Positions 1 to 64,000 of a stretch of 64,000 nucleotides of DNA are shown here, one piece after another (position 1 is the first letter of the stretch; each line of letters opens with the position of its first letter). The translations under genes and the position numbers were made by a program. Below the pieces are notes generated by a model, which searched no databases, was not told where the DNA came from, and saw only the letters and a list, made by a program, of their open reading frames with translations. This stretch comes from Streptomyces liangshanensis (lineage in GTDB: Bacteria > Actinomycetota > Actinomycetes > Streptomycetales > Streptomycetaceae). The stretch is from positions 6,765,501 through 6,829,500 of the forward strand of contig NZ_CP050177.1 in assembly GCF_011694815.1 (NCBI RefSeq), written 5' to 3'.

Positions 1-1
1 C

Positions 2-283
2 ATGGTCGCCATCACGCTCTTCGGCCTCTACTCGCAATGGCGCCTCTCGTGGATCGTCGAGCAGGCAAGAGCTGTCTCGATCCGGCGACTCGAGGAAGCG
101 TTGCCCCCTCGCGCACCTCGGCGTGCCTCCGACATCTCGGAGGCGGACGCGCGAGTGAACGACTTGCTGTCGTACGTCATCGCCAGTCCCAACACGGCCG
201 TGAACGGCCAGACGCTCGCCTCCACGCTCCTGGCGATGTTCGCCGGCGCACTTCCTTTCATCGTCACCGTGTTGCTGAGGTGA
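2..283 (+). CDS. C-terminal part of an unidentified membrane protein
   Basis: This open frame runs in from the left edge and stops at TGA 281-283. The ATG at 2 has no visible upstream region, so the true start is probably outside the window. The visible 93 residues begin with a hydrophobic stretch (about 1-20), continue with a charged Arg/Glu-rich middle (about 20-55), and end in a hydrophobic segment (about 68-91) that looks like a transmembrane helix finishing right at the C-terminus. I do not recognise the family. It is followed by 147 bp of non-coding DNA and the PadR gene. Confidence 0.5.
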   Translation: MVAITLFGLYSQWRLSWIVEQARAVSIRRLEEALPPRAPRRASDISEADARVNDLLSYVIASPNTAVNGQTLASTLLAMFAGALPFIVTVLLR

Positions 284-374
284 CGAGGCGTGCGTGGCCA
301 TCGGCTCCTTCGCCCCTCCGACGGCCTTCATCGAGAACCCGCAGGGCGGATCGTGATTGCCAAACGTACGGTTC

Positions 375-411
375 CGATATATCGTTGGCGTATCGCGACA
401 GATCAACGATA
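375..411. promoter_or_regulatory. Probable operator of the downstream PadR gene
   Basis: A perfect inverted repeat, TATCGTTG at 380-387 and CAACGATA at 404-411, is separated by 16 bp. The left arm overlaps a perfect 10-bp palindrome CGATATATCG (375-384), and a further TATCG occurs at 391-395. The block ends 19 bp before the PadR start codon, where PadR autoregulators usually bind. The binding role is inferred. Confidence 0.6.
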
Positions 412-430
412 GGTGAAGGAGGACGTAGAG

Positions 431-1066
431 ATGCGTTCACAAGGACACGGACACGGATATGCGCACGGTCATGAGCACGGACCGGAAGGTGGTCGGTGCG
501 GGCCCGGCGAGCGAGGGCGGGGTGGGTTCGAGGGGCGGCGCGCCGCCTTCGGTCCCTTCGGCCCGCCGTTCGGCGGCGGTCCCTTCGGGGGTGGCCGGGG
601 GCGCGGTGGCGGTGGCGGCCGGGGAAGGGCGCGGCGTGGTGACGTACGCGCCTCGATCCTGGCGCTGCTGAAGGACCGGCCCATGCACGGTTACGAGATG
701 ATCCAGGAGATCGGCGAGCGCAGCGGCGGGGCCTGGCGCCCCAGCCCCGGCTCGGTGTACCCCACCCTCCAGCTCCTGGAGGACGAGGGCCACATCACGA
801 GCAGGAGCGAGGGCGGCAAGAAGCTGTTCACGCTCACGGAAAGCGGGCGGGCCGAGGCCGAGACGGGGCCCGACGCCCCGTGGGAGGAGGCCGGGCGCGG
901 AGTCGACTGGGAGACGGTCAACGAGATCCGGCAGGCCGGCTTCGGGCTGATGGAGGCGTTCGCGCAGGTCTGGAAGACCGGTACGCCCGAGCAGCGGCAG
1001 AAGGCCCTCGCCGTCACCAACGAGGCGCGCAAGAAGCTCTACCTGATCCTCGCCGATGAGGACTGA
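431..1066 (+). CDS. PadR-family transcriptional regulator with His/Gly-rich N-terminus
   Basis: A 211-residue DNA-binding regulator. The winged-helix PadR domain starts near residue 72 (DVRASILALLKDRPMHGYEM) and includes the recognition-helix region PSPGSVYPTLQLLEDEG and the wing. The C-terminal helix contains the dimerisation segment. The first 70 residues are unusual: five histidines between residues 6 and 16 (HGHGYAHGHEHG), then a Gly/Arg-rich stretch. This could bind metal, but that is inference. ATG 431 was preferred over GTG 413 because GGAGGA sits 8-9 bp upstream of the ATG. An inverted repeat just upstream suggests autoregulation. No co-transcribed target gene follows; a terminator lies downstream. 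Confidence 0.9.
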   Translation: MRSQGHGHGYAHGHEHGPEGGRCGPGERGRGGFEGRRAAFGPFGPPFGGGPFGGGRGRGGGGGRGRARRGDVRASILALLKDRPMHGYEMIQEIGERSGGAWRPSPGSVYPTLQLLEDEGHITSRSEGGKKLFTLTESGRAEAETGPDAPWEEAGRGVDWETVNEIRQAGFGLMEAFAQVWKTGTPEQRQKALAVTNEARKKLYLILADED

Positions 1067-1087
1067 GGGGAAGGTGCTGTACGGAGG

Positions 1088-1119
1088 CGGGGCCCCGCGG
1101 TGGTGATCGCGGGGCCCCG
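1088..1119. terminator. Bidirectional hairpin terminator
   Basis: A perfect 12-bp stem, CGGGGCCCCGCG at 1088-1099 and CGCGGGGCCCCG at 1108-1119, with an 8-nt loop. It lies between the convergent PadR gene and a small minus-strand gene and could serve both. There is no strong T-run, as is usual in Streptomyces. Confidence 0.75.
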
Positions 1120-1143
1120 TCGCGCGCGTGGTCCCCGACCCGG

Positions 1144-1338
1144 TCAGATGCGGTCGGCCACGCGCAGCCGCCAGAACACCGCGGAGTCGAACACGTCCGA
1201 GGCCCGCGGATGCGGACCTTCGTCGTGGCAGTGGAACGCGGCCCAGAACACATCCCCGCGCAACGCGTCCGGCGGGGCGTAGACGCGGTAGACGTACTGC
1301 TGTCCGTCCATCGCGAGCAGGGCGACCATCCAGTACAT
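1144..1338 (-). CDS. Small hypothetical protein (64 aa)
   Basis: A 64-residue protein, MYWMVALLAMDGQQYVYRVY at the N-terminus and ending DSAVFWRLRVADRI. The longer upstream frame was rejected because a good GGAGG-type site (ggggagaggaggcgg) lies directly before ATG 1338. The protein is rich in aromatic residues and has no signal peptide or clear membrane segment. I do not recognise a family. It stands alone, convergent with the PadR gene across the terminator. Confidence 0.65.
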   Translation of the reverse strand: MYWMVALLAMDGQQYVYRVYAPPDALRGDVFWAAFHCHDEGPHPRASDVFDSAVFWRLRVADRI

Positions 1339-1552
1339 CCGCCTCCTCTCCCCTCTCTCCCGGACGCCCCCGCGCTCCGTCGTGGTTGCGCACGAAGGGG
1401 GGACGCAAGGCGGCGCGCCCACCCAGGGGCGGAAGACCCCGATCTCCTTCGCAGGGATGAGGAACCGGCCCCTCGTGCCCACCTTCCGTGGGACCCCAAG
1501 ATGGCCCCCGCCGGGGATGCCCTGCCCGGGGGCCGGCTGATGAGGTGAGAGG

Positions 1553-2131
1553 GTGCAGAGCCCGACCCCGCAAGTGCCCCGGCAGCCCGTACCGACCCGT
1601 GCGGGCACCGAACCGCCTCGCACGGGCGCCCGGCCCGCCCGTCAGGGCGTCGAGCAGGACGCCCGGCTCACCGTGGAGCTTGCCTCGGTCCTCGCGGCCG
1701 CGCGCAGGAGGGCCCACCGCGACGCCGACGAGCAGATCGACACCGCCCACCTGCTGCACTCCCTGCTGGAGACCGATCCGGCGGTGCGAGCCGCGTTCGA
1801 CGGCGGGCCGCAGGTCGCGCGGGTGCTCGGCTACCTGGTCCAGCGCAGCATCGGGTACGGGCTGCGCTGGCAGGGGACGGTCGAGGACTCCGGCGCCGTA
1901 CCGGTCCTGCGGGAGGATCCCGTGGCCGGCTGGTCCCCGGCCGCCGTCGCCGCCATGAACCACGCGCTCGCGCGGGCCGCGCGCAGGGGCGATCCGCGGG
2001 CCGCGGGGCTCGACCTGCTGGCCGCACTCGCCGCGGACCCGTCGTGCCGGGCCGTCGAGGTGCTCGGACGGGCCGGGGTGGACGCGCGGTCACTGGCGGG
2101 GCGGCTGTCGGGAGCGGGGCGCCTCGGCTGA
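1553..2131 (+). CDS. Clp N-domain protein without ATPase domains
   Basis: A 192-residue protein with a disordered Pro/Arg-rich N-terminus (about 1-35) followed by two Clp_N-type helical repeats. The first is around 38-85 (DARLTVELASVLAAARRRAH...IDTAHLLHSLLETD), the second around 125-180 (SPAAVAAMNHALARAARRG...GLDLLAALAADPSC). In ClpA/ClpC the N-domain docks substrates or adaptors; the AAA+ modules are missing here. It may be an adaptor or a regulator, which the sequence does not settle. Start GTG 1553 follows a GAGGTGAGAGG site. Other ClpN-only proteins are common in actinomycetes. Confidence 0.8.
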   Translation: MQSPTPQVPRQPVPTRAGTEPPRTGARPARQGVEQDARLTVELASVLAAARRRAHRDADEQIDTAHLLHSLLETDPAVRAAFDGGPQVARVLGYLVQRSIGYGLRWQGTVEDSGAVPVLREDPVAGWSPAAVAAMNHALARAARRGDPRAAGLDLLAALAADPSCRAVEVLGRAGVDARSLAGRLSGAGRLG

Positions 2132-2245
2132 CGGGTGGCAGGAGAAGGGGGAGGCCGAGGGGCGGGGGCGTACGGTCCGCCCCGGTCGGCCGGCGACAGG
2201 TGTGACGGGTGCGTAGCTCCTGACGGGACCTGTCATGATGACGCC

Positions 2246-3253
2246 ATGCACGCGTCTCAGGGGCAGGGGAGGAGCGTCGGACTGGGCCTTGCCCTGGTGT
2301 CGGCGTTCGCGTTCGGTGGGTCCGGTGTCGCGGCCAAGCCGCTCATCGAGGCGGGGCTCGAACCCCTCCAGGTGGTCTGGCTGCGGGTCGCGGGCGCGGC
2401 GCTGCTCATGCTCCCGGTGGCCTGGCGCCACCGCGACCTCGTGCGCCGCAGGCCCGCGCTGCTCGCCGGGTTCGGGCTGCTGGCCGTGGCCGGCGTCCAG
2501 GCCTTCTACTTCGCCGCGCTCTCCCGGGTCCCCGTCGGTGTCGCGCTGCTGGTCGAGTACCTCGCCCCCGCCCTCGTCCTGCTCTGGGTCCGCTTCGTGC
2601 AGCGGCGGCCCGTCACCCGCGCGGCGGCCGCCGGGGTCGTGCTCGCGGTGGGCGGCCTGGCCTGTGTGGTCGAGGTCTGGGCCGGGCTGAGCTTCGACCC
2701 GGTGGGGATCCTGTTCGCGCTCGCCGCCGCCTGCTGCCAGGTCGGCTACTTCGTGCTGTCGGACCAGGGGAGCGGTACGGAGGACGCGGCCCACGCGGCG
2801 GATCCACTCGGGGTGATCGCGTACGGGCTGCTGGTCGGGACCGTCGTGCTGACCGTCGTCGGCCGGCCGTGGGAGATGGACTGGTCCCTGCTCGGCGGTA
2901 CGGCGGACCTCGGCGGTTCCGACGTCCCCGCCGCGCTGCTGCTGGGCTGGGTCGTGGTGGTGGCGACCGTCCTCGCGTACGCGACCGGTGTGGTGTCCGT
3001 ACGCAAGCTCTCGCCGCAGGTGGCCGGGGTGGTGGCGTGCCTGGAGGCGGTCATCGCGACCGTTCTCGCCTGGGTGCTGCTGGGGGAGCACCTTTCCGCG
3101 CCGCAGATCGCGGGCGGCGCGGTGGTGCTCGTGGGCGCCTTCATCGCACAGTCCTCGACGCCCCGCCCGCCCTCCGGGGGCGCGGGGGTCCTGGGCGAGG
3201 CTCACGTACCCCTGGACGCCGAGGTGTTCGAGGACACGAGCCGCCCCGCGTAG
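2246..3253 (+). CDS. EamA-family (DMT superfamily) transporter
   Basis: A 335-residue inner-membrane protein with about ten predicted hydrophobic helices arranged as two EamA halves. The first half is about 8-140 (VGLGLALVSAFAFGGSGVAA...), the second about 150-300. Families of this type export amino acids or other metabolites; the substrate cannot be told from sequence. ATG 2246 was chosen because the hydrophobic core begins soon after it and the preceding 37 codons look non-membrane and unlike the family. A second EamA gene lies at 5.4-6.5 kb on the other strand. Confidence 0.88.
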   Translation: MHASQGQGRSVGLGLALVSAFAFGGSGVAAKPLIEAGLEPLQVVWLRVAGAALLMLPVAWRHRDLVRRRPALLAGFGLLAVAGVQAFYFAALSRVPVGVALLVEYLAPALVLLWVRFVQRRPVTRAAAAGVVLAVGGLACVVEVWAGLSFDPVGILFALAAACCQVGYFVLSDQGSGTEDAAHAADPLGVIAYGLLVGTVVLTVVGRPWEMDWSLLGGTADLGGSDVPAALLLGWVVVVATVLAYATGVVSVRKLSPQVAGVVACLEAVIATVLAWVLLGEHLSAPQIAGGAVVLVGAFIAQSSTPRPPSGGAGVLGEAHVPLDAEVFEDTSRPA

Positions 3254-3287
3254 GACGACCCGCCCCGCCCAGGACGGGCCGGCCGCC

Positions 3288-4031
3288 TCAGAGGGCGGTG
3301 AGGTAGCCGGGCAGGGCGATCGACGGGTCGAGGTCGTCCGCCGGTACGGGCGGGCCGTAGCCCCGTACGACCGGGACCACACCGCTCCAGTACGGCAGCG
3401 CCAGGTCCTCGGCCTCGTCGTTGGGGCCGCCCGTCCTGACCTTCGCGGAGACCTCGTCGAGATCGAGGCGGATCACGGCGGTCGCCGCCAGTTCCTTGGC
3501 ATCGGCCGGGCGCGAGTCGGCCGCGCGGCCGGGTACGACGTGGTCGACGATCGCGTCGAGAGCCGTGCGCCGCTCCTCGGGGTCGGTCACCTGGCGGGCG
3601 ACGCCGTGCACCACCACGGAGCGGTAGTTGATCGAGTGGTGGAAGGCGGAGCGCGCCAGGACCAGGCCGTCGACATGGGTGACCGTCAGGCACACGGCGA
3701 GGCCCGGGTCGTCGGTACCGGCACCCGCCCCGGCCAGCAGCAGCGGGCGCGAGCCGGTCGAGCCGTGGACGTACAGCCGCTCGCCCACCCGGCCGTAGAG
3801 GGTCGGCAGGACGACCGGCGCGCCGTCGCGTACGAAGCCGAGGTGGCAGATGTACGTCTCGTCGAGTATGGCGTGGACCAGTTCGCGGTCGTACGAGGCC
3901 CGTTCGCGCGAACGGCTCGGGACCGTGCGCGCGGTGGGCCGGTAGGAGCCGGAGGCTTCCTGTGACTCCGCGCCCTGCGGTGTCGACGGCCGCGGGGCGG
4001 TGTCCTGTCCCGGCTGTGCGCTCTCCGTCAT
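3288..4031 (-). CDS. Pyridoxamine 5'-phosphate oxidase-fold FMN-binding protein
   Basis: A 247-residue cytoplasmic protein of the PNPOx-like split beta-barrel family (nitroimidazole-resistance/flavin reductase type). The barrel core is about residues 40-200, including ILDETYICHLGFVRDGAPVV and LYVHGSTGSRPLLL. An FMN- or F420-dependent reductase or a PLP-linked oxidase are both possible. ATG 4031 is preferred over GTG 4049 because GGAGGAAG sits just upstream. It is divergent from a MocR-type regulator with a shared palindrome between them, an arrangement often seen where the MocR protein controls the PNPOx-like gene. Confidence 0.85.
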   Translation of the reverse strand: MTESAQPGQDTAPRPSTPQGAESQEASGSYRPTARTVPSRSRERASYDRELVHAILDETYICHLGFVRDGAPVVLPTLYGRVGERLYVHGSTGSRPLLLAGAGAGTDDPGLAVCLTVTHVDGLVLARSAFHHSINYRSVVVHGVARQVTDPEERRTALDAIVDHVVPGRAADSRPADAKELAATAVIRLDLDEVSAKVRTGGPNDEAEDLALPYWSGVVPVVRGYGPPVPADDLDPSIALPGYLTAL

Positions 4032-4044
4032 TTGCTTCCTCCAT

Positions 4045-4056
4045 TGCACTAGTGCA
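4045..4056. promoter_or_regulatory. Palindromic operator between PNPOx-like gene and MocR gene
   Basis: A perfect 12-bp palindrome, TGCACTAGTGCA, lies in the 36 bp between the two divergent starts. GntR/MocR dimers bind short palindromes of this kind. It overlaps the probable promoters of both genes, so one protein could control both. The assignment is inferred from position. Confidence 0.6.
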
Positions 4057-4067
4057 TAGTAATCTTT

Positions 4068-5399
4068 GTGCTAGGAGAGTATCGGATCCAAGGTCGGCGT
4101 GCGGCGGACATTTCCGCGAGTGTGGAGCGGGCGGTCGGCTCCGGAGAGCTGGGACCGGGCCAACTGCTGCCTCCCATGCGGGAGTTGGCGACGGAGTTGG
4201 GGGTCAATCCGAACACCGTCGCGGCCGCCTACCGCACGCTGCGCGAGCGCGGGGTGATCGAGACGGCGGGACGCAGGGGCAGTCGCGTACGGGAGCGGCC
4301 GGCCAGCACGTCCCGGGGGTCGATCCGAGTGGAGGCGCCCCCCGGCGTACGGGACGTGTCGGCGGGCAATCCCGATCCCGCCCTGCTGCCGAAGCTGGAC
4401 CACGCGCTCGCCGCCGCCGCGCGGCGCCACGCGGAGCGGCCCGGGATGTACGGCGAGGCCGCCGTCGACCCGGAGTTCGCGCGGCTCGCCCGCGCGGCAC
4501 TGGACGCCGACGGGGTGCCCGACGGGCCGGTGGCCGTCATGTCGGGGTCGCTCGACGCGATCGAACGGGTGCTGGCGGCTCACCTCCGGCCCGGGGACGC
4601 CGTCGCCGTGGAGGACCCGAGCTGGGGGAGCCTGCTGGACCTCGTGTCGGCGCTCGGGTTGCGGCCCGTGCCGGTGGGCGTGGACGACGAAGGCCCGCTG
4701 CCCGGTGACCTGGAGCGGGCGCTGCGCGATGGCGTCCGCGCCGTGGTCGTCACCGATCGCGCGCAGAATCCGACGGGCGCGGCGGTGAGCGCGCCCCGCG
4801 CGGCGCGACTGCGGGAGGTGCTCGGCGCCCGCCCCGGGGTGCTGGTGATCGAGGACGACCACGGCCACCACTTCGTGGACCTGCCCCTGCACCCGCTCGC
4901 CGGGGCCACCGACAGCTGGGCGCTGGTGCGGTCCACCGCGAAGGCGTACGGACCGGACCTGCGCCTCGCGGTCCTGACGGGCGACGCCGTGACCGTCGAC
5001 CGGGTGACGGGCCGTCAGCGTCTCGGCCCCGGCTGGGTCAGCCGCCTCCTCCAGCTGGCCGTCGTGGACCTGTGGACCTCGCGCGCGGTGGACGTCGCGG
5101 CGGTGTCCCGCGCCTACGGCGAACTGCGCGACGCGCTCGTACGGGCCCTGGCGGAACGGGGTGTGCGGGCCTACGGACGCAGTGGCATGAACGTGTGGGT
5201 GCCGGTGGCCGACGAGACGAGCGCGGTCGCGGGCCTGCTGCACGCGGGATGGGCGGTCGCGCCGGGGGCGCGCTTCCGGGTCGCGACCCCGGCGGCGGTA
5301 CGGGTCACGGTGTCGGGGCTCACGGTCGGCGACCTCGCGTCGCTCGCCGACGCGCTGGCCGCGGCGGCGGGACCGGCGACCGCGCGCAGCTACGGCTGA
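4068..5399 (+). CDS. MocR/PdxR-type regulator (GntR HTH fused to aminotransferase fold)
   Basis: A 443-residue protein. Residues about 5-75 are a GntR winged helix (LLPPMRELATELGVNPNTVAAAYRTLRERG). Residues about 100-435 are a class I PLP-dependent aminotransferase-like domain, with SLDAIERVLAAHLRPGDAVAVEDPSWGS and the PLP-lysine segment LVRSTAKAYGPDLRLA. Such proteins sense PLP or an amino compound and control vitamin B6 or transporter genes. Start GTG 4068 has no upstream ribosome binding site, so the mRNA may be leaderless. The divergent PNPOx-like gene is the likely target. Confidence 0.9.
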   Translation: MLGEYRIQGRRAADISASVERAVGSGELGPGQLLPPMRELATELGVNPNTVAAAYRTLRERGVIETAGRRGSRVRERPASTSRGSIRVEAPPGVRDVSAGNPDPALLPKLDHALAAAARRHAERPGMYGEAAVDPEFARLARAALDADGVPDGPVAVMSGSLDAIERVLAAHLRPGDAVAVEDPSWGSLLDLVSALGLRPVPVGVDDEGPLPGDLERALRDGVRAVVVTDRAQNPTGAAVSAPRAARLREVLGARPGVLVIEDDHGHHFVDLPLHPLAGATDSWALVRSTAKAYGPDLRLAVLTGDAVTVDRVTGRQRLGPGWVSRLLQLAVVDLWTSRAVDVAAVSRAYGELRDALVRALAERGVRAYGRSGMNVWVPVADETSAVAGLLHAGWAVAPGARFRVATPAAVRVTVSGLTVGDLASLADALAAAAGPATARSYG

Positions 5400-5452
5400 G
5401 CGCCTCGCGAGCAGGACTGACGGTTCGCGGCCAGGACTGACGGTTCGGGCGG

Positions 5453-6505
5453 TTACGGCCGGCTGTTCGCCGACACCGGAGCGGGTACGGGCGGGGGCGT
5501 CGCGGTCAGGTCCGTCCGGTCCGCCCCGGGCGTCCCGCCGTCTTCCGGTCCGCGCTTCCGGGACTTCCGCGGCCTGCTCTGCGTCAGGGCGGCGCCGGCC
5601 AGGATGACCACCGCGCCGACGGGGGTGTTCCAGCTCAGCGGCTCCCCCAGGAGGGTCACCCCGGCGGCCGTGGCGATGACCGGGATGAAGTACGTGACCA
5701 TCGCGCCGATCGTCGGGCCCACCTCGGCGACCACGCCGTACTGGAGCAGGATCGCCAGGCCGGTCCCCAGCGCGCCGAGCACCACCACCGACAGTAGCGG
5801 CCACACCGGGAACGAGGCCGGCATGGTGGTGAACAGCGGTGTCACGACGGCCAGTTGCGCGGTGGCGAGGAGCAACTGCGTGCCGGTGAGCGAGAGATGC
5901 GAGTGGCTGCCGCCCGCCAGCGTGCGGCGTACGTAGATCCAGCCGACCGGGTAGCTCAGCGACGCCAGCAGGGCCATGGCCGTACCGGTGACGTCGAGGC
6001 CGGAGAAGCCCTGCCAGGCGCCGAGGACGGTCAGCACCCCGAGGAATCCGATGCCGACCCCGGCCACGCGGCGGCGGGTGGGCCGGTCCTCGGACAGGGC
6101 CACGAAGGACAGGAGCATGCCCCACAGGGGCGAGGTCGCGTTGCAGATGCCCGCGAGCGTCGAGGGGATCGTCAGCTCGGAGTACGCGAACAGCGAGAAC
6201 GGCAGCGCGTTCAGGAGGAAGGCCGCAACGGCGAGATGGCCCCAGGTGCGCAGCCCCCGGGGGAGGCGCTCGCGCTTCCACACGAGGGCGACCGCGATGA
6301 CCGCCGTACCGAACAGGAGGCGTCCGAAGGTGACTTGGAAGGGCGCGAAGCTGTCGGTGCCCACCTTGATGAACAGGAAGCTGAAGCCCCAGATGAGGGA
6401 GAGCGCCGCGAACCGGACGCGCCAGCCGATGACGCGGCGGGGGGAGCGCGGGCGGGCGGGGGAAGCGGCGGCGGGGGCCGGGCGAGGCGAGGCGGCGGAG
6501 CTCAT
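5453..6505 (-). CDS. EamA-family transporter
   Basis: A 350-residue, ten-helix DMT-family membrane protein. After a Pro/Ala/Arg-rich N-terminus (1-30), the helices start at VRFAALSLIWGFSFLFIKVG, and the second EamA half begins around 180. ATG 6505 follows AAGGTGAGGACC; the upstream ATG at 6562 has no site. The gene is divergent from the LysR regulator at 6580, which by neighbourhood is its probable regulator. Likely an exporter of amino acids or drugs; the substrate is unknown. Confidence 0.88.
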   Translation of the reverse strand: MSSAASPRPAPAAASPARPRSPRRVIGWRVRFAALSLIWGFSFLFIKVGTDSFAPFQVTFGRLLFGTAVIAVALVWKRERLPRGLRTWGHLAVAAFLLNALPFSLFAYSELTIPSTLAGICNATSPLWGMLLSFVALSEDRPTRRRVAGVGIGFLGVLTVLGAWQGFSGLDVTGTAMALLASLSYPVGWIYVRRTLAGGSHSHLSLTGTQLLLATAQLAVVTPLFTTMPASFPVWPLLSVVVLGALGTGLAILLQYGVVAEVGPTIGAMVTYFIPVIATAAGVTLLGEPLSWNTPVGAVVILAGAALTQSRPRKSRKRGPEDGGTPGADRTDLTATPPPVPAPVSANSRP

Positions 6506-6579
6506 GGTCCTCACCTTGGCCCGAACCATCTCGTAGGACAAGCGAGATTTCGTGCCGCTCATGTCGTAGCATCGCTTAC

Positions 6580-7485
6580 ATGTTGAATCTGGAGCGACTG
6601 CGGACGCTGGACGCGCTGGCCCGGCACGGTTCGGTGAGCGGCGCGGCCGAGGGGCTGCACGTGACCACCTCCGCCGTCTCCCAGCAACTGGCCAAGTTGG
6701 AGCGCGAGGTGGGTCAGCAGCTGCTCGCCAAGAACGGGCGGGGAGTGCGCCTCACGGACGCGGGCCGGCTGCTCGCCGATCACGCCGCGCGGATCATCTC
6801 GCAGGTCGAGGTCGCCCAGTCGGACATCGAGGCGCAGCGCGGCCGGGTGGTGGGTGACGTGCGGATGGCGGCCTTCCCGACGGCGGCGCGCGGGCTGTTC
6901 CCGGTCGCGCTCCGGGCGCTGTGCGACACCCATCCGGAACTACGCGTCATGGCGCGGGAGCTGGAGCCCGAGGCCGGTATCAGGGGAGTCCTCAGGGGCG
7001 ATCTCGATCTCGCCGTGGTGCTGGACTGGAACAACAAGCGGCTGCCCGTGCCCGGCGGTCTCGCCATGGCGCATCTCCTCGACGACGCGGCCGACGTGGC
7101 GATGCCCGCCGACCACCCGCTCGCGGGGCGGGCGGAGGTGGACCTGGAGGAGTTCGCCGACGACGCGTGGGTGTCGTGGCCGGAGGGCGAGTTCTGTCAC
7201 GACTGGCTGATGTTCACGCTCCGCTCCAAGGGCGTGGAGCCGCGCATCGGCCACCTCGCGGGGGAGCACCACACCCAACTCGCGCTGATCGCGGCGGGCC
7301 TCGGTGTCTGTGTCGCGCCGCGGCTGGGGCGCGGACCGGTGCCGGAGGGCGTGGCGGTCGTCCCCGTACGGCAGAAGATGTGGCGGCACATCCACGCCGT
7401 GTGGCGCACCGACGCCGGCCGCCGCCCCTCGATCAGGGCGGCGGTGGAGGCGCTCGGTGCGGCGGCGCGGACGGTCGAGGAGTAA
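6580..7485 (+). CDS. LysR-family transcriptional regulator
   Basis: A 301-residue regulator. The N-terminal HTH is residues 1-60 (LRTLDALARHGSVSGAAEGLHVTTSAVSQQLAKLE), followed by a linker helix and a LysR substrate-binding domain (about 90-295). ATG 6580 has no Shine-Dalgarno sequence, and the intergenic space to the divergent EamA gene is only 74 bp, suggesting a leaderless transcript. LysR proteins usually control the divergent gene, here the EamA exporter. Confidence 0.9.
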   Translation: MLNLERLRTLDALARHGSVSGAAEGLHVTTSAVSQQLAKLEREVGQQLLAKNGRGVRLTDAGRLLADHAARIISQVEVAQSDIEAQRGRVVGDVRMAAFPTAARGLFPVALRALCDTHPELRVMARELEPEAGIRGVLRGDLDLAVVLDWNNKRLPVPGGLAMAHLLDDAADVAMPADHPLAGRAEVDLEEFADDAWVSWPEGEFCHDWLMFTLRSKGVEPRIGHLAGEHHTQLALIAAGLGVCVAPRLGRGPVPEGVAVVPVRQKMWRHIHAVWRTDAGRRPSIRAAVEALGAAARTVEE

Positions 7486-7527
7486 GCCGAGGGCTAAGGG
7501 GTCCGGGGCGTATGCGTAAGCGCGGTG

Positions 7528-7980
7528 TCATGCGAGGGTGATCGAGTCCCCGGTGACCTTGATCGACGCGGCGGGCAGGGCCTGGGTCGCGGGCCCCTGC
7601 TTGACGCTGCCGTCCGCGACGCTGAACTGGCTCCCGTGACAGGGGCAGTTGATGACTCCGTTCGTCACGGTCGTCACCGCGCACCCCTGGTGGGTGCACT
7701 TGGACGAGAAGGCCTTGAACTGCCCCGCCTCGGGCTGGGTGACCACCACGCCCTGGTCGTCGAAGATCTTGCCGCCGCCCTCGGGGATGTCGGTCGTCTT
7801 CGCGAGGACGTCGCCGGCCGCGACGTCGCCGGGCTTCTGGTCCGCCGTGTCCGGCTTGCCGGCCGTCCCCGACGTGTCGTTCCCGCATGCCACGAGCGCC
7901 GCGCCCAGCCCCGCGGCGCCGGCCGCGGCGACGATGGTCCTGCGCGTCACGATCCGTGCGGTGCCCTGCGTTCCCGTCAT
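7528..7980 (-). CDS. Rieske [2Fe-2S] lipoprotein
   Basis: A 150-residue exported protein. The N-terminus has a twin-arginine motif (TRRTIVAAA, about 12-20) and a lipobox LVAC (29-32), so it should be a Tat-exported lipoprotein. The Rieske domain carries cluster ligands C95-x-H97 and C112/H115 within CTHQGC and CPCHGSQF; C100 and C114 form the usual disulfide pair. It may transfer electrons at the membrane; the partner is not evident here. ATG 7980 was chosen over the upstream frame because of the GGAGAGAGG site and the signal peptide. It is convergent with the LysR gene. Confidence 0.92.
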   Translation of the reverse strand: MTGTQGTARIVTRRTIVAAAGAAGLGAALVACGNDTSGTAGKPDTADQKPGDVAAGDVLAKTTDIPEGGGKIFDDQGVVVTQPEAGQFKAFSSKCTHQGCAVTTVTNGVINCPCHGSQFSVADGSVKQGPATQALPAASIKVTGDSITLA

Positions 7981-8316
7981 GCTGCGTACCTCTCTCCTGG
8001 CCGCCACTACGCCGGCCGATCACCGGAAAGTACGGACAAACCCGCCTCCGTGTTCACGCGTCGGCCGAACTGTCCGGAAGGGCCGGTCGGTGTCCCCGGA
8101 TTTCTCCGTGTACCCCGCCTCGTACCCCGCTTCCCTGTGAATCCTCCGTGAGGAGGACACGATCGACGATCTTCCGCGCCGGGTGGGGAGTTCCTCGTTC
8201 GTGTGGACGTTGTCACGTTGCCGGTCGGGGGCTTCGGGTTGACGCGTCGGCGGCGGAGTCGGACATTTGATGAAACGCACATACGCGGTTCCCGCGGGCA
8301 GACCACCAGGAGGGTC
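7981..8316. other. Intergenic region between divergent Rieske and sortase genes
   Basis: A 336-bp region with no supportable gene. It contains a small inverted repeat CCTCC/GGAGG (8143-8156) and a direct repeat GTACCCCGC (8110-8118 and 8122-8130). On the minus strand these read GGGTAC, like the -10 element of sigma-B-type promoters, but the matching -35 spacing is poor. Confidence 0.4.
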
Positions 8317-9096
8317 ATGTACGCCACGTACCGATCCCGAGCTGTTGTCCCCGCGCTGGCCTGCGCGGTGATCGCCGTGCTCGGCGGCTCGTCCGCCGTG
8401 GGCGGGAGCGGTGCCACCGCCACCGCGGCGGCCGGACCGCCGGGGACGGCGGCGGTGACCGCGCCCGCGGCGACGAGCGAGCCGACGGGGGCCGGGACGA
8501 CCGAAGCGCGGCCGACGGCGACCGGGACGCCCGGCGAGGCGTCCGGGACGCCCTCGCCGCACGCCCCGTCCCCGCGGATCGTCAACGCCACGCTGACGAT
8601 CCCGTCCATCGACATCAAGGCGCTGAAGGTGGTCCCGTACAAGGGCACGACCGACGACTGGCCGGGGACCCGGATCCAGGACCGCGGCCTGGCCGCCAGT
8701 CCGTACGGCCCCGACGGGGGCGTCGGCCCCGGTCAGGTCGGCAACTACCTGGTCACGGGCCACCGCCTCTCCGCGGGCGGCCCGCTGAACAAGGTGCCGT
8801 CGCTCAAGACGGGCGACCGTGTATACGTCACGGCCGACGGGACCACGTACGAGTACCGGATCACGGAGTCCCGCATCACCTCCTTCCGCTCCGCGGCCTC
8901 CCTCGCCGACCAGCGGGCCGCGGTCCCCGGCGAACCGGGCAGGACCCCGACGAAGGCGATGATCACGCTCTCCACGTGCGCGACACCGGAGGACAACGCG
9001 GCGGGCAACTTCTGGCGCGACGACCGGCACAACCCGGAACACCGCATCGACAGGATCGGCGAACTGGTGGCCGAGAAGAAGGCTTCGACTCCTTGA
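8317..9096 (+). CDS. Class E-type sortase (transpeptidase)
   Basis: A 259-residue membrane-anchored cysteine transpeptidase. It has an N-terminal membrane segment (about 9-30), a Pro/Thr/Ala-rich extracytoplasmic linker (about 31-87), and a sortase barrel (88-250). The catalytic residues are visible: H149 in VTGHR, C221 in TLSTC and R243 in NPEHRID. Sortases of this class attach proteins carrying LAXTG-like signals to peptidoglycan. ATG 8317 follows AGGAGGGTC; the 38 upstream codons are not membrane-like. No sorting-signal substrate is adjacent, so it is a stand-alone housekeeping-type sortase. Confidence 0.9.
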   Translation: MYATYRSRAVVPALACAVIAVLGGSSAVGGSGATATAAAGPPGTAAVTAPAATSEPTGAGTTEARPTATGTPGEASGTPSPHAPSPRIVNATLTIPSIDIKALKVVPYKGTTDDWPGTRIQDRGLAASPYGPDGGVGPGQVGNYLVTGHRLSAGGPLNKVPSLKTGDRVYVTADGTTYEYRITESRITSFRSAASLADQRAAVPGEPGRTPTKAMITLSTCATPEDNAAGNFWRDDRHNPEHRIDRIGELVAEKKASTP

Positions 9097-9129
9097 GCGG
9101 TGGCCCGGGCCCCAGGTGTCGTGCTGCGG

Positions 9130-9723
9130 TCAGCCGCCTGTCTCCTCCGGGGGTGTCCGGAGGGCGAGGACGTTCCGGATCCCCTGCTCCAGGACCGCGT
9201 CGGCCAGTTGCGGGTCCGCCAGGGCGCGGGAGAGTTGCAGCGTCCCCACCATCAGGGCGAAGACGCTGAGCGTCCTCACCCGTGCCGCCTCCGAATCGCC
9301 CTGCCCTCGGCGGGTATTGATGCCGTCGATGACGCCCAGGACACCTTCGGTGTAGGCCTGTTTGGTGGCGTCGGTGGAACGCGCGATCTCGTCGAGCAGG
9401 GCGGCGGAGGGGCAGCCGTCCCCCGGGTTGTCGCGATGGCGGGCCGAGAGATAGCCGCGTACGAAACCGTCGGCGGGCCCGCCCGCGGCCGCCTGCTCGG
9501 CGAAGTCCTCCGCCTGCGCCCTGAGCTGGTCGGCGACCGCGTGGACGAGCAGGTCCTCCTTGGAGGAGAAGTGGGCGTAGAAGGCGCCGTTGGTCAGGCC
9601 CGCGTCCGACATGAGCCCGGCGATTCCCGAACCGTCGATACCGTCCTCTTTGAACCGGCGCCCCGCCGTTTCGACGATCCGCTGCCGGGTCTCCTGCTTG
9701 TGCTCTTTCCCGTACCGTGCCAT
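9130..9723 (-). CDS. TetR/AcrR-family transcriptional regulator
   Basis: A 197-residue regulator. The N-terminal HTH (about 8-55) includes RIVETAGRRFKEDGIDGSGIAGLMSDAGLTNGAFYAHFSSKEDLL. The rest is an all-helical ligand-binding domain of the TetR_C type. ATG 9723 follows TGGAGGACTCC. It lies downstream of the flavin-dependent oxidoreductase and methyltransferase genes on the same strand and may regulate them, which is inference. Confidence 0.9.
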   Translation of the reverse strand: MARYGKEHKQETRQRIVETAGRRFKEDGIDGSGIAGLMSDAGLTNGAFYAHFSSKEDLLVHAVADQLRAQAEDFAEQAAAGGPADGFVRGYLSARHRDNPGDGCPSAALLDEIARSTDATKQAYTEGVLGVIDGINTRRGQGDSEAARVRTLSVFALMVGTLQLSRALADPQLADAVLEQGIRNVLALRTPPEETGG

Positions 9724-9828
9724 GGAGTCCTCCAGATGTGGGAGGAGTACGTGCCTCCTCGCCCTCCACTGTGACATTACATTCATACGCCAAAGGGGGG
9801 CGGGGCTCTCACCTGCTGGTTCGCCGGT

Positions 9829-10686
9829 TCAGAGGACGGCGTCGGCGAGGCGTCCGATCTCGTCCAGGTCCGCGAGGGCCGGGTGGAGGATCAACTCGTC
9901 GGCTCCGATCGCGGCGAACGACCGGACGGCCTCCCTCACTTCGTCCGCTCCGACGTGTACGGCGTTCGCGACGGCGTCGGCGTACTCGGCTCCGACGGCC
10001 GCGTAGTAGTCCCGTATGTTGTCGCGTCCGCGCGCGGCGTCGCCGAAGGCGAAGTAGGCGATGGCCACGAGTTTCGGGGCGTCCTCGCGTCCTTGTTCCT
10101 TCCACGCCTGCCTGGCGAGGTCGAAGAACGGCACCACGGCGGGCGCGGGCAGGCTCCCCGCGATGTAGCCCTGTCCCCAGGTGGCCATCCTCCTGAAGGC
10201 CACCGGGGCCAGACCGCCGAACAGCAGCGGAATCGGCCGGGTGGCGGCGGGGACCGCCGCGTTCACGCCGCCGCCGACCGGCTCGCCGCGCCAGACACCG
10301 TGGTAGGTCTCCAGGTCACGGTCCATGCGCCCGCCGAGTCCCTCGGGCGGCAGGCCGTCGACCACGAAGTCGTCCGGGCGGTTGCCGCCGATGCCCACAC
10401 CGAGGGTGAGGCGGCCCCCGGACATCCCGTCGATCCCGGCGAGTTCCTTCGCGAGGAGCACCGGGGGCCACACGGTGGTGAGCATGATGGTGCTGCTCAG
10501 CCCGATCGTGCGGGTGGCGGCCGCCGCTCCGGCTAGCACCACGGTGTCGGCCATTCCGGGATACGCGGTCCTCCCCACGGTCGCGAGGGTGGAGAACCCC
10601 GCGCTCTCGGCCCGTGCCGACCATTCCGGGATGATCCTGGGGTCCACACCGCGAACCTGGTTGGGGAGCCCTATTCCGATCTTCAT
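9829..10686 (-). CDS. LLM-class flavin-dependent oxidoreductase
   Basis: A 285-residue bacterial luciferase-like (TIM-barrel) oxidoreductase using FMN or F420. Visible features are the N-terminal strand MKIGIGLPNQVRGVDPR, the SGGRLTLGVGIGGNRPDDF segment, and the PLLFGGLAPVAFRRMATWGQGYI region. The substrate is unknown. Start ATG 10686 follows AAGGAAGGT. The O-methyltransferase gene ends 75 bp upstream, so the two may form a small tailoring or detoxification unit together with TetR. Confidence 0.88.
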   Translation of the reverse strand: MKIGIGLPNQVRGVDPRIIPEWSARAESAGFSTLATVGRTAYPGMADTVVLAGAAAATRTIGLSSTIMLTTVWPPVLLAKELAGIDGMSGGRLTLGVGIGGNRPDDFVVDGLPPEGLGGRMDRDLETYHGVWRGEPVGGGVNAAVPAATRPIPLLFGGLAPVAFRRMATWGQGYIAGSLPAPAVVPFFDLARQAWKEQGREDAPKLVAIAYFAFGDAARGRDNIRDYYAAVGAEYADAVANAVHVGADEVREAVRSFAAIGADELILHPALADLDEIGRLADAVL

Positions 10687-10761
10687 TTCGTACCTTCCTT
10701 GTGTGCTGAGGGTGCGTGCGCGGCGTCGAAGCCGCGTCGGCCGGGAATCCGGTGGCGGCGG

Positions 10762-11790
10762 TCAGGCGAGGGTCGCTTCGAGGGCGGAGTAGGAGCCGGA
10801 CCCGGTGACGGTCCTGCCGAGGGTGAAGCCGGCGTCGGCGAGGAGCCGGCGCCATTCGGTCTCGCTGCGCTGACGACCGCCCAGCATCCCGAGCATGGTG
10901 ATGTCGATCATCTTGGTGGGGTGCGGGGCGTCGCCCTCGGGCACGACCATGTCGATGACGACCAGCCGGGCACCGGCCGGCGCGGCCGCCGAGACGTTGC
11001 CCAGGATCCGTAGCGCGGACGGGTTGTCCCAGTCCTGGAGGACGGCGGACAGGACATAGACGTCCGCACGGGGTACGGCCTCGAAGAAGTCGCCCGGGAC
11101 GATCCGCACCCGCTCGCCGAGTCCCGCGGCCTCGATCAGCGGGCGGGCGGCGGAGACGGTGCTCGGCAGGTCGAAGAGGATGCCCTTGCGTTCCGGATCG
11201 CGGGCGAGCAGTGCCGCCAGCAGCGTGCCGTCCGCCCCGCCGATGTCGGCGACGGTCTCGCCGGCGGGAAGGTCGTAGACGCTCAGCAGATCACCCCGCG
11301 CGTTCTGGGTGAAACCGGCCATCGCCTTGTTCTGCAACTCCGCCAGCTCGGGATTCTCGTCGATCCAGTCGAAGAAGGGCTTGCCGAGGAACAGGCCGGC
11401 GGCGGGCTCGCCGGTCCGCACGGTGTCGAGCAGCCTTCCGAACGGGGCGTAGTGGGTCCGGTGGAAGTAGCGGGCCACGTCACGCAGGGAGTCGGCCGGG
11501 CCGTCGGCGAGCGTGTGGCCGAGATCGGTGAGCTCGACGCTGTCCTCGAAGGTGCGGAACACGTCGTGCTGTGCCAGGAAGCGGATGATCCGCCCCAGGG
11601 CGTCGGCGTCCGCGCCCACCTCCGCCGCGAGGTCGCCGACCTCGCGCGGCCCTTTCAGCAGGGCGGTCGCCACCCCGAGTTCGGCGACGGCGAAGGCGGC
11701 CTGGGACACCTGGAAGCCGGTGAGCAGTTCGTGCATCCGGGCGGCGGGGGGCGGTTCGGTGGCGCGCGGGTTCGTCTTGTTCCTCATCAT
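10762..11790 (-). CDS. SAM-dependent O-methyltransferase
   Basis: A 342-residue methyltransferase of the acetylserotonin/polyketide O-methyltransferase type. An N-terminal dimerisation winged helix (about 12-95) is followed by a Rossmann SAM domain with motif ETVADIGGADGTLLAAL and the acidic GDFFEAVPRADVYVL segment. Close relatives methylate hydroxyl groups of aromatic polyketides and related compounds. ATG 11790 (or 11787) has no ribosome binding site and abuts an inverted repeat, so initiation may be leaderless; the upstream 52 codons of the open frame look non-coding. Confidence 0.88.
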   Translation of the reverse strand: MMRNKTNPRATEPPPAARMHELLTGFQVSQAAFAVAELGVATALLKGPREVGDLAAEVGADADALGRIIRFLAQHDVFRTFEDSVELTDLGHTLADGPADSLRDVARYFHRTHYAPFGRLLDTVRTGEPAAGLFLGKPFFDWIDENPELAELQNKAMAGFTQNARGDLLSVYDLPAGETVADIGGADGTLLAALLARDPERKGILFDLPSTVSAARPLIEAAGLGERVRIVPGDFFEAVPRADVYVLSAVLQDWDNPSALRILGNVSAAAPAGARLVVIDMVVPEGDAPHPTKMIDITMLGMLGGRQRSETEWRRLLADAGFTLGRTVTGSGSYSALEATLA

Positions 11791-11804
11791 ATTATGATCG
11801 TAAT
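11791..11804. promoter_or_regulatory. Inverted repeat abutting the methyltransferase start
   Basis: ATTATGATCGTAAT is a 14-bp near-perfect dyad (12 of 14 positions symmetric) directly before the ATG on the minus strand. It is AT-rich against very GC-rich surroundings, which is typical of a promoter or operator. It could bind the neighbouring TetR protein or contain the -10 element of a leaderless promoter. Confidence 0.45.
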
Positions 11805-11970
11805 GCAATAAGGCCGGATCTGGCCAGCGCCATACAGATCGATGATTAGACGGCTCGGGGCTATCCGCGGCGCGGCCCCGATGGTGACTCAGCGTGCCGT
11901 AAGAAATACATAAGATCGTGGGCGTGAGGGGGAACTTCCGGGGCACACGCTGTTCTGGAGGTTGATAACT

Positions 11971-12141
11971 ATGGTTCCCCTGCTACTCGTTCTTCTGCTC
12001 GCCCTGATTCTTTTCGGTGCGGGCTTCGCACTCAAGATTCTGTGGTGGATCGCCATCATCGTTCTGGTGGTGTGGCTTCTCGGCTTCGTCGTCCGCCCGG
12101 CGGGCGGTGGTGGCAAGCGAGGCCGCTGGTACCGCTGGTAG
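11971..12141 (+). CDS. Small hydrophobic membrane protein (56 aa)
   Basis: A 56-residue protein beginning MVPLLLVLLLALILFGAG. Two hydrophobic stretches (about 2-19 and 23-41) are followed by a basic tail GGGGKRGRWYRW. It has a proper GGAGG site (11957-11961) 9 bp before ATG 11971 and a strong hairpin downstream, so it is very likely expressed alone. Short hydrophobic proteins of this pattern are conserved in streptomycetes; the function is unknown. Confidence 0.8.
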   Translation: MVPLLLVLLLALILFGAGFALKILWWIAIIVLVVWLLGFVVRPAGGGGKRGRWYRW

Positions 12142-12158
12142 ACAGCGTTCCCAGCACG

Positions 12159-12197
12159 CGCGGGTGGGGCCGGACATGGTGTCCGGCCCCACCCGCG
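12159..12197. terminator. Strong hairpin terminator
   Basis: A perfect 17-bp stem (12159-12175 and 12181-12197, arms rich in GGGGCC) with a 5-nt loop, followed by TTT. It lies 17 bp after the stop of the small hydrophobic protein gene. Confidence 0.85.
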
Positions 12198-12385
12198 TTT
12201 CCATGTCCCGGGCAACGGCGGCGACTTGTGAACGCCCGACGGGAAAAGCGTCGAGAAGCTGGGAAGGGACCGGTCCGGGAAACGTCAATTCCGCGAATCG
12301 GGGAAGGTGCACCGTGGTGGCCGGGTGGCCGCCGTGGCGCACAGGGAACCGCGCCTCCAGCACGGCGTGCCCCCGGTCACCTCGC

Positions 12386-13735
12386 TCAGCGCTGACTCCG
12401 CGTGACGACCGGCGCGTCCAGGCGCGCCGCGAAGATGATCGTGTCGTCCTCCTGCTCGGCTCCGAACTCCTCCAGCAGGCTGTCGCACAGCGCCTCGGGG
12501 GCGGACGGACCGTGGAGGGACGCCAGACGCAGCGCGTCCAACCGGTCGGACAGGTCGCTGTCCCGCGTCTCGATGAGCCCGTCGCTGATCATCAGGAGCA
12601 GACTCCCCGGCTTGATGTCGTAGGCGGTCGCGACGGGCTGCGGGAGCCCGATCCCGAGCAGCGGCCCGTGCTCCGTGAGGAAGTCCGCCTCGTCGTCCGG
12701 CGAGACCAGCAACGGAGGCAGGTGGCCCGCGTTGGCGACATGGATCCGGCTGTGGCACGGCTCCACGAGGACCACGCACACCGTGGCGGTCCACCCCCGG
12801 TGATGGAGCCCCAGAAGGTGGTCCAGACGCTCCAGCAGGACGTGCGGGGGATGGGCCTCGGCGGCGTACGCCCGCAGGGCGTGGCGCAGTTCGCCCATGA
12901 TGATCGCGGCCTGGAGGGAGTGGCCGACCACGTCGCCGACCGCGAGCAGGAGCCCCGCCTCGGTGACCACGGCCTCGTAGAAGTCACCGCCGATCTGCTT
13001 CTCCGCCGCCGCGGCCAGATAACGCACCGCGAGCTCCGCGCCGGCCACTTCCGGCAGGTGCTCGGGCAGGAAGGTGCGCTGGAGGGTCAGGGCGAGCTGG
13101 TGCTCCTCGTCGTAGAGGGCGACCACGCCCCGGTTGGTCTCCTCCAGTTCGGCGGTCAGCTCCGTGTAGAGCGCGACCACTCCCTGGTTCGTCTCCACCA
13201 GTTCGGCGTTCAGGCGCGCGAGTTCGTCGCGCTGCGACCGCGACTCCTCCAGGGCGGCCATCAGGTCCGCGGTCTGCGCCCGTAGGTCCTCCAGCGCCCC
13301 GGTGACCGGTGTCTGCGCCCGCAGGGCCGCGCTGATGGCCGTCGCCGCGCCCCGCGCGGGCGCGGACGGCGGAAGGGCGGCACCCAGCTCGATACGCCCG
13401 CCGGGCCCCGTACCGGCCGGCGCGGGCCGGTAGCTGGTGGAGGACAGCAGACGTCCGACCGCGTCGAGGGACTCCGCGCTCGGGACCCGCTCGTCGGGCC
13501 AGACCAGGTCGACCCTGAGCTGCGCGGCCGTCTCGTCCATCAGGAAGGTGGCCGTCATCGCCGTACCGGGCCGGAGCAGGTCGCGGCCCAGTTCGCTCAG
13601 CGCCGCGGCCAGCCGTACCTGATCACGGGGTTCCAGGCCGGCCGCGACGGCGGCCGTCTTGGCCTGGCGGCGCAGGACGAAGACGTCCTGTTCGGAAATG
13701 AGCGAGACGGCCAGCAGCGTGGTGGGCACGGTCAC
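12386..13735 (-). CDS. RsbU-like PP2C (SpoIIE) phosphatase with degenerate kinase-like N-domain
   Basis: A 449-residue protein. Residues about 10-60 (EQDVFVLRRQAKTAAVAAGLEPRDQVRLAAALSELGRDLL) resemble the start of an RsbT/RsbW HATPase, but the glycine-rich ATP lid is not recognisable. Next comes a coiled coil (about 115-175) containing a repeated ETNxGVVALY motif. The C-terminal SpoIIE PP2C domain (about 190-440) has GGDFYEAV, GDVVGHSLQAA, NAGHLPPLLV and SDGLIETRD, with metal-binding aspartates. It would dephosphorylate an anti-anti-sigma protein. GTG 13735 overlaps the upstream stop by 4 bp. It is the last gene of the operon. Confidence 0.88.
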   Translation of the reverse strand: MTVPTTLLAVSLISEQDVFVLRRQAKTAAVAAGLEPRDQVRLAAALSELGRDLLRPGTAMTATFLMDETAAQLRVDLVWPDERVPSAESLDAVGRLLSSTSYRPAPAGTGPGGRIELGAALPPSAPARGAATAISAALRAQTPVTGALEDLRAQTADLMAALEESRSQRDELARLNAELVETNQGVVALYTELTAELEETNRGVVALYDEEHQLALTLQRTFLPEHLPEVAGAELAVRYLAAAAEKQIGGDFYEAVVTEAGLLLAVGDVVGHSLQAAIIMGELRHALRAYAAEAHPPHVLLERLDHLLGLHHRGWTATVCVVLVEPCHSRIHVANAGHLPPLLVSPDDEADFLTEHGPLLGIGLPQPVATAYDIKPGSLLLMISDGLIETRDSDLSDRLDALRLASLHGPSAPEALCDSLLEEFGAEQEDDTIIFAARLDAPVVTRSQR

Positions 13736-14961
13736 CAGAGCTCCTTGGCGATCACCACGCTGGCGTCGTCGCGACGCGTCCCCGCCTGCCGCAGCAATCC
13801 CGTCGCCAGCACACCCGCCCGATGCGAGAACAGGCCGCTGAGGTCCTCGGGAGCCCAGCGCTCCGTGAGTCCGTCGGAATGCATGATCAGGGCTCCGTGA
13901 GCGGGTAGCTGGTGTTCGTACGTGCGGGGCGGGTGGATCTGGTGGCCCACGATGCCCGGGTGCGACAGCAGGTTGCTGCGGCTGGTGGCGGTGACCAAAG
14001 CCGCGGTGATGTTGCCGACACCGCAGAACAGCAGCCGGTTGCCGTCCGGTTCGATCCGCGCGACCGCCACGGCCGCTCCGCGCGTCCCGCGCAGCGCCCG
14101 GTGGATCTCCTGCACGGCCTGTTCCGGCAGCCGGCTCGTACCGGTACGGAACGCCTGGACCGCGGCCTGGCCGGCCAGGGACGCCAACGGGCCGTGTCCC
14201 AGACCGTCGCAGAGCATGACCATGATGCCGGGGCCCGGGCCCGCGACGGCCGCCCGCACGGGAACCGAACGAGCCGACCTGCCGGCGGCCGGGGAGCGCA
14301 GGGGTGTCCCGGGGGACGAGGTCCGGGCGAGGGTGAGCGCCGCCCAGTCGGTGACGGCCGGGGCCGAAGGGGCACCGTCCGGCGCGGCCGCCGGACGGGC
14401 GGCCGGCGCGGCCCGCTCCGTACCGCTGTCCGCCCGGTGGGGGTCGAGCCGGGTGGCCCAGGCGTCGCCGCAGACCCGTTCGCCGCTGATGGGGCGGGTG
14501 ACGCCGCTCACGGCCGGTTCCCGGTCGCCCACGTCGCGGGGGAGGGGGCGCGGCCAGAAGCGGGCGAGCTGGACGGTCCCGTGACCGGGCCGGGAATGGA
14601 TGTCGAAGACGTCCGCGAGCCGCCGTACGGCTCCGAGCCCGATGCCCAGGGTCCCGGACGTGGACGAACCGTCCAGCAGGGACGCGGCCACGTCCGCCAT
14701 CCCGGGACCGTGGTCGACCACCACCACCTCGACGCCCGCGACCTCCCGGGTGCGTATCGCGCGCAGGAGGAGCGACGCGTCCACGGAGTGGTTCGTCATG
14801 TTGGTCACCAGCTCCGCCACCGCCAGGACCAGCTCGGCCGTACGGTGCTCGCTCAGCCCGGTCCTGCGGCCCAGCGCCGCGGCCGCGCCGCGCGCGGCAC
14901 CGGGCTGGTCGCGGAACCACGCCACGTCCTCGCAGTCCACCAGGAGCGGGCCGGCGTTCAC
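13732..14961 (-). CDS. RsbT-like kinase fused to RsbX-like PP2C phosphatase
   Basis: About 409 residues carrying two opposing activities. The N-terminal HATPase domain (about 5-135) has VLAVAELVTNMTNHS, DHGPGMAD and GTLGIGLGAVRRLADVF. A Pro/Ala/Ser-rich linker spans about 140-225. The C-terminal domain (about 230-405) is a small RsbX/SpoIIE-type phosphatase with MVMLCDGLGHGPLA, GVGNITAALV and SDGLTERW. By analogy with Bacillus, RsbT phosphorylates RsbR/RsbS and RsbX removes those phosphates, so one chain could set and reset the switch. GTG 14961 gives the same 4-bp overlap as its neighbours; GTG 14970 is an alternative. Confidence 0.88.
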   Translation of the reverse strand: MNAGPLLVDCEDVAWFRDQPGAARGAAAALGRRTGLSEHRTAELVLAVAELVTNMTNHSVDASLLLRAIRTREVAGVEVVVVDHGPGMADVAASLLDGSSTSGTLGIGLGAVRRLADVFDIHSRPGHGTVQLARFWPRPLPRDVGDREPAVSGVTRPISGERVCGDAWATRLDPHRADSGTERAAPAARPAAAPDGAPSAPAVTDWAALTLARTSSPGTPLRSPAAGRSARSVPVRAAVAGPGPGIMVMLCDGLGHGPLASLAGQAAVQAFRTGTSRLPEQAVQEIHRALRGTRGAAVAVARIEPDGNRLLFCGVGNITAALVTATSRSNLLSHPGIVGHQIHPPRTYEHQLPAHGALIMHSDGLTERWAPEDLSGLFSHRAGVLATGLLRQAGTRRDDASVVIAKELW

Positions 14962-15356
14962 CGGGCCCACTTGGTGATCGTGACCGTCGTCCCCTGCCCC
15001 GGGGCGCTCTCGAGGACGAAGTCGTCCACCAGCCGCTTGGAGCCGGACAGGCCGAGGCCCATGCCGTTGCCGGAGGTCCAGCCGTCCGTCAGGGCCAGAC
15101 CGACGTCCTCGATCCCGGGTCCCTGGTCCGCGAACACCACGCGTACTCCGCGCCGGCCCTGCCGGGCCACCAGGGTGGCCGTCATGGTGCCGCCCCCTCC
15201 GTAGATCAAGGTGTTACGGGCCAGTTCGCTCGCGGCCGTCACCAGCTTCGTCTGCTCGACCAGCGAGAGGCGGCATTCCTGCGCCAGCCCGCGGACGGCC
15301 TGACGGGCCATCACCACGCCGTCGTTGGCGGTGATCGACAGCACGTGCTCGGTCAC
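14958..15356 (-). CDS. rsbT: RsbT-like anti-sigma/switch serine kinase
   Basis: A 132-residue single-domain HATPase. The N-box is in SELARNTLIYGGGGT, the G1 box in DQGPGIEDVG, and the glycine-rich lid in SGNGMGLGLSGSKRLVDDF, ending in TTVTITKW. Length and motifs match RsbT, which phosphorylates STAS partners in the stressosome and then activates RsbU. GTG 15356 overlaps the stop of the RsbS-like gene (GTGA), implying coupled translation and matched stoichiometry. Confidence 0.9.
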   Translation of the reverse strand: MTEHVLSITANDGVVMARQAVRGLAQECRLSLVEQTKLVTAASELARNTLIYGGGGTMTATLVARQGRRGVRVVFADQGPGIEDVGLALTDGWTSGNGMGLGLSGSKRLVDDFVLESAPGQGTTVTITKWAR

Positions 15357-15835
15357 CGGAGGATCTGGTCGGGGTCGGCCACCCCGTCGTCGCTCTCGGC
15401 GGCGTCCCGGCCGCTTCCCCCGCCCGAGCCGTACCCGCCGTCGGCGTCGGACTCTCCCGCGACGCCGGGCAGCGACCTGGCACGGGAGCGTTCCAGCGCG
15501 CGCAGGCCCTTGTCCAGGGTCAGTGCCGTGGTGACACCTCCCAGCGACAGACCCAGTTCGACCAGCGTGATCGCCACGGCCGGGCGCATGCCCACCACGA
15601 CGGTCTCCGCGTCCAGCATGCGCGAGATGGAGGCGATGGTGGACAGCATCCGGCCGACGAAGGAGTCGACGATCTCCACCGCGGTGATGTCGATCACCAC
15701 GCCGTGCGCCCCGGTCTCCACGACCTTCGCCGCGAGATCGTCCTGCAACAGCATCACGGCCTGGTCGTCCAGGTCGGTCTGGATGGACACCAGCAGGACC
15801 TGGCCGATGCGCAGCACCGGCACCCGCTCGCTCAT
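15353..15835 (-). CDS. rsbS: RsbS-like STAS-domain protein
   Basis: A 160-residue protein. The STAS domain (about 3-115) includes VPVLRIGQVLLVSIQTDLDD and the phospho-acceptor loop ITAVEIVDSFVGRML, where serine is the likely target. Residues about 120-160 are a Gly/Ser/Asp-rich tail not found in compact RsbS proteins. ATG 15835 overlaps the upstream RsbR stop by 4 bp. With RsbR it would form the stressosome scaffold. Confidence 0.9.
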   Translation of the reverse strand: MSERVPVLRIGQVLLVSIQTDLDDQAVMLLQDDLAAKVVETGAHGVVIDITAVEIVDSFVGRMLSTIASISRMLDAETVVVGMRPAVAITLVELGLSLGGVTTALTLDKGLRALERSRARSLPGVAGESDADGGYGSGGGSGRDAAESDDGVADPDQILR

Positions 15836-16698
15836 CGGCCCAGCCCGGTCTTCCCACCGGCCGTCAGGGTCGTCCCCGAGCGGCGCAGCGCGTGCCGCAG
15901 GGCGTCGGCGAGGGTGGCCTTGGTGGTGATGTCGCCGAAGTCGATGCCCAGGGCCACGATGGTCTGCGCGATCTGCGGCCGGATACCGGAGATCGTGCAC
16001 TCGGCGCCCATCAGCCGGGCGGCGACCACGGTCTTCAGCAGGTGCTGGGCGACCTCGGTGTCCACGGCCGGGACACCTGTGATGTCGATGATGGCCTGCT
16101 CGGACCCGGTGTCGATGAGGGCCTGGAGCATCTTCTCCATCACGACCATCGTGCGCGCCGAGTCCAGGGTGCCCACCAGCGGAACGCCGATCACCCCGTC
16201 CCAGAGCTTGACCACGGGCGTCGACAGCTCCAGCAGCTGTTCGGCCTGGGCGCTGATCAGCTCCTCGCGCGCCTGCGTGTAGGTCTCGATGGTGAACAGG
16301 CCGAGACTGTCCAGGAGGCGGGACAGCTGGAGGAACGCCCGCAGGTCGTCGCCGTCACCACCGGCGAGCGCCGGCTCCAGTACGGACTTCAGCGCGAAGA
16401 CGCTGACGGCGGTCTCGGACGGGGTGAACCCCTGCCGTGCCCTGTTGCGCGACAGCTCGGTGAGCAGCGCGCGCACCTCGCCGAACGCCTCGTCGCCCGC
16501 GTCCAGGCTGCCCTTGCCGAGCGCGGAGAGCAGCGCCGCGTACAGCTCGCGCAGCTCGTGTTCCACCTCGGTGCGGCTGACCCGCCCGCCGAGGGAGCCG
16601 GAGACTTCGGCGACCCAGCCGGCGGCGAGGTTGTCGTCACCACCGGACAGCAGGGTCACCAGACGCCCCGTAACGTTTTCACCAGCCACAACGCACAT
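15832..16698 (-). CDS. rsbR: RsbR-like stressosome scaffold/sensor
   Basis: A 288-residue protein with a helical N-terminal sensor-like domain (about 10-160, variable in the family) and a C-terminal STAS domain (about 165-275). The STAS domain has LSTPVVKLWDGVIGVPLVGTLD, the signature at the domain start, and the acceptor segment IIDITGVPAVDTEVAQHLL, where T/D residues replace or flank the usual threonine. It is the first gene of the operon. ATG 16698 is too close to AAGG; GTG 16689 would have better spacing and may be the real start. Confidence 0.88.
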   Translation of the reverse strand: MCVVAGENVTGRLVTLLSGGDDNLAAGWVAEVSGSLGGRVSRTEVEHELRELYAALLSALGKGSLDAGDEAFGEVRALLTELSRNRARQGFTPSETAVSVFALKSVLEPALAGGDGDDLRAFLQLSRLLDSLGLFTIETYTQAREELISAQAEQLLELSTPVVKLWDGVIGVPLVGTLDSARTMVVMEKMLQALIDTGSEQAIIDITGVPAVDTEVAQHLLKTVVAARLMGAECTISGIRPQIAQTIVALGIDFGDITTKATLADALRHALRRSGTTLTAGGKTGLGR

Positions 16699-16838
16699 CC
16701 TTGCTTGGTATGGAGACCTAGGGGCCTCCCGAACACTAGGCCATCCGTGGATCCTCCTTGTCCTTACCGCAACGATCCCTGTTATGCCTGGGAAGATCCC
16801 GATCTTGCGCCGACCCCGCCGAGGGGGCCGCGCGTCGC

Positions 16839-17495
16839 CTATCCGGAGCGGCCGGACGCCGTGGCGACCACGTGTTCCAGCAGCTGGATGTGGTCGGGCA
16901 GCGTGTCCAGCCCCGCTTTCCGTCCACCGCGGCGTACGGAGTCCTCGTAGCCCGCGATGGCGTGCGCGCCGTAGGCGTCGACCAGGGCCACGTACACCCA
17001 GTAGGTCTTGCCCGGCGGAAAGTTCAGCCCTACGGGACGAACTTCACACTTCCACGTGGTGAAGCGCGCCACCGTGCACGGGTCGCCCGGAATGAAGTAC
17101 CGGTCGGCGGCCGGATCCCTCACGACGGCCCACAGCGCGTGCGAGCCGGGTAATCCGTTGACCGTTCCGGAGATCCGGAGGGTGGGGCCGAGCCGGGAGC
17201 CGTCCGCCTGGTCGATGTCCACGGTGGGCTGCGGGCCGGGGCCGAAGGGAGGCATGCCCGGTGGCGGGCCCGGCGGCCTCCGGTCGTCGCGGCCCAGGTC
17301 CGTACCGCCGTTCCGGCCGCCGCCCGCCGTCATCTCGGAGACCAGGATGGTCCCCATCACGCCGATGATCGCGACCACCACGGCCACCACGCCGTTGGCG
17401 GCGATGGGGTTCCGCTCCCACCAGGACGGATGGCCTTCCCGTCTCCCGCGTCCACCGCCCGCGCGTCCGCCGCCGGTTTCCCCTTCGTCGTTCAT
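16839..17495 (-). CDS. Membrane-anchored hypothetical protein
   Basis: A 218-residue protein: a basic Gly/Arg-rich N-terminus (1-30), one transmembrane segment (about 35-56, AANGVVAVVVAIIGVMGTILV), a Pro/Gly-rich linker, then an extracytoplasmic domain (about 90-215). The domain has two conserved-looking cysteines (DPCTVARFTTWKCEV) and alternating strands. I do not recognise the family with certainty. ATG 17495 was chosen for the GGAGGGAG site. It is upstream of, and co-directional with, the stressosome operon, separated by 140 bp. Confidence 0.75.
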   Translation of the reverse strand: MNDEGETGGGRAGGGRGRREGHPSWWERNPIAANGVVAVVVAIIGVMGTILVSEMTAGGGRNGGTDLGRDDRRPPGPPPGMPPFGPGPQPTVDIDQADGSRLGPTLRISGTVNGLPGSHALWAVVRDPAADRYFIPGDPCTVARFTTWKCEVRPVGLNFPPGKTYWVYVALVDAYGAHAIAGYEDSVRRGGRKAGLDTLPDHIQLLEHVVATASGRSG

Positions 17496-17708
17496 ATCCG
17501 CTCCCTCCGCAGCGCGGACCACCCTCGGATTACGAGAACGGAAGCGGTTCGGGAAGAGACACGAAGCCGCGCGAGAACCATCCGTTCACGGGAGCGGCAA
17601 GGTGCGGGGCGGTGCCGGGGGAGTACGCCCGCGCGCGGAGCCGCGGGGTTCACCACGGGGGCACCGGGCGCCGGGCGTCGGGTATCGGGCGTCGCGAGGT
17701 TGGCGGCG

Positions 17709-18083
17709 TCAGAGACCCGGGCCGACGTAGCCGGGGTCCGGGTCCTGCCGGGGGGTCCACCACTCCAGGAGCCCCCACATCCCGAGCGCGAGCGCGGCCA
17801 CGCCCGCGAGCAGGGCGAGCCAGGGGCGCCCGGTCCGGCGTACGGTCAGCCCCCAGGCCAGGAGCGGAAGCAGCGCGCCGCCCAGCGCGATCAGCGGGAG
17901 ATCGACGTAGATCACGCTCAGATCCCGGGCATGGCCCTCGAACCCGCCGTCGATGCTGAACGCCGCCCGCGGCGCCCACACCGACGGCGCGACCGCCGCG
18001 CCGAGGCCGGCGAGAAGGCAACCGGCGCCGCCGGTGGCGTTCGACAGGGTGCCTCTGGTCCCGTCCACCGGATCCTTGTCCAT
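17709..18083 (-). CDS. Small hypothetical membrane protein
   Basis: 124 residues with three to four hydrophobic segments (about 14-38, 58-80, 87-105), ending in GYVGPGL. No family is recognised and the ribosome binding site before ATG 18083 is weak. It sits alone between the anchored hypothetical protein and the ABC uptake operon. Confidence 0.6.
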   Translation of the reverse strand: MDKDPVDGTRGTLSNATGGAGCLLAGLGAAVAPSVWAPRAAFSIDGGFEGHARDLSVIYVDLPLIALGGALLPLLAWGLTVRRTGRPWLALLAGVAALALGMWGLLEWWTPRQDPDPGYVGPGL

Positions 18084-18179
18084 GCCAGTGACGGACGCCG
18101 GTGGTGGGCGGTCGGTTCCGCCGGGGCGGGCAGTTCCGTCCGGTCGGTTCCGCCGGAGCGGCCGCTCACCTGGCGCAGG

Positions 18180-19004
18180 TCATCCTCGGCCCGTACCGTC
18201 CGCGACGGTCGGCAACCCCGCCCGGTCCAGCCGGAGTTCGGGGCGTCCGTCCGGGCCGGTCCGCAGAGTGGACCGGACGCCGAAGACACGTTCCATGTGC
18301 GGTGGCGTCAGGACCTCCTCCGGTGTCCCGGAGGCGACGACGCGCCCCGCGTGCAGCAGCACCAGGTGGTCGCAGTGGCGGGCGGCCAGGTCCAGGTCGT
18401 GCAGCGCGGCGACCACGGTGGCCGGGATCCGCGCCAGGAACTCCAACAGGTCGAGCCGGTGGGTGATGTCGAGGTGGTTGGTGGGTTCGTCGAGCAGCAG
18501 CGCGGCGGGCTCCTGCGCGAGAGCGCGGGCGATGTTCACCCGCTGGCGCTCTCCCCCGGACAGCGTCGACCACACCCGCTCCGCGAGCGGCTCCACCCCC
18601 AGGTGTGCCATGGCCTCCCCGGCCGCCCGCAGGTCGTGCCGCGACGGCGCGGCCCGCCCCCGGCGGTGCGGCAGCCGGCCGAGGAGCACGACGTCCATGA
18701 CGGTCATCTCGGCCTCGGACGCCACCTCCTGGGCCGTGACCGCGACACGCCGTGCGATGTCGCGCCGGCGCAGGTCCGCCAAGTCGGCGCCGTCCAGCAG
18801 GACATGGCCGCCCGAGGGACCGTACAGCCCGGCCAGCAGCCGCAACAGGGTCGATTTGCCGGAGCCGTTCGGCCCGATCAGCCCGGTGAAGCCGCCCTCG
18901 GGGAACGCCGCCGTGACCTCGTCGACGAGCTTCCTCGCCGACTTCCCGCTCCCGGTGCTCCGCGACAGGTTCCGCGCGGCGACGCGCGCCGCCGGCCCGC
19001 TCAC
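18180..19004 (-). CDS. Iron/cofactor-type ABC transporter ATP-binding protein (FecE-like)
   Basis: A 274-residue ABC ATPase with Walker A GPNGSGKST (about 42-50), Q-loop VTAQEVASE, signature LSGGERQR, Walker B LLLDEPTNHLD and the H-loop histidine in AALHDLDLA. It energises import through the permease encoded just upstream. GTG 19004 overlaps the permease stop by 4 bp. Homologous four-gene sets are annotated either as siderophore uptake or as putative F420-0 transporters in TIGRFAM; sequence alone does not decide. Confidence 0.9.
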   Translation of the reverse strand: MSGPAARVAARNLSRSTGSGKSARKLVDEVTAAFPEGGFTGLIGPNGSGKSTLLRLLAGLYGPSGGHVLLDGADLADLRRRDIARRVAVTAQEVASEAEMTVMDVVLLGRLPHRRGRAAPSRHDLRAAGEAMAHLGVEPLAERVWSTLSGGERQRVNIARALAQEPAALLLDEPTNHLDITHRLDLLEFLARIPATVVAALHDLDLAARHCDHLVLLHAGRVVASGTPEEVLTPPHMERVFGVRSTLRTGPDGRPELRLDRAGLPTVADGTGRG

Positions 19005-20131
19005 GGAGCGGCCACCCGTCTGCGCAGGAGGACCGCGAACGCCGGCACGCCGAGCAGGGCCGTCAGGACACCGACAGGCATCTCCTGCGGGCTGAAGAGG
19101 GTACGGGCCGCCGTGTCCGCCCAGACGAGGAACGCCGCCCCGAGCAGCGCGCCCACCGGGAGCAGCACGCGGTGGCGGGCTCCCACGAGGAAGCGTGCCG
19201 CGTGCGGGACCAGCAGGCCGACGAAGCCGATGGCGCCGCCCGCCGAGACGAGGGCGCCCGCCAGCACCGCCGTACCGGTGTAGAGGAGACGTTCGGTACG
19301 GCGCACCTCGACGCCGAGCGCGGAGGCGGCCTCGCGCCCGAAGGTGAAGGCGTCGAGTGTGTCCGCGCGCGCCAGGCACAGCAGGAGCACGGCGGCCGCC
19401 GCGCCCGCGCACACCGTCACACTCGTCCAGGTGGCGGGCGCGAGGGAGCCCATGAGCCAGAACGTCACCGAGCGGGTCTGTTCCGCGTCGCCCGCCCACA
19501 GGACGGTCAGGCTCGTCAGCGCGGAGAAGAGCTGCGAGACCATCACGCCCGCGAGGACCACCTTGGTCGTACCGCCCAGGGAGCGGCCGAGCAGGACCAG
19601 CACGCAGCCGAACGCGGTCAGCGCGCCGGCGAACGCCCCGGTGGGCAGGGCCAGGGAGCCCGAACCGGCCCCCAGGACCAGCACCGCCACGGCGCCGGTC
19701 GACGCGCCCGACGAGACCCCCAACAGGTAGGGATCCGCCAGGGGGTTGCGGGTGAGGGCCTGCAACACCGTTCCGCACACGGTCAGTCCGGCGCCGACCA
19801 GAGCGGCCAGCAGCACCCGGGGCAGCCGCAGGTCCCACACGATGCTGTCGCGCAGCGGCGACACGGTGTCCGCCGGTCCCGCGCCGAGGTGGCCCGCGAC
19901 GACACGCAGTACGTCGTACGGCGGGAGGTCGGCGCTGCCGATGCTCACGGCGGCGAGGACGGAGAGCGGGAGCAGGACACATCCGGCGGCCAGGACGACC
20001 GTGGGGCGCGCCGAGCGGCGGCGGGATCCGTCCGTCACGCGGCCCGGCGACTCCCCGGACCGGGGTGTCCGGGCCGGCCCGGTCCCCCGTGCCTCCGGGG
20101 GAGTGCCGGCCTCCACCGTCACGCCGCTCAC
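19001..20131 (-). CDS. FecCD-family ABC transporter permease
   Basis: A 376-residue permease of the BtuC/FecCD type with a disordered N-terminus (1-40) and about ten hydrophobic segments. The family signatures are visible: GAGLTVCGTVLQALTRNPLADPYLLGVSSGAS and PHAARFLVGARHR. It forms the import channel for a siderophore, cobalamin-like or cofactor substrate. GTG 20131 overlaps the methyltransferase stop by 4 bp; upstream codons of the open frame are Arg-rich and not coding. Confidence 0.9.
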   Translation of the reverse strand: MSGVTVEAGTPPEARGTGPARTPRSGESPGRVTDGSRRRSARPTVVLAAGCVLLPLSVLAAVSIGSADLPPYDVLRVVAGHLGAGPADTVSPLRDSIVWDLRLPRVLLAALVGAGLTVCGTVLQALTRNPLADPYLLGVSSGASTGAVAVLVLGAGSGSLALPTGAFAGALTAFGCVLVLLGRSLGGTTKVVLAGVMVSQLFSALTSLTVLWAGDAEQTRSVTFWLMGSLAPATWTSVTVCAGAAAAVLLLCLARADTLDAFTFGREAASALGVEVRRTERLLYTGTAVLAGALVSAGGAIGFVGLLVPHAARFLVGARHRVLLPVGALLGAAFLVWADTAARTLFSPQEMPVGVLTALLGVPAFAVLLRRRVAAP

Positions 20132-20889
20132 CGCCGGGCGAGGACGACGTAGTCGTCGAGGTACTGCCACACCGTTCCGACCTCGGTGAAACCGGCGGTG
20201 CGCAGCGCGGACAGGTGGAAGTGGAGCGGGGCGAGCGGCTGGGGCGGCCGGTCGGCGAACCGCCGTTCCCGTTCGGCCGCCAGCGGCGCGGCCCCGGGCC
20301 GGGCGGCGGCCCGCGTGAACCACGCGTCCCAGGTGTCGGCGCCCTGGCCGAAGGCCGCGGCCTGGCACTCCGCGTCGTGCCGCGCGGAGACGGCCCGCAG
20401 GGTGGGGGCGTCCTCGCCGAAGCGCAGGTGGTCCGCGTTGAGGAGGAGCCCGCCGGGCGGCAGCAGCCCCGCCAGGTCGGTGTAGACGCGCAGCAGGTCC
20501 CCGGGCGACAGCCAGTGCAGCGCCGTCGACGTCACCACCGCGTCGAAGGCCCGCCCGCCGAGCGCCGAGGTCCAGTCGGGGCGCAGGAGGTCGGCCTCCA
20601 GGGTCGTGGCGCGCCCGCCGTGCTCCGCGAGGACCTCGCCGGCCAGGTGCAGGAGCAGCGGGTCGTAGTCCACCGCGGTGACGGTGGCGCGCGGGAAGGC
20701 GCCGAGCAGGCGGTCGGCCAGCGAGCCGGGCCCACAGGCCAGGTCCAGGGCGCTGAACTCCTCGGGGAGGTGGAGCCGCAGGACGTCCAGCATGCTGGTG
20801 AAGCGCTGGTCCCGGTGGGCGATGTAGGCGGCCTGCTGGTCGTCCCAGCGCGCGAGCAGGTCGCGCGGGCCGGTGGTGAGGTCGGTCAT
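20128..20889 (-). CDS. Class I SAM-dependent methyltransferase inside the uptake operon
   Basis: A 253-residue methyltransferase of the trans-aconitate/ubiquinone type. SAM motif I is EFSALDLACGPGSLADRLL (about 45-63), the acidic motif is VTAVDYDPLLL, and FDAVVTSTALHWLSPGDLL is the post-motif typical of the family. ATG 20889 overlaps the binding-protein stop and its own stop overlaps the permease start, so it is translated as part of the transporter operon. It may modify the imported ligand or a related metabolite, which is inference. Confidence 0.87.
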   Translation of the reverse strand: MTDLTTGPRDLLARWDDQQAAYIAHRDQRFTSMLDVLRLHLPEEFSALDLACGPGSLADRLLGAFPRATVTAVDYDPLLLHLAGEVLAEHGGRATTLEADLLRPDWTSALGGRAFDAVVTSTALHWLSPGDLLRVYTDLAGLLPPGGLLLNADHLRFGEDAPTLRAVSARHDAECQAAAFGQGADTWDAWFTRAAARPGAAPLAAERERRFADRPPQPLAPLHFHLSALRTAGFTEVGTVWQYLDDYVVLARR

Positions 20890-21908
20890 CGCAGGCTCCC
20901 CAGTCCCTTGCTGACCGCCTCGACCGCGCTGACGCTGCGGAGTGAGGGGTCCACGGCGGATCCGGGCACCACGACGAACCGGTTGTGGCGTACGGCGTCG
21001 AGCTTCGACGCGACGGGATCGGCGCGCAGGAAGCGCTTCTTGGCCTCGGCGCTGTCCCCGTCGCCGCCCCGGGTGAGGTCGGCGAGGACGATGACGTCCG
21101 GGTTCCGGTCGGCGATCTTCTCCCAGCCGCCGGCGAACCACTTCTGGTTCACGTCGTCGAACGTGTTCTTCTCGCCGAGGAGTTGGCTGATCGTGGAGGG
21201 CAGTCCGCCCTTGCCGGCGACGTAGGGCGTACGGGTGCCGGAGTAGTACCACATGATGTCCCGGCCGGGACCGCCCGGAGCGGCCGCCACAGCGCGGTCG
21301 AGCCGGGCGCGCAGGCCGTCCACGACCTTCGTACCGCGGTCCTTCACTCCGAAGACGGTCGCGATGTCGTTGATCTCGCCGAAGATCGCGTCGAAGGTGA
21401 CGTCCTTGCGGGTCAGGCCCTTCTGCTCGCAGTCGTGCGAGGAGAGATACGCGGGCACCCCGGCCGAGGCCCAGCCGGCGCGCTCGCCCGCCGCCTCGGG
21501 GGCGAACGCCGAGGACAGGGTCGAGTAGAGGAAGTCGGGTTCCTTCGCGAGGACCGCCTCGTGGCCGGGGTACTGCTTCGCGAGGACGGGCACCTTCGCG
21601 TAGGCGTCGGCGAGTTCGGGGAGTACGGGGTCCGTCTGGTAGCTCGTGCCGACCATCCGGTCCGCCAGCCCGAGCGCCAGCATGATCTCCGTGGCGTTCT
21701 GTTCCAGGGCGACGGCCCGCCGGGGCGGGCGCGTCACGTTCAGGTCGAGGCCGCAGCTCTTGAGCCGTACCGCGGCGGTCTTCCCGCCGGTGTCCTTGGA
21801 GTCTCCGGCCGCGGCCGGCCGGTCGTCGTTGCCGCAGGCGACCAGTCCCGCCAGCAGGGCGCCGGTGACCGCCGCGCTCGCGGCGGTCTTAATGGTTATG
21901 GGTCTCAT
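20886..21908 (-). CDS. ABC transporter substrate-binding lipoprotein (FecB-like)
   Basis: A 340-residue lipoprotein. The signal peptide (MRPITIKTAASAAVTGALLA) ends in lipobox LVAC (about 23-26). The two-lobed periplasmic-binding fold follows, with NATEIMLALGLADRMVGTSY at the start and the lobe-linking helix region ALLAKEPDFLY-like around 115-130. It captures the substrate for the FecCD permease. ATG 21908 fits the signal peptide; no clear Shine-Dalgarno sequence precedes it. The PadR dyad lies about 50 bp upstream, on the divergent side. Confidence 0.9.
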   Translation of the reverse strand: MRPITIKTAASAAVTGALLAGLVACGNDDRPAAAGDSKDTGGKTAAVRLKSCGLDLNVTRPPRRAVALEQNATEIMLALGLADRMVGTSYQTDPVLPELADAYAKVPVLAKQYPGHEAVLAKEPDFLYSTLSSAFAPEAAGERAGWASAGVPAYLSSHDCEQKGLTRKDVTFDAIFGEINDIATVFGVKDRGTKVVDGLRARLDRAVAAAPGGPGRDIMWYYSGTRTPYVAGKGGLPSTISQLLGEKNTFDDVNQKWFAGGWEKIADRNPDVIVLADLTRGGDGDSAEAKKRFLRADPVASKLDAVRHNRFVVVPGSAVDPSLRSVSAVEAVSKGLGSLR

Positions 21909-21958
21909 GTTCAGTAACGTACCAGCGCTTTTCCTTTCTCCGCACCGAGGGGCTCCAC

Positions 21959-21988
21959 TATTCACTCAGTACATGTACGTGGTGAATA
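21959..21988. promoter_or_regulatory. Large concentric dyad, probable PadR operator
   Basis: Arms TATTCAC (21959-21965) and GTGAATA (21982-21988) are exact inverted repeats. They share one centre with an inner perfect palindrome, GTACATGTAC (21969-21978). The 30-bp element begins 51 bp before the uptake-operon start and ends 9 bp before the PadR start, so it could control both. PadR proteins commonly bind TACATGTA-like cores. Confidence 0.7.
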
Positions 21989-21997
21989 CTGTCCTCC

Positions 21998-22531
21998 ATG
22001 AGCACCCGCCACATACTTCTCGGCTTGCTCGCCACCGGCCCGACGCATGGATACGACCTCAAGCGCCGGCATGACGAGCGTTTCCCGCAGGCCCGTCCGC
22101 TCGCCTACGGGCAGGTCTACACAACGCTCCAGCGACTGGTACGGGACGGGCTCGCCGAGATCGAGGAGACCGGCTCCCACGGCGGACCGGAGCGGACGGC
22201 CTACCGCCGCACGGACGCCGGACGACGCGAACTCGCCGACTGGGCGGGCTCCGTCACACCACCCGCGCCCTTCGTCACCAACGAGATCTTCACGAAGGTC
22301 GTGGTCGCGATCCTGTCCGACGGGGACCCCGCCGCCTACCTGGCCGCGCAACGGGCCGCCCACATGAAGCGGATGCGGGAACTCACCGCGGTGAAGTCGG
22401 CGCCGGGCGCCGAACTCGCCACGGTGCTCTCCGCCGACTACGCCCTCGCCCACCTCGACGCCGATCTGCGCTGGATGGCCACCACGGCCGACCGGCTCAC
22501 CACTCTGACCGCGGAGGTCGACACCACGTGA
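21998..22531 (+). CDS. PadR-family transcriptional regulator
   Basis: A 177-residue regulator with the PadR winged helix at residues 1-80 (RHILLGLLATGPTHGYDLKRRHDERF and AYGQVYTTLQRLVRDGLAEIEE) and a C-terminal helical dimerisation domain (about 90-175). ATG 21998 lacks a clear ribosome binding site. The stop overlaps the ABC ATPase start by 4 bp, so the regulator is co-transcribed with the exporter it most likely controls. Confidence 0.9.
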   Translation: MSTRHILLGLLATGPTHGYDLKRRHDERFPQARPLAYGQVYTTLQRLVRDGLAEIEETGSHGGPERTAYRRTDAGRRELADWAGSVTPPAPFVTNEIFTKVVVAILSDGDPAAYLAAQRAAHMKRMRELTAVKSAPGAELATVLSADYALAHLDADLRWMATTADRLTTLTAEVDTT

Positions 22532-23262
22532 ACCCCACCACGTCCGTCACGGCACAACCCCTCCTCGCCGCAAGGGAACTGAGCAAGACCTACGGCTCCA
22601 CCGTCGCCCTGAGCGGCGCGTCCGCGCGGCTCGACGCCGGCGAGATCGTCGCCCTGACCGGGCGCAGCGGCAGCGGCAAGTCCACCTTGCTGCACTGCAT
22701 GGCGGGGATCGTCCGCCCCGACCACGGATCGGTGACGTACCGTCAACTCGACGTCGACGTATCGGTGACGCACCGTCAAGAACAGCTCGAACAGGCGCCG
22801 GAGGAGCGGCTCAGCGCGTTGCGCAGGACCGAGTTCGCGGTGGTGTTCCAGTTCGGCCAGCTGATACCCGAACTCACCGCGCTCGACAACGTCGCCCTCC
22901 CACTGATCCTCGGCGGGACGGACCGCCGCGCCGCCCAGGAGCGGGCGCGGGCATGGCTGGAGCGGTTCGGGGTGCTGGACCGGGCGGAGGCGCGCCCCGG
23001 TGAACTCAGCGGTGGCCAGGCACAACGGGTCGCCCTCGCCCGCGCGTTGGTCACCGGTCCGAAGGTGGTGTTCGCCGACGAGCCGACCGGCGCCCTGGAC
23101 TCCCTCGCGGGCGAGCAGGTGATGACCGAACTGACCTCGGCGGCACGGGAGTCGGGGGCGGCGGTGCTCCTGGTCACGCACGACGCGACGGTCGCCGCGT
23201 ACGCCGACCGCGAGATCCGCCTGACGGACGGCCGTACGACCGTGCTGGAGGTGTCCGCGTGA
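22528..23262 (+). CDS. MacB/LolD-type ABC exporter ATP-binding protein
   Basis: A 244-residue ABC ATPase with Walker A GRSGSGKST, Q-loop VVFQFGQLIPELTALDNVALPL, signature LSGGQAQRVALARAL, Walker B VVFADEPTGALD and H-loop VTHD. It pairs with the FtsX-type permease encoded next. Oddity: residues about 67-84 contain a duplicated SVTYRQ/SVTHRQ element encoded by a 33-bp-spaced direct repeat; relatives usually lack the extra copy. Start GTG 22528 overlaps the PadR stop. Confidence 0.9.
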   Translation: MNPTTSVTAQPLLAARELSKTYGSTVALSGASARLDAGEIVALTGRSGSGKSTLLHCMAGIVRPDHGSVTYRQLDVDVSVTHRQEQLEQAPEERLSALRRTEFAVVFQFGQLIPELTALDNVALPLILGGTDRRAAQERARAWLERFGVLDRAEARPGELSGGQAQRVALARALVTGPKVVFADEPTGALDSLAGEQVMTELTSAARESGAAVLLVTHDATVAAYADREIRLTDGRTTVLEVSA

Positions 23263-24590
23263 AGGCGGACCTGCGGCTGGCGTGGCTGCTCACCACCGGT
23301 TCGGAACGGCGTGAAGGGTGGCGGGTCGGCCTGACGGTGGTGGGCGCGGCCGGTGTGGCCGCCTTCGGCGGGATGGCCGCCGCCGTGGCGTCCGTACGCG
23401 GATACACGTACATTCCCGTCGCCCACGGGCTGTTGAACCACCCGGGCGAGCGCCGCGGCGTCCTGCTCGCCCTGCTGCTCCTCCTCGTCCCAAGTCTCGG
23501 CCTGCTCGCGCAGTGCACCCGGCTGGGCGCCGTCCACCGGGACCGCCGGATGGCCCGGCTGCGACTGGCGGGCGCCGCTCCCTCACGGGTACGGCGGATC
23601 GCCGCCCTGGAGTCGGGGCCGGCGTGCCTGGCGGGCTCCGTCGTCGGCACCCTGGCGGTGGTCGGATGTGTGCTCAGCGTCGGCCGACCCCCGGCCCGCC
23701 TCTGGTGGTTGGTCGCCGCCGTCATGGTCGCCGTCCCGGCCGCGGGCGTGACGGTGAGCCTGGCCGCGCTGCGCCGGGTGATCGCCTCACCTCTCGGCGA
23801 GGTACGGCGCGTGCCACGCGGCCCGGGCGGGGGACGCGCCCTCGCCCTGGGCACGGGCCTCATCGCCGTCGCGGTGACCGGCGCCTTCCTCACCCTCGCG
23901 TACGGCTCCGCCGGGCTGATCCCCCTCGTCCTGTTCTGCGCGCTGCTCCTCGTCGGCGCCGGGGCCGTGGGAGTGAGCGGTGGCGCGGCCCGGATCGTCG
24001 GAGGCCGGTACGCCGCGCGCGCCGAGAGCCCGGAGCTGCTCATCGCCGCCGAGCGCCTGTCCGCCGACCCCTGGGCGGCGGCGCGCACCCACGCGGCCGT
24101 CCTGCTGGTCACGGTGGCGGGCACCGGCTTCATGGGCGTACGAGAGGCACTGCTCGCGGCGCTGGACGACAGGCGCGACGGCGCGACCGACCAGGCCTTC
24201 TACACCGGCGGGATCGACCTCGCGGGCGCGGCGGTCCTGATCGGCCTCCTCATCGTCCTCGTCTCGGTCGCCGTGAGCGCCGCCGAATCCGTGGCCGCCA
24301 GGCGCCGGGCACTCGCCCAGCAGGTCGCCGCGGGCGTGCCGCGGAAGGTTCTCAGCCGCGCGGTGCTCCTGGAGACCGCCCTGCCGCTCGCACCGGCCCT
24401 CCTGCTCGCGGGCGCCGGTGGGCTTGCCATCGGCGTCTGGTACGCGACGCTCGTCGGGAACGAACTCACCGTGCCGTACACGGCCCTGGTCGTCCCGCCC
24501 CTGACACTCGGCGCCTGCCTGCTGGCCGCGGCCACCTCACTGCCCCTCCTGCACCGCTCGACCCGGGCCACCGAGCTGAGGCAGCCCTGA
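23259..24590 (+). CDS. FtsX-like ABC transporter permease
   Basis: A 443-residue permease with about eight hydrophobic segments: two at about 20-45 and 65-85, then groups around 125-180, 205-240, 320-350, 365-400 and 410-435. The later groups match FtsX domains (LIVLVSVAVSAAESVAARRRALAQQVAAGVPRKVL). With the ATPase it likely exports a peptide, lipid or antibiotic and so may give self-protection. GTG 23259 overlaps the ATPase stop. A hairpin terminator follows. Confidence 0.87.
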   Translation: MKADLRLAWLLTTGSERREGWRVGLTVVGAAGVAAFGGMAAAVASVRGYTYIPVAHGLLNHPGERRGVLLALLLLLVPSLGLLAQCTRLGAVHRDRRMARLRLAGAAPSRVRRIAALESGPACLAGSVVGTLAVVGCVLSVGRPPARLWWLVAAVMVAVPAAGVTVSLAALRRVIASPLGEVRRVPRGPGGGRALALGTGLIAVAVTGAFLTLAYGSAGLIPLVLFCALLLVGAGAVGVSGGAARIVGGRYAARAESPELLIAAERLSADPWAAARTHAAVLLVTVAGTGFMGVREALLAALDDRRDGATDQAFYTGGIDLAGAAVLIGLLIVLVSVAVSAAESVAARRRALAQQVAAGVPRKVLSRAVLLETALPLAPALLLAGAGGLAIGVWYATLVGNELTVPYTALVVPPLTLGACLLAAATSLPLLHRSTRATELRQP

Positions 24591-24593
24591 CGG

Positions 24594-24634
24594 GCGGCGG
24601 CCCCACCGGCTTCGCCGCCGGTCGGGGCCGCCGC
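24594..24634. terminator. Hairpin terminator after the ABC exporter operon
   Basis: A long GC-rich stem with arms GCGGCGGCCCC (24594-24604) and GGGGCCGCCGC (24624-24634), extended inward by CCGGC/GCCGG around a 6-nt loop with a small bulge. It starts 3 bp after the FtsX stop. Confidence 0.75.
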
Positions 24635-24754
24635 ACGTCTCGCAACGGGCGCGGCTCCGCGCGGAAGCGAGACCCCTCAACAGGTAAGGGGAGCCAGCCG
24701 GTCGATCGCATGACACCTCGCCCAAGATTCCTCGGAAGTGCGGCGGCCGGGCCG

Positions 24755-25690
24755 CTAACGGGTGCCGTAACCGCCCTGCGGGCGCGGAGAGAGCGGCACC
24801 CCGGGTTCCTCAAGGGGGTCGAGAGCCCCGAGGACCCACTCCTCGGGAACGTCCAGCGCCTCCGAGATCTCGGCGACGGTGGGACGCCGTCCCAGCTCCC
24901 TCTCCAGCTCACTCGAAACGAGCGTCGCCTCCCTGCGGACCTGTTCCTCGCGCAACACCCGCCGGCGCCGAGGCGGAACGACGTTTCTCAGGATGAACGC
25001 GGTGGCCGCCGCCAGGAGGATCGTCGCGATGCTCACGAAGTCCCCGGGTGACACCGCGTCCAGGGAACCGCCGTCACTGGCGGCATCGACGAGTTCCCGC
25101 ACGACACCGCTGGCGAGCGTGGGGGAGAACGCGACGCCGAGCGCGGTCAGTACGGTGCCGAGGGTGCCGGTGAGGACCTGAACCGCCCGGGACACGTGGC
25201 GCGACACGGTCCCGGTGCTCAGGCTGGTGAGCTCGGCGAGTTCGGCGTGCGTGTACTCGAAGCCCTTGGCCAGCATGACCAGCCGCCTCTGCTGCGGCGA
25301 CAGTCCGTCGAGGGCGGCCCGCACGTCGAGCCGGGCGTCCACGTCCTCGGTCACCTCGGAGACGTGCAACGGACGCATCCGGCTCTCGACCTGATAGGCC
25401 GTCAGGTCCACCGGGTCGGCCGTACCGCGTCGCCGGGCCTCGTCCCTGACCTTGTTGCGCATGACCACATAGACGTATCCGTCGAGCTTCTCGACCTTCA
25501 GCCTCTTCTCGCCGACATTGACCAGCAGGACCGCGAGCGCGTCCTGCACCAGATCCTCGGCACTGAGCCTGCTCGCCGAGATCCCCTTCTCCGTAAGGAG
25601 CTTGCGCGCCACGCGCAACAGATCCTCGCCCTTGTCCCGGTACATGGCCTCCACGCCCCGGGAGATGTCCTCGCCCTCCTGTTCACCCAC
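24755..25690 (-). CDS. Sigma-70-family factor with C-terminal membrane segments and region-3-like tail
   Basis: A 311-residue protein. Residues about 16-90 match sigma region 2 (SAEDLVQDALAVLL, KLDGYVYVVMRNKVRDEARRR) and about 124-172 match region 4 (LDGLSPQQRRLVMLAKGFEYTHAELAEL, HTH TGTVSRHVSRA). It then has two hydrophobic stretches (about 173-195 and 217-238, the second followed by PRRRR). The last part (about 246-292, REATLVSSELERELGRRPTVAEISEALDVPEEWVL) resembles sigma region 3. GTG 25690 is preferred because GGAGG lies 7 bp upstream; GTG 25723 lacks one. No anti-sigma gene is adjacent. Confidence 0.82.
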   Translation of the reverse strand: MGEQEGEDISRGVEAMYRDKGEDLLRVARKLLTEKGISASRLSAEDLVQDALAVLLVNVGEKRLKVEKLDGYVYVVMRNKVRDEARRRGTADPVDLTAYQVESRMRPLHVSEVTEDVDARLDVRAALDGLSPQQRRLVMLAKGFEYTHAELAELTSLSTGTVSRHVSRAVQVLTGTLGTVLTALGVAFSPTLASGVVRELVDAASDGGSLDAVSPGDFVSIATILLAAATAFILRNVVPPRRRRVLREEQVRREATLVSSELERELGRRPTVAEISEALDVPEEWVLGALDPLEEPGVPLSPRPQGGYGTR

Positions 25691-25810
25691 CACTTCTCCT
25701 CCCCCCGCTTTCCCGTCCCCCACTACTCCTTACCCACCGCGACCGGGCTCCCGCCGGTTCCCGTCCGAGGCCCCGGGCCGTCCCGCGGATCGGGAACGGC
25801 CCGGTCTCCC

Positions 25811-26275
25811 TCACCGGGAAGAGCGGGCGCCCTTGCCCTTGATACGGGGTGTTACGAGATCCTCGGCCGCGGCCTCACCAGCGCGCCGGGTCTCGCCGGA
25901 CCTGGCCCGTATCACTTCCGCCTGAGCCGTGGTCCGGACCCCGTCCGCCCAGCCCTGGGCAACGATCACGGTGGCCTCCGCCTCGGCCCGGTGACGATCG
26001 GTCACGCTCTTGACCAGCTTCCTGACCGCCTGGCCGACCCCCATCAGAACCATCACCACCACGATCTCCATCGTCCGGCCCTCCCGTCTCCGGGCCGCCG
26101 CCTCCTCGGTCGAGGAGGCTCTCATGCCCTCGATGAAGAAGGGGAGGAAAGGGGGCGGCCACATGACAGCGGCGCGGCCCCGATTCCCGGTCAGGGTCCG
26201 GTCCGCCCACTGCGAGAGGCGCGGGACGCCCTCCGCGTACCACCTACTCAGGTCGGCCTGAGTGTGAGTGCTCAT
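25811..26275 (-). CDS. Hypothetical protein with central membrane segment
   Basis: 154 residues. The N-terminal 40 are polar, a Pro/Phe-rich patch sits at about 38-50, a hydrophobic segment at about 68-82 (MEIVVVMVLMGVGQAV), and the C-terminus is highly charged (RHRAEAE...KGKGARSSR). I do not recognise a family. It lies 120 bp upstream of the membrane-segment sigma factor on the same strand, so co-transcription and a shared role are possible. Start ATG 26275 is the first candidate; ATG at residue 69 is also possible. Confidence 0.55.
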   Translation of the reverse strand: MSTHTQADLSRWYAEGVPRLSQWADRTLTGNRGRAAVMWPPPFLPFFIEGMRASSTEEAAARRREGRTMEIVVVMVLMGVGQAVRKLVKSVTDRHRAEAEATVIVAQGWADGVRTTAQAEVIRARSGETRRAGEAAAEDLVTPRIKGKGARSSR

Positions 26276-26366
26276 GCCCGGCGCGCGCCGGGAGGCGAGT
26301 ATCGGTGAGGCGGCGCGGCCGAGAGCGCCGGTTTGATCCCGCCGAGACGATTCTGGAGAACCTCTG

Positions 26367-26819
26367 ATGCCCCGTCGTACCGTTCTGTCGCTGGCCGCCG
26401 CCGTCGTGGTTCTCGGAGGGGGCGGGGCCGTCGCGCTCGCCTACGCGGGGGAGTCGGCGCCTTCACTCGCCCACAGCACGGCCCGGTACGCCGCCCCCGA
26501 CGGCGCGCGTGACGGGTCCCTGACCTTCACCACCGAGGTCTCCCCGTCCTCCGGACTCAAGGGCGTGAAGGTCCTGGCCTGGCCGGCGAAGTCGTCCTTC
26601 GCGGAGAAGGGGCTGACCACCAAGGACATGGCTTCCGCCGAGTCGGCCACGTGCACGTCTCTGGACGAGGACACCGTGCGCTGCACGTACACGACGGCGG
26701 TCACCAGCGCCGACGCGGAGACGTCGCCGCGCGGTGCCTGGCACGTCGCCGTTCTGGTCACCGCCAAGGACGGGGCCACGACGCTGGACACGAAGGCGGC
26801 CGGCTTCACCATCGGGTGA
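26367..26819 (+). CDS. Secreted DUF5707-type protein
   Basis: A 150-residue protein with a Sec signal peptide (MPRRTVLSLAAAVVVLGGGG, cleavage near AYAGES) and a single beta-rich domain. Two cysteines (CTSLDEDTVRC) probably form a disulfide. The pattern LTFTTEVSPSSGLKGVKVLAWP...AWHVAVLVTAKDG matches what is called DUF5707 in streptomycetes; the function is unknown. ATG 26367 follows TGGAGAAC. Confidence 0.8.
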   Translation: MPRRTVLSLAAAVVVLGGGGAVALAYAGESAPSLAHSTARYAAPDGARDGSLTFTTEVSPSSGLKGVKVLAWPAKSSFAEKGLTTKDMASAESATCTSLDEDTVRCTYTTAVTSADAETSPRGAWHVAVLVTAKDGATTLDTKAAGFTIG

Positions 26820-26977
26820 CCGCGCCGCACGCCTGCCGCCGGGGACCCCGGCCGGGGAGGGCGAGGGCGACGGGGAGGGGCCGGATGGGGGAGCGCATTG
26901 CGGTGATACCCGGGGCGCGGCGCGGCCTGCCGGGGACGATTCTTGCCGTGACCGTTTCCCCATGATCGCCTCGCCCT

Positions 26978-28228
26978 GTGAACACTCGCCTCAAGATCGC
27001 TCTCGCGACCGCCGTCACCGCCGCCTTCGCCCTGGCGGGTCCCCACAGCGCCGGCGCGGCCGGGGTCTCCGCCGCGCGGCAGCCGGAACCCGCGCCCCTC
27101 ATCCATGCGGCCGACCCGGTGCCCGGCCAGTACATCGTCACCCTCGACCCGCTCGTCGACCCGGCGGCGGCCGCCCGGAAGCTCGGGGTGAAGCCGGACT
27201 TCCTCTACAGCAAGGTCCTCAACGGCTTCGCCGTACCGCTCACCCCGATCGAGCTGAGGCTGATCCGCCAGGCCCCCGGTGTGACGTCGGTGGAGGAGGA
27301 CGCGAAGGTCTCCGCGTCCGGGTCCATGACGGCCGCCGTTCCGCCCCGTACCGCCGCCCTTCCTTCCCGCACTGCCGCCGCTCCTCCCCGTACCACCCTC
27401 GGCCCGGCGTCGACCTGGGGTCTGGACCGTGTCGACCAGCGGAAGCTGCCGCTCGACGGCACGTTCACCACCGCGGGCGACGGGGCCGGGGTGAACGCGT
27501 ACATTCTCGACACCGGCATCGACTACGGGCACAGCGAGTTCGGCGGGCGCGCCACGTTCGGCTTCGACGCCGTCGGAGACGGCAGGCGGGGCGCCGACTG
27601 CAACGGCCACGGCACCCATGTCGCCGGAACCGTCGGGGGCACGACGTACGGCGTCGCCCGCAAGGCCAACCTGGTCAGCGTGCGCGTCCTGAACTGTGAG
27701 GGCCAGGGCGAGAACTCCGGGGTGATCGCGGGCCTGGACTGGGTCGCCAGGAACGCCGTCCAGCCCGCCGTCCTCAACGGTTCCGTCGGTGGCGACAAGT
27801 CGACAGCGCTCAACCAGGTCACGAACGCCCTCCACGACAGGGGCGTCCTGCCCGTCCTCGCGGCGGGCAACAGCGCCAAGGACGCCTGCGGCGTCTCCCC
27901 CGCCTCCGCCCCCAAGGCGGTCACGGTGGGGGCGTCCGACCGGCGGGACGCGCAGGCCGACTTCTCCAACTGGGGCACGTGCGTCGACCTGTACGCCCCC
28001 GGCGAGGACATCCTCTCCGCCAAGCTCGGCGGCGGATCCGTCACGCTGGACGGCACCTCCATGGCCGCCCCTCACGTGGCGGGGGTCGCCGTTCTCTACA
28101 AGGAGGCGCACCCGACGGCCGCTCCGGCCGAGGTCGCCGGCTTCCTGGAGACCGCTTCCACCAAGGACGTGCTGAGCAAGCTGGGCAAAGGCAGCCCCGA
28201 CGCACTCCTCTTCACCGACAACCTGTAA
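26978..28228 (+). CDS. Secreted subtilisin-like serine protease (S8)
   Basis: A 416-residue preproenzyme with a signal peptide (1-28), an inhibitor I9-type propeptide (about 48-112, PGQYIVTLDP...GVTSVEEDAKV), a Pro/Arg/Thr linker (about 119-143) and a peptidase S8 domain (about 145-410). Catalytic D178 (ILDTGID), H211 (NGHGTHVAG) and S361 (GTSMAAPHVAG), with oxyanion N298 (AAGNSA), are all present. It should be an active extracellular protease. Start GTG 26978 gives a good signal peptide but has no ribosome binding site. Confidence 0.92.
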   Translation: MNTRLKIALATAVTAAFALAGPHSAGAAGVSAARQPEPAPLIHAADPVPGQYIVTLDPLVDPAAAARKLGVKPDFLYSKVLNGFAVPLTPIELRLIRQAPGVTSVEEDAKVSASGSMTAAVPPRTAALPSRTAAAPPRTTLGPASTWGLDRVDQRKLPLDGTFTTAGDGAGVNAYILDTGIDYGHSEFGGRATFGFDAVGDGRRGADCNGHGTHVAGTVGGTTYGVARKANLVSVRVLNCEGQGENSGVIAGLDWVARNAVQPAVLNGSVGGDKSTALNQVTNALHDRGVLPVLAAGNSAKDACGVSPASAPKAVTVGASDRRDAQADFSNWGTCVDLYAPGEDILSAKLGGGSVTLDGTSMAAPHVAGVAVLYKEAHPTAAPAEVAGFLETASTKDVLSKLGKGSPDALLFTDNL

Positions 28229-28328
28229 TCCCGCTCGCCCCCTCGCCCCTTCGTTCCCGGCTTGCGATCACCCTCGGTTACTATGATCACTTCATGCGAA
28301 GGCCTGAGGTCGGAGGCCGGACCGGAAG

Positions 28329-28358
28329 CGACGGACGCACCGACGGACGCACCGACGG
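28329..28358. repeat. Tandem 12-bp repeat upstream of HipA-like gene
   Basis: CGACGGACGCAC occurs twice in tandem (28329-28340, 28341-28352), followed by half a unit. It lies 39 bp before the likely start of the kinase gene. Confidence 0.7.
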
Positions 28359-28396
28359 CGGATCGCAAGCCTGAAGAGACGGGTGGCCTGGGAAAG

Positions 28397-29254
28397 ATGC
28401 TCACAGAAGTCAACGCGACCCGCTACGTCACCCCGCTGAGGGAGGGCGGATCGCTGCCCGGGATCGTCGAGGCCGACAACCTCGGCACGTACGTCATGAA
28501 GTTCACCGGCGCGGGCCAGGGACGCAAGACCCTGGTCGCCGAGGTCATCTGCGGTGAGCTGGCCCGCCGGCTGGGGCTGCGCGTACCGGAACTCGTCACC
28601 ATCCAGCTCGATCCCGTCATCGGACTCTCCGAGCCGGACGAGGAAGTGCAGGACCTGCTCAAGGCCAGCGGCGGCCTCAACCTCGGCATGGACTACCTGC
28701 CCGGGTCGATCGGCTTCGACCCGCTCGCGTACGAGGTGGACGCGGCGGAGGCGGGGCGCGTCGTCTGGTTCGACGCGCTGATCAACAACGTGGACCGGTC
28801 CTGGCGCAACCCGAACCTGCTCGTCTGGCACGGGGACCTGTGGCTGATCGACCACGGCGCCACCATGATCTGGCACCACAACTGGCCCACCGCCCAGGCC
28901 TCCGCGGCCAAGCCGTACAACGCCTCCGACCACGCCCTCGCGGCCTTCGCGCCCGACATCGCGTCGGCCGCCGCCGCCCTGGCCCCGCTGGTCACCGAGG
29001 AGTTGCTCGCCGCGGTCGTCGCCGACGTCCCCGACGAGTGGCTGGCCGGCGAGCCCGGCTTCGACACCACCGACGCGCTGCGCCGCGCCTACGCGGAGCC
29101 GCTGCTCGCGCGCGCCGCGAGCATCCACGAACGCATCGTCTTCGACGCGCCCGCCAGGACCCGGCCCTCCCAGGCGCCGGGCTGGCTCGCCGACCGGCTG
29201 ACCCCCCGGCCCGACCGGGCGAAGAGCACGAACGACAAGGATGGCGTCAAGTGA
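28397..29254 (+). CDS. HipA-family kinase-like protein
   Basis: A 285-residue protein of the HipA-like kinase family found with DUF3037. Visible segments are the nucleotide-binding part YVMKFTGAGQGRKTLVAEVICGELARRLG, a catalytic-loop-like VVWFDALINNVDRSWRNPNLL (D and N residues), and the metal-binding-like WLIDHGATMIWHH. It lacks the HipB antitoxin partner of classical HipBA systems. ATG 28397 was chosen; 45 upstream codons include the tandem repeat and look non-coding. The stop overlaps the DUF3037 gene. Confidence 0.82.
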   Translation: MLTEVNATRYVTPLREGGSLPGIVEADNLGTYVMKFTGAGQGRKTLVAEVICGELARRLGLRVPELVTIQLDPVIGLSEPDEEVQDLLKASGGLNLGMDYLPGSIGFDPLAYEVDAAEAGRVVWFDALINNVDRSWRNPNLLVWHGDLWLIDHGATMIWHHNWPTAQASAAKPYNASDHALAAFAPDIASAAAALAPLVTEELLAAVVADVPDEWLAGEPGFDTTDALRRAYAEPLLARAASIHERIVFDAPARTRPSQAPGWLADRLTPRPDRAKSTNDKDGVK

Positions 29255-29634
29255 GCAAGAGGGACGTCTACGAGTACGCGTTGCTGCGCGTCGTCCCGCG
29301 CATGGAGCGCGGCGAGTGCTTCAACGCCGGGGTGCTCGTCTACTGCCGGGCCGCGTCGTACGTCGCCGCCAGGACCCACCTCGACGAGGCCAAGCTGAAG
29401 GCCCTCGACCCCGGTGCCGACGTGGTGGGGGTACGGGCGGCCCTGCGTGCCGTCGAGAGCGTCTGCGGCGGCGGTACGGGGGCGGGGCAGGCGGCCGGGG
29501 ACGACGCCGGGCGGCGCTTCCGCTGGCTGATCGCGCCGCGCTCGACCGTCGTACAGCCCGGGCCGGTGCACACCGGCCTGACGGCCGATCCCGAGGCGGA
29601 GACGGCGCGTCTGCTCGACCTGCTGGTCCGCTGA
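29251..29634 (+). CDS. DUF3037 protein
   Basis: A 127-residue cytoplasmic protein, starting SKRDVYEYALLRVVPRMERG, with ECFNAGVLVYCRAASYV as the hallmark segment of DUF3037. It is almost always encoded directly after this type of HipA-like kinase. GTG 29251 overlaps the kinase stop by 4 bp, so the two are translationally coupled. The function is unknown; it may be the kinase's substrate or inhibitor. Confidence 0.85.
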   Translation: MSKRDVYEYALLRVVPRMERGECFNAGVLVYCRAASYVAARTHLDEAKLKALDPGADVVGVRAALRAVESVCGGGTGAGQAAGDDAGRRFRWLIAPRSTVVQPGPVHTGLTADPEAETARLLDLLVR

Positions 29635-29647
29635 CCGTCGCGATCGT

Positions 29648-29685
<38 letters not shown>

Positions 29686-29726
29686 CGATCGTTCTCGGCC
29701 GATCGGACGGTCGGCGGCGTCGGGCG

Positions 29727-29755
29727 TTGACACCGAGTGCCGCTGCTTCTAGCGT
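29727..29755 (+). promoter_or_regulatory. Likely sigma-70 (HrdB-type) promoter of fabG
   Basis: TTGACA (29727-29732) and TAGCGT (29750-29755) are separated by 17 bp, close to the consensus for the main vegetative sigma factor. Transcription would start near 29762, giving a leader of about 95 nt that contains the TetR-like operator. Confidence 0.65.
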
Positions 29756-29771
29756 CTCGTCTGCTGAAGCT

Positions 29772-29789
29772 ACTAAGCGGTTGCTCAGT
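29772..29789. promoter_or_regulatory. TetR-type operator in the fabG leader
   Basis: ACTAAGC (29772-29778), 4 bp, GCTCAGT (29783-29789): a 7+7 inverted repeat with one mismatch. Dyads of this kind are bound by TetR regulators of fatty-acid and acyl-CoA genes. It lies just downstream of the predicted transcription start, where binding would block elongation. Confidence 0.55.
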
Positions 29790-29855
29790 GATCGGGGCCG
29801 GTGATCGAGGCCGGCGACCGAGATTCGGCGGGTCCCTAGGGCGAGGAGAACATGC

Positions 29856-30617
29856 ATGTCCACCACTGAGCAGCGCGTCGCGGTCGTGACCGGGGCGGCA
29901 CGGGGCATCGGCGCCGCCACCGCCGTACGACTGGCGGCCGAGGGCCGTGCCGTCGCCGTACTCGACCTGGACGAGGCGGCCTGCAAGGACACCGTCGAGA
30001 AGATCACTTCGGCGGGCGGCACCGCGCTCGCCGTCGGCTGCGACGTGTCCGACAGCGCGCAGGTCGAGGCGGCCGTCACCCGCGTCGCCGCCGAGCTGGG
30101 CGCCCCGACGATCCTCGTCAACAACGCCGGCGTCCTGCGGGACAACCTGCTCTTCAAGATGAGCGAGTCCGACTGGGACACCGTGGTGAACGTGCACCTC
30201 AAGGGCGCCTTCCTGATGGCGAAGGCCTGCCAGAAGCACATGGTGGACGCGGGCTTCGGCCGTATCGTCAGCCTCTCCTCCAGCTCCGCGCTGGGCAACC
30301 GCGGCCAGGCCAACTACGCCGCGGTCAAGGCCGGGCTCCAGGGCTTCACCAAGACCCTCGCCAAGGAACTGGGCAAGTTCGGCATCACCGCCAACGCCGT
30401 TGCTCCCGGCTTCATCGTCACCGAGATGACGGCGCAGACCGCCGCCCGGGTCGGCATGGACTTCGACGACTTCCAGGCCGCCGCCGCCACCCAGATCCCG
30501 GTCCAGCGCGTCGGGACCCCGGACGACATCGCGAACGCCATCGCCTTCTTCACCGCCGAGGAAGCGGGCTTTGTCTCCGGTCAGGTGCTGTACGTGGCCG
30601 GAGGGCCGCTCAACTAG
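29856..30617 (+). CDS. fabG: 3-oxoacyl-ACP reductase-like SDR
   Basis: A 253-residue short-chain dehydrogenase with the NADP(H) motif TGAARGIG (about 12-19), NNAG (about 90-93), and catalytic Ser/Tyr/Lys in SLSSSSALGNRGQANYAAVKAG. It likely reduces 3-oxoacyl-ACP or -CoA; several FabG paralogues exist in streptomycetes. ATG 29856 follows GAGGAG. A second SDR gene follows after a short duplicated spacer. Confidence 0.88.
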   Translation: MSTTEQRVAVVTGAARGIGAATAVRLAAEGRAVAVLDLDEAACKDTVEKITSAGGTALAVGCDVSDSAQVEAAVTRVAAELGAPTILVNNAGVLRDNLLFKMSESDWDTVVNVHLKGAFLMAKACQKHMVDAGFGRIVSLSSSSALGNRGQANYAAVKAGLQGFTKTLAKELGKFGITANAVAPGFIVTEMTAQTAARVGMDFDDFQAAAATQIPVQRVGTPDDIANAIAFFTAEEAGFVSGQVLYVAGGPLN

Positions 30618-30668
30618 GCCGTCACACCGGCAGGCACGGGTAGGCCGTCACGCCGGCAGGCGCACGGG
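30615..30668. repeat. Imperfect tandem duplication between the two SDR genes
   Basis: About 26 bp beginning TAGGCCGTCAC is present twice (30615-30640 and 30641-30668), with two base changes and a small length change. The first copy begins with the fabG stop codon. Confidence 0.75.
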
Positions 30669-30710
30669 GACGCTGACGCACGCAGACGCTCGGGAACAGG
30701 GATCACGGAC

Positions 30711-31517
30711 ATGACACAACAGACGCAGGACGAGCAGGCACAGGCCGACCGGACGCCCGGCGACCGGCCCCGGGACAGCGGCAAGGTCGCGCTGATCACG
30801 GGGGCGAGCCGCGGCATAGGTTACGGCGTCGCCGAGGCGCTGGTGGCACGCGGCGACCGCGTGTGCATCACCGGCCGCAACGAGGACGCCCTCAAGGAGG
30901 CCGTGGAGCGCCTCGGCGCGGACCGCGCCATCGGTGTGCCGGGCAAGGCCCACGACGAGGCACACCAGGTGATCGCCGTCGAGCGCGCGATGGAGGCCTT
31001 CGGCCGTATCGACTTCCTCGTCAACAACGCAGGTACCAACCCGGTGTTCGGCCCGATGGCCGACCTGGACCTGAACGTCGCCCGCAAGGTCTTCGAGACC
31101 AACGTCGTCTCGGCACTCGGCTTCGCCCAACTGACCTGGAAGTTCTGGCAGAAGGCGAACGGCGGCGCGATCGTGAACATCGCGTCGCTCGCCGGTATCT
31201 CCGCGTCCCCCTTCATCGGCGCGTACGGCATGAGCAAGGCCGCCATGGTCAACCTGACACTCCAGCTGGCCCACGAGTTCGCGCCAGTGGTGCGGGTCAA
31301 CGCGATCGCGCCCGCGGTGGTCAAGACGCGCTTCGCGCAGGCACTGTACGAGGGGCGCGAGGCCGAGGCCGCCGCCTCGTACCCGCTCGGCCGGCTCGGT
31401 GTGCCCGAGGACATCGGCGGGGCCGCCGCCTTCCTCACCTCGGACCAGTCGGACTGGATCACCGGCCAGACCCTGGTGGTTGACGGGGGCATCTTCCTGA
31501 ACGCCGGAGTCAGCTGA
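30711..31517 (+). CDS. SDR-family oxidoreductase
   Basis: A 268-residue short-chain dehydrogenase with a polar N-terminal extension (1-22), TGASRGIG (about 30-37), NNAGTNP, and the catalytic S-Y-K set in NIASLAGISASPFIGAYGMSKAA. It is closest in pattern to fabG-like or acetoacetyl-CoA/3-hydroxyacyl reductases; the substrate is unknown. It is probably co-transcribed with the fabG-like gene 94 bp upstream. Confidence 0.87.
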   Translation: MTQQTQDEQAQADRTPGDRPRDSGKVALITGASRGIGYGVAEALVARGDRVCITGRNEDALKEAVERLGADRAIGVPGKAHDEAHQVIAVERAMEAFGRIDFLVNNAGTNPVFGPMADLDLNVARKVFETNVVSALGFAQLTWKFWQKANGGAIVNIASLAGISASPFIGAYGMSKAAMVNLTLQLAHEFAPVVRVNAIAPAVVKTRFAQALYEGREAEAAASYPLGRLGVPEDIGGAAAFLTSDQSDWITGQTLVVDGGIFLNAGVS

Positions 31518-31543
31518 CACGCGGTGCCGCAGAACTGCCCAAC

Positions 31544-31579
31544 TGCCCCATCTGATCAACATGTTGACCGGATGGGGCA
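31544..31579. terminator. Concentric inverted repeat between SDR and binding-protein genes
   Basis: TGCCCCATC (31544-31552) pairs exactly with GATGGGGCA (31571-31579), and an inner perfect palindrome TCAACATGTTGA (31556-31567) shares the same centre. It could be a terminator for the SDR operon or an operator for the binding-protein gene, whose start lies 47 bp downstream. No T-run follows. Confidence 0.6.
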
Positions 31580-31625
31580 TTGCGGTATGGTCTGCCGATC
31601 CATGGCTGAACTAGGAGTGTGCGCG

Positions 31626-33209
31626 GTGTTCAACCGGACCGGTAGACAGGCTGCCTCGGCCCTCGCGTCCCTGTCCCTGCTCACGGGATGCGGATTGCTC
31701 CCGGACGAGAACGGTGAGGACGGCCGGCGAATAACCGTCGGTACGACGAGCGAGCCGAGCACGCTCGATCCCGCGGCGTCGTGGGACAACTCGTGGGAAC
31801 TGTTCCGCAACGTCTTCCAGACACTGCTGAGCTTCCCCACCAACAGCTCGTACCCCCAGCCCGACGCGGCGCGGAACTGCGCCTTCGCCGACCCGAACGC
31901 CAACCGGGTCTTCCGGTGCACACTGCGGGAAGGCCTGACGTTCTCCAACGGCTACAAACTCGACGCGAAGGCCGTCAAGCACTCCTTCGACCGCATTCGC
32001 GCGATCAACGTACAAGGGGGTCCGGCGGGTCTGCTGGAGTCGCTCGACAGGGTCGAGACGACCGGCGACAACGTCGTGACCTTCCGGCTGAAGAAGCCGG
32101 ACGCGACGTTCCCGTTCATTCTCGCCACTCCCGCGATGTCCATCGTCGACCCCGCCGAGTACCCCGCCGACAAACTGCGGGAGGACGGCAAGGTCAGCGG
32201 CTCGGGGCCGTACGCGCTCACCTCGTACACCCCGGGGTCGAAGGCGGACCTGGTGCAGAACTCCTCGTACAAGGGGTTCGCGGACCGCCGCAACAAGGGC
32301 GTCACCATCCAGTACTTCAAGGACTCGGCCGTCCTGTTCGACGCCCTGAAGAAGCGGAAGATCGACGTCATCTACCGGGGGCTCACCTCCGAGGACGTGG
32401 TCGAACTCGAACAGAAGAAGCCCGAGAACGAGGATCTCCAGCTGGTCGAGACGGTCGGCGCGGACATCCGCTACCTGGTGTTCAACCCCACCGACCCGGC
32501 CGTGGGGCAGCTCGCGGTACGCAAGGCGATCGCGCAGGTCGTGAACCGTGACGCCCTGGTCGCCAAGGTGTACCAGGGCACGGCGGAGCCGCTGTACTCG
32601 ATGGTGCCCAAGGGCATCGCCAGCCACGCGACCAGCTTCTTCGACCAGTTCGGCGAACCGGACACCGCGAAGGCGCGGGCGCTCCTGCTGGCGGAGGGCA
32701 TCACCGAGCCGGTGCCGCTGACGCTCTGGTACACGACGGACCGCTACGGCTCCGGCACGGCGGCGGAGTTCAAGGAGATCAAGCGGCAGCTGGAGGCGTC
32801 CGGGCTGTTCGAGGTCACCTTGCACGGCAAGCCCTGGAAGGACTTCCAGGCGGGCTACACGAAGGGGCGGTACCCGGCCTTCGGTCGTGGCTGGTTCCCC
32901 GACTTCCCCGACCCCGACAACTTCATCGCCCCCTTCGTGGGGAAGAACAACGCGCTGAGCACTCCGTACGAGAGCGACGAGATCACCCAGGAGCTGCTGC
33001 CGCAGTCGCGGAAGGTGAGCGACCGGGGCGCGGTCACGCGGCAGTTCGAGCGCGCGCAGGAGATCTTCGTCGAGGACGTGCGGCTGCTGCCGCTGTGGCA
33101 GGGGAAGTTGTACGTCGCGGCGGGCGAGGACATCGGGGGCGGGGAGCGGGCGCTCGATCCCCAGACGGTCATGCAGATGTGGGAGCTGAACCGCAAAGCG
33201 AGCTGGTAG
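31626..33209 (+). CDS. Peptide/nickel-type ABC substrate-binding lipoprotein
   Basis: A 527-residue family 5 solute-binding lipoprotein. A short signal peptide ends in lipobox LLTGC (about 17-21). The mature protein has the family start ITVGTTSEPSTLDPAASWDN, the segment VFRCTLREGLTFSNGYKLDAKAVKHSFDR, and the late DPDNFIAPFVG region. It probably binds oligopeptides. No permease or ATPase genes adjoin, so it is an orphan. GTG 31626 was chosen for AGGAG 9 bp upstream and the signal peptide fit; the 34 upstream codons include a hairpin. Confidence 0.88.
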   Translation: MFNRTGRQAASALASLSLLTGCGLLPDENGEDGRRITVGTTSEPSTLDPAASWDNSWELFRNVFQTLLSFPTNSSYPQPDAARNCAFADPNANRVFRCTLREGLTFSNGYKLDAKAVKHSFDRIRAINVQGGPAGLLESLDRVETTGDNVVTFRLKKPDATFPFILATPAMSIVDPAEYPADKLREDGKVSGSGPYALTSYTPGSKADLVQNSSYKGFADRRNKGVTIQYFKDSAVLFDALKKRKIDVIYRGLTSEDVVELEQKKPENEDLQLVETVGADIRYLVFNPTDPAVGQLAVRKAIAQVVNRDALVAKVYQGTAEPLYSMVPKGIASHATSFFDQFGEPDTAKARALLLAEGITEPVPLTLWYTTDRYGSGTAAEFKEIKRQLEASGLFEVTLHGKPWKDFQAGYTKGRYPAFGRGWFPDFPDPDNFIAPFVGKNNALSTPYESDEITQELLPQSRKVSDRGAVTRQFERAQEIFVEDVRLLPLWQGKLYVAAGEDIGGGERALDPQTVMQMWELNRKASW

Positions 33210-33274
33210 GGCCGTTGTCAGTGGTCACCGGTAGGTTCGGTGCCACAAGTGATCCCTTACCGGAGGTTGTTGAC

Positions 33275-33958
33275 GTGACCGACACCGACATGCTGCCCGA
33301 GTCCTGGCGCGGCGTCCTCGGCGACGAGCTGCAGAAGCCCTACTTCAAGGAGCTCGTCGAGTTCGTCGAGGAGGAGCGGGAGAAGGGGCCGGTCTACCCT
33401 CCGCGTGACGAGGTCTTCGCCGCCCTGGACGCCACTCCGTACGACAAGGTGAAGGTGCTCGTCCTGGGCCAGGATCCGTACCACGGCGCGGGCCAAGGCC
33501 ACGGCCTGTGCTTCTCCGTGCGCCCCGGGGTCAAGACCCCGCCCTCCCTGCGGAACATCTACAAGGAGATGAAGGAGGAGCTCGGCCACCCCGTGCCGGA
33601 CAACGGTTATCTGATGCCGTGGGCCGAGCAGGGTGTCCTGCTGCTCAACGCGGTGCTGACCGTCCGCGAGGCCGAGCCCAACTCCCACAAGGGGAAGGGC
33701 TGGGAGAAGGTGACCGACGCGGTGATCCGCGCCGTGGCCGAGCGTCCCGACCCGGCGGTCTTCGTCCTCTGGGGGGCGTACGCGCAGAAGAAGCTGCCGC
33801 TCATCGACGAGGAGCGGCACGTGGTGGTGAAGGGGGCCCACCCGTCCCCGCTGTCGGCGAAGAAGTTCTTCGGCTCCCGTCCCTTCACCCAGATCAACGA
33901 GGCGATCGCCGCCCAGGGGCACGACCCCATCGACTGGCGCATCCCCGACCTCGGCTGA
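33275..33958 (+). CDS. ung: Uracil-DNA glycosylase (family 1)
   Basis: A 227-residue base-excision repair enzyme that removes uracil from DNA. The water-activating loop is GQDPYHGAGQGHGLCFSV with catalytic D, and the minor-groove loop is AHPSPLSAKKFFGSRPF with catalytic H. The length is normal for UDG. GTG 33275 follows CGGAGG at a good distance. It stands alone between the orphan binding protein and the TPR-like gene; a hairpin terminator follows. Confidence 0.95.
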   Translation: MTDTDMLPESWRGVLGDELQKPYFKELVEFVEEEREKGPVYPPRDEVFAALDATPYDKVKVLVLGQDPYHGAGQGHGLCFSVRPGVKTPPSLRNIYKEMKEELGHPVPDNGYLMPWAEQGVLLLNAVLTVREAEPNSHKGKGWEKVTDAVIRAVAERPDPAVFVLWGAYAQKKLPLIDEERHVVVKGAHPSPLSAKKFFGSRPFTQINEAIAAQGHDPIDWRIPDLG

Positions 33959-33966
33959 CCTGCGGA

Positions 33967-33993
33967 CAGGCTCGGGCTTCGCGCCCGAGCCTG
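33967..33993. terminator. Hairpin terminator after ung
   Basis: A perfect 11-bp stem CAGGCTCGGGC / GCCCGAGCCTG with loop TTCGC, 8 bp after the ung stop. Confidence 0.85.
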
Positions 33994-34063
33994 AGGGCGA
34001 TTGTCCGTCATGGGGGTTAGCGTCGGGTTCGTCGGCATTCTCGGACGGGCAGCGGAGGCGATC

Positions 34064-34582
34064 GTGACGGAGCAGCGGGAGGCGTCGGGGGACACCTTCA
34101 TGACCAGGATCGGGCAGGCGGTCATGCTGCTCCACGGCGGAGACCGGGAGGAGGCCCGCAACCGCTTCGGCGCCCTCTGGGCGGAGATCGGCGAGACGGG
34201 CGACGCGCTCCAGCGCTGCACCCTGGCGCACTACATGGCCGACACCCAGGACGACGCCGGCGACGAACTCGCCTGGGACCTGCGCGCCCTCACCGCCGCC
34301 GACGGACAGGGCGCCGAGGAGTCGGACCGGCGGGCCCCTTCCGCTTCCGCGCCGGGGGAGGCGCGGGGGACCTCCCCGGAGATGCGTGCGTTCTACCCCA
34401 CGCTGCATCTGAACCTCGCCGCCGACTACCTCAAACTGCAACGCCCCGAGGCGGCCCGGCTCCACCTGGACCGGGCACGCACCGCCGCCGACGTCCTGGG
34501 CGACTCGGGAGCCGACGGGTACGGCAACGGGGTACGGGCCGGCATCGACCGCCTGGAGCGGCTGCTCGGTCAGTACCCGTAG
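34064..34582 (+). CDS. Tetratricopeptide-like hypothetical protein
   Basis: 172 residues, almost all helical. The pattern TRIGQAVMLLHGGDREEARNRFGALWAEIGETGD and YPTLHLNLAADYLKLQRPEAARLHLDRARTAADVLGD suggests two TPR-like helix pairs flanking a Gly/Ser/Glu-rich loop (about 80-110). It is likely a cytoplasmic interaction module; no partner is known. GTG 34064 follows GCGGAGG; the longer ORF start at 34001 has none. Its 3' end overlaps the convergent lipoprotein gene by 13 bp. Confidence 0.75.
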   Translation: MTEQREASGDTFMTRIGQAVMLLHGGDREEARNRFGALWAEIGETGDALQRCTLAHYMADTQDDAGDELAWDLRALTAADGQGAEESDRRAPSASAPGEARGTSPEMRAFYPTLHLNLAADYLKLQRPEAARLHLDRARTAADVLGDSGADGYGNGVRAGIDRLERLLGQYP

Positions 34583-35007
34583 GCGTCGCGGCAGATCCGC
34601 GCCTGCGGACTGTCCTCGGACCAGCTTCCGTACGTCTCGCCGAGGGCGCACACGTTCCTGATGAGGTGCGGGGTACCGGTGGGCAGGGTCCGCCGGCGCT
34701 CCTCCGGCTGCTCGCGGGGCTTCGGCTTCGGCTTGGCGGGCGGGGCCTTCGGACGGTGGACGGACCGGGTGTCCGGCTGGGCGCGCCCCGTCCGGCCGGT
34801 GTCGGGCGGGGTAGCGGGGGCCGGCTTCCGCTCCGGTACGGGAAGGACCGCGTCCAGCGCCTCCCGTGCCGGAGCCTGGACGATCTGCGGCTCCACCTCG
34901 GGCCGCGCCGCCGGCGTGCGCGTCTCCGGGCGCGGTACGGTCGCCGTTCCCGGATCCACCGCCACACATCCGGAGACGGTCGTGACCGCCATTCCCATCA
35001 TGAACAT
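34570..35007 (-). CDS. Putative secreted lipoprotein, Pro-rich
   Basis: 145 residues. A short N-terminal hydrophobic stretch (MFMMGMAVTTVSGC) ends in a lipobox-like VSGC, followed by a long Pro/Arg/Lys-rich low-complexity region (about 20-105) and a compact C-terminal domain with a cysteine pair (RNVCALGETYGSW...ARICRDAYGY). The C-terminal motif recurs in small streptomycete secreted proteins of unknown function. ATG 35007 follows GAGAAG. It is convergent and overlapping with the TPR-like gene. Confidence 0.7.
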   Translation of the reverse strand: MFMMGMAVTTVSGCVAVDPGTATVPRPETRTPAARPEVEPQIVQAPAREALDAVLPVPERKPAPATPPDTGRTGRAQPDTRSVHRPKAPPAKPKPKPREQPEERRRTLPTGTPHLIRNVCALGETYGSWSEDSPQARICRDAYGY

Positions 35008-35206
35008 CGCCGCGCTTCTCGTTCGGTACACCCGCGCAACTCTGCTGGTCGGCGGGGCCGTTGAGCGAGCGCACGCGCGAAGATTGGCCCGTACGGGTGA
35101 GAGCCGGACGCCTGTTGCCCACCAGGCGCCAACGGCCTCGTAGCCGGCTAGCCCGCCGGCGCGGTAGCTCAGCGGCGCGGCGGCGCCTGAGCGGGCGCGC
35201 CCGGGG

Positions 35207-35725
35207 TCATTCGCCCGTCGCGCCGTCGATCCGCTCCCGGATGAGGTCGGCGTGGCCGTTGTGCCGGGCGTACTCCTCGATCATGTGGGTGTAGACCCAC
35301 CGGAGGTTGTACGGCTCACCCGTGTGCCGGCTCACCCGGCCGGCACCGTGGTCGTCGAGCCCGGCCGGCGCGGCCACCTCGCGGGCGTGGGCGATCTCCG
35401 CCTGCCAGACGGCGTACGCCTCGGCGTACGTGTCGTTCTCACCGGTATGGAAGTCTCCGTCCGGGTCGGCGTCGTCGAAGAAGATCCCATCCGCCTTCTC
35501 GTCGGCGATGGTGTTGCGGAACCAGCCGCGTTCGACCTCGGCCATGTGCCGGACGAGCCCGAGCAGACTCAGCTCCGAAGGGGCCACCGAGAGCTGGCGC
35601 AGTTGCGCGTCGTCGAGCCCCTCACATTTGGAGGCGAGGGTGGCGCGGTGATAGTCCAGCCAGCCTTCGAGCATCTCTCGCTCGCCGGCGACGGTGGAGG
35701 GTTCTGAGCGTGGTGATGTGGTCAT
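35207..35725 (-). CDS. DinB-family (DUF664) protein
   Basis: A 172-residue four-helix-bundle protein with LEGWLDYHRATLASKCEGLDDAQLRQLSV, SLLGLVRHMAEVERGWFRNTI and WVYTHMIEEYARHNGHADLIRERIDG. Three histidines in these helices match the metal site of DinB-like thiol-dependent (mycothiol or bacillithiol) transferases. Substrate unknown. ATG 35725 has GAGG 9 bp upstream; ATG 35734 is an alternative. It is divergent from the oxidoreductase gene. Confidence 0.87.
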   Translation of the reverse strand: MTTSPRSEPSTVAGEREMLEGWLDYHRATLASKCEGLDDAQLRQLSVAPSELSLLGLVRHMAEVERGWFRNTIADEKADGIFFDDADPDGDFHTGENDTYAEAYAVWQAEIAHAREVAAPAGLDDHGAGRVSRHTGEPYNLRWVYTHMIEEYARHNGHADLIRERIDGATGE

Positions 35726-35850
35726 GGCGGTCATCCTCACGTACTGCCCGCTCCCACGGCCACGGGTTATCCGGGGCGGCGGCACCCGTATGCTGCGCGG
35801 AGAGCGGATCAATGGTCGAAAGCGTGCCCAAGAGGCACCGGGAGGTACTC

Positions 35851-36756
35851 GTGAAGGTCGGCTGCATCGGGCTCGGAGACATCGCGCAGAAGGCGTACCT
35901 GCCGGTGCTGACCACCCTGCCCGGGGTCGAACCGCACCTCCAGACCCGCACCCCCGCCACCCTGGCGAGGACGGCGGAGACCTATCGCATCCCCGCGGCG
36001 CACTGCCACACCGACCTCGACGCGCTGCTCGCCCAGGGCCTCGACGCCGCGTTCGTCCACGCACCGACCGCCGCCCACGCCGAGATCACCACCCGGCTGC
36101 TGGACGCGGGAGTGCCGACCTACGTCGACAAACCGATCGCCTACGAACTCGCCGACTCGCAGCGGATCGTGGAGCTCGCCGAAACGCGCGGAGTCAGCCT
36201 CGCCGTCGGTTTCAACCGGCGCTTCGCCCCCGGCTACGCCCAGCTCCTGGAGCACCCGCGTGACCTGATCCTCCTCCAGAAGAACCGTGTCGGCCTGCCC
36301 GAGGACCCCCGGACCTTCGTTCTGGACGACTTCATCCATGTGGTGGACACCCTTCGCTTCCTGGTTCCAGGACCTGTCGAGCACACCGATGTACGGGCCC
36401 GGATGCGTGACGGACTGCTGCACCACGTCGTGCTCCAGCTCTCCGGTGACGGCTTCACCGCCATCGGGATGATGAACCGGCTGAACGGCTCCACCGAGGA
36501 GATCCTCGAGGTGTCGGGACAGGACACCAAGCGGGCCGTCCACGATCTCGCCACGATCATCGACCACAAGGGCCAGCCGAGCGTCCGGCGGCGCGGCGAC
36601 TGGGTGCCGGTGCCCCGCCAGCGGGGCATCGAGCAGTGTGTCCTGACGTTCCTCGACGCCGTCCGGGAGGGCAGGACCCTCAGCGCGCGGGACGCTCTGC
36701 TGAGTCATGAGCTGTGCGAGCGAGTGGTACGGCAGGTGCTGGAGCAGGCCGCCTGA
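35851..36756 (+). CDS. Gfo/Idh/MocA-family oxidoreductase
   Basis: A 301-residue NAD(P)-dependent dehydrogenase. The Rossmann N-terminus is VKVGCIGLGDIAQKAYLPVL, the cofactor/active-site lysine lies in VPTYVDKPIAYELADSQ, and the C-terminal domain is a sugar-dehydrogenase-like beta sheet. It probably acts on a sugar or inositol derivative. GTG 35851 has GGGAGG 6 bp upstream; upstream codons of the open frame are discarded. Its last 77 bp overlap the convergent lnt gene. Confidence 0.85.
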   Translation: MKVGCIGLGDIAQKAYLPVLTTLPGVEPHLQTRTPATLARTAETYRIPAAHCHTDLDALLAQGLDAAFVHAPTAAHAEITTRLLDAGVPTYVDKPIAYELADSQRIVELAETRGVSLAVGFNRRFAPGYAQLLEHPRDLILLQKNRVGLPEDPRTFVLDDFIHVVDTLRFLVPGPVEHTDVRARMRDGLLHHVVLQLSGDGFTAIGMMNRLNGSTEEILEVSGQDTKRAVHDLATIIDHKGQPSVRRRGDWVPVPRQRGIEQCVLTFLDAVREGRTLSARDALLSHELCERVVRQVLEQAA

Positions 36757-38287
36757 GCCGACGCCCGCCCCGCACCAGTCCCAGCGCCACAAGAACACCG
36801 ATTGCCGCGTACACCGCCCAGTCGCCGAACCGCACGTACGGCGTGGTGCCACGGGCCAGCGGGACGCCGAAGACCGCTGCGGCGCTGCGCTCCGTACCGA
36901 TCGACTCCCCGATGCGCTCGCCCTCCGGTCCGAACACCGCGCTCACACCCGTGAGCGTGGCGTGCACCATCGGCCGGCCCGTCTCGGCGGCCCTCAGCGC
37001 CGCGAGCGAGGCGTGCTGCTCCGGAGCCCAACTCCCCTGGAACGAGGAGGTGGACGACTGGCCCACGAGCAGCTGGGCCCCGTCCCGCACCAGGCGCCTG
37101 CTCATGTCGGGGAACGCCGTCTCGAAGCAGATCAGAGGACCGAACCGCAGCCCGTCTCCCGACGGCCCTGGCGGCAGCGTCATGACCACCTGGTGCGTCC
37201 CCCTCACCCGGTCCTCGCCGGCGGCCTTGCCCACCGACGTCGCCCACCCCAGCGCGGAACGGGCGGGGATGTACTCGCCGAACGGCACCAGTCGCATCTT
37301 GTCGTAGGTGTCACCCGTCGGCCCCTTCGGCCCGATCAGGAAACTCCGCTTGAAGATCCCGGCGCCCTCCGCCCTGATACGGGCGTCGACGTTGACCAGC
37401 AGATCGGCCCGGACCGTGCGGGAGAGCGCGGCCAGCCTCGCCACCAGATCGGGACGCCGGCCCAGATCGGCGCCGATACCGCTCTCCCCCCACACGACCA
37501 GGTCCAGGTCCTGGCCGGCGAGCGTCCGCGTGAGGGCCTCGTTGCGGGTGAACCGCCGCTCCAGGGAACCGGGGCCCGAGATGATCCCTGGCTGGACCAC
37601 CGCGACCCTCGCCTGCCCCGACCGCTCAGGCCTCGGCGCCCACGTCCAGGCACTGCCCAGGACCAGCGCGCACACCACAAGTCCCACCGCCGCCACCGTC
37701 CGGGCGGCGGCCACCGCGATCAGCAACGTGAGCGCGGTGTTCACCGCGACCACGAGGAGGCTCACCAGCCACACACCGCCCACCGAAGCGAGTCGCAGCA
37801 CCGGCGCGACCTCCCACTGGCTGGCCCCGAGCAACCCCCAGGGGCCGCCGAGTCCTTCCCAGGACCTGACCAGTTCGACCATCAGCCACCCCGAAGGCAC
37901 CACGACCACAGCGGCCACCGCCCGCCCGGCGGACGGCACCCCGCCGAGCATCGAACGCACCAGCAGCCCCCACGGTGCCCACAACAGCCCGAGCAGCGCG
38001 GCCACTATCACGATGAACACATTGAGACTGGGCATCAGCCAGTGGTGCACGAACAGCATGAAACCGAGGCCGCCCAACCAGCCGTCCACCGCCGCGCGCC
38101 GCGCCGTGGGCGCACTCCGGACCAGCAGCATCCAGGGCACCAACGCCCCGTACGCGAGCCACCAGAGTGAGGGAGCCGGAAAGGCCAGGGCGGGCAGCGC
38201 ACCCGCCACGACGGCAGCCGCGCCACGCCACCAGGGTGAGGTCATGCGCGGGGCGGTCACCGCGCGCCTGACGGCCAGGGCCTGCAT
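36680..38287 (-). CDS. lnt: Apolipoprotein N-acyltransferase
   Basis: A 535-residue membrane enzyme that adds the third acyl chain to lipoproteins. Seven to eight N-terminal helices (about 20-215) precede a nitrilase-fold domain (about 225-490). The catalytic triad is visible: E268 (WGESGIG), K330 (YDKMRLVPFGEY) and C387 (LICFETAF). Streptomycetes often carry two lnt paralogues; which one this is cannot be told. ATG 38287 follows GAGGAGG. Its 3' end overlaps the oxidoreductase gene on the opposite strand. Confidence 0.92.
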   Translation of the reverse strand: MQALAVRRAVTAPRMTSPWWRGAAAVVAGALPALAFPAPSLWWLAYGALVPWMLLVRSAPTARRAAVDGWLGGLGFMLFVHHWLMPSLNVFIVIVAALLGLLWAPWGLLVRSMLGGVPSAGRAVAAVVVVPSGWLMVELVRSWEGLGGPWGLLGASQWEVAPVLRLASVGGVWLVSLLVVAVNTALTLLIAVAAARTVAAVGLVVCALVLGSAWTWAPRPERSGQARVAVVQPGIISGPGSLERRFTRNEALTRTLAGQDLDLVVWGESGIGADLGRRPDLVARLAALSRTVRADLLVNVDARIRAEGAGIFKRSFLIGPKGPTGDTYDKMRLVPFGEYIPARSALGWATSVGKAAGEDRVRGTHQVVMTLPPGPSGDGLRFGPLICFETAFPDMSRRLVRDGAQLLVGQSSTSSFQGSWAPEQHASLAALRAAETGRPMVHATLTGVSAVFGPEGERIGESIGTERSAAAVFGVPLARGTTPYVRFGDWAVYAAIGVLVALGLVRGGRRLRRPAPAPAVPLARTAHDSAERPAR

Positions 38288-38396
38288 ACCGTGCCTCCTC
38301 GTCCTGCCTGTTCAGCAGTCTCTTCCCCCGAAGCCGAGGACCGAAGCAGGCATGGCCGGGGAGCGGTCGGAGACACCCGGGACTGGACCGGAAGGG

Positions 38397-38867
38397 TCAA
38401 CCGGCGGCCGGCACACCGCCGGGAACGTCCCCACCGCGCCGCCACTGTTCCTGGACGACCACACGGCTCAGCCGCCAGCCCGCGTCCCCCCGCAGCAGAG
38501 CGAACACGATCCGGCCGCCGGACATCACGTCCTCGCCCGATTCACGCCGCAGGGGACTGAGATAACCAGCAGTCAACTCGGCGTGATTGCCCGGGTAACC
38601 GTCCGCGTCCTGAAAGCGCACCCGGCGATTGACGAGCAGCAGCTGCCGCACGGCGAACGGCCGCAACTCATCCGCCAGCCACCCGGCCACCTGGTCCGCC
38701 GTACCCTCGATCCCACCCGCCCCCGTGTGGTCGGCGCGGCCCTCAGGGGCGAACAGAGCGAGGAACCCCGGCCAGTCGGCGTCCTCGACGGCCACCGCGT
38801 AACTCGTGATCACTTCATCGATGGCGAGCCGGTCCAGGAGTGTCGCAAGTTCCACGCGCTGCGTCAT
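38397..38867 (-). CDS. SnoaL/NTF2-like protein
   Basis: A 156-residue NTF2-fold protein with LLDRLAIDEVITSYAVAVEDADWPGFLALFAPEGRADHTGAGGIEGTADQVAGWL and a strand-rich C-terminus (GRIVFALLRGDAGWRLSRVVVQEQWRRG). The fold is used by ring cyclases, dehydratases and limonene-type hydrolases; the conserved Y and D of the dehydratase subtype are present near 23 and 30. Its function is unassigned. ATG 38867 follows GGAG at slightly long spacing. Confidence 0.82.
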   Translation of the reverse strand: MTQRVELATLLDRLAIDEVITSYAVAVEDADWPGFLALFAPEGRADHTGAGGIEGTADQVAGWLADELRPFAVRQLLLVNRRVRFQDADGYPGNHAELTAGYLSPLRRESGEDVMSGGRIVFALLRGDAGWRLSRVVVQEQWRRGGDVPGGVPAAG

Positions 38868-38990
38868 CGTCCCAGTCTCCGGTAGGTGTGCCCCCAGGCC
38901 AAGAGCCCAGGGTCCGGCGACGGAATCTTGATCAAGCTGTGCCGGCCGTGGGCGCCGCGCCGTCGCGGTGCTTCCTTCTCGTCGTGGGGT

Positions 38991-39611
38991 TCATGCCGCT
39001 GTCTCCAGGGTGAGAAGGAGGTGCTTGGCATCCGCACCGCCCACGTACTGCCCCGCCGACCCGTCGGAGCGCACCACCCGGTGGCAGGGCACAACAACCG
39101 GCAGGGGATTGGTGGCGCATGCCGTGCCCACCGCGCGGACGGCCCGTGGGCTGCCCGAGGCGACGGCCACCTCGGCGTAGCTCTCGGTGTGTCCGTAACC
39201 GATCTCGCCGAGGTGGCTGAGCACCTCTCGGCGGAAGCCCTTGGACAAGCGCCAGTCCAGCGCCAGGTCGAATCGCGTACGCCGTCCGGCGAAGTACTCG
39301 TCCATCTGCCGACTCGCCTCGTCCAGCCGGGCGGGCGCGTGCAGGATGCGCGGCCCGATCGTCTCCGCGAGCTTCCGCAGGACCGCCGTGTGGTCCTGCA
39401 CCGCGTAGGCGACCTTCACCAGGCCCTCTTCGGTCGCGGCCAGCAGCAGATTGCCGGCCGGGGTGTCCAGGGTGCGGTAGGCGACGTCGAGGATGCCCGC
39501 CTCCTCCGCCTGCGCGGCCAGCCGGGCCTCCAGCCGGGTCAGCGCGTTGTTGTCGTAGGAAGGCAGCGCCTCGAACAGGCGCTCGGTCTCAGGGTCGGGT
39601 GCGTTGGTCAC
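38991..39611 (-). CDS. ogt: O6-methylguanine-DNA methyltransferase
   Basis: A 206-residue suicide DNA repair protein that moves alkyl groups from O6-guanine to C176 in the PCHRVV motif (about 175-180). The DNA-binding helix region GFRREVLSHLGEIGYGHTESYAEVA precedes it. The N-terminal domain (about 1-105) is longer than in E. coli Ogt. GTG 39611 overlaps the ECF sigma gene by 4 bp; this sigma/ogt pair recurs in streptomycetes and suggests a sigma-driven alkylation response. Confidence 0.93.
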   Translation of the reverse strand: MTNAPDPETERLFEALPSYDNNALTRLEARLAAQAEEAGILDVAYRTLDTPAGNLLLAATEEGLVKVAYAVQDHTAVLRKLAETIGPRILHAPARLDEASRQMDEYFAGRRTRFDLALDWRLSKGFRREVLSHLGEIGYGHTESYAEVAVASGSPRAVRAVGTACATNPLPVVVPCHRVVRSDGSAGQYVGGADAKHLLLTLETAA

Positions 39612-40108
39612 CTTCGGGCCACTCCCATCTCGTCGGTATCTCTCGGGTAGGTGTTGCGCAGGGTCTTGATCCCGTCGGCCGCGGCCCGCCGCGCGGCGTC
39701 GGCACTACAGCCGGTCAGTGCGCCGATCTCCTTGTAGGGGAGACCCGCAAGGTAGTGGTACGCCACCGCCTGGCGCTGACGGTCGGGCAGGGCCTTGAGG
39801 GCCTGCCACAGGTCACCGTCCCAGTCCTGGGGTCTTCCGATGCGGCTGGGACGCTCGGGCAGCTCTTCTATCGGAGCCGCCCGACGAGCGTTGGCCCTGG
39901 TGACGTCGATCGCCTTGTGATGGGCGACTCTCACCAGCCACGCCTCGACGTTGGTCTCGGCAGGCAGGTCGGGATAGGCCTTCATCGCTGCGAGGAACGT
40001 CTCCGACCAGGCGTCCTCTGCATCGTCCGGCCCGAGGACCGCGCGAATGACGCGGAGCACCATGGGACCGTACTCGGTCACGATCTGTTGGAAGGGTGGC
40101 TTGGTCAC
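39608..40108 (-). CDS. ECF-type RNA polymerase sigma factor
   Basis: 166 residues. Sigma region 2 is about residues 4-75 (FQQIVTEYGPMVLRVIRAVLGPDDAEDAWSETFLAAM, with region 2.4 WLVRVAHHKAIDVTRANARR), and region 4 is about 105-155 (LKALPDRQRQAVAYHYLAGLPYKEIGALTGCSADAARRAAADGIKTLR). No anti-sigma gene is adjacent; ogt is translationally coupled downstream. Start GTG 40108 gives the usual family N-terminus; an upstream GTG at 40150 adds 14 unsupported codons. Confidence 0.9.
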   Translation of the reverse strand: MTKPPFQQIVTEYGPMVLRVIRAVLGPDDAEDAWSETFLAAMKAYPDLPAETNVEAWLVRVAHHKAIDVTRANARRAAPIEELPERPSRIGRPQDWDGDLWQALKALPDRQRQAVAYHYLAGLPYKEIGALTGCSADAARRAAADGIKTLRNTYPRDTDEMGVARR

Positions 40109-40513
40109 ACCTGGTAAACGCACCGGCGGCGCGGAACGTGAGGTCGCCACCTCAGAAAAGCCGAACGGATGTGACCGGGGCGTGCTCTTCCCGCCTGTGA
40201 CTGTTGAGTGTTCGCATGGCGTGCTCCCTTTTCCGGACCTGCGGCGAGCCCGAGCGGACCGCCGTTCACATGGGGTAGACGCGGCAGCGACGCAAAACGT
40301 GAGATCGGGCGCGGGATTTCTTCGCCGGGCATCCGCGGCTCACATTCCGGCTCCGTCCGACGTCTACTCGGTGAGGCGCCGCAACGGCGACCGTCCGACA
40401 CGGGCGAAGGGGAACGGCTCATGGCGAAAGAACCGAACGCGGTCGGGAACCCGCAGGAGAGCACGGCCAGGTCCCGCCTACCCGACGGGTGCTCCGTCCT
40501 CATATACGCGGGA
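40109..40513. other. Intergenic region upstream of the ECF sigma gene
   Basis: About 400 bp without a supportable gene. It presumably holds the promoter of the ECF sigma/ogt operon, reading leftward. A small open frame (40421-40582, plus strand) runs through the terminator palindrome and is not convincing. Confidence 0.4.
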
Positions 40514-40545
40514 GGGGGCTCCACCGACCGGTCGGTGGAGCCCCC
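40514..40545. terminator. Perfect 32-bp palindrome, terminator of the MFS gene
   Basis: Two 16-bp halves, the first beginning GGGGGCTCCACC and the second ending GGTGGAGCCCCC, are exactly complementary with no loop bases. It lies 48 bp beyond the MFS stop (minus strand), in terminator position, and is symmetric, so it could work in both directions. Confidence 0.8.
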
Positions 40546-40593
40546 GGAAAGCCTCGCGGCCATAGGGAGGACAGAGCGGTAGGACCGAAGGGC

Positions 40594-42045
40594 CTACGAC
40601 GCGGGCAGGGGCTTGCGGATCTTGTTGGCGATCCGCGGGGAGTGGTAGCCGGTAGAGGTGCCGGACATCCAGCCTTCGAGGTTCGGCGGCTCCGGGCGGG
40701 CGCCGCCGAGCAGGAACAGCCCCGGCAGGAGGACGGCCGAGGCCGCGGTGAAGGCCAGCATGATCACCAGGGCGAGGCGGAAGCCGTCGGTGAAGCTGCT
40801 CTGGATCATGGCGAGGTGCACCAGGACGGGGCCGATCAGGAACGCGGCCTCGGAGCGGAGCAGCTCGACGAGGGCGAAGGTCGGACCGATCTGTACCGCG
40901 GTCACGGAGAAACCGGCCAGGAACAGCCCCGGCACCACACCGGCGCCGGCGCCGTACCCCAGGAGGACCGCGACGATGGGCACGACGGTGGTCGCGTTCG
41001 TCGGGGTCAGGGCGAACAGCACCGCCGCGGCGATGACGATGCTGAGGAGGCCGGAGAGCGCCATGTACGGCGTCCAGCGGGTGACCATCACCCTCTTGAA
41101 CAGGAGGGCGGAGGCGACCACGCCGAAGATCTGGGGGGCGATGAGGAGTCCGGTCTTCACGGGGGAGTACCCGGACACCTGGAGCATGTAGACCTCCGTC
41201 AGCTCCAGCAGGGTGGTGAAGGAGGCTCCTACGACCATGGCGTTGAGCGTTCCCGTGACCGGCAGTGTGTTACTGATCGGCCGCACCGGCATCAACGGCT
41301 TGGTCTTGCTGTACTGACTCACCAGAAGGAGGGCGCCCACGGCGACGCCGACCACCACCGGCGCGATGAACTCCCAGTCGCCGAAAGCGCCGCGCGACAG
41401 CCAGGAGACACCGAAGAACGGCAGCGTGGTGGCGCCGAAGGCGAGGGGGATGGCGGTCCAGTCGAAGCGGGCGCCCTTGGCGGGTGGTTCGTTCGGTTCG
41501 AACGTCATGGCGCCGACGGTGAGGCCGATCGCGGCCAGCACGGCGACGGAGGTGTACAGCAGCCGCCAGCCGCTGTAGCTGCCGACCAGTCCGCCGATCA
41601 CGGGACCGGCGGTGACCATGCCGAACAGTCCGAGACTGATGACCGCGGCGGTGGCCGGCAGACGGTCCACACCGTGGGTGAGGATGAGGGGAGGCAGTGC
41701 GAGGACGAGCAGCATGCCGGTGAACAGGCCTTGGAGGATGACCCCGGCCATGAACTGCCCGATTTCCTGGGCGCTCAGCGCGAGCACCGAGGCGATCACG
41801 AAGCCGCCTTCGCAGAAGATGTACAGGTGGCGTCCGGGCAGCCGCTGGAAGAGGTCCGCGGCCACCACGGCACCGAACGCGTAGCCGGCGTTCGAGAGTC
41901 CGCTCGTGAGCTGCAACTGGAACCGGCTGGCGTCCAGTTCCTTCATGAGGATCTCTGGGAAGAGGGACAGCGCCGTCGTGAGAACGAGGAACGGGCTCAG
42001 CGCGAGGAGGGCGAGGGTGACCGCGGCGGTGTAGTTGCCCGCCAA
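40594..42045 (-). CDS. MFS multidrug-type transporter (5' end apparently frameshifted)
   Basis: 483 residues as drawn, with 12-14 hydrophobic segments. Motif A-like and motif C-like (TAAVISLGLFGMVTAGPVIGGLVG) sequences suggest a drug/H+ antiporter. The only in-frame start, TTG 42045, has no ribosome binding site and begins in what looks like mid-protein. Upstream codons in the same frame encode a family-like TTTPEATISSRFLTPRVF but lack any ATG or GTG; the nearest ATG (42127) is one base out of frame across a run of six Gs (42112-42117). A terminator palindrome lies downstream. Confidence 0.78.
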   Translation of the reverse strand: MAGNYTAAVTLALLALSPFLVLTTALSLFPEILMKELDASRFQLQLTSGLSNAGYAFGAVVAADLFQRLPGRHLYIFCEGGFVIASVLALSAQEIGQFMAGVILQGLFTGMLLVLALPPLILTHGVDRLPATAAVISLGLFGMVTAGPVIGGLVGSYSGWRLLYTSVAVLAAIGLTVGAMTFEPNEPPAKGARFDWTAIPLAFGATTLPFFGVSWLSRGAFGDWEFIAPVVVGVAVGALLLVSQYSKTKPLMPVRPISNTLPVTGTLNAMVVGASFTTLLELTEVYMLQVSGYSPVKTGLLIAPQIFGVVASALLFKRVMVTRWTPYMALSGLLSIVIAAAVLFALTPTNATTVVPIVAVLLGYGAGAGVVPGLFLAGFSVTAVQIGPTFALVELLRSEAAFLIGPVLVHLAMIQSSFTDGFRLALVIMLAFTAASAVLLPGLFLLGGARPEPPNLEGWMSGTSTGYHSPRIANKIRKPLPAS

Positions 42046-42263
42046 GGGGAGGCTGGTGAAGACGCGAGGCGTAAGGAAACGGGAACTGATTGTCGCCTCC
42101 GGGGTCGTGGTGGGGGGAGGCGCACATGCAGGTCAGGCGCTCGGCACAGAGATCTGTGGCGTCCTCGTGGGGCGACGCCCGGGACTGCCGGGCCGTCGGC
42201 TCAGCCTACGATCCGTGATCGGCCCGTCCCGGAACTGACACGCCATCAGGGGCGCCGTTCGCA

Positions 42264-42809
42264 TCAGGAAGGAGGCAGGTGGCCTGACGCCGTGTCGAGC
42301 CAGCGGCTCACCGCGAGGGCGGCTTCGGGGTCGGCCTGGGCCAGCCGGGTGGCGATCGCCGCGTCGTCGCCGGCGGACGGACCCGATCCGCGCGGTCCGC
42401 CCAGGACACCGGCACGGGACAGCGCCCGCAGGAGGGTGTCCCCGGCCGCGTCGGAGTCGGCCGCCGCGGCCAGCTCGGCGGCCCGGCGGTCCGCCTCGCC
42501 GGCGAGGCCGCCCTGGACGAAGGCGTCGGTGTCGGGGTCGTAGGTGCCGGCGTGGGTTGCGAGGAGTGCCTCGATGCGTTCCCATTCCTCGAACTCCGCG
42601 CGGGCGCGGGCGTGGGCCGGGTCGGGTGAGGTGACTTCGTCGTCGTCGCTCTCTTCCGGCAGCCGGTCGCGGCAGTCGTCCAGGGCGGATGCGACCTCGT
42701 GGTGCGACATCCCCTTGGCTCGGCTGCGTACCGCGTTCCGGCCGGCCTTCTCCTCGGCGGTGGTGTCGGCTTCCCCGGTGCCCGGTTCCCTGATGTCAGA
42801 AGTTGTCAT
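42264..42809 (-). CDS. Hypothetical acidic protein
   Basis: A 181-residue, soluble, Glu/Ala/Asp-rich protein beginning MTTSDIREPGTGEADTTAEE. Middle segments AHARARAEFEEWERIEALLATHAG and LAGEADRRAAELAAAADSD are predicted helical. No signal peptide or known motif is visible. ATG 42809 follows GGGAAGACAG; the longer 228-codon frame has a Pro/Arg-rich non-coding front. Function unknown. Confidence 0.6.
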   Translation of the reverse strand: MTTSDIREPGTGEADTTAEEKAGRNAVRSRAKGMSHHEVASALDDCRDRLPEESDDDEVTSPDPAHARARAEFEEWERIEALLATHAGTYDPDTDAFVQGGLAGEADRRAAELAAAADSDAAGDTLLRALSRAGVLGGPRGSGPSAGDDAAIATRLAQADPEAALAVSRWLDTASGHLPPS

Positions 42810-43010
42810 CTGTCTTCCCTGTCTCCTCGTGCTGGGGCCATGGGCAGAACCGGGCGGCGCGGTTCCGGGTGACCTGGACCGTGTCGGGTCGCTGCACGGG
42901 GGAGGGTATCGCCGTCGGTGAGGGGGCGGCTCGGGTGGTACCGCGAGCACGGCCGGGGTGACGGCTGGGAAAGGACGGAGATGAGGGGTGGGAAAGAACG
43001 GATGGACGAA

Positions 43011-43181
43011 CTAGGCGGCCCGGTCCACGTCGGAGCGGAGGGCGGCGGCCCATTCGAGCAGCAGCACCTCGTACGCCTCGGCAGGCCACGTACCGTCGGC
43101 CGCGTCCACGAGCGCACGGATGCGCTCGTTGGCCGCGACGGCGCCGGACACCGCGGAAGCGGAAGTGGAAGAAGAGGACAT
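43011..43181 (-). CDS. Small hypothetical protein (56 aa)
   Basis: A 56-residue protein starting MSSSSTSASAVSGAVAANER, with a helical segment ERIRALVDAADGTWPAEAYEVLLLEWAAAL. No ribosome binding site precedes ATG 43181, but TACGCT sits 4 bp upstream in -10 position for a leaderless transcript. Plausible but weakly supported. Confidence 0.5.
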   Translation of the reverse strand: MSSSSTSASAVSGAVAANERIRALVDAADGTWPAEAYEVLLLEWAAALRSDVDRAA

Positions 43182-43334
43182 ACGACAAGCGTAGGGGCAG
43201 CCGGGACGCGAAGTGACCGATCGGGGAGCGTCCTTGCTCACACTCGGATCCCGGGGGTTTTAACCCCCTTCTTACGATGTGGCCCCTACGGTGAGGCCCT
43301 CGCCGAGGTGGGTACGTCCGCGGGTGCTGGTCCG

Positions 43335-44207
43335 TCAGCCCGCCGACTCGCCCGCGTGCGGGCTCAGGGTGTCCGTGCCCACCAGGAAGAACAGCGCGAT
43401 GCCGAGCAGGATCCGGTAGATGACGAACGGCATGAAGCTCTTGGTGGTGATGAACTTCATGAACCACGCGATGACGACATATCCGACGATGAACGCGATG
43501 ATCGTCGCGAAGATGGTGGGGCCCCAGGAGACGTGGCCTTCGGTGGCGTCCTTGAGTTCGAACACGCCGGACGCCAGCACCGCCGGGATGGCGAGCAGGA
43601 AGGAGTAACGGGCCGCGGCCTCACGGGTGTAGCCCATCAGCAGACCACCGCTGATCGTGGCACCGGAGCGGGAGACGCCCGGCACCAGCGCCAGTGCCTG
43701 GCAGATGCCGAAGATCAGACCGTCCCTGACGCCCAGGTCCTGGAGGGACTTGCGGACCTTGACGGCGCGGTGCTTGCCGCCGTTCTCGTCACGGGCCGCG
43801 AGTCGGTCGGCGATGCCGAGGATGATGCCCATCACGATCAGCGTCGTGGCGATGAGGCGCAGGTCGCGGAAGGGGCCCTCGATCTGGTCCTTGAACGTGA
43901 TGCCCAGGACACCGATGGGGATCGAGCCGACGATGACCAGCCATCCCATCTGGGCGTCGTGGTCGGAGCGCAGCGCCTTGTTCGTCAGCGACTGGAACCA
44001 CGCGGAGATGATCCTCGCGATGTCCTTGCGGAAGTAGATCAGCACGGCCGCTTCCGTGCCGATCTGCGTGATGGCCGTGAAGGCCGCCCCCGGGTCGTGC
44101 CAGCCGGCGAACGCCGCGGTGAGCCGCAGGTGCGCGCTCGAGGAGATGGGCAGGAACTCGGTCAGCCCCTGGACGAGCCCGAGGATGAAAGATTCGAACC
44201 AAGACAT
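43335..44207 (-). CDS. uppP: Undecaprenyl-diphosphate phosphatase
   Basis: A 290-residue integral membrane enzyme (BacA/UppP) that recycles the lipid carrier for peptidoglycan and other cell-wall polymers. The signature GLVQGLTEFLPISSSAHL (about 10-27) contains the catalytic E/S residues, and PGVSRSGATISGGLLMGYTREAAARYSFLLAIP (about 173-205) is the second conserved region. About eight hydrophobic helices. Start ATG 44207. High levels of UppP can give bacitracin resistance. Confidence 0.95.
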   Translation of the reverse strand: MSWFESFILGLVQGLTEFLPISSSAHLRLTAAFAGWHDPGAAFTAITQIGTEAAVLIYFRKDIARIISAWFQSLTNKALRSDHDAQMGWLVIVGSIPIGVLGITFKDQIEGPFRDLRLIATTLIVMGIILGIADRLAARDENGGKHRAVKVRKSLQDLGVRDGLIFGICQALALVPGVSRSGATISGGLLMGYTREAAARYSFLLAIPAVLASGVFELKDATEGHVSWGPTIFATIIAFIVGYVVIAWFMKFITTKSFMPFVIYRILLGIALFFLVGTDTLSPHAGESAG

Positions 44208-44652
44208 GAGGAGCTACGCCATCCAAGGAATCATCGTGCACTGGCCGGCTGAACCACGGCGCAGTGGCGGAGCGGGAGCTGACGGGCGGTACGAGGATTG
44301 GATCATATGGACGGGCGGGCGGTCCTGGTCACGCTGGCTCTTCGTTCACAGTGCGGACAGGGCTGACGGTGCGGACACGGCGAGACATGGCGCTGCTGGG
44401 GGCCGTGACCCGCCGACAACAACCCGCATCGGTGACGCCGTTCCGAAAAACAAGTGGCGGCGATCACGTGTCGCTTCCGGTGCAGCGTAGCGTCTGCGTG
44501 CTAAGCGCCCGTGCGCGGGGGGAGCTAGGGAAGGGGGCGAGGAGTGCGGAAAGGCGACCGTGGCGGGTGCATACGCTGGGGCGGGCAAGGGAGTGCAAGG
44601 TCACAGCGGCGCGCTCTGCTGCTCATTCAGCGGGCTGTCATAACATCTGAGC
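44208..44652. other. Intergenic region between divergent uppP and mutA
   Basis: 445 bp with no supportable gene. It must contain promoters for both directions. Before mutA, TCATAAC (44637-44643) lies in -10 position for a nearly leaderless transcript. No riboswitch-like B12 element was recognised. Confidence 0.4.
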
Positions 44653-46551
44653 ATGACGGTTCTGCCTGATGACGGGCTCTCCCTCGCCGCTGAGTTCCCC
44701 GACGCGACCCGCGAGGAGTGGCAGAGCCTGGTAGCGGGTGTCCTGCGCAAATCAGGCCGGGAGACAGCGGGAGCGGCGGCCGAGGAAGCTCTGTCGACGC
44801 GGCTCCAGGACGGTCTTTCGACCTCCCCCCTCTACACCGCGGACGACGCGCCGGTGGCCGACGGCTACCCGGGGTTCGCGCCCTTCACCCGGGGCAGCCG
44901 GGCCGAGGGGGCCGCCGTCGCCGGATGGGACGTACGCCAGCGGCACGCCCGTACCGACCCCGCGCTGACGAACGAAGCGGTGCTGGCCGATCTGGAGAAC
45001 GGGGTCTCCTCGCTCTGGCTCGCCGTGGGATCCGCCGGGGTCCCGGTGTCCGCACTCGGCACCGCGCTCGACGGGGTCTTCCTCGACCTGGCGCCGGTCG
45101 CGCTCGACGCCGGGGACGAATTCGCCCCCGCCGCACACGCGTTGCTGCGGCTCTACCGGGAGCGTGAGGTGGCGCCGCATCAGGCGGCGGGGACGCTCGG
45201 CGCCGATCCGTACGGCCAACTCGCCCGTACGGGGGCGGAGTCGGCGGAGGGTGTCGGGCAGGCCGCTGAACTCGCCACTCTCTGCGCCCGGGAGTACCCG
45301 GGGCTGCGCGCGGTCTCGGTGGACGCGCTGCCCTACCACCAAGCCGGCGGGTCGGATGCCCAGGAGTTGGGCTGTTCGCTCGCCACGGGCGTGGCCTGGC
45401 TGCGGGACCTCACGGCCGCCGGGCTCTCCGTCGAAGACGCCTGCGGGCAGATGGAGTTCAGGTACGCGGCCACCGCCGACCAGTTCCTGACCATCGCCAA
45501 ACTCCGAGCCGCACGACGGCTCTGGGCGCGGGTCGCCGAAGTCGCCGGTGCCGGGCCCGCCGCCCGGGCGCAGCGCCAGCACGCCGTGACCTCACCCGTG
45601 ATGATGACCCGGCGCGACCCCTGGGTGAACATGCTGCGCACCACCGTCGCCTCGCTGGCGGCCGGGCTCGGCGGGGCCGACGCCGTGACCGTCCTGCCCT
45701 TCGACCACACCCTCGGACTGCCCGACGCGTTCGCCCGCCGGGTCGCCCGGAACACCTCCACGATCCTGCTGGAGGAATCGCACCTGGGACGGGTCATCGA
45801 CCCGGCGGGCGGGTCCTGGTACGTGGAGCGGCTCACCGACGACCTCGCGCGGGCGGCCTGGGCGTGGTTCCAGGAGATCGAGCGGGCCGGCGGGCTGCGG
45901 GCCGCCCTGCACGACGGGCTGATCGGCGAACGGCTCGCGGCCACCTGGGAGGAACGCTCGGGGCGGCTGGCCCGGCGGCGCGAACCGATCACCGGCGTCA
46001 GCGAGTTCCCACTGCTCGACCAGGCACCGGTGGTACGCGACCCCGCTCCTGAGGAACCGGGGACCACCGCCCCCGGCGCGGCGGGGGGACTGCCTGTGGT
46101 CCACCGCGACGAGGCCTTCGAGGCGCTGCGGGCCCGCTCGGACGCGCACCTCGCCGCCACCGGGGCCAGGCCGCGCGTCTTCCTCGCCGCGCTCGGCCCG
46201 GCCGCGGCCCACACCGCGCGCGCCTCGTTCGCCGCGGGGCTCTTCCAGGCCGGCGGCATCGAAGCCGTCCACGACCCGGCGTCCGTGGACGCGGACACCG
46301 CGGCCGACGCCTTCACCCGCAGTGGGGCCGGCGTCGCCTGCATCTGCTCCAGCGACGCGCTGTACGCCGAGGGAGCGGCGCCCGTCGCGCGGGCCCTCGT
46401 CTCGGCCGGCGCGCTCAGGGTGTACCTCGCCGGACGGCCCGGCGAGCACGAGGAGACGTACCGACAGGCCGGGGTGGACCAGTTCGTCGTCGCGGGCGGC
46501 GACGCGGTCGCGATCCTCGGCTCCGTACTCGACCGGATGGGAGTGGCGTGA
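44653..46551 (+). CDS. mutA: Methylmalonyl-CoA mutase, small (beta) subunit
   Basis: A 632-residue non-catalytic subunit of the B12-dependent mutase. It has the TIM-barrel domain (about 60-460, including [29 protein letters not shown]) and a C-terminal domain related to the cobalamin-binding fold but without the DxHxxG cobalt-ligand motif, as expected for the small subunit. With MutB it interconverts succinyl-CoA and methylmalonyl-CoA, supplying extender units or handling propionate. ATG 44653 lacks a ribosome binding site. The stop overlaps mutB by one base. Confidence 0.92.
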
Positions 46552-48749
46552 TGGGAATCCCCGACTTCTCGGAGATCGAACTAGGCCCCGGCGCCGCGAC
46601 AGGCTCCGAGGACCAATGGCGCGGGGCGGTGGAGGAACACACCGGCAAAGCCGCCAGCGAACTCGTCTGGGACACCCCGGAGGGCATCGCCGTCAAGCCG
46701 CTCTACACCGCGCGCGACACGGCGGGGCTCGACTTCCTGTCCACGTACCCGGGCATCGCGCCGTACCTCCGCGGTCCGTACCCGACGATGTACGTGAACC
46801 AGCCGTGGACCATTCGGCAGTACGCCGGGTTCTCCACCGCCGAGGAGTCCAACGCGTTCTACCGGCGCAACCTCGCGGCCGGGCAGAAGGGCCTGTCGGT
46901 CGCCTTCGACCTGCCGACCCACCGCGGCTACGACAGCGACCACCCGCGCGTGACCGGCGACGTCGGCATGGCGGGCGTCGCCATCGACTCCATCTACGAC
47001 ATGCGGCGCCTCTTCGACGGCATCCCGCTGGACCGGATGAGCGTGTCGATGACGATGAACGGCGCGGTGCTCCCCGTGCTCGCGCTGTACATCGTGGCCG
47101 CCGAGGAGCAGGGCGTACCGCCCGAGAAGCTGGCCGGGACCATCCAGAACGACATCCTCAAGGAGTTCATGGTCCGCAACACCTACATCTACCCGCCGAC
47201 GCCGTCGATGCGGATCATCTCCGACATCTTCGCGTACACCTCGCGGAAGATGCCGCGCTACAACTCCATCTCCATCTCCGGCTACCACATCCAGGAAGCC
47301 GGCGCGACAGCCGACCTGGAACTGGCCTACACCCTGGCCGACGGGGTGGAGTACCTACGGGCCGGGCTGGGCGCGGGACTCGACGTCGACGCGTTCGCGC
47401 CACGGCTCTCCTTCTTCTGGGCCATCGGCATGAACTTCTTCATGGAGATCGCCAAGTTGCGCGCGGCCAGACTCCTCTGGGCCCGGCTGGTGAAGAAGTT
47501 CGACCCGCAGAACCCCAAGTCGCTCTCGCTGCGCACCCATTCCCAGACCTCCGGCTGGTCCCTCACCGCGCAGGACGTCTTCAACAACGTCACGCGCACC
47601 TGTGTGGAGGCGATGGCGGCCACCCAGGGACACACCCAGTCCCTGCACACCAACGCCCTCGACGAGGCGCTCGCCCTGCCCACCGACTTCTCCGCCCGGA
47701 TCGCCCGCAACACCCAACTGCTCCTCCAGCAGGAGTCGGGCACCGGCCGGGTCATCGACCCCTGGGGCGGCAGCGCGTACGTCGAGCGGCTGACGTACGA
47801 CCTCGCGCGGCGCGCCTGGCAGCACATCGAGGAGGTCGAGGCGGCGGGCGGCATGGCGCAGGCCATCGACGCCGGCATCCCCAAGCTGCGGGTCGAGGAG
47901 GCGGCGGCCCGTACACAGGCGCGGATCGACTCCGGACGCCAGCCCGTCATCGGCGTCAACAAGTACCGGGTCGAGACCGACGAGAAGATCGACGTCCTCA
48001 AGGTCGACAACTCGTCCGTCCGGGCCCAGCAGCTCGACAAGCTCCGCCGGCTGCGCGAGGAGCGGGACGAGCCCGCCTGCCAGGACGCGCTGCGCGCCCT
48101 CACCGCGGCGGCCGGGGCGCCGCCCGGCCCCGGCCTCGACGGGAACCTGCTCGCCCTCGCCGTCGACGCGGCCCGCGCGATGGCGACCGTCGGCGAGATC
48201 TCCGACGCGCTGGAGAAGGTCTACGGGCGGCACGCCGGACAGATCCGTACGATCTCCGGTGTGTACCGGAACGAGGCAGGCACCTCCCCGGCCGTCGAGC
48301 GCACCCGCGCCGCGGTCGAGGACTTCGAGCGCGCGGAGGGCCGCCGCCCCCGGATCCTGGTCGCCAAGATGGGCCAGGACGGGCACGACCGCGGACAGAA
48401 GGTGATCGCCACGGCCTTCGCCGACCTGGGCTTCGACGTCGACGTCGGCCCGCTGTTCCAGACGCCGGACGAGGTGGCGCGGCAGGCGGTGGAGGCCGAC
48501 GTGCACATCGTCGGCGTCTCCTCGCTCGCCGCCGGGCACCTCACCCTCGTACCGGCACTGCGGGAGCGGCTCGCCGCCGAGGGCCGCGAGGACATCATGA
48601 TCGTCGTCGGCGGGGTGATCCCGCCGCAGGACATCGAGGAGCTGCACCGCTCGGGGGCCGCCGCCGTCTTCCCGCCCGGTACGGTCATCCCGGACGCGGC
48701 GCTCGATCTGCTCAAGGCGCTCACCGCGGCGCTGGGTCACGAGGGTTGA
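46551..48749 (+). CDS. mutB: Methylmalonyl-CoA mutase, large (alpha) subunit
   Basis: A 732-residue catalytic subunit. The TIM-barrel domain includes [21 protein letters not shown] and the substrate-binding [20 protein letters not shown]. The C-terminal B12 domain (about 600-728) carries the base-off ligand motif in [13 protein letters not shown], then [18 protein letters not shown] and [17 protein letters not shown] 46551 has GGGAG 8 bp upstream; GTG 46548 is possible. It is coupled to mutA and followed by meaB. Confidence 0.95.
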
Positions 48750-48753
48750 GCGC

Positions 48754-49758
48754 GTGCCGCCACGGATCGACCTCGACAGCTACGCCAAGGGTGTCCTGGA
48801 CGGCTCGCGCGCGTACATCGCACGGGCCATCACGCTGGTGGAGTCCACCCGGCCCGACCACCGGGCCCTCGCCCAGGGGTTGTTGACCGAGCTGCTGCCG
48901 CACGCGGGCAAGGCGCGCCGGATCGGGATCAGCGGTGTGCCGGGCGTGGGCAAGTCCACCTTCATCGACGCGCTGGGGACGATGCTCACCGGCCTCGGGC
49001 ACCGGGTCGCGGTGCTGGCCGTGGACCCGTCGTCCAGCAGGACCGGTGGTTCCATCCTCGGCGACAAGACCCGGATGGAACGCCTCGCGGTCGACCCGAA
49101 GGCCTTCGTGCGGCCCTCACCGACCGCGGGGACGCTCGGCGGGGTGGCGAAGGCGACGCGCGAGACGATCGTGGTGATGGAGGCGGCCGGGTACGACGTG
49201 GTGCTGGTGGAGACCGTCGGGGTCGGGCAGTCCGAGACCACGGTCTCCCGGATGGTCGACTCCTTCCTGCTCCTCACCCTGGCGCGCACCGGCGACCAGC
49301 TCCAGGGCATCAAGAAGGGCGTCCTGGAACTGGCCGATGTCATCACCGTCAACAAGGCCGACGGCCCGCACGAACACGACGCGCACGCGGCCGCGCGTGA
49401 ACTCGCGGGCGCGCTGCGGCTGATGCATCCCGTGGACGCGGCCTGGACGCCGCCGGTGCTCAGTTGCAGCGCTCGGGAGGGCACCGGGCTGGACGTGGTG
49501 TGGGACCGGCTGGAGCAGCACCGCGCGATCCTGGAGGCGGACGGCAGGCTGGAACGCAAACGCCGTGACCAGCAGGTCGACTGGACGTGGTCGATGGTCC
49601 GCGACCACCTTCTGGACCGGTTGCGCGAGAACCCCGAGGTGCGGGAGCTGGCACCCGGGCTGGAACAGCGTGTACGGGACGGCACGTTGACCCCGACGCT
49701 GGCGGCCGACCGGATCATCGAGGCGCTCGGGCGGCCGGTGCCGGGGCGTGACGTCTGA
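48754..49758 (+). CDS. meaB: MeaB-type GTPase, methylmalonyl-CoA mutase chaperone
   Basis: A 334-residue G3E GTPase that protects and reactivates MutAB and gates B12 delivery. P-loop GVPGVGKST (about 55-63), the switch region DPSSSRTGGSILGDKTRM, ETVGVGQSE (G3), and NKADG (G4). The C-terminal dimerisation helices are about 260-325. GTG 48754 starts 4 bp after the mutB stop; the 3' end overlaps the next gene by 11 bp. Confidence 0.94.
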   Translation: MPPRIDLDSYAKGVLDGSRAYIARAITLVESTRPDHRALAQGLLTELLPHAGKARRIGISGVPGVGKSTFIDALGTMLTGLGHRVAVLAVDPSSSRTGGSILGDKTRMERLAVDPKAFVRPSPTAGTLGGVAKATRETIVVMEAAGYDVVLVETVGVGQSETTVSRMVDSFLLLTLARTGDQLQGIKKGVLELADVITVNKADGPHEHDAHAAARELAGALRLMHPVDAAWTPPVLSCSAREGTGLDVVWDRLEQHRAILEADGRLERKRRDQQVDWTWSMVRDHLLDRLRENPEVRELAPGLEQRVRDGTLTPTLAADRIIEALGRPVPGRDV

Positions 49759-50899
49759 GGACGAAGGCGCGATCTCTCAAGAAGAAGGCGTACGGAACGT
49801 GGACGACGAACAGCATGTCCTGACCCACCGCCAGGGGGGCGTCGGTCAGGTGATCCTCAACCGGCCGCGGGCCCTCAACGCGCTGACGCACGGGATGGTC
49901 TCGGGGATCTCCGAGGCCCTCGCCGCGTGGGAGCGGGACGATGACGTGCGTGCGGTGGTCATCTCCGGGGCCGGTGAGCGCGGGCTCTGCGCGGGCGGTG
50001 ACATCCGGGCCATCTACGAGGACGCGCGGGTGGGTGGGGGCGCGTCGGAGGCGTTCTGGCGCGACGAGTACCGGCTCAACGCGTACATCGCGCGCTATCC
50101 GAAGCCGTACGTCGCCTTCATGGACGGCATCGTGATGGGCGGCGGGGTCGGGGTGTCCGCGCACGGCGGGGTGCGGATCGTCACCGAGAGGTCGGCCGTC
50201 GCGATGCCGGAGACGGGGATCGGGCTGGTCCCGGACGTCGGCGGGACGTATCTGCTGTCCCGGGCGCCGGGTGAGGTCGGCACCCATCTCGCGCTCACGG
50301 GGGTGGTGGTGGGGGCGGCGGACGCGGTGTGGTGCGGGCTGGCGGACCACTTCGTGGCGTCGGACCGGTTGGAGGGGGTGCGGGACGCGCTGGGGGAGGC
50401 GCTGCGCGGCGCGCTTGCGGGCGGGCTCGCGGACGGGCGGGTCCAGGTGGAGGGCGTCGTCCGGGAGGTGGTGGCGCGGTTCGCCGGCGTCGCGCCGGAG
50501 GGGCGGCTCGCGGCCGATCGTGGGTGGATCGACGCGTGTTACGCGGCGGACACGGTCGAGGAGATCGTGGACCGGCTGTACGGGGACGGGCATCCGGCGG
50601 CGAAGGAGGCGGCCGAGACGCTGTTGACGCGCTCGCCGACCGCGCTGAAGGCGACGCTCGCCTCGTTGCGGCGGGCGCGGGGGTTGCCGACGCTGGAGTC
50701 GGTGCTGGAGCAGGAGTACCGGGCGTCGTGTGCGGCTCTTGCCACGGCGGACCTGGTGGAGGGGATCCGGGCGCAGGTCATCGACAAGGATCGGGCGCCG
50801 CGGTGGGTTCCGGGGGAGCTTGCCGGGGTGACCGGTGGGGAGGTGGAGCGGTTTTTCCTGGTGCCGGGTAGTGGGGATCTTTGGGGTGGGGTGCGCTGA
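49748..50899 (+). CDS. Enoyl-CoA hydratase/isomerase family, likely 3-hydroxyisobutyryl-CoA hydrolase
   Basis: 383 residues. The crotonase fold has GLCAGGDIRAIYEDAR (oxyanion hole) and VAFMDGIVMGGGVGVSAHGGVRIVTERSAVAMPETGIGLVPDVGGTYLLSR, which with the C-terminal extension fits the HIBYL-CoA hydrolase subgroup of valine catabolism. That pathway feeds propionyl- and methylmalonyl-CoA, matching the mutase operon. GTG 49748 overlaps meaB by 11 bp; an internal GTG at 49799 is also possible. Confidence 0.85.
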   Translation: MTSEDEGAISQEEGVRNVDDEQHVLTHRQGGVGQVILNRPRALNALTHGMVSGISEALAAWERDDDVRAVVISGAGERGLCAGGDIRAIYEDARVGGGASEAFWRDEYRLNAYIARYPKPYVAFMDGIVMGGGVGVSAHGGVRIVTERSAVAMPETGIGLVPDVGGTYLLSRAPGEVGTHLALTGVVVGAADAVWCGLADHFVASDRLEGVRDALGEALRGALAGGLADGRVQVEGVVREVVARFAGVAPEGRLAADRGWIDACYAADTVEEIVDRLYGDGHPAAKEAAETLLTRSPTALKATLASLRRARGLPTLESVLEQEYRASCAALATADLVEGIRAQVIDKDRAPRWVPGELAGVTGGEVERFFLVPGSGDLWGGVR

Positions 50900-50950
50900 C
50901 GCGGTGCTCGGTTGTTGGGGGTGGGGGCTTGGGGGACGCGCTGAAGGTGT

Positions 50951-50971
50951 CCTCAAGCGCCGGACGGGCTG
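50951..50971. repeat. Intergenic repeat, copy 1
   Basis: A copy of the motif containing CTCAAGCGCCGGACGGGCT, 51 bp after the hydratase stop. The same element appears at 54.2 and 59.1 kb. Confidence 0.85.
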
Positions 50972-51017
50972 GGGTTGGCCGGGCTGGGTGGGTTTGCTGG
51001 GTGGGCTTGGGTTGTTT

Positions 51018-51728
51018 TTAGGCGTCTTTGCCTCTTAGGGCGTCTCGTTTGCGCCAGGCCACGATTGATGCGCCTACGCCTGTCAGGACGATGAAGCCCA
51101 TGGCCACCAGGAAGATCGGGGACGTCGGGGAGGAGGCGCGGCTGCCTGCGACGACGTATGCCGCCGTGTTCGGGATCGAGCCGAGTCCCGTCGCCAGGAG
51201 GAAGGGCGCCCACCCCATGCGGGAGATCGCCGCGCAGTAGTTCGCCGCCGCGAAGGGAACGCCCGGGAACAGCCGTACCGCCAGCATCGAGCGGAACCCG
51301 TGCCGGCTCAACTGGCCGTCCGCGGCCTCGATCCAGCGCCCCCGCAACAACGGCCGCAACGCGTCCTGGCCGAGGAAACGGCCGAGGCCGAACGCCAGCC
51401 CCGCGCCCAGTACCGTCCCCGCGAGCGCCGCGGGCAGTCCCAGCGCCGTACCGAACAGGGCCCCCGCCCCGAGATTCAGCAGCGGGCGGGGGACGAACGC
51501 TACCGCGCACACGCCGTACGCCAGCGCGAACAACACTACGGCCGCGCTCCCGGTGAGCCGGGCCGGCCAGCCCTCCGAGAGGAGTCTCTGCGGTTCGTAC
51601 AGCAGCACCAGCGTCCCGGCGGCGCCCAGTACCGCGACAAGGAGAGCGAACCGCGACCAGGGCGAGCGCAACGCCCTGGAGCAGCGGACAGCGATGCCCG
51701 GCGCAGGCCGGGTGGCGGTGTCGAGCAT
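51018..51728 (-). CDS. TVP38/TMEM64 (SNARE-associated) family membrane protein
   Basis: A 236-residue protein with five to six hydrophobic segments. The family core is VCAVAFVPRPLLNLGAGALFGTALGLPAALAGTVLGAGLAFGLGRFLGQD and GFRSMLAVRLFPGVPFAAANYCAAISRMGWAPFLLATGLGSIPN. Family members are implicated in lipid scrambling or transport; a distant DedA relative is encoded at 58.4 kb. Start codon 51728 is followed by a basic N-terminus. Confidence 0.87.
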   Translation of the reverse strand: MLDTATRPAPGIAVRCSRALRSPWSRFALLVAVLGAAGTLVLLYEPQRLLSEGWPARLTGSAAVVLFALAYGVCAVAFVPRPLLNLGAGALFGTALGLPAALAGTVLGAGLAFGLGRFLGQDALRPLLRGRWIEAADGQLSRHGFRSMLAVRLFPGVPFAAANYCAAISRMGWAPFLLATGLGSIPNTAAYVVAGSRASSPTSPIFLVAMGFIVLTGVGASIVAWRKRDALRGKDA

Positions 51729-52041
51729 CCGGGGAGACTAACCGACGAACGTGTGTGATCGCCGCATCAGAGGTGACGGACCGGTGTGATGTGAGCAGTC
51801 AGACTTGTCCGTTGGCCGTGTCGTGAGCCGTGCCTCGCGTGGAAAACCATTCGACGTGCCGGGCGGTGTGGACGAACATCGAGGCATGTTCCGGTACGCC
51901 TTCCTCGCAGCGCCGTCCGCAGTCGCGGACGCGCCGAAGGCTGCCGCTCTCCTCGCTGCGGCGCCCGTCGGCGGCGCCCGAAGCTGACCCTTCCCGGATC
52001 GTCCGGCGGACCCCGTAGGGGGAGGGTCGGCAAGTCCAGGG
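51729..52041. other. Intergenic region upstream of the EF-Tu gene, with a dyad
   Basis: About 310 bp with no supportable gene. It contains GAACAT (51874-51879) and ATGTTC (51886-51891), a perfect inverted repeat with a 6-bp spacer, a candidate regulator site for the EF-Tu gene. It does not fit the LexA consensus, which needs a 4-bp spacer. Confidence 0.45.
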
Positions 52042-52076
52042 GGTCCCTCTCACGCTTCGAGTTCCTTGAAGGGACC
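52042..52076 (+). promoter_or_regulatory. Possible SD-sequestering hairpin before tuf3
   Basis: GGTCCCT (52042-52048) is exactly complementary to AGGGACC (52070-52076), and the right arm includes the Shine-Dalgarno GAAGGGA of the EF-Tu gene. The 7-bp stem with a 21-nt loop could hide the ribosome binding site. Structural stability was not computed. Confidence 0.5.
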
Positions 52077-52084
52077 GCACCATC

Positions 52085-53263
52085 ATGTCCAAGACGGCAT
52101 ACGTACGCACCAAGCCGCACCTCAACATCGGCACCATGGGCCACGTCGACCACGGCAAGACCACGCTCACCGCCGCCATCACCAAAGTCCTCAGCGACCG
52201 CGGGACGGGCACCTTCGTGCCGTTCGACCGCATCGACCGGGCGCCCGAGGAGGCGGCGCGGGGGATCACCATCAACATCGCGCATGTCGAGTACGAGACG
52301 GACACCCGTCACTACGCGCACGTCGACATGCCCGGCCACGCCGACTACATCAAGAACATGGTCACCGGCGCGGCGCAGCTCGACGGGGCGATCCTCGTCG
52401 TCTCCGCGCTCGACGGGATCATGCCGCAGACCGCCGAGCACGTCCTGCTCGCCCGCCAGGTCGGCGTCGACCACATCGTCGTCGCCCTCAACAAGGCCGA
52501 CGCGGGCGACGACGAGCTCACGGACCTGGTCGAGCTGGAGGTGCGTGAACTGCTCACCTCGCAGGGGTACGGCGGGGACACGACGCCCGTCGTCCGGGTG
52601 TCGGGGCTGCGCGCGCTGGAGGGCGACCCGCGCTGGACGGGGTCGATCGAGGCGCTGCTCGACGCGGTCGACACGTATGTGCCGATCCCGGTCAGGTACA
52701 CGGACGCGCCGTTCCTGCTGCCGGTGGAGAACGTCCTGACCATCACCGGCCGGGGGACGGTCGTGACGGGGGCGATCGAGCGAGGGACGGTACGGGTGGG
52801 CGACAAGGTGCAGGTCCTGGGCGGCGACCTGGGGCCGCAGGCCAGCACCGTCACCGGCCTGGAGACCTTCGGCAAGCCGATGGAGTCCGCCGAGGCCGGG
52901 GACAACGTCGCGCTCCTCCTGCGCGGGATGCCCCGCGACGCGATCCGTCGCGGACAGGTGGTGGCGGCGCCGGACACGGTGGTGCCGAGCCGGCGCTTCA
53001 CGGCGCGGGTGTACATCCTCTCCGGGCGGGAGGGCGGCCGGACGACTCCGGTGGCGACCGGGTACCGGCCGCAGTTCTACATCCGTACGGCCGACGTGGT
53101 CGGGGACGTGGACCTGGGCGACACGGCGGTCGCGCGCCCCGGCGACACGGTCACCATGACCGTGGAGCTGGGCCGCGACATCCCGCTGGAGCCGGGGCTC
53201 GGGTTCGCGATCCGGGAGGGCGGCCGGACGGTCGGGGCGGGGACGGTTTCGTCGTTGCTGTGA
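52085..53263 (+). CDS. tuf3: Divergent elongation factor Tu (EF-Tu3 type)
   Basis: A 392-residue GTPase with G1 GHVDHGKT, G3 DMPGH (DCPGH in standard EF-Tu), G4 NKAD and the domain 2/3 landmarks ([42 protein letters not shown]). The last two segments differ from housekeeping EF-Tu: RTADV for RTTDV and GLGF for GLRF, positions in or near elfamycin-binding regions. Streptomycetes carry such a third tuf gene, reported as stress-induced and antibiotic-resistant in S. ramocissimus. It stands outside any str operon here. ATG 52085 follows GAAGGGA. Confidence 0.92.
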
Positions 53264-53389
53264 GAGTCGCTGTTGTACGGGGAGTGGGGTTCCCGGGCCG
53301 GCTGTGCGGCGGGAGACGGGGTCCGGAGTCGTGCGCGACACTTCCTTCTGGGACCCAGCGGTGGGTCCGGTGCGGGAGAGGCGGCAGTC

Positions 53390-54244
53390 ATGACGCGTAC
53401 GGCCCTGGTCCTCGGTGGTGGCGGGATCACCGGCGTCGCCTGGACGATCGGGGTCCTGCACGGCCTCCGCCTCGCCGGCACGGATCTCACCACGGCGGAT
53501 CTGATCGTCGGCACGTCGGCCGGATCGGTGGTCGGCGCGCAGATCGCCGCCGGGACGCATGACCTGGAGGCGCTGTACGAGCGGCAGCTCGCTCCGCCCG
53601 GGGACGAGCGGCCCGCGCGGCTCGGCCCGGCGGTCCTCTTCCGGTACGCCCGCGCGATGCTCGTGTCCCGTACCCCGGAGGCGTACGGGCAGCGGATCGG
53701 CCGGTACGCGCTGGCCGCGGCGGCGGGGCTGGAGGCGGAGGCGGACCGGCGGGCGGTGATCGCGTCGCGGATCATGGTCGATTCCTGGCCGGAGCGGGCG
53801 CTTGTGGTCACGGCCGTGGACGCGCTGACGGGGGAGCTCCGGGCGTTCGACCGGGAGAGCGGGGTGCCGGTGGTGGACGCGGTGGCGGCGAGCTGCGCGG
53901 TGCCGGGGGTGTGGCCGCCGGTCACCGTGGAGGGGCGGAAGTGGATCGACGGCGGGATGCACTCGCCCGCGAACGCGCAGTTGGCGGCCGGGTACGACCG
54001 GGTGGTCGTGATCGCGCCCGTCGGGTCCGGGAGCGGGGTGGTCGCGGGGCCGCAGAGCCAGGCGGCGGCGCTGGTCGCGGGGGGTGCGCGGGTGGAGGTC
54101 GTCACGCCGGGGGCGGCGGCGAAGAAGGCGATCGGGCACAACGTGTTGGATCCGGGGCGCCGTGCGGGTGCTGCGCGGGCGGGGGTGGTTCAGGGGGGTG
54201 GGGTTGTGGGGGTGGTGGGGGTGGTTTGGGGTGGGGGGCCTTGA
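53390..54244 (+). CDS. Patatin-like phospholipase
   Basis: A 284-residue lipid acyl hydrolase. Oxyanion hole GGGGITGVAW (about 10-19), nucleophile elbow GTSAGS (about 46-51) and catalytic Asp in WIDGGMHSP give the Ser-Asp dyad. The last 25 residues (GVVQGGGVVGVVGVVWGGGP) are low complexity, encoded by GGGTGG-type simple sequence, and the stop codon lies in an intergenic repeat. ATG 53390 has GAGAGG 8 bp upstream. Confidence 0.85.
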   Translation: MTRTALVLGGGGITGVAWTIGVLHGLRLAGTDLTTADLIVGTSAGSVVGAQIAAGTHDLEALYERQLAPPGDERPARLGPAVLFRYARAMLVSRTPEAYGQRIGRYALAAAAGLEAEADRRAVIASRIMVDSWPERALVVTAVDALTGELRAFDRESGVPVVDAVAASCAVPGVWPPVTVEGRKWIDGGMHSPANAQLAAGYDRVVVIAPVGSGSGVVAGPQSQAAALVAGGARVEVVTPGAAAKKAIGHNVLDPGRRAGAARAGVVQGGGVVGVVGVVWGGGP

Positions 54245-54289
54245 GCGCCGGACCGGCTTGAAAGGTGTCCTCAAGCGCCGGACGGGCTG
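54241..54289. repeat. Intergenic repeat, copies 2 and 3
   Basis: A variant TTGAGCGCCGGACCGGCTTG at 54241-54260 and a standard CTCAAGCGCCGGACGGGCT at 54270-54288. The variant supplies the patatin stop codon (TGA 54242-54244). Confidence 0.85.
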
Positions 54290-54356
54290 GGGGTGGCTCG
54301 GCGGGCTGGAGGGGGCTGGGGTGGGTGGTGTGGGTTGGGGTGCGCACAATGGGGGG

Positions 54357-55202
54357 GTGAGTGAGTTGATTCCCGTGGTGCGGGGTGTGGAGTTCGGGAC
54401 CGCCAAGTTGATGCCCGACGTCGATCGGGAGCGGGCCTGGTTGTTGACCGTCGACGGGGCGCCCCAGTCGTACGTCGATCTTGACGAGCCCACCCACCTG
54501 GAGTTCGAGTACACCCGCCGCCTCGCCCACGTCGTCGACTCCGTCGCGGCCTCCGGTGAGCCGCTCGCCGTGGTGCATCTCGGGGGTGGCGGGCTCACGC
54601 TGCCCCGGTACGTGGCCGTCACCCGGCCGCACTCGCCCCAGCACGTCGTGGAGGCCGACGCCGGACTGCTGGCGCTGGTCGCCGAGCAGCTGCCGATACC
54701 CGCCGGCGCGGGCATCTCCGTGCACCACGCGGACGCCCGCGGCTGGCTCGCCCAGGCCGGGGAGCGCTCCGCGGACGTCATCGTCGCGGACGTCTTCGGC
54801 GGGTCGCGGATCCCCGCGCACCTCACCTCCGTCGAGTACGCCCGCGAGGCCGAGCGGGTCCTTCGTACCGACGGGATCTACCTCGCCAACCTCGCCGACG
54901 GCGCGCCCTTCGACTTCCTCCGCTCCCAACTGGCCACCTTCGCGGAGGTCTTCGAGGAACTGGCGCTGATCGCCGAGCCCGGTGTCCTGCGCGGGCGCCG
55001 GTTCGGCAACGCCGTGCTCGTTGCCTCGCACTCCGCCATCGACACGGCGGCACTCGCCCGGCGTACCGCCTCCGACGCGTTCCCGGCCCGCGTCGAGCAT
55101 GGGGCGTCCCTCGCCACGTTCATCGGGGACGCGACCGCGGTACGGGACTCCGGCGCCGTCCCCTCACCCCGCCCGCCCGACGGTGCCTTCAGCATCGGTT
55201 GA
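54357..55202 (+). CDS. Spermidine synthase-like protein
   Basis: A 281-residue Rossmann-fold protein of the polyamine synthase type without the membrane domain of fused forms. AVVHLGGGGLTLPRYVAVTRPHSPQHVVEADAGLLAL is the cofactor-binding GGGG/E-D region, and ADVIVADVFGGSRIPAHLTSVEYAREAERVL the catalytic D region. Whether it makes a polyamine or methylates something is open. GTG 54357 is preceded only by a run of G; the C-terminus overlaps the convergent MFS gene by 39 bp. Confidence 0.8.
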   Translation: MSELIPVVRGVEFGTAKLMPDVDRERAWLLTVDGAPQSYVDLDEPTHLEFEYTRRLAHVVDSVAASGEPLAVVHLGGGGLTLPRYVAVTRPHSPQHVVEADAGLLALVAEQLPIPAGAGISVHHADARGWLAQAGERSADVIVADVFGGSRIPAHLTSVEYAREAERVLRTDGIYLANLADGAPFDFLRSQLATFAEVFEELALIAEPGVLRGRRFGNAVLVASHSAIDTAALARRTASDAFPARVEHGASLATFIGDATAVRDSGAVPSPRPPDGAFSIG

Positions 55203-56522
55203 GGAGGGAGAGGGAGAGAGGGAGGGGGAAGCGGGGGACGTTGCTACCTTTGTCGTACGGCGGGACAGGTGGCGTACGTCCGGGACTGTCAGCACCGCCG
55301 CCGTCAGTACCACCACCAGCGCCGAGCAGCCCCACAGCGCCGCGTCCCGGCCGAAGGCCTGCTCCGCCGGGCCCGTGAGCGCCGCCGCCACCGGCACCAT
55401 GCCGACCGAGCCCAGCCAGTCGTAGGCCGAGACCCGGGACAGCATGTCCTCCGGGATCTCCTGGTGCAGCGCCGTCATCCACGAGACGCCGAACACCTCC
55501 ACGGAGGCGCCCGTCAGGAACAGCACCGCCGCCAGCGGCAGCACGGGCAACGGCACCGCCAGCGCCGCCGACGGGAGGGCCAGCGGGAAGACGCAGAGCG
55601 TGCCCGCGAGCAGCAGCCGCCGGGGGCGCCAGCGCATCATCACCAGCGCGCCGACCACCGTGCCCGCGCCGAAGGCGGCGAGCGCCAGGCCCCACGGCCC
55701 CGCGCCGCCCAACTCCTCCTCCGCGACCAGCGGCCCGTACACCGACTCCGCCGCGATCACCACCGCGTTGACCACCGCGAACTGCACGACGATCGACCAG
55801 AGCCAGGACCGCCCGACGAACTCCCGCCAGCCCTCCCGTAGATCGGAGATCATGCCGCCGCCCGGTTTACGCGCCGGGATGTGGCTCACGTCGAGGAAGG
55901 CCCGGAACGACGCGGCCACCAGGAACGCGACCGAGTCCACCGCCAGGACCCACCCCGGACCGAACACCGCGATCAGCGCGCCGCCCAGGGCCGCGCCGCC
56001 CATCCCCGCCCCGTGCATGGCCATCCGGTAGAGGGCGAACGCGCGGCCCGCCTGTTCGCCGCTCACGCTGGACAGCAGCATGCCCTCGGACGCGGGGGAG
56101 AAGAAGGCGTGGCCGGTCCCGCCCAGGGCCGCCAGGACCATCATCTGCCACAACTGCGGTTCGCCCACGAGCACGAGGAGCGCGAACGCCCCCTGCGACA
56201 CGCAGTTGAGGGCGTTGGCGGCGACCATCACCCGGTGCCTCGGCAGGCGGTCCGCCAGCGCGCCGCCGACGAGCAGGAAGAGTACGAGCGGTACGGTGCG
56301 CGCCGCGGCCACGAGCCCGACGTCCCCGCCGTCGCCGCCCGCCTGGAGGACGGCGAACGCGGCGGCGATCAGGGCCCCTTGGCTGCCCAGGTTGGTGACG
56401 ATCGCGGCGGCCGTCAGGAGGGTGTAGTTGCGGCCGGCCCACGCGGGGCGGCGGGAGGGGCCGCGGAAAGGACGGCGGGAGGGGCGGGTTCGGCGGCCCG
56501 GGGCGCCTGCGGAAGCACTCAC
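55164..56522 (-). CDS. MFS transporter (MFS_3/enterobactin-exporter type)
   Basis: A 452-residue, 12-helix transporter. A basic N-terminus (1-32, RRTRPSRRPFRGPSRRP) precedes the first helix (NYTLLTAAAIVTNLGSQGAL), with LVGGALADRLPRHRVMVAANALN as motif A and DWLGSVGMVPVAAALTGPAEQAFGRDAAL in the last third. Substrate unknown; drug or siderophore export is typical. Start GTG 56522. The Ser-rich C-terminus is read through the 3' end of the convergent spermidine-synthase-like gene. Confidence 0.87.
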   Translation of the reverse strand: MSASAGAPGRRTRPSRRPFRGPSRRPAWAGRNYTLLTAAAIVTNLGSQGALIAAAFAVLQAGGDGGDVGLVAAARTVPLVLFLLVGGALADRLPRHRVMVAANALNCVSQGAFALLVLVGEPQLWQMMVLAALGGTGHAFFSPASEGMLLSSVSGEQAGRAFALYRMAMHGAGMGGAALGGALIAVFGPGWVLAVDSVAFLVAASFRAFLDVSHIPARKPGGGMISDLREGWREFVGRSWLWSIVVQFAVVNAVVIAAESVYGPLVAEEELGGAGPWGLALAAFGAGTVVGALVMMRWRPRRLLLAGTLCVFPLALPSAALAVPLPVLPLAAVLFLTGASVEVFGVSWMTALHQEIPEDMLSRVSAYDWLGSVGMVPVAAALTGPAEQAFGRDAALWGCSALVVVLTAAVLTVPDVRHLSRRTTKVATSPASPSLSPSPSSTDAEGTVGRAG

Positions 56523-56584
56523 CCCAGGACTATCCCCGCCGTCACCCTCCGTGCCAACCGACTATCCGGCCGCGTGACGTCCTG

Positions 56585-57727
56585 TCAGGAGGTGCCCGCC
56601 AGCCGTACCGTGCCCATGATCTTCTTCAGGGTCTCGTCCGCGACCTCGTCCGGCACACCCTTGGCGGCGTACGCCACCCAGGTCGCGTACTCACCCTGCG
56701 TGTTGACGAACGAGAAGGCGATCGCCTTGCCGTCGGTCTCGCACTTGGCCTTCTTGGTGACACCCGCGGCCGTCGAGATCGAGTAACTGCCCTTCAAACC
56801 GGAGGTGGTGGTGAAGGGGGCGCCCTTGCTGGTCTTGAGGACCGTCTTGAGCCTCGCCTCCGGCTCCTGCTGCGCGTAGGCGGCCCAGACCAGGTTGCTC
56901 GCCTGGATCTCGGCGGACGACGGGGTGTCCTTCGCGCCCCTGGCGCCCTTGGTGCCGGTCCCGACCAGGCTGGTGTCCTCGGTCTCGCCGTTCCGGTCGG
57001 TGTCCTCCGAGCACCACTTCGACTTGTAGTACGCGGGGGCGGAGAACGAGAAGACCGGCGAACCGTCCCCCTTCTTCCTGTCCTCGAAGAGCGTGGAGAA
57101 GCCGGGCTTCTCCACCTCCCAGTCCGCCGGAACGTCGAACTGCGTCCCGTACTTCGGATTGCTGACGACCTTCCAGCCCGCGATCTGCGGCTTGGCGGCC
57201 TGGGAACCGTCGCGAGGATTGGCCGCGGGGCTGGACGTGCTCGGCTTCGCGGACACCGACGGCTTCTGGTCGTCGGCCTTGGTGTCCTTGGCGTCGTCGT
57301 TCTTCCCGCCGAGTACGAGGAACCCGGTGACGCCCGCCGCCACGACCACGGCCAGGGCCGCGAGGATCGCGACCACCGTCGTCTTCTTGCCGCCGCCCGA
57401 CGGGGCCGGGCCGCCCGGTCCCGGCCCGCCCGGTCCCGGCCCGCCGGGCACCGCGTACTGCGGCACGGTGGGCTGCTGGTACGGGTTCGGGCCGACCGGT
57501 TGGCCCGGCTGCTGCGGGTATCCGGGCTGCCCGGGCTGCCCCTGCTGCCCCGGCTGGGGCGGCGAGGGTTGCTGGGGCGGATAGCCGGGCTGCTGCTGGT
57601 AGCCGGGCTGTTGATACGGATTCGGCTGTGAGTATCCCGGCTGCTGGTACCCCGGCTGCTGGTACGGGTTGGGATGCGGGTCCTGCGGGTTCTGCTCGCC
57701 CCCGGGCGGCTGCTGTCCTGGCCACAT
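56585..57727 (-). CDS. Membrane protein with Pro/Gln/Gly-rich cytoplasmic tail
   Basis: 380 residues. Residues 1-110 are repeats of QQPGYQQPGYSQPNPYQQPG type, then one transmembrane segment (about 116-140, TTVVAILAALAVVVAAGVTGFLVLG), a Ser/Lys/Asp linker (about 141-185) and a folded extracytoplasmic domain (about 190-378) with two cysteines (WCSEDT, KCETDG). Such type II anchored proteins are common in streptomycetes; the function is unknown. ATG 57727 lacks a clear ribosome binding site. Confidence 0.8.
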   Translation of the reverse strand: MWPGQQPPGGEQNPQDPHPNPYQQPGYQQPGYSQPNPYQQPGYQQQPGYPPQQPSPPQPGQQGQPGQPGYPQQPGQPVGPNPYQQPTVPQYAVPGGPGPGGPGPGGPAPSGGGKKTTVVAILAALAVVVAAGVTGFLVLGGKNDDAKDTKADDQKPSVSAKPSTSSPAANPRDGSQAAKPQIAGWKVVSNPKYGTQFDVPADWEVEKPGFSTLFEDRKKGDGSPVFSFSAPAYYKSKWCSEDTDRNGETEDTSLVGTGTKGARGAKDTPSSAEIQASNLVWAAYAQQEPEARLKTVLKTSKGAPFTTTSGLKGSYSISTAAGVTKKAKCETDGKAIAFSFVNTQGEYATWVAYAAKGVPDEVADETLKKIMGTVRLAGTS

Positions 57728-57820
57728 GGCGAGTAACGATAGAGGGGTCCGCCCCCGCGGCCACGGCCGCCCCGTCAGGGGATGGCCAATCCTTACTACT
57801 GGCGGGTAACATCTCGTCGT

Positions 57821-58273
57821 ATGAGCGCTGATCAGAATTCCGTCGGTGAACTGCTCACCGCCACCGTGCCGATGACCAGAACCCTGGAGCTGGAGTTCGT
57901 CGAGACGACTCCCGAGCGGGCCGTGGTCCGCCTGCCCGACCGGCCCGAGTACCACAACCACGTCGGCGGGCCGCACGCCGGGGCGATGTTCACGCTGGGC
58001 GAGTCCGCCAGCGGCGCGATCGTGCTCGCCGCGTTCGGCGACCAGCTGCACCGGGCCGTACCGCTCGCCGTCAACGCGACGATCGACTACCGCAAGCTCG
58101 CCAAGGGGGTCGTCACGGCGACCGCGTCGCTCGGGCGCCCCGTCGCGGACGTCGTCGCGGAGCTGGACGCGGGGGAGCGCCCGGAGTTTCCCGTCACCGT
58201 CGACCTCACCCGCGCGGACGGCGCGGTGACCGCCGGGATGACCGTGGTCTGGACGCTGCGGCCCAACGCCTGA
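57821..58273 (+). CDS. Hot-dog fold thioesterase-like protein (DUF4442/YiiD-C type)
   Basis: A 150-residue hot-dog domain: PEYHNHVGGPHAGAMFTLGESASGAIVLAAFGD is the central helix with the conserved N-H-G-H residues, followed by strands (VPLAVNATIDYRKLAKGVVTATASL). It likely hydrolyses acyl-CoA or acyl-ACP. ATG 57821 was chosen for fit to family length; no ribosome binding site is visible, so it may be leaderless. It is divergent from the Pro-rich membrane protein gene. Confidence 0.82.
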   Translation: MSADQNSVGELLTATVPMTRTLELEFVETTPERAVVRLPDRPEYHNHVGGPHAGAMFTLGESASGAIVLAAFGDQLHRAVPLAVNATIDYRKLAKGVVTATASLGRPVADVVAELDAGERPEFPVTVDLTRADGAVTAGMTVVWTLRPNA

Positions 58274-58366
58274 CCGCGCCCGGTACGCCTGACCGCGCCC
58301 GGTCACCAGGTAGGCTTCCCGCCGTACAGCCGCAGAAGGTTTACGGGTATACGGGAGGAACCGGCG

Positions 58367-59023
58367 TTGCACGTCCAGGAGTGGCTCGAGACCGTGCCCG
58401 CGGTCAGTATCTATCTCCTGGTGGGGCTGGTGATCGGGCTCGAGAGCCTCGGTATCCCGCTGCCCGGTGAGATCGTCCTCGTCAGCGCGGCGCTGCTGGC
58501 GTCCCAGCACGGTGAGATCGACCCGTACGTCCTCGGCGCGTGCGCCTCGGCCGGGGCGATCATCGGGGACTCGATCGGTTACGCCATCGGGCGCAAGGGC
58601 GGGAGGCCGCTGCTCGCGTGGCTGGGCGGCAAGTTCCCCAAGCACTTCGGCGAGGCCCAGATCTCCATGGCGGAGCGGTCCTTCGAGAAGTGGGGCATGT
58701 GGGCGGTCTTCTTCGGCCGCTTCGTGGCGCTGCTGCGGATCTTCGCCGGGCCGCTGGCGGGGGTGCTGCACATGCCGTACTGGAAGTTCCTGATCGCGAA
58801 CGTCTTCGGCGGGATCGTGTGGGCCGGGGGGACGACCGCTGTCATCTATACGGTGGGTGTGGTGGCCGAGCCCTGGCTCAAGCGGTTCTCGTGGGTGGGG
58901 TTGGGGTTGGCGGTGTTGATCGGCGTCGGGTCGATGCTGGTGCTGCGGAACCGGGCGAAGAAGTCTGCGGCTGCTGCTGGGGTGGAGCCGGTTGAGGTGG
59001 GGGCTGGGCGGGGCGGGGAGTAG
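58367..59023 (+). CDS. DedA-family membrane protein
   Basis: A 218-residue, roughly five-helix membrane protein with the DedA signatures ESLGIPLPGEIVLVSAALLAS, GAIIGDSIGYAIGRKGG and FFGRFVALLRIFAGPLAGVLHMPYWKFLIANVFGGIVWAG. DedA proteins flip or scramble lipid carriers such as undecaprenyl phosphate. The start is TTG 58367, supported by GGGAGGAA 8 bp upstream. The C-terminus is Ala/Gly-rich. Confidence 0.9.
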   Translation: MHVQEWLETVPAVSIYLLVGLVIGLESLGIPLPGEIVLVSAALLASQHGEIDPYVLGACASAGAIIGDSIGYAIGRKGGRPLLAWLGGKFPKHFGEAQISMAERSFEKWGMWAVFFGRFVALLRIFAGPLAGVLHMPYWKFLIANVFGGIVWAGGTTAVIYTVGVVAEPWLKRFSWVGLGLAVLIGVGSMLVLRNRAKKSAAAAGVEPVEVGAGRGGE

Positions 59024-59055
59024 GGGGGGCTGCGTTCGCGGGGGCGGGGGTTTGT

Positions 59056-59146
59056 CCTCAAGCGCCGGACGGGCTGGGTTTGCCGGTGGGTGGGTGCGGG
59101 GTGTGGGGGGTGCGGTTACTGATGTCCTCAATCGCCGGACGGGCTT
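59056..59146. repeat. Intergenic repeat, copies 4 and 5
   Basis: CTCAAGCGCCGGACGGGCT at 59057-59075 and the variant CTCAATCGCCGGACGGGCT at 59127-59145. Read on the minus strand they encode the last residues and the stop codon of the gamma carbonic anhydrase gene. Confidence 0.85.
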
Positions 59147-59681
59147 GAAGGGGTGCCGGGTGGGCGTTCTGGTGGGTTTTTGTCAGGGTTAGGTAGACTG
59201 ACGCGTTCAGTTTGATGCCCGCCTTTTCCTCCTCCGTCAGTTGTCGGCGGACCTTTGCGGGGACTCCGGCGACCATTGAGCCCGGTGGGACGCGCATTCC
59301 CTGGGGGACGAGGGCCTGTGCCGCCACCAGGGAGCCGGCGCCGATGTGGGCGCCGTTCAGGACCGTCGCGCCCATGCCGATCAGCACGTCGTCCTCGACG
59401 ACACACCCGTGCAGCACCGCGTTGTGGCCCACCGACACCCGTGCGCCGACGGACAGCGGGGAACCCGGGTCCGAGTGCAGCGTGCAGTTGTCCTGGATGT
59501 TGCAGTCCTCGCCGAGCAGGATCGGCCCGCAGTCGGCCCGCAGCACCGTGTGGTACCAGACACTCGCGCCCGCCGCCACGGTCACGTCGCCCACCACCAC
59601 ACACGTCGGTGCGAGGAAGGCGGCCGGATCGATGCGGGGGTCCTTGCCGGCCAGCCCCGCGACCAATGCCTTGTGCGTCAT
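59058..59681 (-). CDS. Gamma-carbonic-anhydrase-like hexapeptide-repeat protein
   Basis: A 207-residue left-handed beta-helix protein: hexapeptide turns VVVGDVTVAAGASVWYHTVLRADCGPILLGEDCNIQDNCTLH...SVGHNAVLHGCVVEDDVLIGMGATVLNGAHIGAGS, with zinc-ligand histidines in this span. The last 40 residues (from about LTKTHQNAHPAPLQARPAIED) are not family-like; they are the translation of two intergenic repeats, including the stop. ATG 59681 follows AAGGAGAG. Confidence 0.87.
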   Translation of the reverse strand: MTHKALVAGLAGKDPRIDPAAFLAPTCVVVGDVTVAAGASVWYHTVLRADCGPILLGEDCNIQDNCTLHSDPGSPLSVGARVSVGHNAVLHGCVVEDDVLIGMGATVLNGAHIGAGSLVAAQALVPQGMRVPPGSMVAGVPAKVRRQLTEEEKAGIKLNASVYLTLTKTHQNAHPAPLQARPAIEDISNRTPHTPHPPTGKPSPSGA

Positions 59682-59860
59682 GAACGGCTCTCCTTGTCCG
59701 TGTTGTCGTCCGTGCTCGCGCTCGTACGAACCGTAGGTGATCGTCCGCGCACCAGGGCCACCAGGTCGGTGCCGCCTCCGGGGTTCTCTTCTGACGGGTC
59801 ATCAATAAACTGTTCGCGCAGGGATGTTCCGATCGCTTGGGTCCGATCCGAGGGAGCTCC

Positions 59861-61099
59861 ATGGCCACCGCACAACAGATCCCCGACATTCTCTCCGCCG
59901 AGTTCGCGGCGAATCCCTATCCGGCCTACCGCGCCATGCGTGAGCACGCGCCCCTCATCTGGCACGAGGCCACCGGCAGCTGGATCATCTCGCGGTACGA
60001 CGACGTCGAACGGGCCTTCAAGGACAAGGAGTCGGTGTTCACCACCGACAACTACAACTGGCAGATCGAGCCCGTGCACGGCAGGACGATCCTCCAGCTC
60101 AGCGGGCGGGAGCACGCCGTACGCCGGGCGCTCGTCGCCCCCGCCTTCCGCGGCGGCGACCTCCAGGACAAGTTCCTGCCGGTCATCGACCGCAACGCCC
60201 GCGAGCTGATCGACACCTTCCGGCACACCGGTACGGTCGACCTGGTCGAGGCCTTCGCCACCCGCTTCCCCATCAACGTCATCGTCGACATGCTGGGCCT
60301 GGACAAGTCCGACCACGAGCGGTTCCACACCTGGTACACCGCCGTCATCGCCTTCCTCGGCAACCTCTCCGGCGACCCGCGGGTCATGGCGGACGGCGAG
60401 CGGACCCGCGTCGAGTTCGCCGAGTACATGATCCCGATCATCCACGCCCGGCGGGACAACCTGGGCGACGACCTGCTCTCGACGCTCTGCGCCGCCGAGG
60501 TCGACGGCGTACGGATGAGCGACGAGGACATCAAGTCCTTCTGCAGCCTGCTGCTCGCCGCCGGCGGCGAGACCACCGACAAGGCGATCGCGTCGCTCTT
60601 CGCCAACCTGCTGCTCCACCCCGAGCAGCTCGCGGCCGTGCGGGCGGACAGGAGCCTGATCCCGCGGGCCTTCGCCGAGACGCTCCGGTTCACCCCGCCG
60701 GTCCACATGATCATGCGGCAGACCGCCGTGGACGTCGAGGTCAGCGGCGGCACGATACCGTCCGGTGCCACCGTCACCTGCCTGATAGGCGCGGCCAACC
60801 GGGACAGCTCCCGCTACGCGGAGCCCGACACGTTCGACATCTTCCGCGACGACCTGACCACCACCACCGCGTTCTCGGCCGCCGCCGACCACCTGGCGTT
60901 CGCGCTCGGCAGGCACTTCTGCGTGGGCGCCCTGCTGGCCAAGGCGGAGATCGAGACCGGCGTCAACCAACTGCTCGACGCCATGCCGGACCTGCGCCTC
61001 GCCGACGGCTTCGACCCGGTGGAGCAGGGCGTGTTCACCCGGGGGCCCCGGTCCCTGCCGGTGGTGTTCACCCCCACCTCCGACCCCGCTTCCGCGTGA
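59861..61099 (+). CDS. cvnF: Cytochrome P450 (conservon-linked, canonical)
   Basis: A 412-residue soluble P450. I-helix AGGETT (234-239), K-helix ExxR as E273-TLR276, and the heme-binding FALGRHFCVG with C354. It belongs to the pair of P450s that accompany some conservons (CYP154-like position), here facing the opposite way from the rest. ATG 59861 follows AGGGAGCTCC. Substrate and redox partners are not visible in the window. Confidence 0.87.
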   Translation: MATAQQIPDILSAEFAANPYPAYRAMREHAPLIWHEATGSWIISRYDDVERAFKDKESVFTTDNYNWQIEPVHGRTILQLSGREHAVRRALVAPAFRGGDLQDKFLPVIDRNARELIDTFRHTGTVDLVEAFATRFPINVIVDMLGLDKSDHERFHTWYTAVIAFLGNLSGDPRVMADGERTRVEFAEYMIPIIHARRDNLGDDLLSTLCAAEVDGVRMSDEDIKSFCSLLLAAGGETTDKAIASLFANLLLHPEQLAAVRADRSLIPRAFAETLRFTPPVHMIMRQTAVDVEVSGGTIPSGATVTCLIGAANRDSSRYAEPDTFDIFRDDLTTTTAFSAAADHLAFALGRHFCVGALLAKAEIETGVNQLLDAMPDLRLADGFDPVEQGVFTRGPRSLPVVFTPTSDPASA

Positions 61100-61222
61100 C
61101 GGCGGACCGTACGCCCGGCCCGGGACCAGCCGTCCCGCCCGGGCGTACGGGCCGGGCGTACGGAGCCGGGCCGGGCGTACGGGATCCGTCGCGGCGGCCG
61201 CCTCCCGGCCGGGCGGCCGTCC

Positions 61223-62527
61223 TCAGCGGGCGGCCGGGGTGAACCGTACCGGCAGCGACGTCAGGCCGCGCATCCAGATCGACGGCCGCCAGCTCAGCTC
61301 GTGCGGTTCCACCGACAGGACCACGTCGGGCAGCCGTTCCAGCAGCGTCTCGATCGCGGTCCTGGCGATGACGTCCGCCAGCAGCGGCGCCGGATAGGGG
61401 CAGCGGTGCTCGCCGTTGCTGAACGACAGGTGCGCGGAGTTCTCCGCGCCGACCGCCCCGCCCGGCCAGATCAGCGGATCCGTGTTGGCCGCCGCCAGGC
61501 CGAGGACCAGGCAGTCGCCCGCCATGATCTGCCGGCCGCCCAACTGGGTGTCGCGTACGGCCCACCGGCCGATGAAGTTCTGCGTCGGGGTGTCCAGCCA
61601 GAGGACCTCGTTCAGCGCCTGCCCCACCCCGATCCGGCCGCCCGACACGTTCAGCGCGAACCGGTCGTCGGTCAGCAGCAGACGCAGAGTGTTGCAGATC
61701 CAGTTGGCGGTCGGCTGCTGCGCGGCGGCGATGACGGTGATCAGGTCCTGGACGATCTCGACGTCGGACAGCCCCGCCGGATGGGTCAGCATCCGGGACG
61801 TGATGTCCGAACCGGGGCTGCTCCGCTTGTCCTTGACCAACCGCTCGATCCGCGCCTGCACCCGCAGGTACGCGGCCACCGGGTCGTCGCCCTCCGCCGC
61901 GTCCAGCGAGATCCGCAGATCGCGTACGAGGTCGTCGGTGTCGCCACTGCCACCGCCGGGCATCCCGCACAGCCGGACCACGGCCCGCATCGGCAGCGCG
62001 TGCGCGTACGACGTCATCAGCTCGGCCTGGCCGCTGCCCGCGAACGAGTCGATCAGTGCCTCGGCGATCTCCCGGCAGAGCTGGGCGAGTTCGAACTGGT
62101 CGACCGCCTCCAGCGCCTCGGTGATCACCCCGGCCCTGCGCTGGTGCTCCGTACCCTCCGTGAAGAGCACCGACGGCTGGTGGCCGACGAACGGCATCAG
62201 CGGCCAGTCGGGCGGGATCGCGGGCCACTGGTTCCAGCGGCGTGAGTCGCGGGCGAACAGCTCGTCGTGGCCGGTGACGTACGAGACCTCGGAGTAACCG
62301 AGCACCAGCCAGGCGGGGATGTCGCCGTCGAGGAGGACGGGCGCCACCGTGCCGTGCCGGCGGCGCAGGGCGCGGTACAGCTCCGACGGGGTCTGCTGGA
62401 ACTCCAGGCCGCTCAGCGACACCGCGCCCGGGTGCGCCGGGCAGCCGGGCGGAGGCGTGGCGCCGGGCGGGGGCGCGTCGTCGGTCACCGGTTGTCCGGT
62501 CGCGGATTCGGTCATGGGTTCGGTCAT
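61223..62527 (-). CDS. cvnE: Cytochrome P450 lacking the ExxR arginine (CYP157-like)
   Basis: A 434-residue P450-like protein. The heme cysteine is present (FSNGEHRCPYPAP, C376), but the K-helix motif reads E307-V-L-W310 instead of ExxR, and the I-helix lacks the acid-alcohol pair (AAAQQPTAN, about 267-275). The CYP157 family of streptomycete conservons is known for the missing ExxR, so this is probably cvnE. The N-terminus (1-35) is Pro-rich. ATG 62527 overlaps the GTPase gene by 4 bp. Confidence 0.87.
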   Translation of the reverse strand: MTEPMTESATGQPVTDDAPPPGATPPPGCPAHPGAVSLSGLEFQQTPSELYRALRRRHGTVAPVLLDGDIPAWLVLGYSEVSYVTGHDELFARDSRRWNQWPAIPPDWPLMPFVGHQPSVLFTEGTEHQRRAGVITEALEAVDQFELAQLCREIAEALIDSFAGSGQAELMTSYAHALPMRAVVRLCGMPGGGSGDTDDLVRDLRISLDAAEGDDPVAAYLRVQARIERLVKDKRSSPGSDITSRMLTHPAGLSDVEIVQDLITVIAAAQQPTANWICNTLRLLLTDDRFALNVSGGRIGVGQALNEVLWLDTPTQNFIGRWAVRDTQLGGRQIMAGDCLVLGLAAANTDPLIWPGGAVGAENSAHLSFSNGEHRCPYPAPLLADVIARTAIETLLERLPDVVLSVEPHELSWRPSIWMRGLTSLPVRFTPAAR

Positions 62528-63138
62528 GGGGTCAACTCCCGGGCCATGGCCAGCTCGTAGAGGTGGTCCACGAGGGTGATCAGGACGTTCTTGCCGGAGG
62601 ACCGCACCCGCGCGTCGCAGTCGATCAGCGGTACGTGCTCCGCCAGCGACAGCGCCTGCCGGATCTCGGCCAGCGAGAACGCGGAGACGTCGTCGTCGAA
62701 CCGGTTGACCGCGACCACGAACGGGGTCCTGTGGTGTTCGAGCCGGTCGATGGCGTACCAGGACTCGCTCATGCGCCGGGTGTCGACCAGGACCACCGCG
62801 CCGAGCGTGCCGGAGAACAGCCGGTCCCAGAGGAACCAGAACCGCTCCTGCCCGGGCGCCCCGAACAGGTACAGCACCATGCGGTCGTTGAGGCTGATCC
62901 GGCCGAAGTCGAAGGCCACGGTGGTGGTGGTCTTGGTGGTCAGCCCGGCCGGGTCGTCCACGCCGACCCCCGCCTGGGTCATGACCTCCTCGGTGTTGAG
63001 GGGCCGGATCTCGCTGACCGACCGTACGAGCGTGGTCTTGCCGACCCCGAACCCGCCCACGACCACGATCTTCAGACCGGTCTCCGCCCCGTCGGCCAGG
63101 GGCGTGCGGCCCGGCAGTTCAGAGAGCATGGAGTCCAT
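62524..63138 (-). CDS. cvnD: Conservon small GTPase
   Basis: A 204-residue Ras/MglA-like GTPase: P-loop GGFGVGKTT (28-36), switch/G3 FGAPGQERF, G4 NRFDDD. In conservons it forms a membrane-associated complex with the sensor kinase, roadblock and DUF742 proteins, resembling eukaryotic G-protein signalling. ATG 63138 has AAGGAGGTGC directly upstream and lies 20 bp inside the DUF742 gene. Confidence 0.9.
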   Translation of the reverse strand: MDSMLSELPGRTPLADGAETGLKIVVVGGFGVGKTTLVRSVSEIRPLNTEEVMTQAGVGVDDPAGLTTKTTTTVAFDFGRISLNDRMVLYLFGAPGQERFWFLWDRLFSGTLGAVVLVDTRRMSESWYAIDRLEHHRTPFVVAVNRFDDDVSAFSLAEIRQALSLAEHVPLIDCDARVRSSGKNVLITLVDHLYELAMARELTP

Positions 63139-63478
63139 GGAGCACCTCCTTGAGAAAGGCGGAGTCGGGCGGTGAGGTGACCGACCGCCCGGCGCGGGGG
63201 CGGCGGGCGGTGATCCGGCCCGTCGCGAGGAGGTCGCCGAGCAGGATCCGTACCACCGTCACGGGCAGCTTCACCTCGGCGGAGATCTCCACGACCGCGG
63301 TGGGATGACGGCACAGAGCGAGGATCCTGGCGTGCTCGGACTGCATGCCCGGGGTGGGTTCGCACTCGGCGACGATCAGGGTGACCAGGTCGAACGTGTC
63401 GTCGTCGACCCGGCTGCGGCCACCGGTGACGGTGTACAGCCGGTGGGGGTCCCCGGTGTCGACGGGCTTGCGGATCAT
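63119..63478 (-). CDS. cvnC: DUF742 conservon protein
   Basis: A 119-residue winged-helix-like DUF742 protein: RLYTVTGGRSRVDDDTFDLVTLIVAECEP and HPTAVVEISAEVKLPVTVVRILLGDLLATGRITARRP. It bridges the kinase and the GTPase in conservons. ATG 63478 overlaps the roadblock gene by 4 bp; its 3' end overlaps the GTPase gene by 20 bp. Confidence 0.9.
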   Translation of the reverse strand: MIRKPVDTGDPHRLYTVTGGRSRVDDDTFDLVTLIVAECEPTPGMQSEHARILALCRHPTAVVEISAEVKLPVTVVRILLGDLLATGRITARRPRAGRSVTSPPDSAFLKEVLHGLHAL

Positions 63479-63894
63479 GACGGGGAACTCTCCCGGTCGG
63501 TGGTGCGCGGCTCGGCCCTCAGGTGCTCACCGATCTGCTCGACCAGCTCGGTCATCCGGTGGCCCACCACACCCGGGTCGGCGCCGTCCTCGGCGACGAC
63601 CGCGAGGTGGGCCCCCTCGCCGGCCTCCACGATGAACAGCAGCCCGCCGTGGAACTCGGTCATCGAGTGCCGTACGCCTCCGCTGCCGTTGCCGAACTCC
63701 ACCGAGGCGCCCTGGGCGAGCGCCTGGATGCCGGAGCAGATCGCGGCGAGCTGGTCGGCCTGGTCGACGGTGAGGAAGCGGCTCCAGCAGAGCTTGAGTC
63801 CGTCGCGGGAGAGGACCAGCGCGTGGCGGGTGCCGGGGGTGCGTTCCAGCAGGCTCTCCAGGAGCCAGGTCAGACTGTTGTCAGTGGTCTGCAT
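63475..63894 (-). CDS. cvnB: Roadblock/LC7-domain conservon protein
   Basis: A 139-residue roadblock protein: LTWLLESLLERTPGTRHALVLSRDGLKLCWSRFL, the alpha-beta core, and HGGLLFIVEAGEGAHLAVVAEDGADPGVVGHRMTELVEQIGEHL. It acts as a GTPase co-regulator in the conservon. ATG 63894 follows CAGGAAC. The conservon kinase would lie upstream, beyond the right edge. Confidence 0.9.
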   Translation of the reverse strand: MQTTDNSLTWLLESLLERTPGTRHALVLSRDGLKLCWSRFLTVDQADQLAAICSGIQALAQGASVEFGNGSGGVRHSMTEFHGGLLFIVEAGEGAHLAVVAEDGADPGVVGHRMTELVEQIGEHLRAEPRTTDRESSPS

Positions 63895-63978
63895 GTTCCT
63901 GATCTCGCGTTCCGGGTGGGGGACGTGTGGGGGGCTGGGGTGGCCGGGTGGCCTGACGGCCGAGCGGCCGGGGGGCGG

Positions 63979-64000
63979 CTAGGGAGTGCCCTCCGGGGGA
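63979..64000 (-). CDS. cvnA: Possible 3' end of the conservon sensor kinase (CvnA)
   Basis: A TAG stop on the minus strand (63979-63981) ends an open frame entering from the right edge (PPEGTP before the stop). By conservon gene order it should be the nitrate-sensor-like histidine kinase. Only about six codons are visible, so this rests on context. Confidence 0.3.

Follow-up and report, generated by a model that had tools for sequence, protein, structure and literature searches.

The operon at positions 12386-16698 of the window, by which we mean the whole 64,000-nucleotide stretch of the Streptomyces liangshanensis genome analysed here, is best read as a stressosome module with a reset phosphatase and a direct output phosphatase, in which a His-Asp relay has been short-circuited (probability about 0.6). 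Five consecutive minus-strand open reading frames fill this interval (genome positions 6777886-6782198) in the order R-S-T-TX-U:

15832-16698, minus strand: R, ATG start, 288 aa; RsbR-type co-antagonist with an RsbRD_N sensor domain and a STAS domain
15353-15835, minus strand: S, ATG start, 160 aa; RsbS-type STAS scaffold
14958-15356, minus strand: T, GTG start, 132 aa; free-standing RsbT-type switch kinase
13732-14961, minus strand: TX, GTG start, 409 aa; RsbT-type kinase domain and RsbX-type phosphatase (reset protein)
12386-13735, minus strand: U, GTG start, 449 aa; short-form output phosphatase made up of a front, a long helix and a PPM domain

With the chosen starts (ATG for R and S; GTG for T, TX and U), all four junctions are 4-bp overlaps, at 15832-15835, 15353-15356, 14958-14961 and 13732-13735. 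An alternative GTG start of TX at 14970 adds three residues. Pfam assigns RsbRD_N and STAS to R, STAS to S, HATPase_c/HATPase_c_2 to T, HATPase_c_2 and SpoIIE to TX, and SpoIIE to U. Frames and domains confirm the overlapping five-gene order given in a preliminary description of this DNA, and a chance arrangement is excluded because the gene order is conserved in other genomes. Judged from its sequence, the operon would be a stressosome-type module, and it contains three RsbT-type domains, namely the free kinase, the partner of the reset phosphatase and the front of the output protein. The rarer feature is the fifth gene, which looks like a collapsed two-step relay; the kinase-phosphatase fusion is common. 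We consider it an even bet that one RsbT-type fold has been used three times, as switch kinase, as address tag of a reset enzyme and as output receiver, that the third of these is a pseudokinase in actinomycetes, and that one Streptomycetaceae clade deleted the histidine kinase and the receiver, turning a cascade into a direct switch.

Shell proteins and free kinase

R scores 84.5 bits with RsbRD_N and 47.1 bits with STAS, and its STAS part matches the stressosome RsbR structure 7o0i (E 1.9e-33); S matches the RsbS structure 6jhk in the PDB (E 2.6e-32). Their candidate phosphosites are strongly conserved: T177 of R in 80/81 and T214 in 81/81 aligned rows, while S58 of S is Ser in 80/81 rows and Thr in 1/81. 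R thus has a STAS domain with the conserved phospho-Thr position of the RsbR type, and S the single STAS domain with the phospho-Ser position of the RsbS type. T (HATPase_c 46.0 bits, HATPase_c_2 38.4 bits) keeps the N-box Glu and Asn, the G1 Asp and both Gly residues in 82/82 rows, and so has the intact N, G1 and G2 boxes of an RsbT-type GHKL kinase. Its only PDB matches at E 0.01 are to SpoIIAB; it is named RsbT because the gene order places it beside R and S. By homology, R and S would form a STAS shell. If the system works as in Bacillus, T would be held on this shell and, under stress, would phosphorylate R (T177/T214) and S (S58) before being released.

The fused kinase and phosphatase

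The fourth protein consists of two parts:

14542-14961, minus strand: TX residues 1-140, RsbT-type GHKL domain with intact N, G1 and G2 boxes (by hhalign, tree, Foldseek and residues)
13732-14520, minus strand: TX residues 148-409, RsbX-type PPM phosphatase

The kinase domain matches the T family with an hhalign probability of 99.8 and, by Foldseek, SpoIIAB (1l0o, E 9.8e-7). The second half is closest to RsbX and MtX in sequence and fold, possesses the metal-binding Asp residues, and includes a low-confidence, length-variable insert (residues 177-229); single-domain RsbX differs in that it is not fused to a GHKL domain. Domains, folds and residues therefore bear out the claim that one chain carries both an RsbT-type kinase and an RsbX-type phosphatase. 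The possibility, raised in the preliminary description, that the fused protein has lost ATPase or phosphatase residues did not hold on alignment. Among 86 rows from Actinomycetota, Deinococcota and Pseudomonadota, the ATP-site residues E50, N54, D83, G85, G87, G106, G108 and G110 are kept in 85, the single exception (L078) having a disrupted frame and gaps, and D252, D363, D398 and D399 of the phosphatase are kept in all 86.

The fusion beside a free RsbT had been called an unusual layout, and this judgement has to be reversed. At least 3173 TX homologues pass E 0.001 among 7999 scored candidates; 120 of them were listed, and 29 of those 120 were aligned with the window protein. R-S-T precedes TX in 75 of 79 loci from named genomes, a sample that represents 80 of 429 confirmed matches and favours close relatives. 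The order R-S-T-TX also occurs in 5/5 non-actinobacterial plasmid loci (Deinococcus, Phaeobacter, Sphingomonas, Caballeronia and Variovorax), all five with a TX of HATPase_c_2 and SpoIIE; on plasmids, 97 places in 95 records matched, of which six were opened. The frames in this comparison, including those of the plasmid loci, run from stop to stop, some with 5' extensions. A rare fusion layout is rejected on these counts. As to whether the arrangement is routine and already characterised, the first part stands and the second is not borne out: no experimental study of an RsbT-RsbX fusion was found in the literature searched. For the S. coelicolor cluster SCO7323-7327, this literature gave no demonstration that it is the operon of the window.

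TX and U can occur outside the full set, because TX is found without R-S-T in four loci (L016, L017, L019 and L023) and in six R-S-T-TX loci a fifth gene cannot be recognised. In a phylum sample of 149 genomes, 58 contain any match, mostly weak and to the kinase half, and some sampled genomes (G047, G079, G125 and G173) have separate kinase and phosphatase frames. According to the match rows, both TX halves adjoin in 8/18 other genomes of the same genus.

Through its RsbT-type domain, TX most likely docks where T does on the STAS proteins, and the docked protein would bring its RsbX-type phosphatase to the phosphosites and thereby reset the shell. Because its ATP site is intact, TX is probably also a kinase and may govern the shell in both directions. 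It seems rather unlikely, though it is the strongest alternative, that TX is an RsbX with a kinase-derived docking domain, which binds the shell and nucleotide but phosphorylates nothing and leaves T as the sole kinase. The closeness of the second half to MtX and RsbX fits this model, a docking role would account for the coupling of the two domains, and the database relative P0120 has lost its ATP motifs yet keeps the phosphatase half. However, the eight ATP-site residues kept in all but one row should be dispensable in a domain used for docking alone, and the front of U illustrates what the loss of this constraint looks like.

Clearly less probable is a kinase domain that switches a SigB-type factor or an RsbV-like protein in the way of an RsbW-like anti-sigma factor, with the phosphatase half reversing its effect in the manner of OsaC or SypE. 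TX does match RsbA_anti_sig and spIIAB of NCBIfam, both under the curated cut-offs; the N-terminal kinase domain of OsaC is described as binding SigB (PMC10117811), and SypE as one polypeptide that both adds phosphate to a STAS protein and removes it (PMC10120452). This model is at odds with the linkage to R-S-T in 75/79 loci, with the lack of a sigma factor adjacent to the operon, and with a domain tree of picked rows (20 T, 18 TX, 8 fronts and 29 other HATPase_c_2 places of the genome, from 71 matches). In this tree, TX kinase domains, T and fronts stand apart from the 29 other HATPase_c_2 domains of the genome (96/49), 28 of which separate at 98/78. On this grouping of TX with T and the fronts, the idea that an ordinary anti-sigma factor was copied to give the TX kinase domain is also disfavoured. 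Seventeen of the 18 TX kinase domains share one branch (99/97); TX as a whole group reaches only 49/20, since the row from Phaeobacter lies elsewhere in the tree. T and the U-type fronts join at 100/96, with T as a group at 95/77; the fronts do not form one group, and two changes are needed.

The fifth gene with and without a relay

Three regions are distinguished in U:

13361-13735, minus strand: U residues 1-125, degenerate RsbT-type front, predicted pseudokinase (by hhalign, model and N-box table)
13073-13297, minus strand: U residues 147-221, single long helix in the model secondary structure, probable coiled linker of a presumed dimer
12416-13063, minus strand: U residues 225-440, PPM phosphatase of RsbU/RssB type

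U scores 142.9 bits with SpoIIE and aligns with relatives, and its front has no Pfam match. This front matches the T family at an hhalign probability of 97.9 (E 4.2e-13) and the TX kinase domain at 83.9; its N-box Asn is replaced by Asp, its G1 and G2 boxes are not recognisable, and its order of strands and helices is that of the TX model in the predicted structures. The U model has a pLDDT of 82.2 and a pTM of 0.53; rows of the structure searches (Foldseek, VIA-align) span the phosphatase and part of the helix, and the front is assigned by profile and model. The T-family profile match and the SpoIIE domain are in agreement with the preliminary description of U as a PP2C phosphatase with a degenerate kinase-like front, and in nearly all actinomycete rows sampled the fronts are predicted pseudokinases.

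U has the PPM domain of RsbU, but a pseudokinase-like front, predicted alpha/beta with a T-family match, in place of the four-helix RsbT-binding N-terminal domain. As Bacillus RsbU is described as bound through this different, four-helix domain (PMC12143880), the input to U must differ from that of RsbU. The front would pick up the stressosome signal without being catalytic itself, with T, TX and R/S as candidate partners; the long coiled linker would relay this signal to the PPM domain, which would then remove the phosphate from an RsbV-type antagonist encoded at another locus. A signal route through coiled linkers that connect N-terminal regulators to PPM or histidine kinase domains has been published (PMC12143880).

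In the long form, found in 56/79 loci, the front is carried by a histidine kinase, and a gene for a receiver-PPM phosphatase follows; all 56 have the histidine kinase core in the front frame and the receiver in the PPM frame. In one of them, L065, which was also analysed with Pfam, residue 271 is the last of the front match and residue 272 the first of the kinase-core match. The short form, in which the front is joined straight to the PPM domain, occurs in the window, in 11 named-genome loci (in one of which, L013, the fifth gene lies in two frames) and on one plasmid. At E 0.001, histidine kinase core and receiver are absent from the 12 short-form loci and from the 64-kb window, so that the operon of the window lacks the HisKA/HATPase_c kinase and REC-PPM regulator of an RsbK-RsbY system. 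L014 and L062, both without gene five, have weak matches to kinase core and receiver (27-37 percent) at a distance of a few kb. Among the matches listed, a near-full-length short U is found in 1/80 other genomes of the same genus (G224). As far as the compared sequences go, it is gene five, not the fusion, that departs from the common layout, and the short form is the rarer one.

In the locus tree, which omits L016, L017, L019, L023 and L078, the short forms fall into one clade of 17 rows, 13 of them short and four lacking gene five (FastTree local support 1.0). Its sister is the long-form L065 (1.0), and the clade sits inside a group of 45 rows holding 27 long forms (0.995); one deeper node has a support of 0.35. 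Since the short forms are one clade nested among long forms, the His-Asp relay seems to have disappeared in a single event. The absence of kinase core and receiver, together with front and PPM domain on one chain, argues that the relay is short-circuited in this clade.

It is improbable that the short gene came first and gained a histidine kinase and a receiver by insertion to give the long forms. Compared with the window protein, short and long forms have front and PPM domain in common at identities of 39-54 and 43-60 percent, which makes either direction formally possible; against a short ancestor speak the single nested clade and the reach of the two-gene layout to Micromonospora, Rugosimonospora and Actinocorallia, with front and histidine kinase also in Deinococcus and Sphingomonas (no PPM gene was seen there in the fetched stretch). 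A decaying or non-functional operon is hardly credible, for although gene five is missing next to TX in 4/17 clade members and that of L013 is split, the five frames of the window are open and their overlaps and catalytic residues intact.

Related systems and genomic neighbourhood

As described for B. subtilis, the operon rsbRSTUVW-sigB-rsbX (PMC9237108, PMC7522486) shares RsbR, RsbS, RsbT, an RsbX-type reset protein and an RsbU-type PPM phosphatase with the window, which differs in lacking rsbV, rsbW and sigB and in the fusion of the RsbX part to an RsbT-type domain. The rsbRSTX module of Gram-negative and other bacteria likewise has an RsbX-type gene directly after R-S-T and then an output gene that varies and can be a histidine kinase; that source describes a single-domain phosphatase in clusters with a globin-sensor RsbR, whereas the window and the five plasmid loci have HATPase_c_2 and SpoIIE (PMC9237108). 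The mycobacterial set rsbR, rsbS, rsbT, rsbX and rsbUW is similar as an actinobacterial stressosome with a reset phosphatase and a fused U-type protein; this fusion is named U-W, and the likeness is one of description, not of domains (PMC8115616). RsbK-RsbY of B. cereus resembles the long-form relatives in its histidine kinase and receiver-PPM protein, but the long-form relay stands beside a stressosome and the window has no relay (PMC7522486). Vibrio fischeri SypE also joins a serine kinase and a PP2C phosphatase in one chain acting on a STAS protein; it differs in its central receiver and in its target SypA, which is not a stressosome (PMC10120452). Finally, Streptomyces OsaC, compared by description, combines an N-terminal kinase domain (PMC10117811) with a PPM phosphatase (PMC12143880), but possesses PAS/GAF domains and binds SigB (PMC10117811, PMC12143880).

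The signal path from stressosome to output is largely unmapped outside Bacillales, and an operon family with and without a His-Asp relay offers a way in: with its two forms one can study which step transmits the signal, and whether a phosphatase can be gated by a degenerate RsbT-type domain. If our reading is true, the short clade is a natural deletion experiment, in which front and PPM domains would be exchangeable through coiled linkers. TX is an easy target, with both predicted activities in one 409-residue chain and its likely substrate pair adjacent.

Genome-wide family searches found no RsbV-, RsbW- or sigma-type genes adjacent to the operon, as had been stated for sigma-B-like factors and anti-sigma factors, and hence not the adjacent rsbV, rsbW and sigB of a full sigB operon. 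The nearest places outside the operon are 6835575 for STAS and 6897127 for HATPase_c_2. The genome has seven SigB/F/G-type factors, none of them adjacent; of those scoring above the curated cut-off, the nearest is G000:C1:6665280-6665951, at a distance of about 112 kb. The nearest places of the three families are thus tens to more than 100 kb from the operon.

The consensus of SigB-type promoters is G..T, 14-17 bases and GGGTAC/T. It has eight matches in the window, none upstream of R; three lie between 5 and 25 kb, one of these inside S. Apart from the five genes and their shadow frames, one frame cluster is present in 8/13 short-form sources (the window and 12 loci), the window not among them; it may mix real and shadow frames, because its member in L086 matches Pfam HATPase_c_2 and that in L004 has no Pfam match. 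Elsewhere in the genome, the SigB/F/G-type gene at 4934353 has a STAS place (4935561) and an HATPase_c_2 place (4936295) beside it and constitutes a candidate output set.

Probable relay collapse in gene five

The five-gene operon (12386-16698, minus strand) encodes RsbR-, RsbS- and RsbT-type proteins (R, S, T), a fusion of an RsbT-type kinase with an RsbX-type phosphatase (TX) and an output phosphatase (U, gene five); the preliminary description was right in this observation and in its gene names. More interesting than the fusion layout are two other features: the relay that appears collapsed in gene five, and an RsbT-type domain used three times over. In the structure model, U starts with a front of some 125 residues, which is followed by a helix (147-221) and a PPM domain. 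Among 79 named-genome loci, taken from the best 80 of 429 matches, the relatives of U downstream of TX comprise 56 long forms, 11 short forms and two fronts only, both at contig ends; the ten loci without gene five are four solo TX and six with R-S-T-TX. In all 56 loci of the long class, the front shares its reading frame with a histidine kinase core, and the PPM domain shares its own with a receiver domain (BLAST, a single kinase core and a single receiver serving as queries). Pfam confirmed HisKA and HATPase_c in two loci (L046, L065) and Response_reg together with SpoIIE in four (L032, L041, L071, L065); in L065 the front match runs up to residue 271, and that of the kinase core starts at 272. 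In the short class, full-length alignment places front and PPM domain in a single chain in the window, in ten of the 11 named-genome loci and in the plasmid locus L086, and the eleventh, L013, carries them in two frames. At E 0.001, the window and the 12 short-form loci gave no match to either the kinase core or the receiver. The short U is uncommon: one of 80 other same-genus genomes has a near-full-length copy among the matches listed.

When R, S, T and TX are concatenated for a locus tree, all 13 short rows fall into a single clade of 17 rows (support 1.0), the remaining four being without gene five. The long-form L065 is its sister (1.0), and both lie within a group of 45 rows (0.995), 27 of them long forms; at one deeper node the support is only 0.35. 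The simplest reading is that histidine kinase and receiver were lost once, in the short-form clade. Two side observations concern this part of the tree. The histidine kinase of L065 (11195-13129) has its own receiver, besides the one on the next gene. Four members of the short-form clade, L010, L012, L014 and L062, keep R-S-T-TX with no recognisable gene five alongside, and their frames 3' of TX gave no related Pfam match.

Three RsbT-type domains

In profile comparison the front matches the T family with a probability of 97.9 and, more weakly, the TX kinase domain (83.9), which itself matches T at 99.8. A domain tree was built from 20 T rows, eight fronts, 18 TX rows and 29 further HATPase_c_2 domains from this genome. 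T and fronts join (100/96), 17 of the 18 TX rows form a branch (99/97), and the genome's other domains lie together on one side of a split (96/49, and in 97 percent of the bootstrap trees). Weaker points are the T group (95/77), TX once its Phaeobacter row is included (no more than 49/20), and the fronts, which require two changes. Because the domain types split in this tree below the division between actinomycete and plasmid-borne relatives, they look old, but the whole operon may instead have been transferred. All 82 T rows retain the N-box Asn, as do 85 of the 86 TX rows, but only 3 of 74 fronts, two of them from Deinococcus and Sphingomonas; the front is thus a predicted pseudokinase in nearly all actinomycete rows sampled.

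Aligned over the window and 85 loci, the eight ATP-site residues of TX (E50, N54, D83, G85, G87, G106, G108, G110) are conserved in all but one of 86 rows; the deviating row is a gapped, broken frame. The four metal-binding Asp residues (D252, D363, D398, D399) are conserved in 86 of 86 rows, D166 and N317 in 85 each. Their catalytic role is presumed from general knowledge of GHKL and PPM enzymes. One database relative, P0120, has lost the ATP motifs. In the structure model of TX (mean pLDDT 77.2, pTM 0.79), residues 177-229 form an insert of low confidence.

Spread of the fused layout

A protein search (7999 candidates scored) found at least 3173 relatives at E 0.001. R, S and T precede TX in 75 of the 79 named-genome loci and in five of five opened non-actinobacterial plasmid loci (Deinococcus radiodurans, Phaeobacter inhibens, Sphingomonas aliaeris, Caballeronia, Variovorax), each with both Pfam domains in TX, and the earlier claim of an unusual layout is therefore wrong. 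Actinomycetota, Deinococcota and Pseudomonadota thus all have this layout; the plasmid collection holds 95 matching records, 57 from Phaeobacter and 17 from Deinococcus. In the available text of PMC9237108, the rsbRSTX module is widely conserved and its RsbX has a single domain, the fused TX being a variant of this; no description of a fused RsbX was found in the literature searched, as far as the available texts extend. The phosphatase in the globin-sensor clusters of that text is single-domain, whereas the Phaeobacter TX (L083, 4482-5492) has two domains, HATPase_c_2 and SpoIIE. The RsbR of L083 is of the RsbRD_N type, so this set differs from those clusters. In the other four named-genome loci (L016, 10001-11173; L017, 10001-11179; L019, 10001-11152; L023, 10001-11038), the fetched stretch around the fusion has no R, S or T match; such solo fusions may have other STAS proteins as targets.

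Possible signal route and surroundings

By homology, R and S would form the shell, with conserved candidate Thr and Ser phosphosites, and T would be the switch kinase. The RsbT-type half of TX may reach the shell, which the RsbX-type half would reset. Given its intact ATP site, TX is a possible dual enzyme, like SypE of Vibrio fischeri (PMC10120452, in its available part). In U, the front would take up a signal that the long helix would then hand on to the PPM domain, consistent with the RsbU linker mechanism in the accessible portion of PMC12143880, where phosphatases and histidine kinases are also proposed to exchange their front domains. U probably acts on an RsbV-type protein encoded elsewhere. 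Genome-wide, seven SigB/F/G-type factors exceed the cut-off, the nearest about 112 kb from the operon; there are also 55 HATPase_c_2 places above cut-off (T and TX among them) and 15 STAS places (R and S among them). One of the seven factors, at 4934353 (G000:C1), is adjoined by a STAS place and a HATPase_c_2 place; this set, at about 4934353-4936630, is a first candidate for the output (putative RsbV-RsbW-sigma).

Two frames lie near these operons:

window 11962-12141, plus strand: small hydrophobic protein (56-59 aa), adjoining the end of U
L086 10686-11135: recurring frame near the operon, its cluster also in L004, L006, L007, L009, L011, L013 and L015

Frames similar to the former occur in 10 of 85 loci searched, directly upstream of R in L086. 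The latter cluster, from eight short-form loci, is absent beside the window operon; its L086 member has HATPase_c_2, and its L004 member gave no Pfam match. At about 17900-21965 (minus strand) of the window, frames resemble a putative iron-siderophore ABC transporter cassette with a substrate-binding lipoprotein, as read from the ORFs.
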